Source of the DNA: Malus domestica
Taxonomy: Eukaryota > Streptophyta > Magnoliopsida > Rosales > Rosaceae
DNA: 64,000 nt
Direction of reading: 5' to 3'
Assembly (NCBI RefSeq): GCF_042453785.1
Contig: NC_091668.1
Span: 503,501 to 567,500 of the forward strand
Shown in pieces: positions 1 through 64,000 of the stretch; the stretch's first letter is position 1, and each line of letters begins with the position of its first letter. The notes under the pieces were generated by a model. It saw only the letters and a list, made by a program, of their open reading frames with translations, was not told the origin of the DNA and searched no databases. Both the position numbers and the translations under genes were made by a program.

Positions 1-345
1 CCATTGCTACAATTGGAGTCCCTCAACTCATCAAAACGTGTAGCTATGGTCATTCTCGTTAATTTCGTCAGAATTTTGTCAAAATGAGTTATGTTGAAAG
101 GATCATTGCTATAATTGAGTTAAAGTTGAGGGACCATTACTCAAATTGTGTTAAAATTGAGGAACCATTACTCTAATTTGGTTAAAGTTGAGGGACCATT
201 TCTCTAGTTGAATTAAAGTTGAGGGACCAATGGTAATATATTTTTTATTGAGGAACTATAGTTGCACGTTTTGATGAGTTGAGGGATAAATGGTAATGAA
301 TTTGTAATTGATGGATCATTACTCAAATTGAGTTAAAATTAAGAA
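1..345. repeat. Non-coding repeat with inverted ends and short tandem units
   Basis: Units around 'gttaaagttgagggacca' recur every 35-45 bases from about 110 to 330. A segment near 22-50 (ccctcaactcatcaaaacgt) reappears inverted near 262-285. This looks like a MITE-type element cut by the window's left edge. No coding potential is seen here. From 346 to 1178 I see only AT-rich spacer. Confidence 0.4.
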
Positions 346-1178
346 ACCATCGATATATAGGGAGGGTACAATTTCGATTCTCTTTGACAGAAATACTTAC
401 AACTTCGTTTGGTTTCGTTGAATCGTTTCCTGGATACGCACCTGCATCTGAAGGGCTTGGAACAAAATTGTAGTAAAAATATTTCTAACAAAAACGCATC
501 GGTGCACAAGTGTTTCTTACAACTGAGAACTATGCCTACCTATCAAATTTTCGACTGAGATTCATGCTGCGTATGGCCAAACTGGAGAGCCTAATGCCAT
601 TTCTGATATGTTTGTAAACGGCCCAGACATTCTTTACTGAGGAACCTGTAAGATTAAACTTATAAAAAATATAAGTTAAGAGATTAAGCTCATGAACCAC
701 AAATTTATTTAAGTATTAAAATCACAATTCGATAAACACAATGACAAACTAACCCGTAAACGTAGTAGAAGAAGAAGCTAAAGCAGACTTCTAAACAGTG
801 CACCTTCTCCTCTCTTGCAAAACCAAAAGTACTCAAACTAACAATATGTCTTAGTTCAATATTGAGAGTATGTTTTGTAAGAGCAGTGACCGCTATTTAT
901 AATAGAGTAATCCTAATAATTCTCCTATTAGAAACACCATAGGATACCAACTATGAATCCAAATCATATTAGTTTTAAGCTTTATAGCAAGACTTTTCTA
1001 TGTCAATTGAAACACTACAACCAGCTATAATATTCAGTTTCTTACTCATATTCTAACAGAACCAAGTACGAAACAGAAATCAAACCGATTCTTTTCGGAC
1101 TTGAAATTTTTGTACAATTTGAAGTTACTAGGAACAACCTAAAACAAACTGATATCCTCCAACTTAGGTGCAGCCTAG

Positions 1179-2155
1179 CTAGGCAATACAACGCATGGAG
1201 TACATGGAAACGGCAGGCCAATCCAGCATAGACGACGTCGTAGAAGACGCAAAAGAGGAAGCTTCGTAGACTCTGGGGTGATCACTCTCTAATCCATAGT
1301 CCATGATCGGACGGTACTCCAGCTCCTCATCATAATCGTGCACAAACTCCGGAACCTCCACCTCATTCCTCCGCACCTGGTTCCATAGAAACTCCAGCCG
1401 TTGCACATATTTTAGCTTCTTGTACAACCTGCAGGTCCACCAATAAACATCACCATTACCATTCACTAACGTGCGTCATGGGTCAACGTTTGCTAAAACT
1501 GTTAGTTAATATTTGATTGTGTTAATTACCATCTTAATTAAATGTGCATCGATGTTTGTTAATTAGTGTTACGTAACGTACCCTCCGGTGAAAAGGAGAC
1601 GACCAAAGGTGGCGAGGAAGAGCTTGGCCTGCAATCCCGGGTGGAGAAAGTAAACAGCTTGAAGCCGATCCTTGACGGCGGTCGGAATTGCCTCGTAGAT
1701 GGATCGGAGGGTTGAAATTCCGGGAAAGTTGTCACCGCGATTCACATCTGTGTGCACGTACACCACCGAGAAGAAAGCCGTTTCCCCTAACTTTGGGAAT
1801 ATTTTCTCCTCCAAGTACTTGTTCACAGCCTCGTTCGTCACGCTTCGAGCTGATCATGAACATTTAACATAACCAAAATAAATTCAGCGTAACCAAGTAA
1901 TAACGTCTTAATTAAGCAACAAATATTTTATCATGAGTATGGTAGCGTCAAACTTGTAACTAAGGAGCGCGCTAAAATAAAAAGGCATTTGGATTCTATC
2001 GAATAATTACCTGGAAAGAACTTTCCGACGATGCGAAGAACGTTTCGACCATGTTTGTCCCGGCCTTGGATGTTAAACACTTGAAGTTTCTCAAGGAGGT
2101 GTTGCTGGTCTGACAGAGAGAGTGTTGGTATAGAAGGGGAAGAAAAATAATTCAT
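1179..2155 (-). CDS. Sec14-like protein with divergent CRAL-TRIO domain
   Basis: Three exons on the minus strand (2011-2155, 1582-1849, 1179-1428) join in phase to give about 220 residues. All junctions have GT donors and AG acceptors. The start is the ATG at 2153-2155; it is followed by a helical segment and the beta strand NVLRIVGKFFP. Exon 2 carries KYLEEKIFPKLGETAFFSVV, a histidine-aspartate turn (VHTDVNRGD), and AVYFLHPGLQAKLFLATFGR, which match the divergent CRAL-TRIO (Sec14) fold of small plant proteins such as the At4g35750 type, also present in GDAP2. Such domains bind lipids or other small hydrophobic ligands, but the ligand of this subfamily is not known to me. The acidic C-terminal tail (about residues 165-220) ends MYSMRCIA. 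The protein is single-domain with no macro domain. It stands alone, with no operon-like neighbour. Family is secure; function is inferred. Confidence 0.88.
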
Positions 2156-3831
2156 TTTTTATAAATTTTTAACTCTCTCGATTGACTATAGAGAGTGTAG
2201 TTGTATTTATTAATTATATAGTGGAATTTGCGAAAATTAAGCAGAATATGTTCTGGAAACGGAAATCCGAAAGTGTGAAAAAGTAAGAGGGGATGGATAG
2301 GGTCGCTTTTGCTTTGAGTTTTGAGAGGGATAACGATGATAAAGCGTTGCTGCAAAGTGCAAAGTGCAAAGTAGCGTTTCTGTTTCTCTTGATTATATAG
2401 CGAGGCGGGGCGACCGATTTCTGGATTAGAGTATGTAAAATGTGAGAGAATTTTTGCCGAGAATATGATTTGGTACACGAAATGTATTATAATTGGTTAG
2501 ACTCTTGATAAAAAAAAAAACATTGATAAAAAAATTTCAACCAATTGTATTATGACACTTGATGTACGGCAAGCTGAAAATTTTCTTGTATAATCTTTTT
2601 GTTATTATAAAGGATCAGCTGGTGACTTCGTCATAACAGTTCATATTTCAGAAGTCAGGACAATACATAAATGTATTTTAACATTCTCCTAACCACTATC
2701 TTGTGATTTTTCAACGTCAGGAATTGAATCAAACGCCGGATAATGAAGCTCAAACAAAAGAGTGTGATGGAAGATGATGATGAGCGAGCGCATTGAGGAG
2801 GGTATATTCTTAAGAATCTTCCGAATGGTCTACCTCGGTGCGGTTAGTTTGCCAAGTTTGCAAAGTGCCTATGGATTCAATGGATTGTTGATAACTGTTT
2901 GATATAATTAAGGCAATATTTTCATCATTATTCGTAGCAGCAAAAATGTGGTTGGGATTGTGACATAGAAACATCTACCTGTAAATGGTCTACGTCCATA
3001 GTAATATTTAAGATATGGTAAGAACAAATTACAATTTAATTACCTTATGTACTTATCCACGTAGAAATATCGAAATTCGTGAAATTTACACATCCAAAGC
3101 AAATTAACATTCAATCTTGCAATAGAATTAAGGAAACAAATCCCTAAATAAGGGTTGTTAACCCAACTAGACCATAGTATTCAAATCAATATTAGTTGAT
3201 ATATATGTTCATATAAAATAAGTGTGTATGATTGAGATAACGAAATAAATAAGGTGAACCATATTGTTTTTGGCAATGAATGAGACCCACTAGGACCACT
3301 ACTACTACCCGTCCAATCTCGATGGAAACTTTGCAAACCTTTCCTCTTCATAATTCTCCAAACTACGTACGTAGGCCAAAAGACCAATTAACTAATGCTA
3401 CTTTTATCAAATATAATTAAGCTAAAATCGTGGTATAATCATTGATCAACATGTTATAATCTAATATGCGAAATGCAAAGGAGACTCTCAAAAGTGAGAT
3501 TTTTTATGGATTTTCTGCCACCTCATATTGTTTGCACAACGTTTTATAATGTTAATACAAAAATTAACGTTAAATTGTTAAATTATGAGATGACAAAAAG
3601 TTCATGAAGAGTTCCATTTCAAAAGATTCCCCTAATCATTTTTCATCTAATATAACAAGGTGTATCATGCATAGTTTGAAAGGTCCACCGCAACTTCTTC
3701 GCAATGTGGCCGGCGCCCGACCTCCCCTTAAACAAAACAAAAGAAAGGTGTGTTCCGACAATCGAACAATGAATAATTGCTTCAAGAGGTTGAAGAAGTT
3801 GAAAACATAAGAAAAAGAAGAAGGATAGATA
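2156..3831. other. Intergenic spacer
   Basis: AT-rich spacer between the Sec14-like gene and the tRNA. A small imperfect inverted repeat near 2477-2575 (attataattggtt against aaccaattgtatta) suggests a degraded MITE. The remaining open frames lack recognisable domains and I read them as chance. Confidence 0.5.
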
Positions 3832-3903
3832 GGGGCATTCCGAGAATCGGACTCGGGACCTCTCGCACCCAAAGCGAGAATCATACCACTAGACCAAATG
3901 CCC
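3832..3903 (-). tRNA. tRNA-Pro (anticodon UGG)
   Basis: The minus strand folds as a 72-nt cloverleaf. The acceptor stem GGGCATT/AATGCCC carries discriminator C at 3832. The D arm is followed by an anticodon stem CTCGC/GCGAG with loop TTTGGGT, so the anticodon TGG lies at 3869-3871. The T arm is CCGAG/CTCGG. There is no intron. The sequence fits plant nuclear tRNA-Pro(UGG), which reads CCA and, through modification of U34, other Pro codons. One oddity: the T loop reads TCCGATT where TTCGATT is expected, so the usual T at position 55 (pseudouridine site) is C. It could be a slightly decayed copy, but all stems are intact. Confidence 0.9.
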
Positions 3904-4205
3904 TCGTGGACACTTTTTGAACTTTTGAAATTTAATAGTCAGGTATAACTTGGGGGAACAAAACAAAACATGCTGCGTTAATGAGTGAGAAGTTGGAGCT
4001 GCTTCCCAAAATGTTTTGAGGCCTTTCAAGTCTGGATATTAGGCAAGGCATGGATTACATTGGAATAGCACTAACCTGGGAAAATTAAACCCAACTTTAT
4101 GTTTTGGGCCATCCATGTCGGCTCAGTTTTAAGCCCATAAAGGGCAGAGAAATAAAACATTACACCCATCCCCTAACATAATTTTAGGGGTGAAAAAAAT
4201 AAAAA

Positions 4206-4357
4206 GGAAAACTAATGAAAAGAGTTTGAAAACTTTGAGTTTTAACGATAAAGATAAAATAAAGGGTAAATAAATAGTACCATGATTGACTTTTTAGTGT
4301 AAAAATATGGTTTTTCGTTAAAGTGAACATTACCGGGAGCTTTTCATTAAAGTTTCC
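4206..4357. mobile_element. MITE, family A copy 1
   Basis: The ends read GGAAAACTAATGAAAAG and, inverted, GGAAACTTTAATGAAAAG. The interior (gagttttaacgataaagataaaataaa, then ttttagtgtaaaaata) is shared with copies near 9453-9594 (inverted) and 49192-49337. It is non-autonomous and carries no coding sequence. The poly-A flank hides any target duplication. Confidence 0.65.
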
Positions 4358-4402
4358 AAAAAAAAAAAAACCGAGTTGTCTCCATAAAGGGCAGAGAAAT
4401 AA

Positions 4403-4595
4403 GGATAAGGATTGTCTGCCCTCTTATTTTGGGTGGTCACGGTTAAACCATATTAACATTTTATATTATTTTTTTATAGAGATAATAAGACAAAAATGAA
4501 TAGTAATATAAAATGTTGATGTGATTTAACCGTAACCACATAAAACAGCAGGGAACAGGAGGGCACCGGAAGTAGGAGGACAGACAATCCTTGTC
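4403..4595. mobile_element. Mutator-type MITE with 9-bp target duplication
   Basis: A 193-bp element is flanked by perfect 9-bp direct repeats gagaaataa (4394-4402 and 4596-4604). Its ends GGATAAGGATTGTCTG and GACAAGGATTGTCTG are inverted, and about 60 bp of each arm pair (cggttaaaccatattaacatttta with its partner near 4501-4535). A 9-bp target duplication is diagnostic of Mutator-like transposition. The host sequence (cataaagggcagagaaataaaac...acacccatccc) also occurs uninterrupted at about 4137-4175. Confidence 0.8.
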
Positions 4596-4604
4596 GAGAA
4601 ATAA

Positions 4605-5888
4605 AACAGTACACCCATCCCAAATTCGCTTTAAACAAAGTTGACTAACTGCGGGAAGTCAACTACTATTCTAAATATAATAAGGCAGTGAACTATTGTT
4701 CATCAGGAGAACTTTGGTAAGACAATATTTACGATAGCTCTAGTTATACTCCTACAGAATTATTAATGCCATGCAAAATCTTATGATAATTGATAAATAG
4801 TTGAGGGATAAACATGAGACCGGGCATAAATGGTGAAAAGGATTTTCGTGCACGGCAATCTTAAACCACCCGGCAGCTAGCTGCAGTGATGGAGAGAAAT
4901 CACCAAACACATACTATATGGTATTTACCAAATCCGGGCCCCCAAATAGCGCAAGGACCGGAGTCAAATAGTCAAACTTAATCAACGGTGCAGGTAGCGT
5001 GCAGGTAGCGTGCATGGATAAGCTTTTGATGGGGTTGAATGCACTGGAAACAACCAGAGAAGGTGGTCACTGCCACTGGTCAGTATCTTCCAGCGGATGT
5101 ACGCCAAGATTTTGTTTCAGTCAACAGTTTCATAGGCACTAGATCAACGGCTAAGGATCTTCAAAGATATGTTGTTTCATGGAACGTCTTCTCCAGCATT
5201 TCCTGGAACACGATCAGTATTGGACTGAACACGCATTAATGAGAATTTTGCAACTTTTGAGCTGGTCGTGGTGTTCGGATGAAAGTTTACTGGATTTTTT
5301 ATTATTATTTTCCCTTGCAGAATAATATAACTTAACAGAAGTTAACCACCGTTAAAACGAAAGACGCGTGTGAGATAAATAGGGAAGAGACATGAAAGGA
5401 GACTGCACGTCAAACCTCATCTCTCGGACTTCGCACAAAGACAAGAGAGAGAAGTGAGGTTTCTCGTTTCTCCTCTCTCTCAGTCCTCAGAGAGATATTA
5501 CACAGAGCTAGCTAGTTACGTACAAATGGATGTCAGTCTTTGAACAACTCAAACATTACACGGAGGAGAGAGAGAGAGAGTAGAGAGAGCACAATTAATT
5601 AATTAGCTTAAGAGGAGGCTTCGAAATGACAGAAAAAATCAATTCGGCACAGGCGTTACATACATCTCACGCGTCCCAATTTCCTTTTTAAGCTTTGGTC
5701 AGAGTATTTACTGTATAGCTTAGTTACGCGTTAAGCTTATCCTGGAAATCATCGCTTTCTTTGCTCTTTGTACACTCTTTACTCTTTTACTTAAAACTGT
5801 TGTATTTCTCATTAGTGTATTCTTTATTCTCACCCTTGTTGGTGGCTTTCCGGCGAGGGTGTGGCGGAGAAGAAGAGAGGGGGAGGAG
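4605..5888. other. Spacer and likely promoter/5' leader of the ARID-HMG gene
   Basis: The first part has a GC-richer patch (5030-5240) with an open frame of 66 codons that I cannot assign; it may be a remnant. From 5400 the sequence is rich in CT/GA runs (ctctctct, gagagagagaga near 5570-5590), as in plant 5' leaders. This suggests that the transcript of the downstream gene begins here. The start site is not determinable from sequence alone. Confidence 0.4.
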
Positions 5889-8624
5889 ATGTCGCCGGTG
5901 GTGAGGAGAGAGCAGGTTCTGCAGGGTGTGCATTATCCAGCACCACTTGCCACTCACGAGGAGGTTGTGAAGGACGCTGTTGTTTTCTGGGACACTCTCC
6001 GGCGCTTCCATTTCAAGATCAACACCACCAAGTTTATGTAACCCTACTCTTCTTCTCCTTCTCCTCTTATTTTTCTTTATTTTGTATGATCACAAAATTA
6101 AATTTATTCACTTTAAAGGTCAGGAATTTTATTATCTATTTTTTCTTCAAGGGTTCCTGTGATTGGAGGGAAGGAGCTAGATTTGCACGTGTTATATTTA
6201 GAGGTAACAAGGAGGGGTGGCTTTGAGAAGGTTTGGCTATCTATTTATCTATATTTCTTCATTTAACTAAATTAAATTATTATTATTAACATTTTCATTT
6301 TTTAGTTAAGGGATAAAAGAAAAACTAGAAAATCATATGTATTAAATTATATATGCAGGTAGTTGCAGAGAAGAAATGGAGGGAAGTGGTAGGTGTTTTC
6401 ATGTTCTCCCCAACAACAACAAGCGCTTCGTTTGTGTTGAGGAAACACTACTCAACCCTTCTTTACCATTACGAACAGGTTCACTTTTTTAGGACACAGG
6501 GTCCTTTATCTACCCCCACACCCTCACCCTCATCCTCAGGTATTCATTTAATTCTTACCCTCTTTTTTTTTACCGATGCAATTGGCTTTTGCTTTCTGTA
6601 TCTTGACTGCGGATATCATATGACCTTTTTGCTCATAAGTGCTTCCTTTTCCGGTATCTTTTTGCGTTGCCGGCTTTTGCTTTTATATTTTCGGAGGTTC
6701 AAGTAAATAATAGTTTAGTTTCCGTGTCTCTTTGTTTCTGCATTTTCCATTAGTAACCGTTGTGAGTGCGCAGAGAAACCAGGACCGGCGCTGGTGGAAT
6801 ATTCTCCCAAAGGTAAAGGTGCCAAAGGAACCAAACCCGTAAATGATTGTCCGGTTTCGGTCACTGATGAAGGTATATATTATAGGGCTCATTTTTCTCG
6901 ATACACAGATCATATTGGATAAGGTGATTTCAATCGCACAACCACTCACCACAAATGTTTGATATGGTTTTTCTGGCAACCCCCCCACCCCCCAACAAAC
7001 ACACACGAAAACAACAACAAAAACATTTTTGTATTTCTTTTAAATATTGTAGTGTTTTAAAGGAATAGTGATAAGCTTTATCATGTTATGCTGAATTAAG
7101 ACATAGACACAACTTAATTCTTTACTTGTAAGGAGTCATTTCTCTTTTAATACTAATGTGACATTATTAATTGTACAAACGTCGTAATTTGACTCTTTAT
7201 TATCAACTAAAAAAATCATTCAACTTAAAAGAGGGTTTAACCATCCGTATAATAAACAAATTGAAATTTTTATCAAGAGGATGCTACCATAATTATCAAT
7301 TTGTTCACATATATGGATGATTAAAAAATTTAGAAATTGAATGAAGTTTTTTAGAGACAATCACAATCTTATGATAAAAATCTCCAAATTTGGGTGATGA
7401 ACGTTTATTTTACTTATTACATATTTTTTAATTTTTGATCGTCGGATCAAATAAATTGAAGAAAATCAATTGCAAAAAATTAATAAAGAGTTTCTGAAAG
7501 GTAAAAATAGATTTGTGAATAGCCTGAATAGCACTTTCCTAAACTTCTAACTTTTTTGACATGGATATATACTTAAACTTCCAACTTTTATGACATAGAT
7601 ATATATCGTATGTCCCAGCATGCATTGATGGGTCGATCTCACCCCCACACACGACAGATATGGGACCATTTTAATCCAATATTTTTAACGAATGATTATG
7701 TTTCCTCGTATCATCCACGAATGAGGTTTTTGTTTGGAGCATGGAATGCAACTAAGATCTAGATCAGTGATCAATCAAATTTCAACTTAATCAAGGTTAA
7801 TTAGAATAAAAACATCATGACGATGATGTCTATTTTTTTCTTCTCTTTTTTCAGGTACTGGAACAATTGATGGGAAATTCAATTGCGGCTATCTTGTAAC
7901 GGTGAAGTTGGGTTCGGAGATTCTCAGTGGAGTACTCTACCACTCTAACCAGCAGACTCTAGCCGGTCCTCCTAATCCAACTCCATCCCCCGAACCTGTC
8001 AATGCCATTGTACCCTACACGTCCACAAGATCTGGTCGTGTTGCAGGTTCGAGGAGGAGGAGATCAAGGAGGAGGACAGACCCCAACCACCCAAAACCCA
8101 ACCGGAGCGGCTACAATTTCTTCTTTGCAGAAACGCATTTCAAGCTCAAGTCCCTTTACCCAAACAGAGAGAGGGAGTTTACCAAGATGATTGGCGAGTC
8201 TTGGAACAAACTCCCTGCAGAAGAGAGGCTGGTAACCGCGAATAGATAACATATATACTTCTTAGCAGGGATCTCGTTCTATTATATAAAGGGACGGTAG
8301 GGCCCATAGGAACCATGTATTCACCATAAGGATTCTAGACGGTAAATACATGGTTCCTATGGGCCCTATCGTCCATAAGCCGCAGGCTTATCCTTAATTA
8401 TGCCTTGCTAGAGTAAAACGGGATCCCCACTTAGCTGCTCCTACGTATATATAGTTGCTTAATTACCTTCTTTCATATTTATATTTATCACATTCTTTTG
8501 TCAATTTTTTTATTATTAGGTTTACCAGAATATTGGGCTGCAAGACAAAGCAAGATACAAGAGAGAGTTGAAAGAGTACAAGGAAAGTTTGCGGCTCAAG
8601 ATTCAGACAGGCCATGGAAACTAA
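5889..8624 (+). CDS. ARID-HMG box DNA-binding protein, HMGB9/HMGB15 type
   Basis: Six exons (5889-6037, 6152-6230, 6359-6539, 6774-6872, 7855-8231, 8520-8624) join in phase to encode about 329 residues, close to the roughly 338 of Arabidopsis HMGB9. The ATG at 5889 was chosen because upstream in-frame codons are not ATG. Residues about 25-118 form the ARID domain (VFWDTLRRFHFKINTTKF, then IGGKELDLHVLYLEVTRRGG and KKWREVVGVF). A Ser/Pro linker follows, then a conserved block GTIDGKFNCGYLVTVKLGSE. A basic run RRRRSRRR precedes the HMG box at about 245-315 (PNRSGYNFFFAETH, GESWNKLPAEERLVYQNIG, KARYKRELKEYKE). ARID-HMG proteins are plant nuclear factors that bind AT-rich DNA; HMGB15 acts in pollen, but the target of this copy is unknown. 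The 3' end converges on the U11/U12-25K gene 376 bases away. Confidence 0.93.
8292..8392. repeat. Strong hairpin inside the ARID-HMG gene's last intron
   Basis: Arms of 34 bases (8292-8325 and 8341-8374) are complementary with two mismatches around a 15-base loop. They contain the motif tagggcccataggaaccatg and its complement. A second small palindrome (ataagcc-gca-ggcttat, 8375-8391) follows directly. It is probably a small inverted-repeat transposon remnant. A recently made palindrome is implied by the high arm identity. Confidence 0.7.
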
Positions 8625-8999
8625 GTCGATTCCAGCTCGAGTGAGCTTTTCGGATGCGTGTAGAGAGTTTTATGTGGTAGTTTATGGTTTTCAAACAGAA
8701 AGTTTATGCAAACCATTTTGCTCTGAGACATGATCAAAATCACAATCTTTAGTTTCAAACTTTCAATGCAAGATGCACTTAGGAACTCCTTCCCCGCTTC
8801 GATCTTTTTATCGTATTTTATTAGTTAGAGGGTGATTTTTAGTTTTTGGTAAAATGAGGCTCCATGAATATCTCATCTTATTGCAAAACAGAACGTTGTA
8901 TATTTACAGCAATGAAAAACCATAAGCTGCGCATCATTGTGGTGCAAGAAAGATTAAGCAAAGGAAAAAGCAGATAAACCGTGCAAATACTATGAAGCA

Positions 9000-10186
9000 T
9001 CAAGAAAGCTTGCTGAGGCCGTGAAAGAAGCGGTGTCTCCTCCTCTTCGAATGCTTACGAGAATCCTTGAGAGCAATATGAGGAACAAAATGCACCTGAG
9101 GACATGGATAGCTGTAAATAAGTTGACAGAACTGACGGAAAAGACCAACGATGCAACTCGGGGTGAAATTGGAAGACGGCTAGACCAATTTGTTTGAATT
9201 TGGGAAGCTAAAATGCAAATCTGTATATAGTTTAACAACCATTGCTATATACAAGTAAGCCTAAATGAAGTAACAACTCGAACGAATAACATTCCAAATA
9301 GTAGAGGAAACCTGAGAATGATTGTGTATGCCAAAATGCTGAACTGGAGCATTGTCATCAAGTAGCTTCTCATTGTGGTATGAGAGGCAAAAATTCCTCC
9401 AAACGTGCTTCCTGATTGCAAACACATCGAATCAAATTGTAATTAATCGTAGAGAACTTTAACGAAAAGGTACTGTTTATTTTAACAAAAAATCATATAT
9501 TTACATTCAAAAGTTAATCATGGTATTATTTATTTTTCCATTTATTTTGTCCTTATCGTTAAGACTCAAAATTTTCAAACATTTTTCATTAAAGCCCGAA
9601 CTGAATAAAAACTACATTAAAATGTCACGAGGCCAAGCGACCCAGCTATATCAGCAAACCGCAGACGATGACAGGACAACCATATTCATCTTCAAACACA
9701 AACAGAACAATATCAATTTTGAACTTACCATGAAATGTGGCGGTGACCCATCTTGGATTGCTCCATCTCATTGATTTTCTTCCTGATTGCAAGCTTAAGG
9801 TCCTTCACCGTTGCAGAATTCATCACTGCCACATCTTCACAGTCAAGCAAAATCAAACGCATCAGTTTTTTCTTCAGTATACATTGACAATACACGAAAA
9901 AAAAAAGAAAATTTTGGCAGATGAAGTGTTCGAGAAAATGCCGAGGTGAATAGTACCGACCGAAGAAAGTGCCGTCGAGCTTGAGGACGGAGATGCGCAT
10001 GGCGCTGCCCAATTCGAGGCTGATGAGAGTGTCGACGTCGGATAAGGTTGGTTTTTTGGGAACGTCGGAAAGTATAGGATCATTGACAAGGGCAGCAAGC
10101 GTCGACTGCAACCTGGCTTTCTTTATGTTGCTTTCCTTGTATCCTTCCACGCTTATCTCCGCCTTCCCCTTCGCATCCGACTCCAT
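9000..10186 (-). CDS. SNRNP25: U11/U12 small nuclear ribonucleoprotein 25 kDa protein
   Basis: Four minus-strand exons (9961-10186, 9729-9834, 9312-9411, 9000-9095) encode about 175 residues in phase. The start is ATG at 10184-10186 (MESDAKGK). Residues about 60-160 form a ubiquitin-like fold: ELGSAMRISVLKLDGTFF, then VAVMNSATVKDLKLAIRKK, NEMEQSKMGHRHISWKHVW and LSYHNEKLLDDNAPVQHFGI. The basic tail (KHSKRRRHRFFHG) is typical of the family. The protein is part of the U11/U12 di-snRNP, which recognises U12-type introns in the minor spliceosome in the nucleus. Intron 2 (9412-9728) contains a family A MITE. The exon 1/2 junction could shift slightly: two acceptors fit the phase, and I chose the one giving DVAVMNS, which agrees with my memory of the plant family. 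Confidence 0.92.
9453..9594. mobile_element. MITE, family A copy 2 (inverted)
   Basis: Inverted copy of the element at 4206-4357, with termini gaactttaacgaaaagg and catttttcattaaag. The interior (ttttgtccttatcgttaagactcaaaa) matches the complement of copy 1. It lies within intron 2 of the U11/U12-25K gene. Confidence 0.6.
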
Positions 10187-10512
10187 CGGCGATTGAGCTC
10201 ACTGCTCTTGGTCTTAGGTCGGCCTCTCGCTGAACGAAACAAGCCACAGCTAATGGCTTTTCGCGGGATCTTTCTTTTTTGGTTTTCTTTAAGACCCCAA
10301 CCAATTTTACTAGGTGTATTGGGTGTTTCAATTTATTCCACTTGCACCACAATATTTACCCTAATTAGGAATAAATTAAGTAGTAGATCTAGTGAAGTCC
10401 GACGGTCACACGTTCATTGCGCTAGTGATATTATTGTCCACGTATTAAAGTTGGAAAAACATTTGAAAATACGGAAAGTTGTCCATATCAAAAAGAAAAA
10501 AACCTCGCATAA

Positions 10513-13500
10513 ACTTGTAGATATTAAAATTTCGGTGAAACAAATGTACCAATGCATTAAAATTACAACCTCAACTCATTTCACCTATATCATCCACTTA
10601 CTTCACCTATAATCTCCACTCATTTTACCTACATCATCCACTTACTTCACCTATAATCTCCACTCATTTTACCTACATCATCCACTCATTTCACCTACAT
10701 CATCCACTTACTTCATCTACAATCTCCACTTACTTCACCTACAATCTCCACTCACTTACTTCACCTACAACCTCCACTCATTTCACATACATCATCCACT
10801 TACTTCACCTACAATCATCCACTCATTTTACCTACAACCTCCACTCATTTCACCTACAACCTCCATTCATTTCACATACATCATCCATTTACTTCACTTA
10901 CAATCTCCACTCATTTTACCTACATCATCCACTCATTTCACCTACAACCTCCACTCATTTCACCTACATCATCCACTTACTTCACAAAAAAAAAAAAATG
11001 GTGGTGATTCATTCTCAAAGCCTATAAATAGGCAATGGATCAAAACACCAATTCGCATAAACATTTATCTACTCCCAAATTAAAAGAGAATTCCCCAAAT
11101 CCTTGAAGCTATGAAACTCTAAAGCTTTCAAGCCTTCAACCTCCCAAATTCCCAAGAATCCCGGAGGATCAAGAAAACTCTCTTCGTTCTTCGTCAAATC
11201 CTTGAAGAAATCCACACAACTGATCATCAAGATCAAGCCCTGAAGGTCCTTGAAGATCCGTTCATCTGTTTATCAAGATCAAGCCCAAAGGCCCTTAAAG
11301 ATCCGTTCATCCATCAACCTTCAAGATCAAGCTCCGAATGCCCTTGAAAAAACTTTTAACCGTTCATCCAAGATCAAACCTCAAATGCCCTTGGATCAAC
11401 AACACTATCCACAAATCTACAACTTATGGAGATCGAATCAGAGGACCAAATTACAAAGAGATTGTAACCCCAAAATCATTAACACCAAAATATTATTTTG
11501 TACACGTATTCTTGTTTCAGGAATTTGCCGTGTTCACAAATTTGGCACGCCTGGTGAGATCATCTCTACTTCCTATCTCTTTCTCCATTCAAGAAATCCA
11601 AAGCACACCTCCAAAATCAATGGCGTCAAATGAGGGACAAGCCGTTCACGCAACTATCGGCGTTACCTCCATTGAACAACAACTGGCTCAAATGAGTGAA
11701 GTAATTGCAAGGCTCACAAAGATTGCGGAGGAGAAAAACTTGCAAATCACTGCACTCATCAACCGTCTAGAGGTGCATCACGACTTGAAAGCAGAACCAA
11801 GCTCCCTTCCAACCAAGAGGACCGAAGAAGGTTTCGACCCAAACGCCTACAAGCTTATGTCAAAGGCTGGGTACGACTTCCCTTCCTTTTCAAATCTTGG
11901 AAAGAAGGTTGCAAACATCGTCAACGACAGAGAACGTAACCTCACCGAGTCTTAAAAGAAGTTGAAGGAGCATGGTTATGGAGTTGACAACAACAAAGCT
12001 AGACTTGGCTTCACACCAAATGCACCCATGAAGATTTCAAGCAAAGCGAAAAATGCTAGCGCTCAACATATCATCGTGAGCATTGAACAAGATCAAGAGA
12101 AGCCTAAACCCGCCCCTCGAACTTCAGTATTCGATAGCCTGAATTGTTCAAAACCCATAATTTCGACACTTGATAGCATTGGTGGTCAAGACCGAACTTC
12201 CGTCTTCAAGTTTGTGAACACCAATGCGATTAAGTGCCGAAATTATGGGTTTTGAACGATTCAGGCTAGCGAAGACTGAAGTTCGAGGGGCCGGTTTAGG
12301 CTCATCTTGATCTTGTTCAATGCTTACGCTAATCTTCACGGGTGCATTTGATGTGAAGCCAAGTCCAGCTTTGTTGTTGTCAACTCTGTAACCATGCTCC
12401 TTCAACTTCTTTTGAGTCTCGGTGAGGTTATGTTCTTTATTGCTGACGATGTTTGCAACCTTCTTTCCAAGATTTGAAGAGGAAGCAAAGTCGTACCCAG
12501 CCTTTAACATGAGCTTGTAGGTGTTTGGGTCGAAACCTTATTCGGTCCTCTTGGTTGGAAGGGAGCTTGGTTCTGCTTTCACGTCGTGATGCACCTCTAG
12601 ACGGTTGATGAGTGCGGTGATTTGCAAGTTTTTCTCCTTCGCGGTCTTTGTGAGCCTTTCAATTGCTTCACTCATTTGAGCCAGCTGTTGTACAATAGAG
12701 GTAGAGCCGATGGTTGCGAGAACGGCCTGTCCCTCATTTGACGCCATTGATTTTGGAGGTGTGCTTTGGATTTCTTAAACAGAGAAAGAGTGAGAGGTAG
12801 AGATGATCCCACGGGGCGTGCCAAATTTGTGAACACATAAAATTCCTGAAGCAAGAACATGTGTACAAAATAATATTTTGGTGTTAATGATTTTAGGGTT
12901 ACAATCTCTTTGTAATTTGGTCATCTGATTCGATCTCCATAAGGTGTAGATTTGTGGATTGTGTTGTTGATCCAAGGGCCTTTGAGGCTTGATCTTGGAT
13001 GAACGGTTGGAAGTTTCTTCAAGGGCCTTCGGGGCTTGATCTTGAAGGTTGATAGATGAACGGATCTTCAAGGCCTTTGGGCTTGATCTTGATAAACGTA
13101 TGAACGGATCTTCAAGAGCCTTCGGGGCTTGATCTTGATGATCAGTTGTGTGGATTTCTTCAAAGATTTGATGAAGAACAAAGAGAGCTTTCTTGATCCT
13201 CCAGGATTCTTGGGAATTTGAGAGGTTGGAGGCTTGAAAGCTTTAGAGTTTCATAACTTCAAGAATTTGGGAAATTCTCTTCTAATTTGGGAGTAGAGAA
13301 ATGTATATGTGAATTGGTGTTTTGATCGCTTGATAGAGAAACCTATTTATAGGCTTTGAGAATGAATCGCCACCATCATTTTTTTTGTGAAGTAAGTGGA
13401 TGATGTAGGTGAAATGAGTGTAGGTTGTAGGTGAAGTAAGTGGATGATGTAGGTGAAATAAGTGGATGTTGTAATTTTAATGCATTGGTACATTTATTTC

Positions 13501-13527
13501 ACCAAAATTTCGATTTCTACAAAATTT
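10513..13527. mobile_element. Inverted pair of broken LTR-element fragments (gag-type)
   Basis: Two copies of one LTR-element segment lie tail to tail: 10513 to about 12171 on the plus strand and about 12231-13527 on the minus strand, with a central spacer of about 60 bases. Each copy has a promoter-like part with a TATA box (cctataaatagg near 11022, and its complement near 13350), a leader ending ttggcacgcctggt or similar, and a gag-like frame. That frame begins MASNEGQAVHATIGVTS, with a coiled-coil-like stretch (AQMSEVIARLTKIAEEKNLQ). No reverse transcriptase, integrase or full LTR pair is visible. It is a non-autonomous or decayed fossil, with a few breaks. The arms differ by scattered substitutions and in the length of an internal tandem repeat, so the duplication is old but not ancient. 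Confidence 0.75.
10570..10985. repeat. Tandem repeat of about 22-45 bp units (cacttacttcacctacaatctc)
   Basis: Degenerate units of the form 'ccactcatttcacctacatcat' and 'ccacttacttcacctacaatct' repeat for about 415 bases in the left arm of the inverted pair. The matching place in the right arm (about 13385-13480) holds only about four units, so the array has expanded or contracted since the arms formed. Confidence 0.8.
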
Positions 13528-13884
13528 AAAAGAGTTAACTACTCTCTCCATGCCAATTGGTATTCGGGTAGAATCTCAAATTATTTAATGAATCAGACTT
13601 GAGTAGTCCATGTATAAAGCCCAACATCTACACATGCTTTACGTCATCCAGTTAAACTCGTGCACCTGGATTGAATTTTCCTCTTCGTATATCAGAGTAA
13701 TTTAGAAACATTCATTTGTTAAATAAAAAATGTAACAAGAAATCATCACAAATTTAGCAAACTCTTTACCAAAACAGTCTCCAAACTCAACAAAACCTAA
13801 CAAGAAGGTTTCTGGTTGAAGAACATCAACAACTAATTTATTCAAGTCTGCAATTAAGTGAGCTAACTGCAGGGCTGATCAACT
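13528..13884. other. Spacer and 3' flank of the glutathione transferase gene
   Basis: No gene or recognised repeat is seen. The part near 13800-13884 is probably 3' untranslated sequence of the minus-strand glutathione transferase. Confidence 0.4.
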
Positions 13885-14736
13885 TTAAGTAGGCTTTTGC
13901 ATCTCAACCACCTTCTGCCACGACTCCCGGCTCGATATCTCAGACCACCACCTTCCCACATTCTCTCTCGAAGTAATCAGCTCTCCCCTGTCCGTGGCAT
14001 TCACCAGGTACTGCGTGTTGGGCAAGTGCGACAGATCAGCCAGCGAGAATTCATCCCCCGCCAAGAACCGGCTCCCCCCCAGCCTCTTTTCGTACACATC
14101 CAGCACCTTGGCAAGCTTCTCTTCGTTCTGCCTTATCACTCCCTCGTCTTGCTTCAGCTTCATTCTCGGCGCAAATGCTAGCTGAAACACCAGCGTTGAG
14201 CTCGGAGGGCTGAAGCTCTGCCCTTCGGCCTCCAGCCACTGATCTATTGAGGCTTTCGCCAATGGATTCATTCCGTACAAACCCTTGTTTCCCTTATCTG
14301 CATACTTGTTACATATGTACCGGCATATGGCTCTGGATTCTGAGTGAAAAAATCATAAATAAATAAACCAATTAAATTATCCATAATTAGGAATTCGCTG
14401 CCGAATTAATGAAATAAAAACAAAGACATTAGGATATATACCGAAGAGGGAGATGTCTTCGTCTTCAAAAGCTGGTACTTGTCCGAATGGCTTAAAGGAA
14501 CACCATATCATGAATGTGAGTCTGTGAGTGAGAGAATGTATACATATATATATACACACGCTATATTATATAGGAAACGATACCTGAATCTTGAGGTAGT
14601 CGGGCTTCTTGTGCTCGCCTTTGGCCATGTTGACGGAAATGAGCTGATAGTCCACCCCTTTCTCATGGAGACAGGCCAACACTCTTGACACCGCCGTCGA
14701 TAACGGTGGTCCGTACACCTTCACCGGAGTCGCCAT
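13885..14736 (-). CDS. Glutathione S-transferase, phi class (GSTF)
   Basis: Three minus-strand exons (14584-14736, 14442-14490, 13885-14339) encode 218 residues, the usual phi-class length with the usual three-exon layout. The N-terminal thioredoxin-like domain begins MATPVKVYGPPLSTAVSRVL; Ser13 aligns with the catalytic serine that lowers the glutathione thiol pKa. The glutathione site continues with KPFGQVPAFEDEDISLF and ESRAICRYI, where the Glu-Ser pair contacts the gamma-glutamyl group. The C-terminal helical domain carries the electrophile-site region (LVFQLAFAPRMKLKQDEGV) and the family-typical FLAGDEFSLADLSHLPNTQY. The enzyme is cytosolic, joining glutathione to electrophiles or binding small phenolics or auxin-like ligands. 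Endogenous substrate is unknown. The TATATATATA run is in an intron and not a promoter signal. Confidence 0.95.
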
Positions 14737-14910
14737 TCGATTTGGACTTGGATTTTGAGATTGGATGGGTTTCCAATTGTCTTCTTGTACTGTTTTACAC
14801 CATACAAAAGGAGGACGAGATGCTCTGCCACTTTATCCCTTACTTAAAAATGGTGGGTTCGTTGGTCCCACCACCTCACCTAACTGTAAAAGATGCCACT
14901 AAAACTTACA

Positions 14911-15058
14911 AGAGAAATGTTACTCTTCATTTACTCTCTGTCGTCTAACAGTTTAACGTAAATTATCATGTCAACGTTATAAATTACTGTGCCGAAAATA
15001 TAACATGACAGAGTCCACAGAGAGTCCCACTTTTTAGAGAGTTTTCATAGCATTTCTC
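14911..15058. mobile_element. Small inverted-repeat element with 8-bp target duplication
   Basis: 148 bp between near-identical 8-bp repeats aacttaca (14903-14910) and aacttata (15059-15066). The ends agagaaatg and catttctc are inverted. An 8-bp duplication suggests hAT-type mobilisation. It has no coding content and sits upstream of the glutathione transferase. Confidence 0.6.
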
Positions 15059-15066
15059 AACTTATA

Positions 15067-15645
15067 AACGCAAAGCTCACTGGTTTTTTTTAAATATTTT
15101 AAAGGCCCAAATTTGTTTTGAGCTTAAAGAACGTAGGGAAATGAGAATAGATGAATCGGGTTAATATAACTGGTCTCGGCCCAGTAACCCAAATCACCCC
15201 TAGCATTAACAAGAGTTTTGCTCTCCTAAGCATCAAAAGACAATAAAGAACGGTTGAAATTAAACTAAATAACGCTCGCTCAAGAAAAATGATGAGCAGG
15301 AGAGAATCATGCACATTAACAATTTGGACGAGAAACGAAGCCTTGGGAAACTGATATTTCATATATCTTTCAAATCAGACATTGAATACATGCAAGACAA
15401 TGGAAGAAGAATTGAGCTACCAAATCCGAAATTAGAATCGACAAGTCGATCTTTAACATCAGATATCTCATGATTTAGAAACCTCTTCACTATTCTATTT
15501 CTCACCTAATATTTTCCTCGTGAAACATAATAAGCCCGTCGCTAAACTGATTGGAAAACGTACACAATCAAAGATATTAAGGTTTCACTGATTGTGCAAA
15601 GTTAATATAAAAGCAGCATCACCTGCAGGAAGATTCTTCCTGAAG
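15067..15645. other. Spacer between GSTF and MED30
   Basis: No gene is recognised. The right part (about 15480-15645) is likely the 3' untranslated region of MED30 on the minus strand. Confidence 0.4.
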
Positions 15646-16936
15646 TCAGACGGAACAAGGACTTTGCCAAGTTGATATGTCAGTGATAAGATCCCGTAGT
15701 TGATCTATTAGAAATTTGATATACAAATTCTTGTTCGCAAGCTCCTACAAAACAAAACAACGTCGATTGAAACTTTCACAGAAACATTGGAGCAACAGCT
15801 AAAGCGCTTGTCAAAGACTAAAATTCCATATAATTAAAGACATGAACTCTCCAAACAAGGTTCAACCCCTCCAGACATGGTAGATGAGAAATCATCAACC
15901 TTACCTTTCTCAAATTGGTGGCTCGCTCATCTAACTTCTCAATTTCAGCTTCATCTGCCGGTGATTCTGAACCGACTGCAGTTGAACTAGTTTTGTATGT
16001 TGCCTATTTTAAAATGAACATATGTATGTTAGCTAACTAATATGGTTCACAAACTGTGATATCTCAATCCAAAATAAAACCACTCAGATTAGATGCATAC
16101 ACACATATAAACTCAAGACAAAGAACCATTCACAATGACAATATACCTAAAGTGTTGACTCTTATAACATTCCAAGTTTTTCATTGAAGCATTTGCTGCA
16201 TTTCACGAAGTTCGAGATTTCAAGTAAACGGAGCAAACATTTCATTCAATTCAGCGGTTAAAGCTTGTCACTTTCCTACGCAAAATCAACGGAAATCTCT
16301 ACTCATCCAGTTCAAGTGGTTCAGTCAATCAAGTAATTTCAATTATTTCCTGATTTTATAAATTAAAAAAACACTGCACTGGATCCTCCACCACACAAAT
16401 AACCACTTGAAGAAATCATACTTTACATGGTCATTGGCATTGGTTAAATACGAATGCATAAATGTGATTATGTAGGCAATTTCACTATTTAATTTGACAA
16501 CTATGGATCGAAAATTGACCAAATTAAAGAAAAGGGTGTCAGAAATCACCTTCTGAGATTTGGGAATTGCGGCGAGAACGGCACGAAGCCAGCCCACAGA
16601 TTTCTTATACCGAAATCGAGCCTCCTCAAGAGCTCCACCGGTGCCAGGACCACCAGCGCCAACCAAGTCTCCATGGTAATGGGAAGAAGTGTTTTCAGAA
16701 GAAGACGAATCGCCGTTATTGACGCCATTAGAGTGGGAGGAAGGGCCATTTGCAGCGTTAGAGGAGGCGGTGCCGGTGGAGGACCACAAGGTGGGGTTGC
16801 AGAGCTCGTCGTTCATGGAGGAGAGGATCTGGAAAGCTGCCTCGATGGTTTCTTCTAGATGCTTCTGGCCTTCCATTGCTAGCTCTTGCGTCGTCTGAGG
16901 GCTTGCTGTTAATTCATTGGCATCCTTCTCTTCCAT
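15646..16936 (-). CDS. MED30: Mediator complex subunit 30
   Basis: Three minus-strand exons (16550-16936, 15905-16003, 15646-15744), all phase 0, encode 194 residues. The start ATG lies at 16934-16936. The hallmark N-terminal block is [20 protein letters not shown] followed by [18 protein letters not shown] Ser/Asn/Gly-rich linker (about 55-95) leads to [20 protein letters not shown], then a coiled-coil-like exon 2 ([17 protein letters not shown]) and exon 3 ([20 protein letters not shown]). MED30 is a head-module subunit of Mediator, the nuclear bridge between transcription factors and RNA polymerase II. Length and layout fit the plant orthologue. Only the variable linker differs from what I recall of Arabidopsis. 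An alternative reading through the first donor gives no conserved sequence, which supports the splice sites chosen. Confidence 0.95.
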
Positions 16937-17165
16937 TCTATTGGAAGCTGCGCGACGGAGAGTGAGAATGGATTATGGAGAAAGTGTTTTGACAATGGAG
17001 ATAAAACAGCAGTTTCTTAGGCGTTGTAGATCTTATGTTATTGGGCCCTTGTATTCTTTTCGAACAATAATTGACTATTCAAATGATGAATTAAAATTGT
17101 TCGTCGTGGATATATCGAATTTCATATTTATAATTAGAATTGTTCATATTATAAATCATCTTATA

Positions 17166-17241
17166 AAAATCATCTTTGAAATAAATCAGTTAAAACTAAA
17201 GTTAAAAATCATCTTTGAAATAAATCAGTTAAAACTAAAGT
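17166..17241. repeat. 38-bp direct tandem duplication
   Basis: The unit 'aatcatctttgaaataaatc' continuing to 'agttaaaactaaagtt' occurs twice back to back with no visible difference, so it is recent. It lies in spacer upstream of MED30. Confidence 0.75.
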
Positions 17242-17414
17242 TGTTTAGTCGTTGAACTATATAAAAACAAATGAATGGAATTGGTAAAAACATTACAAGT
17301 TGTCTATGTATTTGCTATAATAGATTGACTAAACGACTTTAGTTTTAATTTATTTTTTGCAGATATGATCTTTACAATGTGATTGATAATATGAACCGTT
17401 TTGATTATAAGTAC

Positions 17415-17896
17415 CACTGTTCTAAAAATCCCCGCCTAGAGCCGCCTAGGCGCTAGGTCCCAGCCCACCGCCCCGATTAATGCCTAGGCCCTAGTCCACC
17501 GCCTAGACCACCTAGGCACCTGCCTAGCCCGCCTAGGCACCCGCCTAGACCCGCCTAGGCACCCGCCTAGACCCGCCTAGGTTGCAACTCACTTAGACAG
17601 AAAATACATAACTTTCATTTTGCATTTTTTTTTCTTCAATAAATTGTAAGAGACTTGTTGCTTACTTGAATGAACAAACATTATATCCTTATTTCACATG
17701 TTTTCATTATGTTCCAATACTTCATGATATATATGCATTCTATTTTGTAGTTTATGATAAAATTATATATATTTCAAGTAGAAGCAGACACTTATTTACC
17801 TGAAATATGATAGATTTACTTAAATTCGCCTAGTCCGCCTAGGCGCTAGGCCCCAGCCCGCCGCCCGACTAGCGCCTAGCGACTTTTAGAACCTTG
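17415..17896. mobile_element. hAT-type MITE with cctaggc-rich ends, copy 1
   Basis: A 482-bp element lies between perfect 8-bp repeats ataagtac (17407-17414 and 17897-17904). Its ends CACTGTTCTAAAA and, inverted, CAAGGTTCTAAAA match at most positions. Next to both ends lie GC-rich runs built from cgcctaggc units, tandemly repeated at 17500-17580. The 8-bp target duplication and CA...TG ends indicate the hAT superfamily. It has no coding sequence. A diverged second copy lies at 50565-50995, sharing the interior 'ataagagacttgttg' region. Confidence 0.8.
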
Positions 17897-18099
17897 ATAA
17901 GTACAAAGCTCTGTGATTGAAATACTAAAAGTTTTGAGTAGGAGTTCCTACTTATATTTAAGTAGCCAAGTAATGTTCTTTTTTTTTTCTTTCAAATGTT
18001 GTTCAAGGATGAGACCCGAACTTAACATATAATTTCGGTCAACTCAACCTAAATCTTAAAAAACATTCAGCTGTAAATTAGCGCATTCTATCAGCGCAT

Positions 18100-18400
18100 G
18101 AACTCGGCTGAAGCAATGGTTTCTAAATTTTAGCTCGATTGGAGCTTTGGTTTCTGAACTTTAGCTCAATTGGAGCCTTGGTTCTTGAACTTTAGCTCGA
18201 TTGGAGCTTTTGGCGTATTCCGTTAGAACTTCCATCCAAAGAGTTTAAGGGGACAAAAAGTGAATGAAAGTTTAACGGAGTTAGCCAAAAGGATTATTAT
18301 TACAAATTATAACAAGTTAAGGAACCACCACTCACAAATTTTTAATTTAGAGACTAAAGCTCCAATTAGACCAAAGTTCGAGACCATAGCTCCGAATTTT
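18100..18400. repeat. Inverted-repeat element with 30-bp tandem units
   Basis: Three tandem units of 'ttagctcgattggagctttggtttctgaac' type (18117-18220) are partly mirrored in inverse orientation at 18350-18395 (actaaagctccaattagaccaaagttcgagacc). It is probably a degraded MITE. No coding content. Confidence 0.5.
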
Positions 18401-18619
18401 TTTAATAAGAATAGAAACAAAATAGTTTAGTACAAAACTTAACATCTGGATTGAGTAGGAACTACCATGATTGAAACATCATGCATAACCTACATGTGTC
18501 TGAAACTACAAGCATCTTCTGTTATTTCTCATCAATCATTCGTTCCGAAGAACCCTCATCCGTCATTCCGGTACTGCAGGTCTTAGTTTGAAAGTGGCAA
18601 CAGCGTACTTGGAAGTTTA

Positions 18620-21600
18620 TTAACTTGCTGGCTTCGGGGCACTGGTTGTCCAATTTGAAGGACGTCTGTCGGAGGTTAAACTTGGCATGGCTCGGACGTT
18701 GATGTCAATAGGCAGTAACCGGTACTCAATATCGAGCTCTCTGAATACTTTGATCATCTCTTCGACCAAAAGGCTTCTCCTCCTCCATCTCTCCTCTATG
18801 TCCTGATAGTTCATCTTGTGTGTCGGCCATACCGATATCATCAGTCTGTTCAAATCCAGCACATCCCTTGTGACCAGCAACGGATCATCATGCCAGTGAT
18901 CCTTCCTGCTTTTCATATACCTGCATAACATGTTAAGTAGCCAGAGCCCAGATTAAGACTGATTCAATTTGGATAAACATGATCCAACAATAAAACGCGT
19001 ATTTTATGCAGTCGATTATCATATGATGGGTGTACTTCCTTCCTAGAAAAGGCCGAAGGGCCTTTACACGTTACACTAAACATTCCATAACATGAATGGA
19101 TGTGTTGTTTCGAAAATATTAGAGAAAAAAAACAGGAAAAGTAAAATATTCGTTCGAATGCATACTTCTTTAGTCTTTCTTTCATAGTGGCCACCTTCTC
19201 CATAGGAGTTGCGATATGAACACAGAAATCAATAAATTCAACCGTGTCAGGACTACGATGATAATTAGCAATTCCCTTGGTCGCAAGAACACTGTTAGGG
19301 TATATGATCTTCTGGTTATCATACTTCAGAAAGACTGTAGTTAATATATTCATCTCTTCAACTACCATCTGAAACGCAGAGAACACCAAGCAATTAGGGA
19401 AATCTGTATAAACATAAATCCTAAGGTAATACACACAACACAGTAAGCATAACTTCCGACTCAAATTTTCACCTGGACTCCATCCACTTCACAGCGATCA
19501 CCCACATCAAACGGATGCCTTACAAATAGAAAGATGATTGCTTCAAAAACCATCTTACATGTGTTCCCAAAGATGAATGCAAGCAAAAGAAGCTGGGAGC
19601 TTATTAAGAGAAGGTAGTGGCTGACATGAACCCCAAGAATAATTAGCCAGATTATCACAATGACAATAGATACAAGGACATTTATAATTTTATGGAGTTC
19701 GTCCACAGCTGTTTTTGTATCAGTCAAAGACAATGCTAGTGCTCTTCTTTCTTTAAATGCATTGACCTACAAGAAATGAGAAAAACACATCCATCCTTCA
19801 ATTAATGGTTCATCGACGGCAGAAAGCATATCTTACCTCTTGCTTCTCCAAGATTTGGACATGCATAGACTTTACTAGCTGATTAACAGCAAAAACAAAC
19901 AAGAACCAAAGGTAAAAGTGTTAAAAAGGCATTATTACCACCCAATTTTTAAGAGCGGTCTTCCCGATTTTGTCATGTTCACTTGCTGCACCAAAGAGAT
20001 GAAGCGTCTTCAAAGCTTCATCTTTATTCATAAACCGCATCAAATCCTCCAGGCAAATGTGTCTGTCACAACAAAATGCATTAGCACAACACGTTCTAGG
20101 TAAGTCCAAAAAAGTACTTCCCTACATGTTTTTAACGGAAGGATAGAGCTTAACATCTGAGCATGTAATCAAACACTTAACACAGAGATAACACTAAAAT
20201 ACAGAATAAAGCACTCATCAAACCATTCAGTAATTAAACATAGTGCAACTTACATGTAGAGGAAGATCAAACAATATCAATATCGAATGATGAAAAGAAT
20301 TGAATAAACTTACGGGAACCCTGGCTTGGCTACTCTCATGAATATCTTCCTGGCTGCCTCTTTTGCTTGACATTCAGTTGTAATCTTCAAAGAAGACTCG
20401 TCTCCCACATTGGAGTTCAGTATTTGTTCATCTAGAGTGGTTAAGGATCCGTGCCGTATGATGTTTACCATCCTCCTCATACTCCAGGCCGACACATTCT
20501 TCTGATTTAGCTTTTGCAAGTGATCAACCGGGATTTCCTCATCTTGGCTCTCAGACATTGGCCTAGAAACCGCGGGACTCTTCCCTACTCTGGGGCTATT
20601 ATGGCTTCCACTCCCTACAACTCTCCCACTCCTTGTCCTCGGAAAAAGAGTTGCCCTGAGATCACGAGGCATAGCAACCCCGGCCTTCTGAAACTCCCTA
20701 ATCTCAGCTGCCGCGGCCTTTTCCTCTTCCCGTGTGTGTTGCCTTTCAAACATAGGGGGACCAGATAGCGTCTCAAACACATACTGAGTGAACAAAGCCT
20801 CCTGAATCCGGTCGAAAAAGGCGTTGACATGGAAATACAAGGCAAGAACCTTAACAAGTATTGTCTTCAGCAGCCAAATCAATGTCATAAAAAGAAAACA
20901 TACCAAAATCTTGGTCACATAAGGCAAAATCCTATGCTTGGTCTTCTCCTCCACCTTCTTATCAAAAATCAAGCGCCATACCAACAAAACCAATCCTAAC
21001 CACAGACAATTCTGAACAGATCTCCTTAAACCGTATACGAAATACAAAACCCGTTTTCGCAACAAGAAATTTCGCTCTACAAGGAACACAATCACCCGAA
21101 TTCCCCAACCCGAAACCAAACGACCACAAATCAACGCCAGAACCAGAATTTCCCACTTCCACAGCGGAAGATTCCACAAAGTTTTCTTCCTTATTACTGG
21201 AATCCATAGATTGCAAACTAAAGCAGCTATAACGATAACAAGACTCACCCACTGAACCAATGTGAGGGCATCGAACTTGATCTTCTTATACTCATCTGGA
21301 ATGTCTTCGAGGTCGTCGTCATCGAAAGCCGAAGCGTCGTCATCTCTCCGCGGAGTTCGTCCGGAGCCCGCAACTCTGTCCGATTTCACACACGGTTCCT
21401 CAGGTGGTGGGTCGAACAGCCTGGACTTGGTCTTGCTCACCGGCGGTTTCCAGGAGCTTCGGGGGGAGGCATTGGGGCTGCATCGGACAATCTCGGGAGC
21501 TCCGCCCGGGCTGGAGGAAGCTCCCGGCAGATCTCTGCTTCTCCGTTGGACTGATTCAGTAGGGTTCTCTGGGGAGCCGTGAATTATTGGCGACCTTGGA

Positions 21601-21701
21601 GCTGCTTCTCCGTCGACATTTGGTGCAGTCTCTGTATCTTTGCTGGAAGAAGCATCACCGCCGTCGATCTTGGGTAGAACTTGTCCTTCCCTCGCTGCCA
21701 T
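18620..21701 (-). CDS. MscS-like mechanosensitive channel, MSL10 type (copy A)
   Basis: Five minus-strand exons (20314-21701, 19939-20062, 19473-19766, 19166-19368, 18620-18920) join in phase to about 769 residues. The N-terminal cytosolic part (1-150) is Ser/Pro-rich and acidic (DDDDLEDIPDEYKK). Membrane segments lie at about 151-168, 183-203, 231-247 and 262-290. After a long cytosolic loop come two more in exon 3, the last forming the MscS pore and beta domain (FGNTCKMVFEAIIFLFVRHP, FDVGDRCEVDGVQ). Exon 4 has VVEEMNILTTVFLKYDNQKI, then YPNSVLATKGIANY. Exon 5 gives the C-terminal cytosolic cage (ERWRRRSLLVEEMIKVFREL). MSL10 is a plasma-membrane, stretch-gated, moderately anion-selective channel that also signals cell swelling. 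Copy B lies head-to-tail 2.2 kb away. The intact frame and conserved pore suggest function. Extended reading at exon 4 instead of splicing would break the conserved cage. Confidence 0.93.
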
Positions 21702-22119
21702 TTGATAATCCTCTTCTTCTTCTTCTTGATACGATTGCTCCTACTACTGCTGCTGCTCTGGTAGAGGTAGTTGTAGCTCAAGATTTTCTTATCACCTTCC
21801 AATTAAGGAACTGCAGTGCAATAAAAGTTTGGAATGTTTGCCGATAATCAGCGGACACGTGTCCAATAGTTAAAATTGAAATTGAAATTGAAATTAAATT
21901 ATAATTATAATTGGACACCTGTTCACTTGTATTTGGGTTTGGCTGCACCTGCTAAGACCACAAAAGACAAAACTAGGGTTACTTTATACTTTCCCCACTA
22001 TTTTTTTAGTCCTTTCTTTGAGAAAAATCGACGACAGGCTGGCAATGTGATACCGCCATCACAGCATTTTCCCACGGTTTCCGAATCTTTTCTTTCTTTC
22101 GACGAAAAGGACTGTTCGT

Positions 22120-22300
22120 TATGAAATACTTGTTACGATTTTAATTAGAAAATCACACTTTTCAATTTTACCGCCATGTATTAATAAACAAATAGAATTA
22201 CGAAACAAAATGCTCTCAGTATATAAGAGATATTTTTTTAGTGTGTCGAGAACATAACCCGTATATCCAGTGTGATATATAGTGGTGGAAGTTTTTTTTA
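22120..22300. repeat. Spacer repeat X, copy 1
   Basis: About 180 bases (tatgaaatacttgttacgat to gtggtggaagttttttt) recur in direct orientation at 23341-23520 with roughly 85 percent identity by eye. One copy lies upstream of channel copy A and the other downstream of copy B. It may be a trace of the tandem duplication or a dispersed repeat. Confidence 0.65.
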
Positions 22301-22365
22301 GAGAGACTTTGGATGCGGTCTTTAGCTATGAATATTCTTTGATTGAAACCTTGTTGGTTTTTAAT

Positions 22366-22513
22366 GGGGATGTGATATCCACACACCCCTTTCTACTTCT
22401 CCCACATCTTTTTGGTTTTCGGCCGTCGGATCGGATGAATTGAAGAAGATTAAAGGACAAAAATTAATAAGGGGTGTGTGAGAAGTAAAAAGGGGTGTGT
22501 GGATAGCACACCC
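22366..22513. mobile_element. MITE with ggggtgtgtggatagcacaccc ends
   Basis: 148 bp between 7-bp repeats ttttaat (22359-22365 and 22514-22520). Its inverted ends contain 'tgatatccacacacccctttc' and the complement 'ggggtgtgtggatagcaca'. The middle (gtcggatcggatgaattgaag) resembles sequence near 7440-7470. It is non-autonomous. Confidence 0.65.
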
Positions 22514-23023
22514 TTTTAATTTTTTATCGAGGTCCCTGAAATTAATGTGATAATTTATTTTTATGTACGTTACTATATTTTTTAAATTAAAAATTAGAAA
22601 TTTTAGTTGTTTATATAAATGAGATTTTAAATAAAAAACCATAATTTGTGGGATTAAAAATATTCAAATAGAAATATACTATTGTGTGTGTGTATATATA
22701 TATAAACATGGGTCCAAAAAAATTATTGTATCAAAACTTGGGTACATTCTTCAAAATGACCAAAAAAAAAAAGATATTAGGCTTAACAACATTAGTAAAT
22801 TTCTTGGATTAAACTTGACATGGATACATTTTAAAATCAAAGAAAAAATAATGTACCCATATAAGTTTAAAAATGGATTAGAAAAAAATTGAATAGATTT
22901 TATATAAAAAATGGGTACATTTTACTTATAACAAATTGGTATATTTAAGAATGAGTACATTTTAACATTAAAAAGTTTTACATGAATGGGTACATATAAT
23001 TAGCATGGGTACATTTAGCAAAA

Positions 23024-23054
<31 letters not shown>

Positions 23055-23340
23055 TATATATATATGGTCCATATAAGTACCCTTCCTATTCTCTTTTATC
23101 TGCAATCATTTTGTGTTAGAGTTAAGAAACAGGACAGTGTGATATTTTGCACCGCTGCGCCCTTATCCCTAACAAAGGTTATCTGTCTAACTTTTACCTA
23201 TTTATAACTTTTTTTACCGCATAAAAATCATGACTGAAACTATTCATACTTGTCATATAAACATCATTATTTTGGAAAGAATTCATTCTATTTAAATATT
23301 ATTTAATCATTTATATGAATTAAACAAATTGATAATTCAT
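22514..23340. other. AT-rich spacer with gggtacatt repeats
   Basis: Between 22700 and 23010 the motif 'gggtacatt(t)' and close variants recur at least five times in AT-rich sequence, followed by a poly-A tract and (TA)n near 23030-23065. It is probably a decayed repeat. No gene seen. Confidence 0.45.
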
Positions 23341-23520
23341 TATGAAGTACTTGTTCCGATTTTAATAAGAAAATCACACTTTTCAATTTTACCGCCATAT
23401 ATTAATAAACAAATAGAATTAGGAAACAAAATGATATTAGTATATAAGATATATTTTTCAGTGTTTGGGAACACGGCCAACACATCAAGATTGATAATAT
23501 AAGTGGTGGAAGTTTTTTTA
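23341..23520. repeat. Spacer repeat X, copy 2
   Basis: Second copy of the repeat at 22120-22300, starting tatgaagtacttgttccgat and ending aagtggtggaagttttttta. The next 360 bases to the stop codon of channel copy B include its 3' untranslated region, whose last part is similar to the 3' flank of copy A (ccctcat.cgtcat near 18550 and 23810). Confidence 0.65.
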
Positions 23521-23882
23521 TTTCAAGTATCCAACTACTTGGTGTACCCGGCACCCTTCCCAAGTTCAAAAACAATACACTTTACAATTAGAGTGAGAAA
23601 TTTTTCATTGTGATCAAAACACAGATGATATATCATTTGTTTTTATACAAGTGATGAGAAATTTTATTTTTTAAGTTATTAGCTTTTTAGTACCAGAGAG
23701 ATTGGCACTTTATCTATAATCTATGCATAATTTCAGATGTTAGTCTGGAACTACAAGCATCTGCTCTGCTGTTATATCTCAGCATCAAACGTTATGTTCC
23801 AAAGAACCCTCATTCGTCATGCCAGTCCTACCAGAGTCCAAGTTGAAGAGTGTTAGTTTGCTGGTGCCGGGACACAAGTTGT

Positions 23883-26658
23883 TCAATTTGAAGGAAACTT
23901 GTTGGACGTTGAACTTGGCATGGCTCGGATGTTGACATCGAGAGGCAGTAACCGGTACTCGATATCTAGCTCTCTGAACACTTTGATCATCTCTTCGATC
24001 AAAAGGCTCCTCCTGTGCCATCTCTCCAGCATGTCCTGATGGTTCATCTTGTGTGTCAGCCATACCGATATCTTCAGTTTGTTCAACTCCTCCACATCCC
24101 TCATGATCAACATTGGAGCGTCGTACCAGTGGTCCTTCTTGTCTTCAATATACCTGTGTAACATGTTAAGCAGTTGATAATCATACAAGGGGTCTGATTC
24201 CTCCGTAGCAAAACCCGAAAGGCATATACTCATACTTTCTAACATGTGTACATGTGTTGTTTCCAAAATGTAAATATTTCTTTTGAAGGTATACCTCTGT
24301 ATTCTTCCTTTCATAGTAGCCACCCTCTCCAAAGGAGTTGAAATATGCACACAAAAATCAATAGCATCGCCCATGTCAGGACTACGACGATAGTTAGCAA
24401 TTGCCTTGGTAGCAAGAACACTGTTAGGGTATATGATCTTGTGGTTATCAAACTTCAGAAAGACCGTAGTTAATATATTCATTTCTTCAACTACCATCTG
24501 AAACCCAAAAAAACATCAAGCAATTAGATATATCGGTATAAACACAGATCCTAAGGTAATACACACTACATATAAACATAACTTCTGATTCAAATCTTCA
24601 CCTGGACTCCATCCACTTCACAACGATCACCCACATCAAACGGGTGCATTACAAATAGAAAGATGATTGCTTCAAAAACAGTCTTGCATGTGTTCCCGAA
24701 GATAAATACAACCAAAAGAAGCTGGGAGCTCATTAAGAGAAGGAAGTGGGTGAAATGAACATCAAGTATAATAAGCCAGATTATCAAAATGACGATAGTT
24801 ACAAGGACGTTTAAAATGTTATGGAGTTCATCCACAGCTGTTTTTGTATCGTTCAAAGAAAATGCTAGTGCTCTTCTGTCTTTAAATGCATTGACCTAAA
24901 AGAAACGAGAAAAACACATTCATTCTTCAATAAATGGTTCGTCGATGACAGAAAGCACAACTTAAAAGGCATTATTACCACCCAATTCCTAAGAGCGGTC
25001 TTGCTGATTTTGTCATCTTCACTTGCTGCACCAAAGAGACGAAATGTCTTTAAAGCTTCATCTTTAACCAAAAACTGCATCAAATCCTTGAGGTAAATGT
25101 ATCTGTCACAACAAAAGCATTAGCACATGTTGAAGGTAACTCCTGTAGACTACTCCCATACAAAGTACTTCTGAGCAGGTAACCATTAGGTCATTTAACA
25201 TAGTGTAGCTCACATGCAGATGAAGATCAAACCAAATTAATATCTAATGGTAAAATAAATTATGTAAACTTACGGAGACCCCGGCTTGGCTACTCTGAAA
25301 AATATCTTCCTGGCTGCATCTTTTGCTTGAGATTCAGTTGTAATCATCAAAGAAGAGTTGTCTCCCATATCAGAGTCCAGTATCTGTTCATCTAGAGTGG
25401 TTAAGGCCCCGTGCCGGATGATGTTTACCATTTTTCTCATATTCCAAGCCGACACATTCTTTTGGTTTAGCTTATGCAAGTGATCAACCGGGATGCCTTC
25501 ATCTTGCTTCCCAGATGCTGGCCTAGAAACCGTGGGACTCTTCCCTACTCTGGGGCTATTTTGGTGTCCACTCCCTACAACTCTCCCACTCCTTGCCCCG
25601 TGAAGAAGAGTTGCCCTGAGATCACGAGGCATAGCAGCCCCCGCTTTCTGAAACTCCTGAATCTCAGCTGCCGCGGCTATTTCCTCTTCTAGTGACGGTC
25701 GCCTTTCAAACATAGGGGGGCCTGAAAGTGTCTCCAACACATACTGATTGAACAAAGCCTCCTGAATTCGATCGAAAAATGCGTTGACATGGAAAGACAA
25801 GGCAAGAACCTTAACAAGTATCGTCTTCAGCAGCCAAATCAATGTCCCAACCAGAAAACACACAAGAATCTTGGTCACATAAGGCAAAATCCTACTCTTG
25901 GTCTTCTCCTGCACCTTCTTATCAAATATCAAGTGCCACGCCAACAAGACCAAACCCAACCAGAGACAATTCTGCACCGATTTCCTTAATCCATAAACGA
26001 AATACAAAACCCGTTTTCGCAACAAGAAATTTCGCTCTACGAAGAACACAACCACCCGAATTCCCCAACCAGAAACCAAACGACCACAAATCAATGCCAG
26101 AACCAGAATTTCCCACTTCCACAGCGGAAGATCCCACAAAGTTTGCTTCTTTAAAATCGGAATCCAAAGATTGCAAACCAAAGCAGCTATAACAATAACA
26201 AGACTCACCCACTGAAGCAACGTGAGCGCGCTGAACTTCCACTTCCTGTACTCCTCTGGAATGTCTTCAAGGTCGGGGTCGTCGAAAGCCGAAGCGTCGT
26301 CGTCTTTTCCATGCGATCGTCCGGAAGCCGCCGTTCTGTCGGATTTTAGAGACACTTCCTCTGGTAGGTCGAGAAGCCTGGACTTTGTCTTGCTCATGGG
26401 GGGTTTCCAGGGGCTTCGGGAGAAGGAGGCGTTGGAGCTGCATTGGATGACAGCCTCAGCTCCGTCGGAGCTGGAGGGAGCTTCCGGAAGCTCTTTGCTC
26501 CTCCGTCGGAAAGATTCAGTCAGTTTTTCTGGGGAGCCCTGAATTACTGGTGTCCTTGGAGCTGGTTCTCCGTTATACGGTGCAGTGTCTGTTTCTGTGC
26601 TACAAGAACCGTCGCTATCGTCGATCTTGACTACCACTTCTCCTTCCCTCGTTGCCAT
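23883..26658 (-). CDS. MscS-like mechanosensitive channel, MSL10 type (copy B)
   Basis: Five minus-strand exons (25274-26658, 24979-25102, 24602-24895, 24295-24497, 23883-24153) encode about 758 residues. Exon lengths 2, 3 and 4 (124, 294, 203) are identical to copy A. The N-terminus begins MATREGEVVVKIDD. Membrane segments and pore match copy A (FGNTCKTVFEAIIFLFVMHP), and the cage has MNHQDMLERWHRRSLLIEEM. The C-terminus is about ten residues shorter, ending SSTSNKFPSN. The main differences are in the variable N-terminal tail and the linker before exon 2. Its role should be that of copy A: a stretch-gated channel of the plasma membrane. Both copies keep the same orientation, so the pair arose by tandem duplication. 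The many substitutions in the tails but not in the pore indicate selection on both. An acquired difference in regulation is possible but unproven. Confidence 0.93.
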
Positions 26659-27893
26659 TTGATCTTCTTCTTCTTGTTGGTGAGTTCGGTTGCTGCTTCT
26701 GCAGACTGCAGGGCAAGGAAAGTGGTGACTTATGTAGTTGAAGACGGATACTTTTTCTCAAACCTTCCAAGTTAAGCAATGAATTTATAGAAATTGCTTG
26801 TGATTCATTTGTCCGTTTGGGTAAAAGCGAAAGAGAAGCAACGTGAGACCGTCATTGTCGAATATAAAGCGGCTTTCTGAAACGTTTAAAAAATTATTCC
26901 CAAAACCAAAAGGCCAGGGTCTAAAGGAAGTCTCCGTTACCGTGTTGTGGTAGAAATTTTTAGTTGTGATGGGAAAAATGAAGGTATATCATGTGTTTTT
27001 TTTTTTTGTAAGTGATGAAAATTTTTATATTTTAAGTTATTAATTTTTTAACATACATATGTCACAATTTATATAGCAACACGTAACGTATCATTTCGAC
27101 GATCACATTGAAAAATCACTCCCGTTCTGGATACGTCTCTCTCATCATCTTGTCAATTATTATAATTATTATATTTTTGGCTCGTCGTCGTCCATGTTTT
27201 GTAGAAAAGTAAACGATTAAATATCCGAGAGATGAAAAGGAAGGGTGGAGGACATCAGATTCCCGACACGCCGTTATAGTAACTGCGACTTGGGAATATA
27301 TGTTTTCGTGGGCTGTCAAATTTTCGGGAGAGAATCTTTGTTCATCAAGTTGAAGATTTTTTTGTTTTTATTCGAACGATAATCTAGTTTGATTTATTAT
27401 AATCTATATTATGCTCCGAGAATTCAAACTTAATCTAGTAGATGAAATACATTTTCTTAACCAACTTGAATACGATTATGAATGAAAAGTTTGAATATTT
27501 AGTTTAACAAAACAAAACCCAACGGAACACATATAGAGTCATGTCACGTCACCGGTCTGCTCAAGAATTTCTCCTCATTGGGTACTACTTTAGCTGACTT
27601 TCCCTTTCGTCTATCTCGCTTCCCTTTGCAACCTTTAAGCGTACCGGAATTGTAGACTTTCAGAATTGCATACTTGGGAAGGAAGAATAAAGACGAGTGT
27701 TAGATCTTTTTCCCTGTACCCTTCTGGCCCTATTTACCGACAGCTTAATTCACGGCACAACTCGTACCGTGCTACCAGCTACTAAATAACACTTCTCATC
27801 AGGAAAAGGAAGCTCAATTCAATTCCATCAAGGATAAAGATCAAAGAATGACTTATATTGCTGGAAAAAAAGTACACGAATACCTTCTGGACT
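26659..27893. other. Promoter-side spacer of channel copy B
   Basis: Upstream of copy B. At 26940-27100 lies a repeat (gtagaaatttttagttgtgat ... aagtgatgaaaattttta) related to sequence at 23585-23690 and 54725-54850, likely an old MITE family. No gene is recognised up to the kinase remnant. Confidence 0.45.
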
Positions 27894-28300
27894 ACGCCAA
27901 CTGCTGCTTGTAACGTAGTTAAGTTCTCGTCGGGAAGCTAACATTTCAGTCACGAAACATGGACACAGGATGGACGAGAGAACAACCCTCAAGCTAAAAA
28001 CATGAGCTTTATGATCGTATGTCCTATGCTTTATAAGCTTCCTTGATCAACAGAAAGCAATCATGTGTTAGACACTAGTGTGGTATCCAGATGCTTAATT
28101 CTAGTGAAGCAAATGAGATGGTTAATTTCTAGGGAACACAGTAACACGGATCTCGGGAGCGACATGTGCCATTTTCTGCAGTCATAACACCATGTTGTGC
28201 ATGTACTCTCGCGGTTCCAAAATTAGCTATTTTCACTACCTGTCAACAATAATTTCAAACTTAAGGAAAATCGAATAATTAAATTTGATCACCATGTTAA

Positions 28301-30471
28301 TGTTGTGTCTTGGTCCGTTCGTTAGTGCGAAAACGAGATTCAGATTACAACCTCATCAAATCATACTCAGTTGAACATAATAAAATACAAGAAATAAAGA
28401 CACTGAGAAATTTACGAGGTTCGACAAAAACATGCCTACGTCCCCGAAGAGACATTGCTCTTCACTATGAGAATAACAGTACAAGTACACATAAGTTAAA
28501 TCAACATAACCCAATCTCGAATCCCTTACACACCCACTCATAGAATTTTCCCAAGAGCCTCACTCTACCCCAAGAGTTCTTTCACCAGAGACCTTTCACT
28601 CTAGCTCTCTTGATTTCTCTCACATGTGCCCATGGTAGAGCCAAATGCTCTCACCATCTCCTTGGATGCTTCCCTGATGCAAGCCTTCTCCCTCGGTAAG
28701 CACTCATAATGCAAGCATTTCCTTGCATTAAATAAAGGCCAAGTCATCATCACATTTCTTGCATAATGTTCCCAAAGTCAAAAGGCAAACCCACTTTTGC
28801 TTTTACTTTGCAGCACTTGTCTGCACCTTTCATGCAACCCACACCATGTGATATTTCCACCGAAAACAAACACAAGTCATTTCATTGTTGCTAGCTCAAA
28901 ATATAAGCCAATCACAACAATCTCCACCTTGGCGAATATACAGTGCAAAAATCCTTGCACCCATCACCAAAGCCCATTGGCCTTACGTACTAGCATACAT
29001 ACCCTAAATCAACCTCGTTGGTCTTGTTCTGATTCAGTCACTGCCAATGCATGTGCAGCTGCTGCAAACTAAAAAATCACCATTTAGCTTCAGACAGGAT
29101 CTCGACACATCTTCGTCTCCTCCAACAGGCTTTTCCCCCTTTTATTGTCTTCAACCTGGAAACTTGTCAATGCACCCATTTCCAGCAACACTCGTCGAGC
29201 CAGACAAAAATTTCTCACACTTCTCCTCCTTCAGGACCATCTCATCACCTATGAATCTCATAGCTCCACCTGCTGCAAAACCCCTGCAATACTTGAGACT
29301 AAACATCACCAGAAGAAGTGTTGCTTCGAGTACCTAGAGGGCATACTCGAAGTCTTCCACCACAAACTTGCTACAACCCGGCCTAGCACATGTAGCACTG
29401 TGGACCCTTGCCTTCGAAACCGGATCTGAACCTGCTCTCTCTCAGATCCTCTTTCCAATTTTCTTTCACGATTCCAACCTTAAACAGCTAAAGCAGTCTT
29501 GTGCCCACAATCATCCATGATCTCTTTTGTGTATCATTCCACACCAAAGAAGCTTGCACCTGCTCCAAACTTACTGTATCTTTCCATGCAGTAAAGTTTC
29601 ACAAGGTTCTCATACGAATCTAAAAGTGAGGTAAAAAGAAAGAGGCCTTTCTCTTCTTCCTCAACATCAACTTTTGCAGTTGATCCAAGCATCCCTAAAC
29701 ACGGCTTCCATTTCTTCAGGCTTCCATTACTCTCATTTACCAAGAGTAAAACCGCCTCTCCCTTTAAACTACTCAACTGAAAATTCCATGGTGAACAATA
29801 AATCTGGACCTCCAACGAACCAAAGCGTCCAACGATGCTCTGATACCAATTGTTATGCCTTGGCCCGTTCGTTAGTGCGGAAACGAGATTCAGATTACAA
29901 CCTCACCAAATCACACTCAGTTGAACAAAATAAAATACAAGAAATAAAGACAGTGAGAAATTTATGAGGTTCAGCAAAAACATACCTACGTCCCTGGAGA
30001 GATATTGCTCTTCACTATAAGAATAACAGTACAAGTACACATGAGTTAAATCAACATAACCCAATCCCGAATCCCTTGCACACCCACTCATAGAATTTTC
30101 CCAATAGCCTCACTCTACCCCAAAAGTTCTTTCACCAGAGACCTTTCACTTTAGCTCTCTTGATTTCTCTCACCCGTGCCCATGGTAGAGCCAAATGCTC
30201 TCACCATCTCTCCTTGGATGCTTCCTTGATGCAAGCCTTATCCCTCAGCAAGCACTTATAATGCAAGCATTTCCTTGCATTAAATAAAGGCCAAGCCATC
30301 ATCACATTTCTTGCATAATGTTCCCAAAGTCAAAAGGCAAACCCACTTTTGCTTTTACTTTGTAGCACTTGTCTGCAACTTTCATGCAACCCACACCATG
30401 TGATATTTCCACCGAAAACTAACACAGATCACTTCATTGTTGCCAGCTCAAAATATGAGCCAATCACAATA
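28301..30471 (-). mobile_element. Short non-autonomous LTR element, copia-like primer site
   Basis: Two LTRs of about 620 bp (28301-28919 and 29851-30471) enclose about 930 bp, flanked by the 5-bp target duplication gttaa (28296-28300, 30472-30476). In minus orientation the sequence after the 5' LTR reads TTGGTATCAGAGCAT, the primer site complementary to initiator tRNA-Met that is common in copia elements. A purine-rich tract (AAGGTGGAGATTGT) precedes the 3' LTR. The interior codes for no gag or pol that I can recognise, so the element is non-autonomous, structurally whole but coding-deficient. The LTRs differ at about 7 percent by eye, mostly transitions, indicating an insertion some millions of years old. 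Confidence 0.88.
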
Positions 30472-32879
30472 GTTAAATCTACACACACCCAAAATATAAC
30501 CTGATAAGCTTCTGTTGAAAGAGAAATATGTAACAAGGACAAGAACGCACACGTCCTGCCCATGCCTCTTTCATTTTGAGAAAAGTACACTAAATAAAGT
30601 ACTTATAAATGTAGCATAGTCAAGAGATACAAAGAATCTATTACTCCAGTTGCGTCTACCAAAAGTTGGTAGCTTTCGAGTCCCTATGAATTATATTGCT
30701 TTGGTGAAAGTAGTTTGTTTATACCATATTTAGGGTCTCGTATTTAGATCTCGTACAAATACTCGGGGGACTTAAATGTAATTATGTGATAAAGGAATGG
30801 GCAAATATGTAATAAGTGATGAGTCCTTATTCTATAAAATGACCCTTCACCTTCACAATTGGGAGAGGCCAATTCCTAAGGCTCCTCATCCCCTCTCAAA
30901 GCTCTCACTCTCAAAGCTCCCTCTCCCTCAAATAAATACATAATCAGCGTGGACGTAGCCCAAACCTTGGGGTGAACCACGATACATCTTGTGTTATTTA
31001 CATTATGTGCAGATTCACGGTCGGATTTACGTTGTTCCAAGACCTTCAGTTTTGTGCATCAACATTTGGTGCCGTTTGTGGGAATCGATACGAAAAACTA
31101 TGTCAATTCTCTTTCATTTTTTCACCTCCACCGTGAATCTGAAAAATCTGCAAAAAAACCCTGACCAAAGCTCACCTCTTGTCTTTCTTTCTCTCTAACG
31201 AACACTTTCTTTCCCTGAGTAATTTCGTCGAGCACTTGGGGTGCAATACTGTGGAACCCATGAAGGCCAATAAGGCAACCGTCTTAACATTTGCCAAGAA
31301 ATGCAAGAGTATATTGTCTTCCAATTGGCAAGGGCAACTCAATACCATCAATGTTGATGCTAAAGGAAGCAAGGATGACATATACAGATCAAAGGTTAAG
31401 TACATCTGCAAAAGAGGGAAGCTATACCTTTGGGTGCCCGAAAATGAGTTGCATAATGTGGAAAAAGACACAAACCCAGGCAAGTACAGGCTCAACCCCA
31501 CTTTCATTTCACACCCAATTCTAATTATCCTTCTCCACACATGGAACACGTGTCACAACAATAGCAGCAATCAGCAGAAGGGCGACTTGGACGCCATCCA
31601 AGAGCTCCTCGACTCCTGCACCAATGTCGATTTCACTGACATCAACGGCTGCACCGCCCTCCACGTCGCCGCTTACTAGGGCCAAACCGACGTTGTCCAG
31701 CTCTTGCTCCAAAGAGGCGCCGAGGTCAACCTGCGTGACTGTTGGGGCAGCACGCCTCTTGCAGATGCAGTTTATTACAAAAACGATGATGTGATCATAC
31801 TTTTAGAAGATTATGGTGCTAAACCTTCGATGGCTTCAATAAGCCATCAGTCGAAGCTCCTCAAGAGCACCCCAAGAGCCTCTTCTGAATGAGAATGAGT
31901 TTCTAGTGTGTTGATTGAAGATTCGAAATTCGTTCCTCTAAATGCAGATGAAATGATATTTGGTCCACCTGCTTTGTTATTGTTGGGGTTTTAAGTGGAG
32001 GAAGCTGAGAAGATCTAACAGTTTTTCGAAACAGCTAGACGGAGAATTCCTCAAGTGCAAAGGAAGTCATTAAAGGCAAGGAGATGGGTTGATCGCATCT
32101 CCCCAGCAGCCCCATCTTCCTTCCACCGCCAAATCTGACCTCGCCATACCTCTCATCGCCTCCGACGTCACCCTCTACAATCCCTCCGACCTCGCCACCT
32201 GGGTCGACCCCCCTCCTCACCGAGTTCAACCACCAGCCCCTCATCTCCACCAACTGAACCTCGAAACATGGTGGTCCCTCAAACCCCGAAATATGGTCAA
32301 TCAACATTTGTGCGTCAGCTATTGCATTTCTCCAGACAGCTTTCTCCAGATCTTACAGATTTTACAGATGGAGTACACCAGCTAGTGTTTAGATGCAGTG
32401 GAAAGAAAAAAGCAAAAAGAAGAGAGCACATGGAGTTTGGAGCAATTGGAGACGGGACCCAAGGTGATGAAGGGGACTCTGCCGACAGAAAAATCAGAGA
32501 AGAGAGCACATGGCGGACAACGCAAAAGAAAAAGAGAAAGTAAAGCAGAAAAGGAAAAGAGAAAAGAAGAAAAGGGGCAAAATTATAAAGTTCCTATTAT
32601 TACGATTCCTTTTGTCTACCAGGTGAAGAGATAGAGAGAGTACGACGAAAAGCAGAAAGTAAAAGCAGAAAGCAAAAGTAAGGAATAAACACCCCACCAG
32701 AATGATGTAATTTATTTTTATTATCTTTCGGAGACATCTGTATAAACCCCATCAGAGGGTAATATGTATAAACTCCATCAGAGGGTAATAATAATAATAA
32801 AATTAAAAAAAATTAAAAAAAAAGGGCAAAGCCCAAAACAAATGGGCTGGCATGTTGTGGAGGGCAAATGCCCATAAGC

Positions 32880-33540
32880 CCGAAATAGCACCAACCAGGT
32901 CATCAAAAGTACGCCCAGTACTCCACAATTATTCGGCAACCTGCCGCTAATAGCAGCAACTAGGTGATCAAAAGTACACCCAGTACTCCAAAATTATTCG
33001 GCAACCCGCCGCTATTACCACCAACCAGGTGATGAAATGCATAACCCGTACTCTAATATCATTTGGCAACTAGCCATTCATGCCACCAACCAAGTGATGA
33101 AATGTACAACCCGTACTCTAATATCATTTGGTAACTAGCCATTCATGCCACCAACCAGGTGATGAAATGTACAACTCGTACTCTCCTTCATGCCACCAAC
33201 CAAGTGATCAAAAGTACGCCAGTACTCCAAATTATACATGAGCATTACTCATGTCATTCATACATAAGCATTCATGAACATCACTCATGACAATCATACA
33301 TAAACATTCATGACCATCATTCATGTCAACATTCATGAGCATCACTCATGTTAACATTCATGAGCATCACTCATGTTAACATTTATGAGCATCACTTATG
33401 TCAATCAGCTTCAAAAACTTCATTTACAGAGCTCTAGCTTCAAAAGCTTCATTTACAAAAGCTCTAGCTTCGAAAGCTTCATTTACAGAGTTCTAGCTTC
33501 AAAAGCTTCACTTGCAAAGCTTCACCTACAAAGCTTCAGT
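32880..33540. repeat. Tandem repeats inside the LTR element
   Basis: About five units of roughly 65-70 bp (caccaaccaggtgatcaaaagtacgcc...) run from 32890 to 33230. They are followed by short units 'catgagcatcactcatgttaa' to about 33400 and then 'agcttcaaaagcttcattta' units to 33540. They make up most of the 3' interior of the element at 30716-34713. Confidence 0.75.
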
Positions 33541-33699
33541 GCAGGGTATGCAAATACCACCTCCGAACAACCGCCACTTCAGCCCATACATGGATTCAAT
33601 TTAAAGTCTCCAGCCAACAGACTCTATTAACCGAAGACTTGGGATGCTACATTATGTACCATTTATTGGGCCTCAACTGGGCCTCATGAAAAATACTTG

Positions 33700-34160
33700 G
33701 GGGACTTAGCCCATTATTTATGTATTAAGGAGCAAGTCTTTATTCTATAAAAGGGACTCCCTCACTTTCATTAGAGAGCACCCATTATTCATGTACTAAG
33801 GAGCGAGCCTTTATTTTATAAAAGGGACTCCCTCACCTTCATTAGAGAGCATCGCCGCCTACTGAGCAACCGCCTCGCCGCGAGCATCAACTCTAGCCCG
33901 TATTTATGTATTGAGGAGCGAGCCCTTATTCTATAAAAGGGACTCCCTCACCTTCATTAGAGAGCATCGCCGCCAGCTGAGTAACCGTCTGGCCACGAGC
34001 ATCACTCTTAACCCATTATTCATGTACTGAGGAGCGAGCCCTTATTTTATAAAATGAACTCCCTCACCTTCATTAGAGAGCATCAACTTTAGCCCATCAT
34101 TCATGTATTGAGGAGCGAACCCTTATTCTATAAAAGGGACTCCCTCACCTTCAACGCCAC
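33700..34160 (+). repeat. Tandem LTR-like promoter modules inside the LTR element
   Basis: Five copies of about 100 bp, each containing 'ttattctataaaagggactccc' or a close variant and 'tcaccttcattagagagcat', follow one another. The sequence resembles the TATA region of the flanking LTR (ccttattctataaaaggacccctcacc). The block looks like amplified LTR pieces. Confidence 0.75.
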
Positions 34161-35931
34161 AGGCCAAGCCAACCAAAGCAACATAAGCCACGAGCCGAGC
34201 AGCTCGCAGCATGTGCTACTTCTAGTTGAGCATCATTTCAGATTGAACACCGCCTCATATCGAACATCAGTTCAAGACAACATCTAGTTACTTCGGCCTA
34301 CACATGGACTGAATTTCAAGTCTCCAGCCAAAAGACTCTCTTGACTGAAGACTTGGGGAACTACTGTTTATACCATATTTAAGGCCTCGTATTTAGATCT
34401 CGTACAAATACTCGGGGGACTTAAATGTAATTATGTGATAAAGGAATGAGCGAATATGTAATAAGTGAGGATTCCTTATTCTATAAAAGGACCCCTCACC
34501 CTCACAATTGGGAGAGGCCAATTCCTAAGGCTCCTCACCCCCTCTCAAAACTCTCACTCTCAAAGCTCTCTCTCCCTCAAATAAATATATAATCAGTGTG
34601 GACGTAGCCCAAACATTGGAGTGAACCATGATACATCTTGTGTTATTTATATTACGTGCAGATTCACGGTCGGATTTACGTTATTCCAAGACCTCCAGTT
34701 TTGTGCATCAACATAGTTCATTCCCCTGGAAACATCAATTGCGACTCTGAGCAAGGACAGAAGTGATAACACACCCCTTTGGTTATGCAGAAAGTCATAT
34801 ATACTTCCCCCCACCAGACAGAAATTCTGAGAACGAAAAAGAAAATATAAAAATTTTGAATTGAACCGAAAACCATGTGTGGGCATAAACAAAAGTATAA
34901 ATACATAAATTACAATAGCTTACACCCTACACATGTCTTCATTGAGAAATATCAAAGTTAATTAGACGATTCAGAATTTCAAATATGAAGATAAACAATA
35001 ATCACCTTACATATGTAAGAAGATTCGGAACTGTAAGTGAATCACATCACATACTTGCAAAACTAAGAAACGTTTAACGTGTTACCCATAGTTTACATCA
35101 TTCGATTGAAAACCACATTCGATTGATTGACATTGCAGAACATCAATTTTAAACATATATTAAAAAGGGGAAAACAAATCCACCTCACTGAGGAGTTTGG
35201 GCTTGTCATTCGTGGAAATAGTAATTTCATGCATCGACCAGTAAAATTTGAAGTATAGCAACGTTAATTATATAAGAACAATGCAAAACTATAGCAATCA
35301 AATTATTTGCTGGAACTCCTTCCTGTCAAATATCTTCTCAGACACAACAAAGTCATACGAGACATTCCTATATATATATAGAAATGATAGGTATAAAAGG
35401 CAGTATAGATCATACTGCAAAAAGGAGAAGTATCTTCTTTCGTGTACTTCATTGTGTGAAAATGATGACAATCATAAAGAACGTATTTCAACCTACTTAC
35501 CTTGTAAACAGTTGACTGGCATACACGGAGTTATCTGTAACCTGTCAGCTTCAAGAGCAAGTTCAAGGTCTGGTGACAAACCAAAAGCTGGCGGTGGATG
35601 ACTGAAACATAAGAAATAACGTGCCATATGAGAGATGTAAAGATCAATGTTTGCAATAGAGAAAGCCAACTCCAAATAAATATTCATATAGCCGTGCCTC
35701 TCTTTGTTGGCAGCAGCAGAACATTGACATTCGCTTTCCTCGATGAATTTGAACCGGAAGCATAACAAACCTGCATAAAAGATTGGCTAAGCAAATAACT
35801 TCCTATGCCAATAATTCCTTGTCCAAGACGAACTTGGACTGCGGGTCTAGTGGCAGGGTCATGTGCCACATGCAGTAATCTCTTATGCATCAGAACATCT
35901 TGTGCCCTCTCAAGCGAAGGAGTGTACTAAT

Positions 35932-36188
35932 TGTTGGAAAATATTAGGATTTTAGTTTATTTGAATATTTGGTTTTTTGAGTTTAGCCCGTTAGCACTAG
36001 GGTTTCCGTTTCTTACCTTTTAGGTTAGGGTTAATTTATTATAAATAGCATGCTTGTTATTCAGTTTAGAATAAGTTAGTCACAATGTAGCCTCTTAGGG
36101 TTTTGTAGCCGTTCCGGCATTCTCGTTTATTTAATAACATTCCTATTATTTTGTTAGTCTCGTTCGTTGCGCACTCTGATATTCAACT
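35932..36188. mobile_element. Candidate solo LTR
   Basis: A 257-bp block begins TGTTGGAAAATATTAGG and holds a TATA-like ttataaatagc and aataacattcc. It is flanked by 5-bp repeats ctaat (35927-35931 and 36189-36193). The right end does not finish in the usual CA, so the boundary is tentative. It interrupts the upstream side of the kinase pseudogene. Confidence 0.5.
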
Positions 36189-36193
36189 CTAAT

Positions 36194-36814
36194 TTCTCTC
36201 TCTTTCTAGCTAAATTTAGCGAGTGACTGTTCAAAGTGTTAGAATAGCTTAGCTAGCTTGTGGAAAAATGTTCTTACCTTATTTAGAAGAAAAAAAAAGT
36301 TGGGCTAGCTTCTTCTTTAAATTTTAAAACTAACTAGGCCCAGAAACTTCTGTCCAGAGGGTGATTTTGACAAGTCATCTCTTCTTAAAAGGTTATTATG
36401 GGTTTTACTTGTGAAAATGACAAAGAACATATACATAAAGGGGTGCCTCAAGATTCAAGATGTTTATAGAGTGTCGATAACTACTGTGACTTTTTATACG
36501 TACAAGATTCAAGATGTTTATAGAGTGTCGATAACTACTGTGACTTTTTATACGTAAAGTATATTTATTTATAGAGAACGATGCTTAAATTGTGTACATA
36601 TACAATTTCTTTTCTAATTTTGAAGTGTTGTTAGCGTTTACAGAGAAGAAGGAAAAAAAAAGTGTTGTTAGTGTTTCACACTAAGTAAGCAAGCTATCTC
36701 TCCCTATGGTCGAGCAAGTAAATTACCTTGTATAATGAAAAGACTTGGATGGTCTTGAAAAAGCTATTTCAGTTTTTTAATTTCTACTTTTGAGTTTTCA
36801 GGTATAAAGATAAA
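36194..36814. repeat. Spacer with 54-bp tandem duplication
   Basis: The unit 'caagattcaagatgtttata...ttatacgta' occurs twice (36449-36502, 36503-36556), apparently identical, so it is recent. The rest of the stretch is spacer with no gene seen. Confidence 0.7.
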
Positions 36815-38484
36815 GGGTAAAAGACTGTTTACTACCCTCATGTTTCGTGGGTTTCAACATTTAGTACATCAATTTTTTTTCGTCTCAGAGTCATACCTAA
36901 AGTGTAAATTTTGGGACAGTCTCATACATCCGTTAGTCAAACTGTTAAATCTCCCGTTAACTGTGACGTGGCGCCCATGTGGACAATAACTGGGCGCCAC
37001 GTGGGTCCACGTGGAATTTTTTTTTTGTTAAAATAATTAATTAAATAAAATAAAAAAACCCTATCGTTTTCCCCACCCCAACCCCCGCTCCCTTCTCTCT
37101 CCCTTCTCTTCTCTGCACCTACCCTCCCTTCTGTTCCTCTGTCTTTCGCCCTTTCTGAAAACTAAAACCCTAAATCAAAATCAAAATCAAAATCCAAAAC
37201 TTCCGAATTCAATTCAACAGAGATATGGCGTGCGAGCGATGACGTTCGACAGAGATGGCGCTGACGGCTCTGATCTGGAAGAAGAGGTGGTTGTGGGTGA
37301 GTGCACACCCACCCATTCCCCTCTGTAGAAAAATCCGAGAACACCCTCCATTCTTTCCGATTTCTTGGTGCACGACGGCAATAGTTTGACGATTCGAACA
37401 CGACAGATCAGAAACCCGAGGAACCTGGAACCAGATATGCGGGTACGGGTAATGGTTTGGAGCCGAATAAACCAGTTGAACCAGCCGGTGGAGAGATCGG
37501 GTCGGACGAGCAGTCGAGTAATCCGGCGGTGGAGGATTCGGTGGGCAGAGGGGCCGCTGTGTGGGGGGCAGTAGGGTAGTAGGAGGACGAGATCGGCGGT
37601 GGAGAAGCTGAACTGGGACTTCGGTTGCCGGGGTGATTACGGACTGCTGCGGTCATTACATTTTCGAATGCTAGATTTTAGAGGGTGGATTTCACTGAAT
37701 CGGGATCCATGTTTCCTAGAAATTGAAAAGTTTTCAGATTTGGAGCTTGCATTATAGTGTTCTTCAGTAATCAATGGGTTGATTATAAATCTGGGAATAC
37801 ATAGTAGATGCAATTGATGCTTTTTTGGATTTTGCAGAGGAAAAGGGTTCAATTCAAGAGCGAATCATCTTGACTTTTTTCTATTTTGCCATTATAGAGT
37901 TTTTCATCTAGTTTTTGTAAAGTGGTATGAGAAACTAAGAGGTGGGGGTTTACTGGATTAGAGGGTTCATCAATGGAGTTTACTGGTGGGAAAGGTATGA
38001 AGAGAGAAAGACGGTAGCCTGGTTTTCTATTTTTCTTCTTCTTTTTTTATTTTATTTTATAATTTTGTCGGTTGCCGGGGTGAGTCGGCGGAGGAGGATA
38101 ATGGCAGTGGTGGGGTTGGTACTCGATGACATGCGTTGTCGTGCCGGTGGAACGTGAAAGGTGCAGAGGTTGGGTGGGTGCTCTGAGAGAGAAGGGAGGG
38201 AGAAGGGAGGGAGGGTTGAGGAAGAAGACAACTTTTTTTTTTTTTAATGTTTAATTTTTAATTATTTTTAATATCCACGTGGAACCCTTATTGACATGTG
38301 GCGCCCAGTCATTGTCCACATGGGCGCCAACTCATCACTTAACAGAATTTCTAACGAAAAACTTAACGGATGTATGAGACTGTCCCAAAATTTACACTTT
38401 AGGTATGACTTTGAGACGAAAAAAAATTGATGTACTAAATGTTGAAAATCACGAAACATGAGGGTAGTAAACAGTCTTTTACCC
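36815..38484. mobile_element. Mutator-like element, 1.67 kb, with long inverted ends
   Basis: Perfect 9-bp target repeats aaagataaa (36806-36814, 38485-38493) flank inverted ends of about 200 bp (gggtaaaagactgtttacta... against its complement). Both ends contain paired cgcccatgtggaca motifs. The interior (37040-38240) is markedly GC-richer and contains blocks such as gtggagaagctgaactggga, but no transposase (no MURA) is recognised. The length, long terminal repeats and GC-rich filling resemble Pack-MULEs, which carry host gene pieces; the donor gene is not identified. Open frames in it on both strands are short. Confidence 0.85.
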
Positions 38485-38493
38485 AAAGATAAA

Positions 38494-39879
38494 TGATGAT
38501 GGATTGAAAGTTTTTGTTAATTGTTTCTGTTTTTATTTATTGCGGAAAATGAAACAAATGAAAAAACGTGTAGCAAAATATTCATCACATATTTTTAGAG
38601 TAATGATGATTTTTTTGTTAAATATTAAGTTGGTAGCTAGTCTTGAGGTCCTGGGTTCGAATTAGGTATAACAAGAGTCAGTTGGCAAGGTCAAAGTTAG
38701 AAGCCTAGATATTGAGCTTCGAGAGTAGATTAATACATGTTTTGTAATGTAAAATTGGTTATCAAACTAAAAATAAAAAATAGTATGGTAATCAAACGGT
38801 CCTTCAATGAGTTGAATAATACTTTACATACGTAAAGAGTTAAACAATGTTCTTAAACATGATCAACTACCTAGTCTCCCAATTTTTTTAGCAGAAAATG
38901 AATCAGATGTGCAATGTGAATTTCCTCAACTCAAGAATTAACTAATTAGCAAGGCTAACTCAACTGAAGTCTCTCTCCCTCTTCCAGTCTCCATATCCCG
39001 CGGTTATTAATTAGTAAACAGAAAGCAAGGGACAGAAATGGCATCGCCACTGTGAGTACTGACGAGATTCCACAACTAGCAATTAAGATGGATGAAATAG
39101 TTGGTTCAATAAAGACTAAAGAGGGAGATAATAATAAAAAGCAAGCGTTTTGCATGGCCGTTGTGGGGGGTGGTGGGGGCGTTATTTGACAACTCATTTG
39201 ATATTCCCTTTACTTTAATTTAATTTAACGTACGTAATTCAATTTTTAGTTTTGATTAACGTGTTTGTGTTTTTGCTGGTGCTGCAGCCTGAAGAGAGAG
39301 AGAGATATATATATTAGATAGACGAGATGTATATTAGATAGACGTGTGCCTCTGGGTCTGCATCTTCTGTTAATAATAAGAAGAGTTGAGAAAAGAAATT
39401 TATCCTGCAACCCAGCAGAGAGTGAGATTCCGTTATTAATGTGGAGGCCCTGCAACTGCAACCTTGTTGTTTCTGTGCCTAGCTAGCTTCTGCGGAAGTG
39501 TGTATCACAGAGATGAGAGAGAGAATCTAGAGAGAGAGAGAGAGAGAGAATATTATGGGCCGGGCTGATGGGACGTTAGCGTGGTATTGAATGCTGCTAT
39601 GGTCCTTTGGCATTTGGGTTTTAATTCGGTAGCTGCCGGTTTTTAATGCACCACCAGCACCCTGCTGCAACTGCAATATGCTTCTCTATCTCTCTCTCTC
39701 TAATCCTTCCTTAAATATTGATTCATGACATCCCCAATTTTTTTCTCATTGCTTTCACTACACCCTCTGCCTTTCAATTTCACCATCATTATTATCAATA
39801 TATATATATATATATATCCTCCTCGGCAGTCAGTCCTCCTATCCTTCAACTTCTTTCCCTGCTTCATTTGGTATTTAAT

Positions 39880-39912
<33 letters not shown>

Positions 39913-39990
39913 ATGTATGTATGTATGAAGTTGATGCAGCATGCAGGAAAAATATAGAATGTTTTGCGTATATACAATTACCTTATTGAA
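38494..39990. other. Spacer upstream of MIR171, rich in microsatellites
   Basis: Contains (GA)n at about 39526-39550, (TA)n at about 39798-39818 and 39880-39900, and (GTAT)n at 39900-39926. These lie 70-470 bases before the MIR171 hairpin and probably belong to its promoter or primary transcript. A phrase 'ggtcctgggttcgaat' near 38649 resembles a B box. No protein gene is seen. Confidence 0.45.
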
Positions 39991-39995
39991 ATCGT

Positions 39996-40116
39996 TACTG
40001 TGATGTTGGCCCGGTTCACTCAGAGAAGAAGACTACTTACTGCATTTGCATGTACGTAGATACGTACGTTGTTCTATGGTCACCTGAATCTGATTGAGCC
40101 GCGCCAATATCTCAGT
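39996..40116 (+). ncRNA. MIR171: MIR171 microRNA precursor
   Basis: The 3' arm holds tgattgagccgcgccaatat plus c at 40091-40111, exactly the plant miR171 core sequence. The 5' arm at 40004-40024 (tgttggcccggttcactcag plus a) is the star strand. Over the duplex only two mismatches and two G-U pairs occur, and pairing continues below it (tactgtga with ctcagt). The loop of about 65 bases is rich in tacgtac palindromes. Arm order (star first, mature second) is as in MIR171a. miR171 directs cleavage of mRNAs of GRAS-family HAM/SCL6 factors, which control shoot meristem and axillary branching and chlorophyll synthesis. The host transcript probably starts in the microsatellite-rich region upstream. 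Overlapping open frames here are accidental. Confidence 0.92.
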
Positions 40117-40415
40117 GCTCTTTCATCCTCTCACGCCGGCTGCCTCCGCCCTCTTCCTCGCTCTCTCAATATCGATCTGGTCAATATTTCATTTTTTTTC
40201 TCTTTATTTCTGTTTCAATTCATTTGTTTGATGTTTTTCCTTATTCGTTCTCTTTTACAAAATGGAATATATATTATATATCTTTCTTTTTTTTTCGCTT
40301 ATTTTACACTTACTCAACTTACGTGACAGAACAGAATTGAGAACCCTGGTACTTTGCTCTCCGGTTTTGGTGGGCCACTCCTCATTTCTGTTCTGTCACG
40401 TAAGTTGGGGTTCCA

Positions 40416-41278
40416 CCAATTGGTTTTATGGTGGAACCCCAACTTTCTTTATAGTATCAAAGCATGTTGTCCTACGTGTTCACGTCATCCCATTGTGTTG
40501 TCCACGTGTTAGGCTTGAAAATTCATCACACGTGATTTGCCACAGGACGTGTTGAAAATGAGTCCCATATTGATGGGATGAGGGACCTTGCATGGGCTTA
40601 TAAGAGGTTGGGCTACTTCCCATATTTCCAATTGGTTTTATGGTGGAACCCCAACTTTTTTTATGGTATTAGAGCAGGTTGTCCCACGTGTCCACGTCAT
40701 CATGTTGCGTTGTCCACGTGTTAGGCTTGAAAATTCGTCACACGTGAGGGGGCGTGTTGAGAATGAGTCACACATTGATGGGATGAGGAACTTTGCATTG
40801 GCTTATAAGAGGTTGGGCTATTTCCCATATTACTAATTGGTTTCATGGTGGAGCCCTAACTTTCTTCATGGTATCAGAACAGGTTGTCCCACATGTCCAC
40901 GTCATCTCGTTGCGTTGTCCACTTGTTAGGCTTGAAAATTCGTCACACGTGAGGGGGCGTGTTGAGAATGAGTTCCACATTGATGGGATGAGGGACCTTA
41001 CATGGGCTTATAAGAAGTTGTGCTACTTCCCATATTGCCAATTGATTTTATGGTGGAACCCCAACTTTCTTCATGGTATCAGAGCAGGTTGTCCCACATG
41101 TCCATGTTATCCCGTTGCGTTGTCCACATGTTAGGCTTGAAAATTCATCACACGTGAGGGGACGTGTTGAGAACAAGTCTCACATTGATAGGAGAAGGGA
41201 CCTTGCATGGGCTTATAAGAGATTGGGCTACTCCCTTTATTTCTAATTGATTTTATGGTGGAATCTCAACTTTCTTCA
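40416..41278 (+). mobile_element. Tandem array of miniature LTR elements (TRIM)
   Basis: Four 114-bp terminal repeats (40550-40663, 40755-40868, 40960-41073, 41165-41278) begin TGTTGA and mostly end TTCA. A partial one lies at 40416-40451. Each is followed, apart from the last, by a roughly 91-100 bp interior that starts with a tRNA-Met-type primer site (tggtatcagagcaggttgtc) and ends with a purine-rich tract before the next repeat (cacgtgagggggcg). So the order is LTR-interior-LTR-interior and so on, with period about 205. Each unit has a TATA-like gcttataagagg. There is no coding sequence. Units differ by a few substitutions each. The left end is truncated beside an inverted repeat (40316-40410, caacttacgtgacagaacag and its complement). 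Confidence 0.8.
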
Positions 41279-41776
41279 ATTTCGACCGCCGTCTTTGTTA
41301 ATGTAACTAACAGCAGGCCATGGGGTACTATCGTCTAACAAAAATTAATTAAATACGTTCACTGTATAACGTTAATGTAAACAGTAAATCAGTAACCAGA
41401 AATATGTATTTATTGGATAGCCAATGTTATCATGTGAGTCTAACTGTGCTACTTGGTTGTCCGTCCAATTGTAACTAACGAATTTTCACCGCACACATGT
41501 GGCTTCATAGCCGTGTAGTTACTATGGAGTATAGGAAAAAATTGTGGAAGTGGGAGTGGGAGAGGTAGTGGGGATCAAAGAAAGAAAGAGAAGAAATAGT
41601 TAGAAGAGTACATGCAGCAAGGCGGAGCGTTGGTCAATTTAATTGCTGCGTAAGTACGTACAGTTGGTGTCGGCTAGCTACTGTTAATTTTCCTCTCACA
41701 AATCACAAGCAATTGAGTGAGGGAATCCACTCTCTGGCTGTCTGTCCCCTCGGACTTCATTTGATACTACTTTCAA

Positions 41777-42536
41777 GGAACGTTTATGTAATCGAAATTA
41801 AAATACGGAATTCAATTTTGATTACAGGGTATACCTTTGTTTATTAAACTTGGAAGTGAAAGAAAAGGTGGGACCCACTCAAAATTTTGGAATTCAATTC
41901 CAAAATTTGAAGGATTTGGATTCCTTAGATTAACATGGTATTTGGATTGATTGCTTGGGCAATCAGAATGATACTTTTGTTCGCTTTATGCTCTCACTTA
42001 CTTTTTTTATTTCCAAGACTATCATTTATAAACCCATTAACCCTAGTTTAATTATGCACAACTCCTTACTTTTTTTATTTCCATGCTCATTCATATTATG
42101 CACAACTCCATGCATATGCCAAAGAGAATAAACTACAACTTGAGCGAGAAAATTTAAATATTAAAATAAATACTTAAATTTATAGTATAAAAAAAACAAA
42201 CAAAAGCATTTTAGTGTGTCTATGAAATAAAAAAGCAATTTAATATTTTTTTTCTTACTATTATATATTGTATTAAATTTTATTAAAAAAAAGTATATAA
42301 AATATTTGATTTGGGACGAGGGCATTTTAGTAAATCACACTAGTTTATATCTGATTCTACTGAATTAGTAAATAGTTTTATGAAATTAGTATCATTTATA
42401 TTCCGATTTAAGAACATTTAAGTAAACAGCTTCAACATGAATTCGATTATGACTTATCCTCATTCCAACTCTTCCTCAATTCAATTCCTCATCAATTCAA
42501 TTCCTCATATTTTCATTACGGTTATATAAACGCGCC
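41777..42536. mobile_element. Candidate inverted-repeat element, about 760 bp
   Basis: Ends ggaacgtttatgtaatcgaa and, inverted, ggcgcgtttatataaccgta pair over about 25 bases, and 'gaattgaattgatgag' patterns recur near the right end. No target duplication could be fixed, so the boundaries are provisional. The interior is AT-rich with no coding sequence. Confidence 0.4.
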
Positions 42537-43185
42537 ATCGGTCCTCGATGAATATAAGCTATGGCCTATCAACCAAGTTTTAGTATTGACGGGGACAAGA
42601 AATTATTCGGATTGTATTTGTTTGTTATTTCATTAAGTGAGCTGTTAGAAGATACTTCGGAAAAAAGTCGTTCAATACTCCTATCAATATTCAATATATT
42701 TGAAGTGTACGATGATTTTTTTTATTTTAAAAGATTTTTACTAAGAAAAATAACACATGTACTTGTGCAACTTTTTATGATCGTAACGAAACTTTGACTC
42801 AGCTAGCCACAAGGTCTAGTAGCTAATTTTGATCAAATATTTGGTTCCTTTTGCACCAAGAAACTAGACGAATTTAGTCCATAATCTCACACATGCACCA
42901 AATGAACCCAAACGATAAGATCAGCCACTCATTCATATCATATGTAGATCATAGATTGTTTGTCCTCCTGTCTATCCACTTCCACTAGTTTGACATACTT
43001 GCAAGCTCTCACACTCTCCACCTCCCATCAATAAACTCCAGTGCCACGTCATCGGATAGCATCTCCACCAGCCAATCAGACCCATCCTCAGCGGATAACC
43101 TTGTCTCCACCACATCCCCATTGCCACCCCTTCACTGTATCCAATCACCAATTCCTCCACCACACATAACCTACCCCCTCCCACC

Positions 43186-43195
43186 CTATTAAAAC
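43186..43195 (+). promoter_or_regulatory. Probable TATA box of the plastocyanin gene
   Basis: The sequence ctattaaaac lies about 85-95 bases before the plastocyanin ATG, a normal spacing for a plant TATA box with a short leader. Upstream are light-gene-type motifs: gataag (about 42915, I-box-like) and gccacgtcatc (about 43042, ACGT core). Confidence 0.45.
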
Positions 43196-43279
43196 ACACC
43201 CTTCCTATCTTCTCCTTTTGATCACCTTTAGAACTTGAGGCGACCAGCTTGCTAGAACACATTCAATCAACTACATACA

Positions 43280-43780
43280 ATGGCCTTCGTCAACCCCGCC
43301 GCGGTCGCTATCCCATCATTCACCGGACTTAAATCCGCCGGCGCAGCCAAGGTTAACGCTGCAGCTAAGGTCTCAGCCTCCCCAAGGCAGATGTGCATCG
43401 TCAAGTCATCCCTCAAGGATGTTGGTGTGGCCGTTGCCGCCACTGCCGCCAGTGCTATCCTCGCCAGTAATGCCATGGCCATTGAGGTCTTGCTAGGCAG
43501 CGATGACGGTGGCTTAGCCTTTGTCCCCAACAGCTTCTCCATCGCCCCCGGTGAGAAGATTGTGTTCAAGAACAATGCTGGATTCCCACACAACGTTTTG
43601 TTTGACGAGGACGAGGTTCCCAGCGGTGTGGATGCTGGAAAAATCTCGATGAGCGAGGAGGACCTCCTGAATGCCCCCGGGGAAACCTACGCCATCACCT
43701 TGACCGAAAAAGGTTCATACTCTTTCTACTGCTCTCCTCACCAGGGAGCTGGCATGGTCGGCAAAGTTACCGTTAACTAA
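43280..43780 (+). CDS. PETE: Plastocyanin, chloroplast precursor
   Basis: One intronless frame of 166 residues, as usual for plant plastocyanin genes. Residues 1-67 are a bipartite transit peptide: a Ser/Ala/Lys-rich stromal part, then a hydrophobic thylakoid-transfer part ([18 protein letters not shown]) ending with the AMA processing site. The mature 99-residue protein begins [11 protein letters not shown]. The four copper ligands are present: His104 (mature His37, FPHN), Cys151 (84), His154 (87) and Met159 (92) in [10 protein letters not shown]. The acidic patch for cytochrome f docking is seen ([16 protein letters not shown]). It is the mobile copper protein of the thylakoid lumen that carries electrons from cytochrome b6f to photosystem I. 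All key residues are intact and codon use is GC-rich, so it is likely a highly expressed functional gene. Confidence 0.97.
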
Positions 43781-44618
43781 TTCAGTTGTCTGATTAATAA
43801 TATTTATGCTTCCTTTTTTGGAGGCAAAGTAGGACTTCTGTAATGATCAGATTGCCATGAGAGACAATGTGCGAGAGAGACAAAGTGCGAGGTGAAAGCA
43901 TTTATATATTGAGCGCCTTCATGCTTTTCACCATACTTCTTTATTTAAAGTTGTATAGTTTGTGTGCTAGCTTTGATTTCATTTCGTTATTTAAGGCTTG
44001 TTCGAGACTACTTCCCTAGAAACTACTTTTTTTCACTTTTACTATAAGTGCTTTTATTATAAACACTACCAAAAATGCTTTCTAAAAAAAATGCTTCTAT
44101 AAATCACTGCTCTCTTGTATTTTACCGTCAAAGGTAGTAAAAAAAAGAACTTTTAACTCTTTAAGAAGCAGTTTTAAATCGACCCTAAAACATATGTTAA
44201 AGTGTAGTGGTTAATTATCCAGTTGTGTGTGTATAAACCGTTAACTAGGCCGATTAATTAAGATAGCATGTATGCGGTCTTAGAATATAACTTAAATAAA
44301 GAAAACAGTATTGTCTAAATTCAGATGGTAAACCAAAAACAAAAAAGAAATGAAGAGATCAATTGAATTACATTTGATTAGGCTATATACTATTGACTAT
44401 TGAGGTGATAAATTACAAGAGCTATGTACCCTAAATTGTAAGTTCATTCAAGTAATGGGGTGCTTGCGATCGATCTGTCACTAAGACTTGTACGCTCCCA
44501 CCCCTTTTGTATAGACTCTTCTTTCAACCAGGGCCAGCATTTTTCGATTGAATGGTGTTGAAAACATAATCATGTAAGAACAAATTGGGGGAGCCTGCAG
44601 CCTGCCTAATGTTTAAAG
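43781..44618. other. 3' flank of plastocyanin and spacer
   Basis: The first 150-250 bases are probably 3' untranslated sequence. Beyond that I see AT-rich spacer and no gene. Confidence 0.4.
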
Positions 44619-45082
44619 TTAAGTAGTGAGTGCTTCAGGAAGGGTAGTTCGGGCTCTGAGGATCTTCCCGCCGACATCAGGGAAACTCTCTCGTCCAGGA
44701 AGTGCACTTACCTTCCTATTGACGTCTACCGCAACAGAAAGGTAAGTGCACAAACTCGTCCAGTTATCTCCAGCGATCGCGTTCATGCTCTTCACACAAT
44801 CCAACGTTTCAGCCTCCTTGAAGCATTTGTCCACCATCCCCAAATGTTCTGTCCAAAGTGACATCTATACCCACTGGCCAAGAGGATGCCGTTTCTTCTT
44901 ACCCCAAGTGTGGTGGGGCTGGTACGCTCCCATGGCTATCTCGGTGTCTCTAGAACCGGCCATAGATCGTTGGTTGATATTGGCGGAACCTATGACACGT
45001 ACTCATCATCTACCACCATTCCCTTGGCATGCAAGTAAATCATAAACCGTTGAAAATTTTGGGACGCCGAAACCTGAAAGCA
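44619..45082 (-). pseudogene. Phospholipase D delta-like gene fragment (last exon)
   Basis: On the minus strand 45082-44619 matches the C-terminus of plant phospholipase D delta: VSASQNFQRFMIYLHAKGMV, then VDDEYV as in the second HKD catalytic motif region. It continues with [29 protein letters not shown] and CVKSMNAIAGDNW, and ends FPDVGGKILRARTTLPEALT. In intact genes this region holds the second catalytic His and Lys; His and Lys (HAKG) are still seen here. The frame is interrupted after VDDEYVS (TAG) and the reading shifts between segments, and no upstream exons are present within 1.4 kb before the next gene. So it is a truncated, non-functional copy, probably left by gene duplication or transposition. 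It lies between plastocyanin and the MFS gene. Confidence 0.85.
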
Positions 45083-45997
45083 TTTGCGCAGATTGGTATC
45101 AAAAGGCCTAACTTAATTCAACTATGAAATTATGTTGCTAATGTATAATTACCGTGTGAAGTTCTCCATTTCTGTTTAGTTTGATTCACGTGACAAAACA
45201 ACTTTATTAGAGAGATGATACATTCACCTGATAGGACAACTTTCTTAGAAGTAGGGCTCACCAACAAATGTAAGTCCTATCTCTATTAGAGAGATGATAC
45301 AAATGTGATATGAAAAATGTGGTAAGAGTAGCATTTTTTTTATTCTAAAAACCTAATGCATATGTTTTAAGCTTATTGTACGAGAAAAGGAAATGAGATT
45401 CCACTATTTGCTTTCTTTTGCTTAAATGCGCATCTCCATCACAAATAAATAAATAAATAAAACTTGAGTAGGGGTGTCTGACCACATCATTTGTCAGGCA
45501 CATTTCACAAAAACATGAGATTCTCTCTACTAATCTCACATATGTGAGTGTTGCACTAATTAGGCAACCCTACTAAAGTTTTTCTCTTCTCGTGTGAGGA
45601 GAGAAAATAGATGCTTAACATTCACTCACAAAAGTTTTATGGTTTAATCATTGATTAATAAGATTCACTAAGCTGCATCAAAGTTTTTACATCAATTCAA
45701 ATTATATAGAGACTAAAGTATGTTTCTAAAACCTCCTCTCTTCATGTGATAGGAAAATTCCATGATTGGTATTTTTAACATCATATTTTGTTTGCCGCGG
45801 AAGGTGACTTTGAGTACAAGAAAACCAGACTCCACCATGTCACCCTTCCAAAGCATGCACCAAAATTACATTGTCAATAAATTGGCAGCAAAAACTTAAG
45901 CCAGCAGCACAACAGGACCGTTGAGCTTTACAGTAGTGATGTACCAGGGTCAGCCTGGAACTAGACGAGGAACCATCTGTCTTAGAACTTTCGAAAA
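45083..45997. other. Spacer
   Basis: AT-rich sequence; a direct repeat 'attagagagatgatac' occurs near 45209 and 45288. No gene seen. The last part may be 3' untranslated region of the MFS gene. Confidence 0.4.
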
Positions 45998-48900
45998 CTA
46001 GGGCTCCGTGTGATTGCAACTTTCGCTGACACGTCGGCTCGAGAGGGGAGGAGCAGCCCTTATCATCACGCTTTGCATGAAGGCTATCATCTACAAATAG
46101 ATGTCAAATACAAGATGAAACAATAAGCCAATTAAGCAGAACATATACAGGTACACATAACTTGATATGTTCTTACCGCAGCAAATCCAACGCAAATGAG
46201 ACTAAAGCCTGGGAAATTAAATGGCGCCTTTTCGGACAGGAACAAAGCTGGAATAACAATTTGAATTTATCAGTTCGAATTAACTTTGGCCGGACAAAAA
46301 TAAGAATGTAATCTCAAATCACCTGTGAGAGGGGAGAAAGCAATCGGAGATATAACATTTGCAAGTGAACATATGCCTGAAATGCACCCTTGAGCCTTCC
46401 CCTGAAAATATTGTATAAAAAAAGATCATGTATTTGCCAAAAGAATTGGATCCAAAGGGGCAGGGCAAGGGAAGTAAAATCCAAAATGCATACTGAAAAT
46501 TACCTGCTCAGACGGTCCAACTTGTTTCGATACAATGCTTCGCATCTGTGAAGTTTGGACCAAATCACTTTAAAGACAACATTTGAGGATGTTTAACTCA
46601 AAGCGAAGCAGAAACGATGAGACTTACACATGGATGTGCAAACACATAAAAGATGGAGAACATGGCAGCAGCATATGGCACCCAGAAGGACCACGCAATG
46701 CCGTAAAGAAACATCTGCATTCGATATGTGAATGATTAGATAAAAAGCTTAATGACACGTCCAATTTTTAGTTTTACTTTCCGTGAGTAGATGCAATGCA
46801 ATGTTTACAAATCCACAATTGTCTAACAAATAAGATCAAATTTGTAACTTGTTGGGACTAAATACAAGACGGTTAGATGCTTACTTGTAGGCAGCTAAAA
46901 AGGAGGCCTATCGACAGTAGCCTCTCCTCTCCTAAAGCAGGAGCCAGCAAGGGCATGAGAACCAGCTGCATCAAGCTTTATTTTTAGTGTCATGGAAAAT
47001 GAAATCGAAACTGCAAAAACAAAAGAGGTTTGCAGAGGATCAAAACGGTAAAACAAATGCAGCACCTGTGAAACAGTGCCTGCAACCCCGGAAATAACCA
47101 TCAGGTCAGCAAATTGATTCTTGTTGAAGTGAAACCGCGCCTTTAGAAAGTACTGCTCAACAAACAATGATTTTCGATTCAGCATTTCTTATGTTCGACA
47201 GAGCTTACTGATCTATGATTAGATGCAAATCATCCACAAACACTGATTAAATATGTGATTACTAATTCATTGGATGAGAGACGTACCAACATTGAAGCAT
47301 GGAGGCCAACATCCGCTAGATTACTGAAAAACGCAACAATTGCAGCTTGCGAAAACGTTGTGCTGCAAATCAATTAAGAGTAAGCAATTACTTGAACTAC
47401 AAGTCTGCAAATTAATTAAGAGCAACCCTTAGCAGGAAAGTAACTGACCTAGTTTTCAACAAGGAGATTAAATCACTTAAGGAAGGCAATGTTTTGGCTG
47501 GCTGCAATATCTCAGCACTTGAAGTCTCAGCTGAATCCTTAATTGTGATCTTTTCATCTGAGAGTAACGGAGCGGAAAGATTCTTGTCTATGTTGGAATC
47601 CGGTAGGAAAACCCTCAGGTACATAACTGCCACAGCCGCCACCACCGTCGCAACCTATTAATAGTAATAGTAATAATTATAAACATTAAAATGCAGTCAG
47701 ATCACAATTAAGCATAGTAACAGAGAGGATAGAGTCCTAGAGAGGGAGAGAGAGATTGGACCTGAAAAGTAGTGGAAGTGGAGAGGAAACGAGTGAAGAG
47801 GGTTCCGCAGACATATGCACAGGAACTAATCCCCGATAGGACTCCGAATGTTGAGGCTCGCCTTCCTTCTGCCACATTATCTGCCTGAAAATCATTGATA
47901 TTTCACACCTCCATCAAAATTTCAAATCAAACAACCAACAACATGAACAAACATGGAGTGTTTTGTTTACAACAAAATGGACCTAGTCTAGTCATTTTAC
48001 ATACTCAGGCCCATAATAAGCCCAAATAATTGTTTGATAATGGGCCTTATAATCCTTAGTGAGGCCCAAATACGAGCGAGGAAGATTAGAAAGTTACCAC
48101 ATAGGCAAGGGCGAGGCAATGAACGCTGCCTTCACAAACCATGGCGGTTAGAGTTTTGGCCACGAAGTAGACGTAGAAGAAACTCTTGCTCCTGCTATAT
48201 CCCAATATCCCTGTATAATTGTGCAATTAACCCGTTTTTTTATTGATTTTTCGGGTCTTGTTATTAGCAGTGTAAAATAATTTCTCAACTCTTTCGTCTT
48301 TTAGTTTTTTGAATTAAGCAAGATTACAGAATAACCATTTTAACATACTAATAACAATTCCGTTAATTTGTCCAAAAATCAATAAACTTTAGTTCACATT
48401 AACTCCATGTAATATAGTCGAAATTAGAATTAGAGCTTGATGTTTAGCAAAAAGAAAAGAAATATAAATAAAGCTAAAGCGATTGAATACTTTTTTTTCT
48501 TCTTTTTTTTTTCCCTGAAATGTGGCCATTTTTTCTTGGAATTAAGGACTTTTTGGAGCAATGTATAAATAAAGTGATAGGTAAACAAGTTAATCATCAT
48601 AAAAGTACATAAATTTATGTCTAAATATCCTTTGTGACTTTATCTTTGTTGTTAATTGGTACGGATTTAACGAGCTGAAAGATTACCTAAAGGGATAATT
48701 GTGAAGATCATTGGCAGTGTAAGCAAAGCTTTTCTCCCAAACTTGTCTGAGAGATTCCCAACCAATGGCATCATCACCAGTGTTCCCAGCCCTACGATCT
48801 GCATCAACCATGCACAAATCAAACTATTTTCAACCCTATATCATGCACAAGGGCCGGGTTAATTCTTACACCAAATAATTAGTTGAGACCCACCATCCAT

Positions 48901-51430
48901 TTCTAATCAAAATTTTCAAAGAAAGTAATTTCGGAACATTCTTTTTTTTTTCCCACATGCATACACTTGTTTATTTCTAGCGTTAAACTGAACAGATCAT
49001 AATCAAACTAATGAACAAAAATAAACACATGGTGTATAAACCTAAGGAGAAAAATAAACACATCTCATTTTTCACATGTGGAGATGCTGTAAAGTAAATT
49101 GTAAACCCCCTTGTTTTAGTTTTTCTTTGTATTTTTGCCCTTTATTTTGATCGGGGCAAGGAAAAATTTGATGATTATTTTTAGAAAAACTAATGAAAAT
49201 GGCTTGAAAATTTTGAGTTTTAACCATAAGGACAAAATAAAGGATAAAGTGAATAGTACCATAATTGATTTTTAAGTGTAAAAATGTGATTTTTCGTTAA
49301 AGTAAACAATACCTGGAGTTTTTCGTTAGAATTTTTTTATTTTTTTATTACAAGATATATTATTATTTTAAATTAGACTAAGAGAAGAATAAAAGAAATT
49401 TAAATCCGAGACATCATAAGTTGACATTCAAAACATTTCAATTGAAATGATGATGAGGAATGTACAATTTTGTCCACGAGTTAATACGATTGAAAAATGC
49501 CAAAATGCATCTCCTATGAAAACCAAAAGGGGGAAATTTCCGATGGAAGTACTGCATGCACGTGAAGCTTTTTCCTATGCATCAATCTTTGAGTACATAC
49601 CTACCGCGATAGCACGTCAATTTCATGAGATTGCAAAAATAATAGGGTGAGAGCATGCGGCTTCGCACACTACAGTGTCGGCTGTGTAGCCACAAGTAGA
49701 AATCCGTAAGCATTCATGGCCAACGCTAATCACGCTAACTAATCTTTGCTAATTAAAAGTTTATTCTGGTTTTTCCCACAATATATATAACACATATTTT
49801 TTATATTCATTTTGAGACATATTTTATTATGTCCACTCTATAATATATTTCAACGATTCAACTGTATCTTACATCAAAGATTATATCTACAAAAAAATTA
49901 TCCAAATTGGAAAACATATGGCCGTTGGATTAAATTTAGTATATATTTGTAGAACCTTATTCTTCTATTTTCTTCACTATAGATGAATGTCTTAATGATT
50001 TTGGATTTGTCTAATTTTTTGCAAATATTATCTATAAATGAGCTATTAAAATATAGACGATTCGGATTGTTGAAATATATTACGAAATGAGTCTCATAAA
50101 TAAATGTCAAAATATGTGATAAAAACGTATTTCTCGGAATTCTATGAAGGGGGTTATGTGTAGACCAACCGTCGATGCACTGGCTATGTTGGAATCTTGG
50201 ACACAATCTGCATTTAGTGAGATGTGGAAAGAGATGAAAGCATAACAGAAGGGATCTAGTTAGACTGGAAAAGTGTGTTTGTGGTGGGCCCTTAATTTTG
50301 AAAATTCGTCCCCTCCTCCTTAAATTCAAAGACCTATTGAATCTAAAAGTTGATTTAAAGCCTACGCAAAGGTAAGGGGAAGTTTCCTTTAAACAAAGAC
50401 AAAGTTTTGGAGCTGCAATTGAGAATTGACATCACTTAAGTTAGTTTAGCTGATCAAATCATTACATAGATATTTGGGTTTGCACTTTGCAATACTAAGT
50501 TCTTTTTTTTTTTTTTTTGAAGTTGTATTGTTTGAGCGTTGTAATTATTTTTTATGATAGGATCCACAGTTTTAAAAATTTTCGTCTAGCACCTATTAGA
50601 TCATGCTTAGGCGTTAGGCGGTTGGTTACTATTCCGATTAATCTTTAAATATTTGAAAATTAAGAAAGTAGGCCTAGACCTGTTTAGGAGTTTGCCTAGC
50701 TTGCCTAGGCGCCAGCTTGGCACGTCTAGGTTGCGACTCTCATTTGGACAAAAAATTGATAATTTTCATTTTGCATTTTATTTGTTTAATAAAATATAAG
50801 AGACTTGTTGAATACTTGGATGAACACTTATTATATACTTGTTCCACATGTTTTCAATATGTTCTAATACTTTACAATCTTTATGTTATTTTATTTTTCA
50901 ATTTATGTATACAATTTTGTAATTTTTATTATAACCGTCTGGACACTAGGAACAGTCAACCTCTCAACTAGCGTCTAGCGTCTTTTAGAACCTTGAAAAG
51001 ATCAAGTGATGTTTAATGAGCTACACAACTAAGTCAATTGAAAATTAAACTCGGGCGATAACCCTAAGACATGATTTTCAAAGGAGAAGATATTTGTAAA
51101 GGCTAAAGCTAGCTTGTATACTGATATCAATTTGCTTGTGGTGGAAATAACGAAACAACTATTGATGTTAACAATGATATATGTGTTTGTAATTAACGTA
51201 GACGGTTTAAGTTGATTCGTTGAGTTGGGTTATGGTATCTATGTGTAGAAAATTGTACGTACCGCTTGTTGAAATCCGGTGAGGTAGATGGCGATGGAGC
51301 ACTCATCTCTTCCGGGACAAAGAGCAGACATGGTAACGTCGGTGATGGCCGGGATCACCATGAACGTGGCGAAGTTGTGCAGAAAGATTGTCATGAAGAG
51401 GTGGCTCAACCCTGCCGAAAGCTTTTCCAT
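45998..51430 (-). CDS. MFS transporter, tetracycline-resistance/HIAT1-like
   Basis: Thirteen minus-strand exons: 51263-51430, 48687-48798, 48098-48210, 47762-47884, 47449-47654, 47287-47362, 47066-47152, 46885-46965, 46628-46714, 46504-46545, 46323-46401, 46177-46247, 45998-46090. They join in phase to about 445 residues. The start is the ATG at 51428-51430 (MEKLSAGLSHLFMTIFLHNF). MFS signature loops are present: GNLSDKFGRKALLTLP between helices 2 and 3, and VCEGSVHCLALAYVADNVAE between helices 4 and 5. A long hydrophilic loop (about residues 170-220) divides the two six-helix halves. The second half has ARFHFNKNQFADLMVISGVAG and SIVSKQVGPSEQGKAQGCIS. It resembles Arabidopsis At2g16970/80/90 (MEE15 group). 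Members are predicted proton-coupled carriers of membranes; substrate is not known. Intron 1 (2.46 kb) holds three repeat elements. The exon 1 start could lie upstream, but those in-frame codons are not ATG. Confidence 0.92.
49192..49337. mobile_element. MITE, family A copy 3
   Basis: Sequence aaactaatgaaaatggcttgaaaattttgag to tggagtttttcgttagaattt matches copies 1 and 2 in order and length, in the same orientation as copy 1. It sits in intron 1 of the MFS gene. Confidence 0.65.
49790..50132. mobile_element. Palindromic MITE in MFS intron 1
   Basis: The left part (acacatattttttatattcattt ... aatatatttcaacgattc) is complementary to the right part (gattcggattgttgaaatatatt ... atgtgataaaaacg). 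The pairing runs most of the 340-bp length. Exact ends and target duplication are unclear. Non-coding. Confidence 0.55.
50565..50995. mobile_element. hAT-type MITE with cctaggc ends, copy 2
   Basis: Diverged copy of 17415-17896. The ends read CACAGTTTTAAAA and, inverted, CAAGGTTCTAAAA. Flanks ataggatc and aaaagatc agree at six of eight positions. The interior 'atataagagacttgttga' and 'ccacatgttttcaatatgtt' is shared with copy 1. It is older than copy 1, and the cctaggc runs are shorter. Confidence 0.72.
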
Positions 51431-52974
51431 CTTTGCGATCACACCGCTCTTCAGTTGCTGAGTAACTAAATTAATACGAGAGACACCGCCCACTACGTCC
51501 CGACTGAACCCGTTTAGCTACTGCTGATACTTAACCAGGAAAAAAGGAGTTGGATTTAAAAGAAATGCGTGCGCAGTGTGTGCCTTACACTTTTTGTCTT
51601 GAAATATTTGGCACATAGAGAGAGCGGGAGGGGAGTGTAACTGTGTATGTCGAATGTTTAAAGGGAATAAATTGCCGAAAAGCAACAAAGTGGGAAGGTG
51701 AAGCAAAAGAATGCGTAGATTGTAAGTTCACTACCTCAAATATATGTACGTACGTATAGAATGTATTTTATGCGTCCAAGTCCCATCTACTATTTCTCTC
51801 CTCTCGGTCGCCTTTCTACTTGCTGCTGTCTATTTTGTTTCCATTTTTAAAAGAGAATGAGTTTTGTAGGTTAAATTGGGGTGGATTTTTATGGTATGTT
51901 ACTGTATTGTTTTGAGTCATGATACGTTTATGTTAGTGGATCGATCCGACGTAAAAAATCAATTACTTAAAGAATTATTTAAGAGATCACCTAAGAATGA
52001 TAGTTTATTTCATAGTTAAATAACGAAGTATCGTTTTGATTCAAGACTTCTATTACTCCAAACAAGTGAACATCCACACTTGGATAGTACCCCCGGTTTT
52101 CATGTTTGATGTAAAAATTTAACCAAAGGATTAAGCGAATATGAATAAAGAACTATTGCATGAAACCCTTAGTATTGGATTTGGCACAAAAAGTTAGACA
52201 GATTTATCGGTCATAAAAGCACTTTATCATAAAGCACTTTCTAAATGCGTCATATTAGCGATGAATTGGATTTACCCGACCCATTTGATGGCCCTGGGAA
52301 TGGAAAATGCCAGTTTAGGCACCTGCTAGACCACGTTTAGCATCAAAGGGCTTGTGGGCTATGCCGGTTTCCCTAGTTGGGTTTTTACTGAACGCAGCAA
52401 GGCCTAGTACGAGATACACAATCATATGGGCGACCTGGCACTGGCCCAGTTTGAATCGAGTCCGAACCATGTAAGAAAAAAGACCAACTAATTTACGTGG
52501 TCACTTATTGAAGCTTACCGTACAATAATGTGAACTTTGTCTGAGAAAACTAAGACTCATCCCGAATTACATTTTAAATAATTGAAAATGTTCTTAGGTA
52601 TAATATATCTGGATTTTAAAAGCATTTGCATTTTTATTAAGAATTGGTTATAGAAATATTTTAATAAAAAATGTTTTCCGTTATTTTATAAGCACTCTCA
52701 AATGAGTTCTAAAGCATATGCTGAGTTATTTTCCTATTGTTAATTAGTTATAGAATGAAAGCTCACAATATTATAGTAAGTTAACATACTTATTGAGCTC
52801 AACGACGCACATGAAACCCAAATGATGAGATTATTAGATGAGGAAAGCAGGAAAAACAAATTAAATTAAGTGCTGGAATTATTGTATAATGGAAGTGAGG
52901 AAAATACATCCAATTGCACAAAATGAGCGGAGACTTGGAAAAAAGGAAGAATATTCTTAATTACTTAAACAAGA
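51431..52974. other. Promoter-side spacer of the MFS gene
   Basis: The first part, up to about 51780, is likely the 5' leader and promoter of the MFS gene. The rest is AT-rich spacer. No gene, no clear repeat. Confidence 0.4.
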
Positions 52975-52983
52975 AAAAGATAA

Positions 52984-54520
52984 GGTTAAATAGTGGAAAG
53001 AGTATACTGCCGATTTGCCCCCTGAACTATCACCCAACTTTCGATTTCTCCCCTGAACTTTTTAATTGGAAAATTAAGGACTTAAACTAATTTTTTTGGC
53101 CGATTTGCCCCCTGCTGTTAATTTTTCATTCATTCCATCCAAATTTTTGTTAAATAGAAGCATATGCACAACATGTGTGGGTAGTTCGGTCGCTTCATTC
53201 TTTAAAATAATTGAAAACCTTAGATTTCTAAAATATAAACCTATGCAAATATGTGTGATTCTATAGCTTTTGTATCTAAAGGTCTAGTGAAATGACACTT
53301 TTGTCCACAAATGAGAGTTACGTGGTTTGCACATGATAAGAGTTAACGTTAATTTGGATGAAATCTATGAAAAACTAATTGTAGGGGGGAAATTGGCCAA
53401 AAAAAATTAGTTTAAGTCCTTAATTTTCCAATTAAAAAGTTCAGGGGGGAAATTGAAAGTTGGGTGATAGTTCAGGGGGCAAATCGACAGTTTACTCTAG
53501 TGGAAATGATCCATGAGATTTGTATAACTCATCATTTTGGTCCCTAAGATTTCAAATCAATAGAAGTAGTCTCTGAGATTGTCTACAATCCATCATTTTG
53601 GTCATTCTGTTAAAAACTCCGTTAAGTGTCCCGAAGCTCATGGCCGGAAATTTAGGCAATTTTCAAAGCTTCGTAATTCAATCGTTTCATAACCAAATTC
53701 AACCCATAATATATCAAAATGAATATAGTAAAGTGTATAATATGATTATACCTATTTGGAATCTCAATGTTTGCCGGAGATGGCCGGAAAATAGCCTCAA
53801 AGTTAACTATTCCGAGGGAAAACTAGAAAACTTGCCGGAAACTGGGTAAAATTTAAACATTTATGACTTCTTCAATACTCAACGAAATCAAGTGATTCAA
53901 AAATAAAAATCATACTTCTAAACGAGACGAAGAGAATGTTAGCTTTTTTTATGGCTAACTCGTCGTCATTTGGCCAGAAAACGGCCCGAAAGTGGCTAAC
54001 TTGAGACCAAGATAGCCACTTTCAAGAAATTTTCCAGCCAAAGCATGGTGAGTTAGCCATTGAAAAATGTATCATTCTCTTCGTCTCGTCGAGAAGTATG
54101 ATTTTCGTTTTTGAATCACTTGATTTCTTTGAGTATTGAAGAAGTTATGAACGTTTAAAGTTTACCCAGTTTCCGGCAAATTTTCCAGTTTTTCCTCGAA
54201 CCAGTCAACTTTGAGGCTATTTTCCGACCATCTCCGTCAACCATTGGGCTTCCAAATAGGTATAATCTTATTCTACACTTTTCTATCTTCATTTTAATAT
54301 ATTATGAGTCGAATTTAGTTAATAAACGATTGAGTTACGAAGCTTTGAAAATTGTCCAAACTTCCGGCCATGAGCTCCGAGACACTTAACAGAGTTTTTA
54401 ACGGAATTATCAAAATGATGAATGGTAGACAATCTGATGGACCACTTCTATTGATTTGAAATCTCATGAATCAAAATGATGAGTTATACAAATCTTGTGA
54501 ACCATTTTCGCTATTTAGCC
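52984..54520. mobile_element. Foldback Mutator-like element (host of a nested element)
   Basis: Perfect 9-bp target repeats aaaagataa (52975-52983, 54521-54529) enclose an element whose arms are complementary almost to the centre (near 54010), for example cgaagctcatggccggaa near 53633 and its partner near 54362-54383. Ends are GGTTAAATAG and, inverted, GGCTAAATAG. Without the nested insertion it is about 1.03 kb, with arms near 500 bases. No coding sequence. The arms differ by substitutions, so it is moderately old. Confidence 0.85.
53000..53497. mobile_element. Mutator-like MITE nested in the end of the foldback element
   Basis: 498 bp between perfect 9-bp repeats tagtggaaa (52991-52999, 53498-53506). 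Inverted ends GAGTATACTGCCGATTTG and GAGTAAACTGTCGATTTG continue as a paired arm of about 100 bases (ccccctgaactatcacccaa and its complement). It lies 16 bases inside the left terminus of the larger element, so it inserted later. Confidence 0.85.
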
Positions 54521-54529
54521 AAAAGATAA

Positions 54530-57139
54530 AAGCGACAAATGTTTACAGATCCAAAAGATACTTTTTCATTTTTTTTCTTCTGGATTCAGAAAAAAAATAT
54601 AGCAAAGAAACAGAAGCAGAAAAATCTGCAAAGTCCGTGGGGTCACTGTTTGATAAAGAAGCTTCCTGCTGATTGGCTCATTACCATGTGGTCCACAATC
54701 CACCACAAAAGTGAAATATCAAAGTATGTGAGAAATTTTTCAATGTGATCGTATTTTATTTTGAAATGATACATCTATTAATGGTGAGATATTTATATTA
54801 AAATATTAATAATTTAAAAATTAATTCTTTTTTACATATAATGATACATGTCGTGCTACTTATGTTCCGACCACAATAAAAAATCTCTCATCCATATTAA
54901 GATTATGGATCCATAGGACAGGAACCCTGCTCCATTTTTTTTTTCTCTAAATTTTCCCAGTAGCATGATCTCGTTAAAGGAGATCGAACGGCTGTGCGCA
55001 CCATCCCATTTTTTGGCTGAAATGGGGATACCAATCCTTAAACAGCATGTATATGTATATATATGTTGGACATGCAACTTGCAATATTAATTAACATAAT
55101 AACCCAACTTCATTAGGCAACAAAGCTCTAGAATCGCGAGTCACGAGTGACCAAAATTGCCCAAAAAAGCTTACAATTGATAGATATATCACGTGGAGTT
55201 GCGATCTGGTCGTCTTATATCATTGTATTGGAGTCGACTCATTTGAGATTTGTATGGACTAACAAGATATCATACTTATTTGCTTGTTACTATTATTATT
55301 ATTTTTTAACTGAAATAGGTGGTTTTGAAGAATATGTTTAAAGGTGAGGGGTTACAACATCGGAAACTTGACTAAATTAAATATATAAACTACATATTAA
55401 TAGAATCATAACTAAAAACTAATGAAATTATAATTGTATCATTTAAAATATAACTACAAAAATTAGAAAATAAAAAAAATATAGGCATTAAAGTAATTTC
55501 GTAAAAGCAAGTTTTTACTGTTTTATTTGTAAACCTCACAACCAGCAAGGGTAGCAGTTTTCTTCCCCCACATTCTGCTCAAACTTAACCGATTTTCATT
55601 TCAAGTGGCATCCATGTTGCGGCCAGATCCAAAGTGAGTGGCCAAATAAAGAGAGAAGGACATGTCTCCTTCACCTAACAACAATATCCTCTGGCCAGTA
55701 TTCTGTTTCGACGTCTGCTTCCCTTTGTTCTTTATAAATTTGATTGCACACGCACAACGTGTGTGTAGGTTGCTTGTAGTTTATAAAAAATTTCACTTGC
55801 AACTAACTAGAGTTAGCCTGATGGTGACAATGAGTAGAGTAACAAATAGATCCAACGCGCAACATTAATAATATAAAATTATAAATGTTTTTTTAGTTGC
55901 CAAACAACAATTTTAATGTTGATTAGTAGTGAATCGTTGAATCTGTTTTTAAAATGCATTAGTGTAACTCAAATTAAGAAGAGTTTGGGAGCAAGGGTAT
56001 GGGGGCCAAATTAAGGGCATAATCCAGTTGGAGTTTATCTCTGTCTTCCCCATTAGAGTATCAAATCAGATTTTGGGCCAAACTCATCACGCTACTGGAA
56101 TTGCACTTGCACACCAGTTACCATTTTTATTTTATTTTTCCTTTCCCAACAGTCTGCCAAGTAAGCTCTGGTCCTCACTCAACTCAAGTCAGAAATCTGG
56201 ATCCACAATCCACAATCCACAGCAGCAAAATATATTTATTTGTTTATTAAAATGAAAGAAAACAACAACATGTCACGCTGCAGCACTTGAGAAGATACAT
56301 TAAAAATAAATATAAAAAACAACATAAGATTCTTTACTCCATTAGTTTGTGACAATATTTAAAATATCAGTATCACTAAAAAATATTGATATGTAATTTA
56401 TAAAAAATATTGTTGGATATATTTAATATCGATATCGCTATCAATTGTTGTAGATGAAAATGATGGGATTTAATATTTTCTCTGATATTTAATGAATGTG
56501 TAAAAAAATATCGATGATATATATCGATTTTAACCTAAATTTCCCACTTTTATACTTTTTTTCTTCTTCTGAGTTTTGGATATTTCTATAAAAATATCAA
56601 CCCTATAAAATAAATTTTAAACTTTACTTTTTCTAATAAATGCAATATATATATATATACACATATATCTGATATTCACGTTTATAATTGTTACTATCGG
56701 TTTATTTTTATGGTTAAATGGGCATATTTATACCTGTAGAATTGTATAAATAATTAACCATAATTGTAATTGTAAAGTTTTAATGAAATTTAATGAAACA
56801 TTTCCGTACTGTTCACTTCTAATGAAAATGAAATTTTTATTATAAAAAATCATTACTGATACTATTCACTTACAGTAACTTTTTATCAGCGTTATCTTAC
56901 CCATCCTCAGTTGAAACTCTATTCCTAGGGCGCAACCTTGGTCGCCTTCTAATTCCGTGTGTTAATAATAAACAGATATCTGGATCCACGCAAGAGGCAA
57001 CGCGCGTCCAATTAGCAATATTGGATGTAATAAAAAAAGTTAAATACCCAATTAGTACGTTGCCAAACACGATTTCAGAGAGACTCAAAATTTCAGTCCT
57101 CCAGTCCTCTCCGTCTTCTCTCACTCTCTTCCAGGTCCA
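54530..57139. other. AT-rich spacer upstream of SMT2
   Basis: A stretch at 54725-54850 (gagaaatttttcaatgtgatc...) is related to 23585-23690 and 26940-27100, an old dispersed repeat. About 56780-56880 resembles part of MITE family A. I see no gene. The last 60-100 bases (57060-57139, CT-rich) are likely the SMT2 5' leader. Confidence 0.45.
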
Positions 57140-58222
57140 ATGGACTCTCTCACCCTCTTTTGTACGGGCGCTCTCCTCGCCGGCGGGATCTATTGGTTTG
57201 TCTGCATTCTCGGCCCCGCCGAGCGAAAGGGGAAGCGCGCCGTAGATCTCTCCGGTGGCTCCATCTCCGCCGAGAAAGTTCAAGATAGCTACGACAAATA
57301 TTGGTCCTTCTTCCGCCGCCCAAAAGAGATCGAAACGGCTGAGAAAGTCCCCGATTTTGTAGACACCTTTTACAACTTAGTCACCGATATTTATGAGTGG
57401 GGTTGGGGCCAGTCCTTCCACTTCTCCCCGCACATCCCCGGTAAGTCCCACAAAGACGCCACGCGCCTCCACGAGGAGATGGCCGTCGATCTCATCGATG
57501 TAAAACCCGGAGACCGAATTCTTGACGTCGGATGCGGCGTGGGTGGCCCTATGCGTGCCATCGCGGCCCACTCGCGGGCCAACGTCACAGGGATCACGAT
57601 CAACGAGTACCAGGTGAAACGCGCGCGTCTGCACAACAAGAAGGCCGGCCTCGACTCGCTCTGCGAGGTCGTATGCGGGAACTTCCTCGAGATGCCGTTC
57701 CCGGATAACAGCTTCGACGGCGCGTACTCTATCGAGGCTACATGTCACGCGCCGAAGCTGGAGGAGGTGTACGCCGAGATCTTCCGGGTTTTGAAGCCCG
57801 GTGCTCTGTACGTGTCGTACGAGTGGGTGACGACAGACAAGTACAAGGGTGAGGACGCTGAACACGTGGAGGTCATTCAGGGAATCGAGAGAGGGGACGC
57901 CCTGCCGGGACTTAGGAGCTATACGGACATTGCAGAGACGGCGAGGAAGGTCGGTTTCGAGGTGGTGAAGGAGAACGATCTGGCCAAGCCGCCGGCGCAG
58001 CCGTGGTGGAGTCGATTGAAGATGGGGAGGATCGCCTACTGGCGCAACCACATTCTGGTGACGGTGCTCGCCGCCGTCGGAATTGCACCCAAGGGAACCG
58101 TGGATGTGCACGAGATGCTGTTCAAAACTGCCGACTTTTTGACCAGGGGCGGCGAAACCGGAATCTTTAGTCCGATGCACATGATTCTCTGCCGGAAGCC
58201 CGAAACACCCAAATCATCTTAA
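57140..58222 (+). CDS. SMT2: 24-methylenesterol C-methyltransferase (SMT2 type)
   Basis: Intronless frame of 360 residues, as in Arabidopsis SMT2/SMT3 (361 for SMT2), beginning MDSLTLFCTGALLAGGIYWF, a membrane anchor for the ER. Sterol methyltransferase region I is YEWGWGQSFHFS (85-96). The S-adenosylmethionine site is LDVGCGVGGPM (128-138). Region III is SIEATCHAP (197-205), and the C-terminal sterol methyltransferase domain contains YRNH-like and VDVHEMLFKTADFLTRGGET sequence. The enzyme adds the second methyl group at C-24 of the sterol side chain (24-methylenelophenol to 24-ethylidenelophenol) in phytosterol synthesis, so it sets the sitosterol to campesterol ratio. The GC-rich coding sequence contrasts with AT-rich flanks. 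Distinguishing SMT2 from SMT3 by sequence alone is not possible here; both are close paralogues. All motif residues are intact. Confidence 0.95.
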   Translation: MDSLTLFCTGALLAGGIYWFVCILGPAERKGKRAVDLSGGSISAEKVQDSYDKYWSFFRRPKEIETAEKVPDFVDTFYNLVTDIYEWGWGQSFHFSPHIPGKSHKDATRLHEEMAVDLIDVKPGDRILDVGCGVGGPMRAIAAHSRANVTGITINEYQVKRARLHNKKAGLDSLCEVVCGNFLEMPFPDNSFDGAYSIEATCHAPKLEEVYAEIFRVLKPGALYVSYEWVTTDKYKGEDAEHVEVIQGIERGDALPGLRSYTDIAETARKVGFEVVKENDLAKPPAQPWWSRLKMGRIAYWRNHILVTVLAAVGIAPKGTVDVHEMLFKTADFLTRGGETGIFSPMHMILCRKPETPKSS

Positions 58223-59480
58223 TTTCCGGTATCACCGGTCCACCCCCGCGTCCCTATAGCTCCTTTTTGTCGTTTGTCTTGTTTTAATTAATTATCTTTT
58301 TAATCTAGGTTTTGTTTTCCTTTTTATTTTATTTTATTTGTTTACTTAACCTGCTAATTTATTATCATTCTCTTGTATTTTTGTTTTGGAATTTTTAATT
58401 TCGTGGCTGGATTGGATCTTTTCTTCTTTTTGTTTAATTTCTCTGTTGAATTTGCCTTAATTTCCGTGCCTAATATCTTATGTGCATCGTCCTCTGAATT
58501 TAACGTTTCAAAATTCGAAAGTTAATGTTGAATTTGAGGCACTTACGACGGACTATGTTGAGCCGTTAATTGCGATGCATACTATTCATACATTGATATG
58601 CCCTAAAACTTTTTTCATCCAATGTGATGAAAGGATCAAAGGGTTATGGAGTATTTGTGATTTAGGGATGAGGAATGAAGTGATCGCTTACGTGGGTCGA
58701 ATACCGTCACAGTTACGTTTTCGTTCAATGAATTTATTTCATGTAAGTTATTTTTTTATTTTCCTTACAAAGGTGAAGGTACGAAAGATGGATCTTTATT
58801 AGTAACTGTTGAATCAAATTTTAATGACCAGAATTACGATATTTCATGTAAGTTATTTTTTTATTTTCCTTACAAAGGTGAAGGTACGAAAGATGGATCT
58901 TTATTAGTAACTGTTGAATCAAATTTTAATGACTTGAATTACGAGATTTGATGAATTAGAATCAATGGATCTGAAGAGGATTCCGCGAGCGAGGGAGTTG
59001 AGAGATTTCAGAAAGTGTGTCCATCAGTCACGAAAAATAATTCTCTTTCTATCTTTTTTACCAAATTCACCAAAAAGGACAAATTTGTGTTGGCAGTTTG
59101 GTTGGCTGTGTGTCACGTTGCGTTTAGCTTTTAGCCACGGCTGCCCTGCAAACATGCCGACATGTCTGGGCCCACATCCACCAGTTGGGTTTGGTTTGGT
59201 TTGGATCTCTCTCAACTCATCTCATCCCATCCCGATTGTATTCTTTGTTTTCCATGCTACTTTGCCTGCCGCTGCCGGTGCCACCAGTCTTTTCAGTTTC
59301 TTTATAATTTCTGGCACATGCCATGCCATGCCACCCTGTATTTTTTGGCACACTTTATTATTAATGCCTTATTCTTTTTCCTAGGTTATATATAAATATA
59401 TAAGGATGTGTGTTTTGTTTTTATTTTTGCACACACCTCTTTTATTTTTAATTTTTAGTTATCGGAACAAATCAGCTGAT
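58223..59480. other. 3' flank of SMT2 and spacer
   Basis: The first 200-300 bases are likely SMT2 3' untranslated sequence. The rest is spacer and includes the duplication at 58736-58945. Open frames (near 58482 and 58965) show no domain I recognise. Confidence 0.4.
58736..58945. repeat. 105-bp direct tandem duplication
   Basis: The unit 'atttcatgtaagttattttt...ttttaatgac' at 58736-58840 is repeated at 58841-58945, with only a few differences near the junction (ccagaattacgat against ttgaattacgag). Confidence 0.8.
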
Positions 59481-59489
59481 ATAATTAAG

Positions 59490-59711
59490 GAGAGATGATC
59501 CTTGTCGGATTCTCTTTGTAAGAATCCTTGAGATCTTCTAATCACATATGTTCATCATATATCGTGCGATTAATTTGTATCAGGTACCATTTATATTCAA
59601 TTTTAAATAAAAAATTCAAAATAATTTCTTATTACCCAATGTACGATAAATAGATGTGATTGAAGATTTTTAAAATCCTCACAAAAGAGAATCCGACAAA
59701 TATCTTCGGTC
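59490..59711. mobile_element. Mutator-type MITE (family M1, copy 1)
   Basis: 222 bp between 9-bp repeats ataattaag (59481-59489, 59712-59720). Inverted ends contain TTGTCGGATTCTCTTT on both sides. The interior 'tacgataaatag' and 'taataatttgtat'-like parts recur in the element at 59877-60084. Confidence 0.75.
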
Positions 59712-59876
59712 ATAATTAAGAACACAAATTAATAAAAAAATATATAAAAAGAAAAAAAAGTTGTAGAAATAGCACTTCATAAATATCAGTAAATTTTTTA
59801 ATTAATAGGGTATATTCTTCTCACTCATTAAAGTGGCACTTTGAATTGCTTTGCCAATTGCCATAATGCCTTTTTG

Positions 59877-60084
59877 CCAGGAGGATCTTGATAAAAATCT
59901 TGGAATTCTTAAATCGTGTTCATTTATTATATATTATGGGATCAGTTTTTCTCAGATACTATTTATATTTAAGTGAAAATAAAAGTATTTAAAATAATTT
60001 CTAATCGCACAATATACGATAAATGAACACAATTTAAAAATCTAAAAAATTCTCGTAAAGAAGATCCAAAGAGAGTCGTCATTC
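59877..60084. mobile_element. Mutator-type MITE (family M1, copy 2)
   Basis: 208 bp between 9-bp repeats gcctttttg (59868-59876, 60085-60093). Shared interior with copy 1 includes 'catatatt.tgggat', 'caatatacgataaatgaaca' and a gatcttg/ caagatc-like pair near the ends. Terminal pairing is poorer than in copy 1, so it is older. Confidence 0.65.
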
Positions 60085-60093
60085 GCCTTTTTG

Positions 60094-61535
60094 GGCAGTG
60101 GAAGAGCACGAGATGTCTGAGTGGTGTTGTTGTCCTACTCATGGTTGGAAAATGATAATCCAACACTACTTTTTTCAAGCCATTTTAGTCTGTGGTGCCA
60201 TTTAACTTGTTCTGCATGACAATGTATGCTTAATATTTGCATTCGAGATGCCGGTCAGAGATATGGAGCATCAAAATCTCACTGAAAATCCACTTGATAT
60301 TTAGAAGGGGCCCAATTCAATTGTAAATTCGGAAGAAAAACTTTCCGAAACGTGAATGGTGTTCTTTTGACTAAGCCATCCAAGGCCTTTAATTAAAAGG
60401 ACTTTTAGATCTAGGTTAAAAAACATAGAGTTTTTTCATGAGTGACTCCCGTTATCTAATTATATGTTTTTATTTCTTTTATACTCTTTTTATATTTTCT
60501 AAAAATATTAAAAATCAATTAAAAATCTTTTAATATTATGCATTTTTCAACTTCAAAATATCTAATTAATATCTTATAAACAAAAAAAAATTAATATACT
60601 AACATAAATCTATCTGCAAAACATTCTATCCTAACTCAAGTAGCAAATATATGAATGTATATTATACCTATAAGTGAGATATGAAACCTACTTAAAAGGT
60701 AGAAAAAAACATAATATACCTACAAGCAAGACACATTAATATGTGACAGGTTGACTATGAAAAAAAATATATCATATAGGTAGATAAATACAATTAACCT
60801 GTGATATAGGTTGATTATAAAAATTTAAAAAAAAAATTATAAATGGGTTAAAGCAGGAGGAAGAACAAGAAATAACAAAAAATAAATAAAAAGAAATAAT
60901 CAAAGAGATAATTAGGAAGAAATTTGATTTTTACAATAAGTTTTTTCTTTTAAGAGATAATTATTGATAATTAAATAATTAAATTTAAAGAATTTGACTT
61001 ATTTTAATAAACTGAACTATTCCTACTATTGACTTAAAAAATTAGAGTTATATCAAGTTTCTCCTTAATTAAATTAGTAGACAGGAAAAAGTCTTGGAGA
61101 TTTTTTGGGTTGTCGAATTGAAGATTTTTTTATAGATGTTTGATTTGTCAAAACTCAAAGCATTGGTTGTAGTTGATTGCGTGAGTCTAGCCAACTTTGT
61201 TCCAACCCAAAAATATCCAGTTTCTAGCTTATAGAAAATCGATCTAGAGAAACACTAGTCAGATATTTTTTCAAGAAGCAATGCGTCAGTTGCTAATTCT
61301 TTAATTTGCTAATTAAATTGCTATCTCGGTTGAAAATGTATTTTTCCTACGTGCCATAGCAAATCTAACATTGCTAATCTCCACCCTCATCCCAATTGGC
61401 AATTACCATTGAAAATATCAACAACCCGATTTTTAGCCACCGCCACCATGATCTCCATGGTCTCTCTCTGTTTCAATGGTTTTTCGATCCAATTGTGTGT
61501 AACCATTGTTTTAACCTCATCCGTTGGTTTGAATT
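60094..61535. other. AT-rich spacer before the Ty3/gypsy element
   Basis: Very AT-rich sequence (60420-61080), with no gene and no clear repeat. From about 61080 to 61535 the base composition is more balanced, but no frame of note is seen. Confidence 0.4.
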
Positions 61536-64000
61536 TTGTTTGTACCATACTTGACCAATCCCGAAACTATTGAGCACCGGTCAACGTTATACCGTCAAGG
61601 ACCTAGAAGAGCTTCCCTTCAACCAGGAGGCCAATCACAATGTGACACGTGTCGACATCAGAAGCCAATCACAGCTCGACACGTGCCAACATCAGAAGCC
61701 AATCACAACACGACACGTGTCGATGTTAGAACAAAACTAGAAACTCTCCTCTATGAATAGGAACCATTCTCCCACAATAATCTCTAATGTCCACGACCCA
61801 GGCTAGCCGCCAATCTAGAGAAGGGGCAACAAGTCCCAGAAGAATATGAAGGTACTGGGGACTCGGAAACATTCCGACAAACTCACTCTAGAAGTCAGTA
61901 TGGCGAGTCCAGAGAAAGATCACGCTATCTTGATCAAACTTTCCTACTTCCAAAAGGCGATGGGGACTTAAAGAAGAAAACTTCGGTGGTGCACGACTCC
62001 GCTCAGGACCCCCTTGTCCTGCAGCTCCTTGAGGAAGTAAACAAGCTGAAGGCTGAACGTCAAGCTGAGATACCTGACTGGAACCAACCCAGGCCTGGCC
62101 CTCTCACAAGAAGGATCCTCAACACTCCCCTCCAAGCGAAGACAAAGCAGAAGCTTGATTTACAGCTCTATACTGGAAGGGAAGACCCGATTGAACACCT
62201 TAACCTCTTTGAGTCCACCATGGTATACCGGGGACACACCGACGAAGAACGGTGCCTTCTCTTCCCCTCCACCCTCTCTGGCGGAGCTTTAAACTGGTAT
62301 TGCCGTCTTCCACCTGAGACAGTAGACTCATTTGAAGAGTTGATGACGCTGTTTGTCTCTCAACATATCTTCCAGACCGATCGCTTGCATTCCGTAGATG
62401 ACTTGTACACTATTCACCAGAAGCCGGACGAGTCATTACGAAAGTACGCTGGCCGCTTCAGCCATGAGTATTCTCGCTGCGCTGAGGCAGATGACAAGAC
62501 CGCCCTCAAGGCTTTCACGGCAGGCTTACGTGACTGTTTCTTCAAGTACATGATCAATGACAACACTTGGAAGACTTACTATGAGGTGATGACACAAGCT
62601 TACAACCATGTCTCCGCCGAGGCAAGGACATATCAAGGGAAACCCCCTACAGTCACCCCTTATCAGCAAGTAGGGAGTGGAGGCCAGATCCAACCGAATG
62701 AAAAGACCTCAACCTTCCAAATGGTAGCAGCACACCCCCTGCCTCATTTAATGCTTCGCCAAGTCAGCAAACATATCAATCTCAGGGCAAAAGGAAAGAC
62801 TTCCATCCTCACCAATCTCATTTTAATAAAAAGAATAAGGGGCACTATAGTGATAACTCAGGATATCGTCACAATAATGCCCGCCCCCAGGCAGTAAATG
62901 TAGTGGGCCAATCACGTGTTAAGACAGGCCCTACCCCGAGGTATGAGACATACACCTCTTTGAATGCTACATGTGCTGCCATCTACCCCAGTATAGCTCA
63001 CCTGATACAAAAGCCAAAGCCAAGACAACCAGATTACAAGTCCACGAAGAACACGGGCATGTTTTGCTGCTACCACGAGTATAATGGCCATGATAGTGAG
63101 AAGTGCATTATCCTCCGTGACCATATTGAAGCTTTGGCACGTGAAGGAAAAATTGATCAGTTCCTCCTTCACCCTCCAAGGGATAACCGTAACCAACGCC
63201 AGGTGAATGTGATATATTCCATAAGCGGTGGCACACCCATGTCTGAATCTTCCAATAGGGCCATGAAAAGCAGTGAACGAACTTTGAGACCTGGCCATCA
63301 AATGTTTCACGTGGAAGACATCAGAGGAGGCAAGTATCAAAAGCCTAACTGGGATCCAATATGTTTCTACCCTGAGGAAGAAAGAGGTATCATCTACCCT
63401 CACAATGACCCGCTGATCGTGGAAGCTCACATAGCAAATTTTGATGTGAAACGAATCCTGATAGACACAGGTGCTTCAGTCAATATCATGTTTGCTGAAG
63501 CTTTCAAGGCACTTAATGTAGCTGAACACTTGCTCGATCGCTCGATTTCTCCTCTGATAAGCTTCTCTGGCGATATCGTGCAACCTTTAGGGAGTATACA
63601 CTTACCCTTCACCATTGGTACAAGCCCCTACACAGCTACTATTACCACTAACTTCCTAGTGGTCAACTGCCCGACGGCATACAATGTCATCTTTGGGCGC
63701 ACAGGCATCAATGATCTCAAGGTCATGGTATCCACACATATGTTGTTGATGAAGTTTCCAACCCCTTTCGGCAATGGGTACATCAGGGGAGATCAACTTA
63801 GTGCTCGATCATGTTACAACACTTCAGTCAAACAACAACACCTGCCTGTCCCCAAGGAGACTCTCTTTATACATAACCAAGTTGTAAAGACCAGTCCAGA
63901 TGAATCCAACTCGGGTCTTCAGGATGGCAACATTCAACCCGACGACCCTCGAGATGACTCATTCACCCAGCAAGCACAACCCGCTGAAGAGTTAGAGAAG
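61536..64000 (+). mobile_element. Ty3/gypsy element, 5' part (gag, protease), runs off the window
   Basis: The right part of the window reads through gag into the start of pol. About 61986-62690 encodes the retrotransposon gag core (DPIEHLNLFESTMVYRGHTD, WYCRLPPETVDSFEELMTLF, SLRKYAGRFSHEYSRC). About 63057-63108 encodes a zinc-knuckle-like CCYHEYNGHDSEKC. About 63463-63477 encodes the aspartic protease motif DTGAS. These features resemble the Tat/Ogre-type lineage of Ty3/gypsy. Upstream, 61620-61740 has three short tandem units around gacacgtgtcgaca. A full 5' LTR and primer site were not identified. It is an eroded copy with at least one or two breaks; reverse transcriptase, integrase and the right end lie beyond 64000. 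Age cannot be judged without the second LTR. Confidence 0.85.

Follow-up and report, generated by a model that had tools for sequence, protein, structure and literature searches.

The window, a stretch of 64,000 nucleotides of the Malus domestica genome (C8:503501-567500), contains an LTR retrotransposon at 30716..34713 with the following features.

30711..30715, + strand: left copy of the target-site duplication TAGTT (reading of the LTR boundary)
30716..31064, + strand: 5' LTR (repeat comparison)
31065..31154, + strand: leader, common to the family, with the primer site at 31067-31082 (side-by-side family comparison)
31155..31464, + strand: piece A, from the 5'UTR and exons 1-3 of a locus on C7 (27570267-27571126)
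31465..31507, + strand: 43-nt filler, present in the second copy too
31508..31840, + strand: piece B, from the 5'UTR and exons of a C17 locus for an ankyrin-repeat kinase
31841..32055, + strand: piece C, from four exon blocks of a locus on C1 that encodes DUF3783 farther downstream
32054..32139: piece D, 86 bp from a locus on C4, with a match on C9 too (genome match)
32156..32247, + strand: piece E, taken to be an N-terminal DELLA gene segment (C15, with further matches on C2, C14 and C7)
32248..32690, + strand: older stretch common to other family members, purine-rich near its end (sequence matches in the family)
32821..33210, + strand: 65-bp direct repeats within the family-conserved 3' part
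33715..34201, + strand: direct repeats spaced 71-116 bp, partly resembling the TATA-containing LTR stretch 30805-30855
34365..34713, + strand: 3' LTR (repeat comparison)
34714..34718, + strand: right copy of the target-site duplication TAGTT (reading of the LTR boundary)

The element is an LTR retrotransposon by its direct LTRs, its TG..CA ends, its 5-bp duplication and the position of its primer site. Each LTR is 349 bp long (TGTTTA...TCAACA), the two are 94% identical (17 transitions and 4 transversions, K2P 0.063), and TAGTT flanks the element on either side. The terminal repeats are direct, and the inverted pairs detected are internal and short. A gypsy-like pattern, TGGTGCCGTTTGTGGG, lies two bases past the 5' LTR at 31067-31082 with zero mismatches; when two mismatches are permitted the chance expectation of this pattern is 0.45 per window, but this match is perfect and occupies the position required of a primer site. 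The sequence directly before the 3' LTR, GAAGACTTGGGGAACTAC, is weakly purine-rich. LTR lengths, duplication and primer site had been given in the original prediction and proved exact, as did the absence of a polymerase: a Pfam scan of 14 interior ORFs gave no match to gag, protease, reverse transcriptase or integrase families, and the ankyrin families alone scored above cut-off. With no gag or pol in these 14 ORFs, the element is not an autonomous Ty3/gypsy element.

We searched the 651 Mb of this one genome (19 contigs) with the interior sequence; each search scores up to about 40 candidates and may miss matches, and the matches listed fall on C1-C17. The interior joins pieces from at least five host loci, on C7 (A), C17 (B), C1 (C), C4 (D) and C15 (E). 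The three host-gene-like pieces that had been predicted are real, and their number was too low, as D and E did not figure in the original prediction. The best blocks of A, B and C match three separate multi-exon loci with E = 3e-46, 2e-67 and 1e-24, respectively. Piece A consists of three C7 blocks (91-95% identity) from a weakly CREG-like locus (Pfam E 0.002, under cut-off); it corresponds to a piece placed at 31204-31490 and described as of uncertain identity, which is host-derived with other bounds. Piece B has three C17 blocks up to 31829 (92-93%), and its final 11 nt match the beginning of the following donor exon except at one position. Pfam identifies ankyrin repeats in its donor (Ank_2, E 2e-19), along with a kinase segment (E 7e-9), in agreement with the ankyrin-repeat kinase foreseen there. 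Piece C has four C1 blocks (93-96%). The DUF3783-like assignment holds for the C1 locus, where the match (E 3e-8) sits downstream of the captured exons, but not for the captured part itself, for which a Pfam scan gave no match.

The 86 bp of piece D are 92% identical to C4, with a second match on C9 (89%). Piece E has 90% identity to a stretch of C15 with a frame reading SDAVLYNPADLATWVDSLLTEFNHQPLIS, which we take, from its motif, to be a DELLA N-terminus; its ORF matches Pfam DELLA with E 8e-5 and 23.0 bits, just below the cut-off of 23.8, and the piece may start as early as about 32137. A further stretch at 32315-32421 was considered as a sixth donor piece and rejected, since its match at C11:40467440-40467800 includes the next family-shared block, which marks it as older family sequence. 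The 43-nt filler is absent from the B donor locus and from the downstream part of the A donor. For many donor loci, a second match lies on a partner chromosome (C5/C10, C3/C11, C9/C17, C13/C16 and C1/C7).

Four pieces (A, B, C and E) are sense-oriented. Piece A starts 107 nt and piece B 33 nt upstream of the donor ATG, and C and E start inside coding sequence, the left end of C being within a donor exon. A, B and C align exon by exon to their host loci, and introns are missing from all three at donor exon edges with GT..AG; these edges, read from the splice sites, coincide with the block edges in A and C and with those of B at 31754 and 31829. The three pieces therefore derive from spliced mRNA, and the capture of host genes that had been proposed is supported. 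No intron is involved in D and E, which are hence uninformative on this point.

The search for other copies with the same pieces found one, L048, on the minus strand of C15 (24869487-24873477), which carries A to E and the filler in the same order and with the same joints. Its captured stretch is 91% like that of the window element, and a single alignment covers 30712-33538 at 88%. The flanks are unlike those of the window element, and its target duplication has one mismatch. We compared 870 aligned sites from B, C, D and the first and third blocks of A. The two copies have 19 differences from the donors in common; another 35 occur in the window element alone and 34 in L048 alone, and at 3 sites all sequences differ. 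The shared differences indicate that capture preceded the separation of the two copies, whose LTR pairs have diverged to a similar K2P (0.063 in the window element and 0.062 in L048). Substitutions in A and B fall on codon positions 1/2/3 as 13/10/11 in the window element and 13/7/8 in L048; these two pieces, the ones evaluated, decay as under neutrality, with no sign of selection.

As to the refuting condition set in the original prediction, A to D are not common to the family: among the candidates scored, they are joined only in the window element and its C15 copy. Piece E is common to six sampled elements (the window element, L048 and L052-L055), and L056 shares sequence from 32236 onward; E is older than A to D.

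The LTR is abundant in the genome (first-look candidates numbered 3689, and 40 of them were scored). In a comparison of 14 elements, each LTR, leader and 3' part has matches in nearly all the others, and each middle in few or none. The conserved 3' part spans about 1.7 kb and the leader about 90 nt, the constant leader reaching to about 85-115 nt past the LTR when the 14 elements are compared side by side by eye. To these we added 13 partial elements, chosen through the LTR or shared 3' sequence and not through the cassette; L003, L005 and L008, which are LTR and 3' part alone, were excluded. Between constant leader and 3' part, the 27 elements sampled have middles of 24 kinds, about 1.1-4.3 kb long. 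Over most of its 5' part, each of twenty-two middles is private, where private means within the sample of 27 and not genome-wide; the window element and L048 share one middle, and L053, L054 and L055 another. Both bounds are present in 16 of the 22, and the remaining six (L037, L041, L042, L044, L045 and L066) show no leader in the stretch covered and may include flanking DNA. A short first piece is common to L040 and L043, and an additional 1.3-2 kb to L056, L061 and L064.

Genome-wide, the L063 cassette has another full copy on C17 (89%), that of L065 a long copy on C8 (1-996 of 1290) and a part on C10, that of L062 parts (1-516) on C1 and C16, and that of L067 a part (1726-2250) on C11. The LTR pairs of 10 elements range in K2P from 0.002 (L052) to 0.077 (L065), and the value for L052 indicates that at least one member moved recently. 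Target duplications are identical in eight of the ten two-LTR elements, the others being L048 and L064, which has no match.

Eight of the 27 cassettes were searched genome-wide. All eight contain pieces of at least three loci, and six show clear intron loss, scored as blocks that abut in the element but are separated in the genome. The splice-site reading covered the window donors; for the five other elements, intron loss rests on match coordinates, and some blocks are possibly repeats (for example, L060 281-668). The seven cassettes from outside the window are composed as follows.

L060: separate loci for 28-272, 281-668, 672-1049, 1062-1309 and 1385-1462; two blocks meet at 1266 (C11 and C3)
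L063: three blocks each from C11 and C3, two each from C5 and C10, two from C16, and C1
L065: C16/C13, C10, C12 and C6; best donor unbroken, no clear intron loss
L052: two blocks each from C5 and C10 (one at 74%), C6/C14, C13, and two blocks from C6
L067: two blocks each from C17, C7 and C1, and C15, C8 and C16
L040: three places on C15 (two matched on C8 too) and C11; no clear intron loss
L062: four blocks each from C13 and C16, and C3/C11

The original prediction therefore understated the case, with at least five donors in the window element and different multi-locus cassettes in other members. The donor blocks of L052 are mostly 85-96% alike, with one at 74%, despite its nearly identical LTRs, which indicates that a cassette can greatly predate an insertion. 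One L060 piece is possibly antisense, its ORF lying on the opposite strand. Twenty ORFs were hand-picked from the middles; ten had no match at E 0.01, and the others included ubiquitin, thaumatin, protein kinase, DEAD, MFS_5 and WAPL above cut-off and Bax1-I, SOR_SNZ and HIR1 propeller below it; the antisense ORF matched V-ATPase weakly. A Pfam scan of 118 ORFs from the 13 partial middles (at least 60 aa, both strands, last 120 nt of the middles omitted) gave nine families at E <=0.001, one ORF each, where about 0.1 is expected by chance: TRAP_beta, Pkinase, MORF, 2OG-FeII_Oxy, SOR_SNZ, TIP49, oleosin, DUF3700 and RING. No retrotransposon family was among the matches of these 20 and 118 ORFs.

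This variety bears on the possibility that a single rare capture, as in maize Bs1, was spread by copying within an otherwise ordinary family. Copying is evident in the second copy of the window cassette, in the presence of E in six sampled elements and in the further whole or part copies of several other cassettes. However, with 24 kinds of middle in 27 elements and several donor loci in eight of eight cassettes tested, the sample already points to many independent cassettes, and we consider a one-off origin improbable.

We read the joints of the window element by eye and found about 7 shared bases between leader and A, 5 inside B, 2 between C and D, 3 between D and E, and 0-1 between B and C. 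Most joints thus have 2-7 shared bases, as would be expected of template switching, five joints being too few to prove an excess. The joint inside B is a jump of 105 bp at AGGGC (31579-31583), with AGGGC at both ends; this edge is not a splice, since the donor frame is open across it, and the skip is as a reverse transcriptase jump would leave. No poly(A) run or target duplication was seen around individual pieces in this reading. The joints weigh against a second possibility, that LINE-made processed pseudogenes were inserted successively into the element as DNA. Such insertions would be intron-free, as the pieces are; however, A to E abut with a largest filler of 43 nt, no such insertion marks were seen at the joints read by eye, and A and B begin in 5'UTRs and end within the gene, whereas processed pseudogenes usually show 5' truncation. 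We regard this origin as very improbable. Capture of genomic DNA by ectopic recombination or gap repair, in which end joining also leaves short shared bases at joints, is contradicted for A, B and C by intron loss at exact exon edges and is hardly credible.

The reading that we strongly favour is that of a non-autonomous LTR family, mobilised in trans, that has repeatedly copied spliced host mRNAs into one fixed interval. Drawing on general knowledge of LTR elements, we suggest that element RNA would be packaged alongside host mRNAs. During minus-strand synthesis, reverse transcriptase would depart from the element RNA, copy successive spliced mRNAs by way of short shared bases and return to the leader, giving a new element with a chimeric cassette. 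Later copies would inherit the cassette, which could gain further pieces and would decay neutrally. The starts of A and B ahead of the donor ATG look as if synthesis had reached toward the mRNA 5' end and then jumped. Against this reading, the putative antisense piece of L060 would not be given by plain minus-strand switching, and L065 and L040 are without clear intron loss.

We also looked for an autonomous partner, and none was found in the window or among the sampled elements examined. ORFs of at least 85 aa, inspected by eye in chosen stretches of L055, L056, L061 and L064, gave nothing recognisable as gag-pol. A gag at 61986 in the window was rejected as belonging to a different family, as a search of the window with the LTR, leader and 3' part at E 1e-8 gave no other match.

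The original prediction held that gene capture is less known in plant LTR elements; multi-gene capture and LTR gene capture in plants are in fact described already, and what appears new is a whole family of differing chimeras. The maize element Bs1 is described as carrying pieces of H+-ATPase, xylan endohydrolase and beta-1,3-glucanase genes (PMC13317346). The window element likewise has several host-gene pieces inside its LTRs, with A, B and C from spliced RNA; by comparison with that description, it differs in joining at least five loci and in having relatives with different sets. In B73 maize, 425 intact LTR elements with gene fragments and at least 189 independent captures were counted, and in the sections consulted the authors state that, under their conditions, no element combined fragments of two or more standard nuclear genes (PMC2774510), in contrast to the eight of eight cassettes with several loci here. 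In pepper, tomato, potato and rice, LTR elements are reported to hold retroduplicated NLR and other genes from spliced mRNA, with intron loss; about 72% of these NLRs lie in elements without gag-pol, and the gene copies, many of them from one NLR subgroup, are described as under purifying selection (PMC5664825), whereas our family holds short joined pieces of unrelated loci that are neutral where evaluated (A and B). Full-length LTR elements of rice and sorghum are credited with 672 and 1,343 captured genes, and the sections of that report that we consulted describe no family with variable multi-gene cassettes (PMC3726574). LARDs, as characterised in PMC4668562, are non-autonomous, with LTRs, no gag-pol and a conserved non-coding interior usually >4 kb; the apple family shares the first traits, but its middle varies among members. 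We found no report of a whole family of multi-gene LTR chimeras, or of such capture in apple or pear, in the literature searched (mostly non-subscription journals).

Pack-MULE and Pack-TYPE DNA transposons are similar in being non-autonomous elements with many different captured gene pieces, and differ in having inverted repeats and genomic DNA, where the apple family has direct LTRs and intron-free pieces. We incline to see the family as an RNA-level counterpart of Pack-MULEs, in which packaging, together with a fixed switch interval placed between the leader and the 3' part, would permit serial replacement of the coding region with chimeras of spliced host mRNAs, so that nearly every lineage would be a distinct multi-gene product of exon shuffling. 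If this is true, members that differ in their joined mRNA pieces at a single fixed site would form a natural archive of template switching, and one genome would yield switch points, donor choice, timing and the stepwise growth of cassettes. Hypothetically, cassette pieces might yield small RNAs directed at the donor genes, DELLA and kinase genes among them. The frequency of exon shuffling by LTR elements would also become countable.

The sequence around the element, an LTR retrotransposon copy at window 30716-34713, contains the following features:

3832-3903, minus strand, tRNA-Pro gene (anticodon TGG)
20310-21701 (463 aa) and 25270-26658 (462 aa), minus strand, two mutually similar ORFs, presumably MscS-like channels (candidates)
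39990-40123, MIR171 precursor (Rfam RF00643; 72.9 bits on the plus strand, 52.3 bits on the minus strand)
57140-58222, 360-aa ORF, which we take to be a candidate for a protein resembling sterol methyltransferase
61986-62897, Retrotrans_gag ORF (E 2e-14)

The last of these is part of a different LTR element, lying close to the edge of the window.

Within the element itself, direct repeats at 33715-34201 are similar to 30805-30855, the segment of the element's LTR in which the TATA sequence lies, and comparison of sequences among members of this family revealed that others also match these repeats. The region looks like an array of promoter-core copies. In the leader, which follows the 5' LTR, an ATG positioned ~35 nt past the LTR (ATGTCGGTTCTC-like) was retained in 10 of the 14 elements, as counted by eye, and its sequence may represent a remnant of a gag start.

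Comparison of the variable middles showed that three family members elsewhere in the genome (L056, L061 and L064) have in common a stretch of 1.3-2 kb that was present in no other sampled element, and no long recognisable ORF was found in this stretch on inspection by eye. Two further members, L053 and L054, are near-duplicate elements located about 37 kb apart on contig C3. Both carry a truncated 5' LTR adjoining an inverted partial LTR, and they perhaps represent a single rearranged insertion that was duplicated along with its surroundings.
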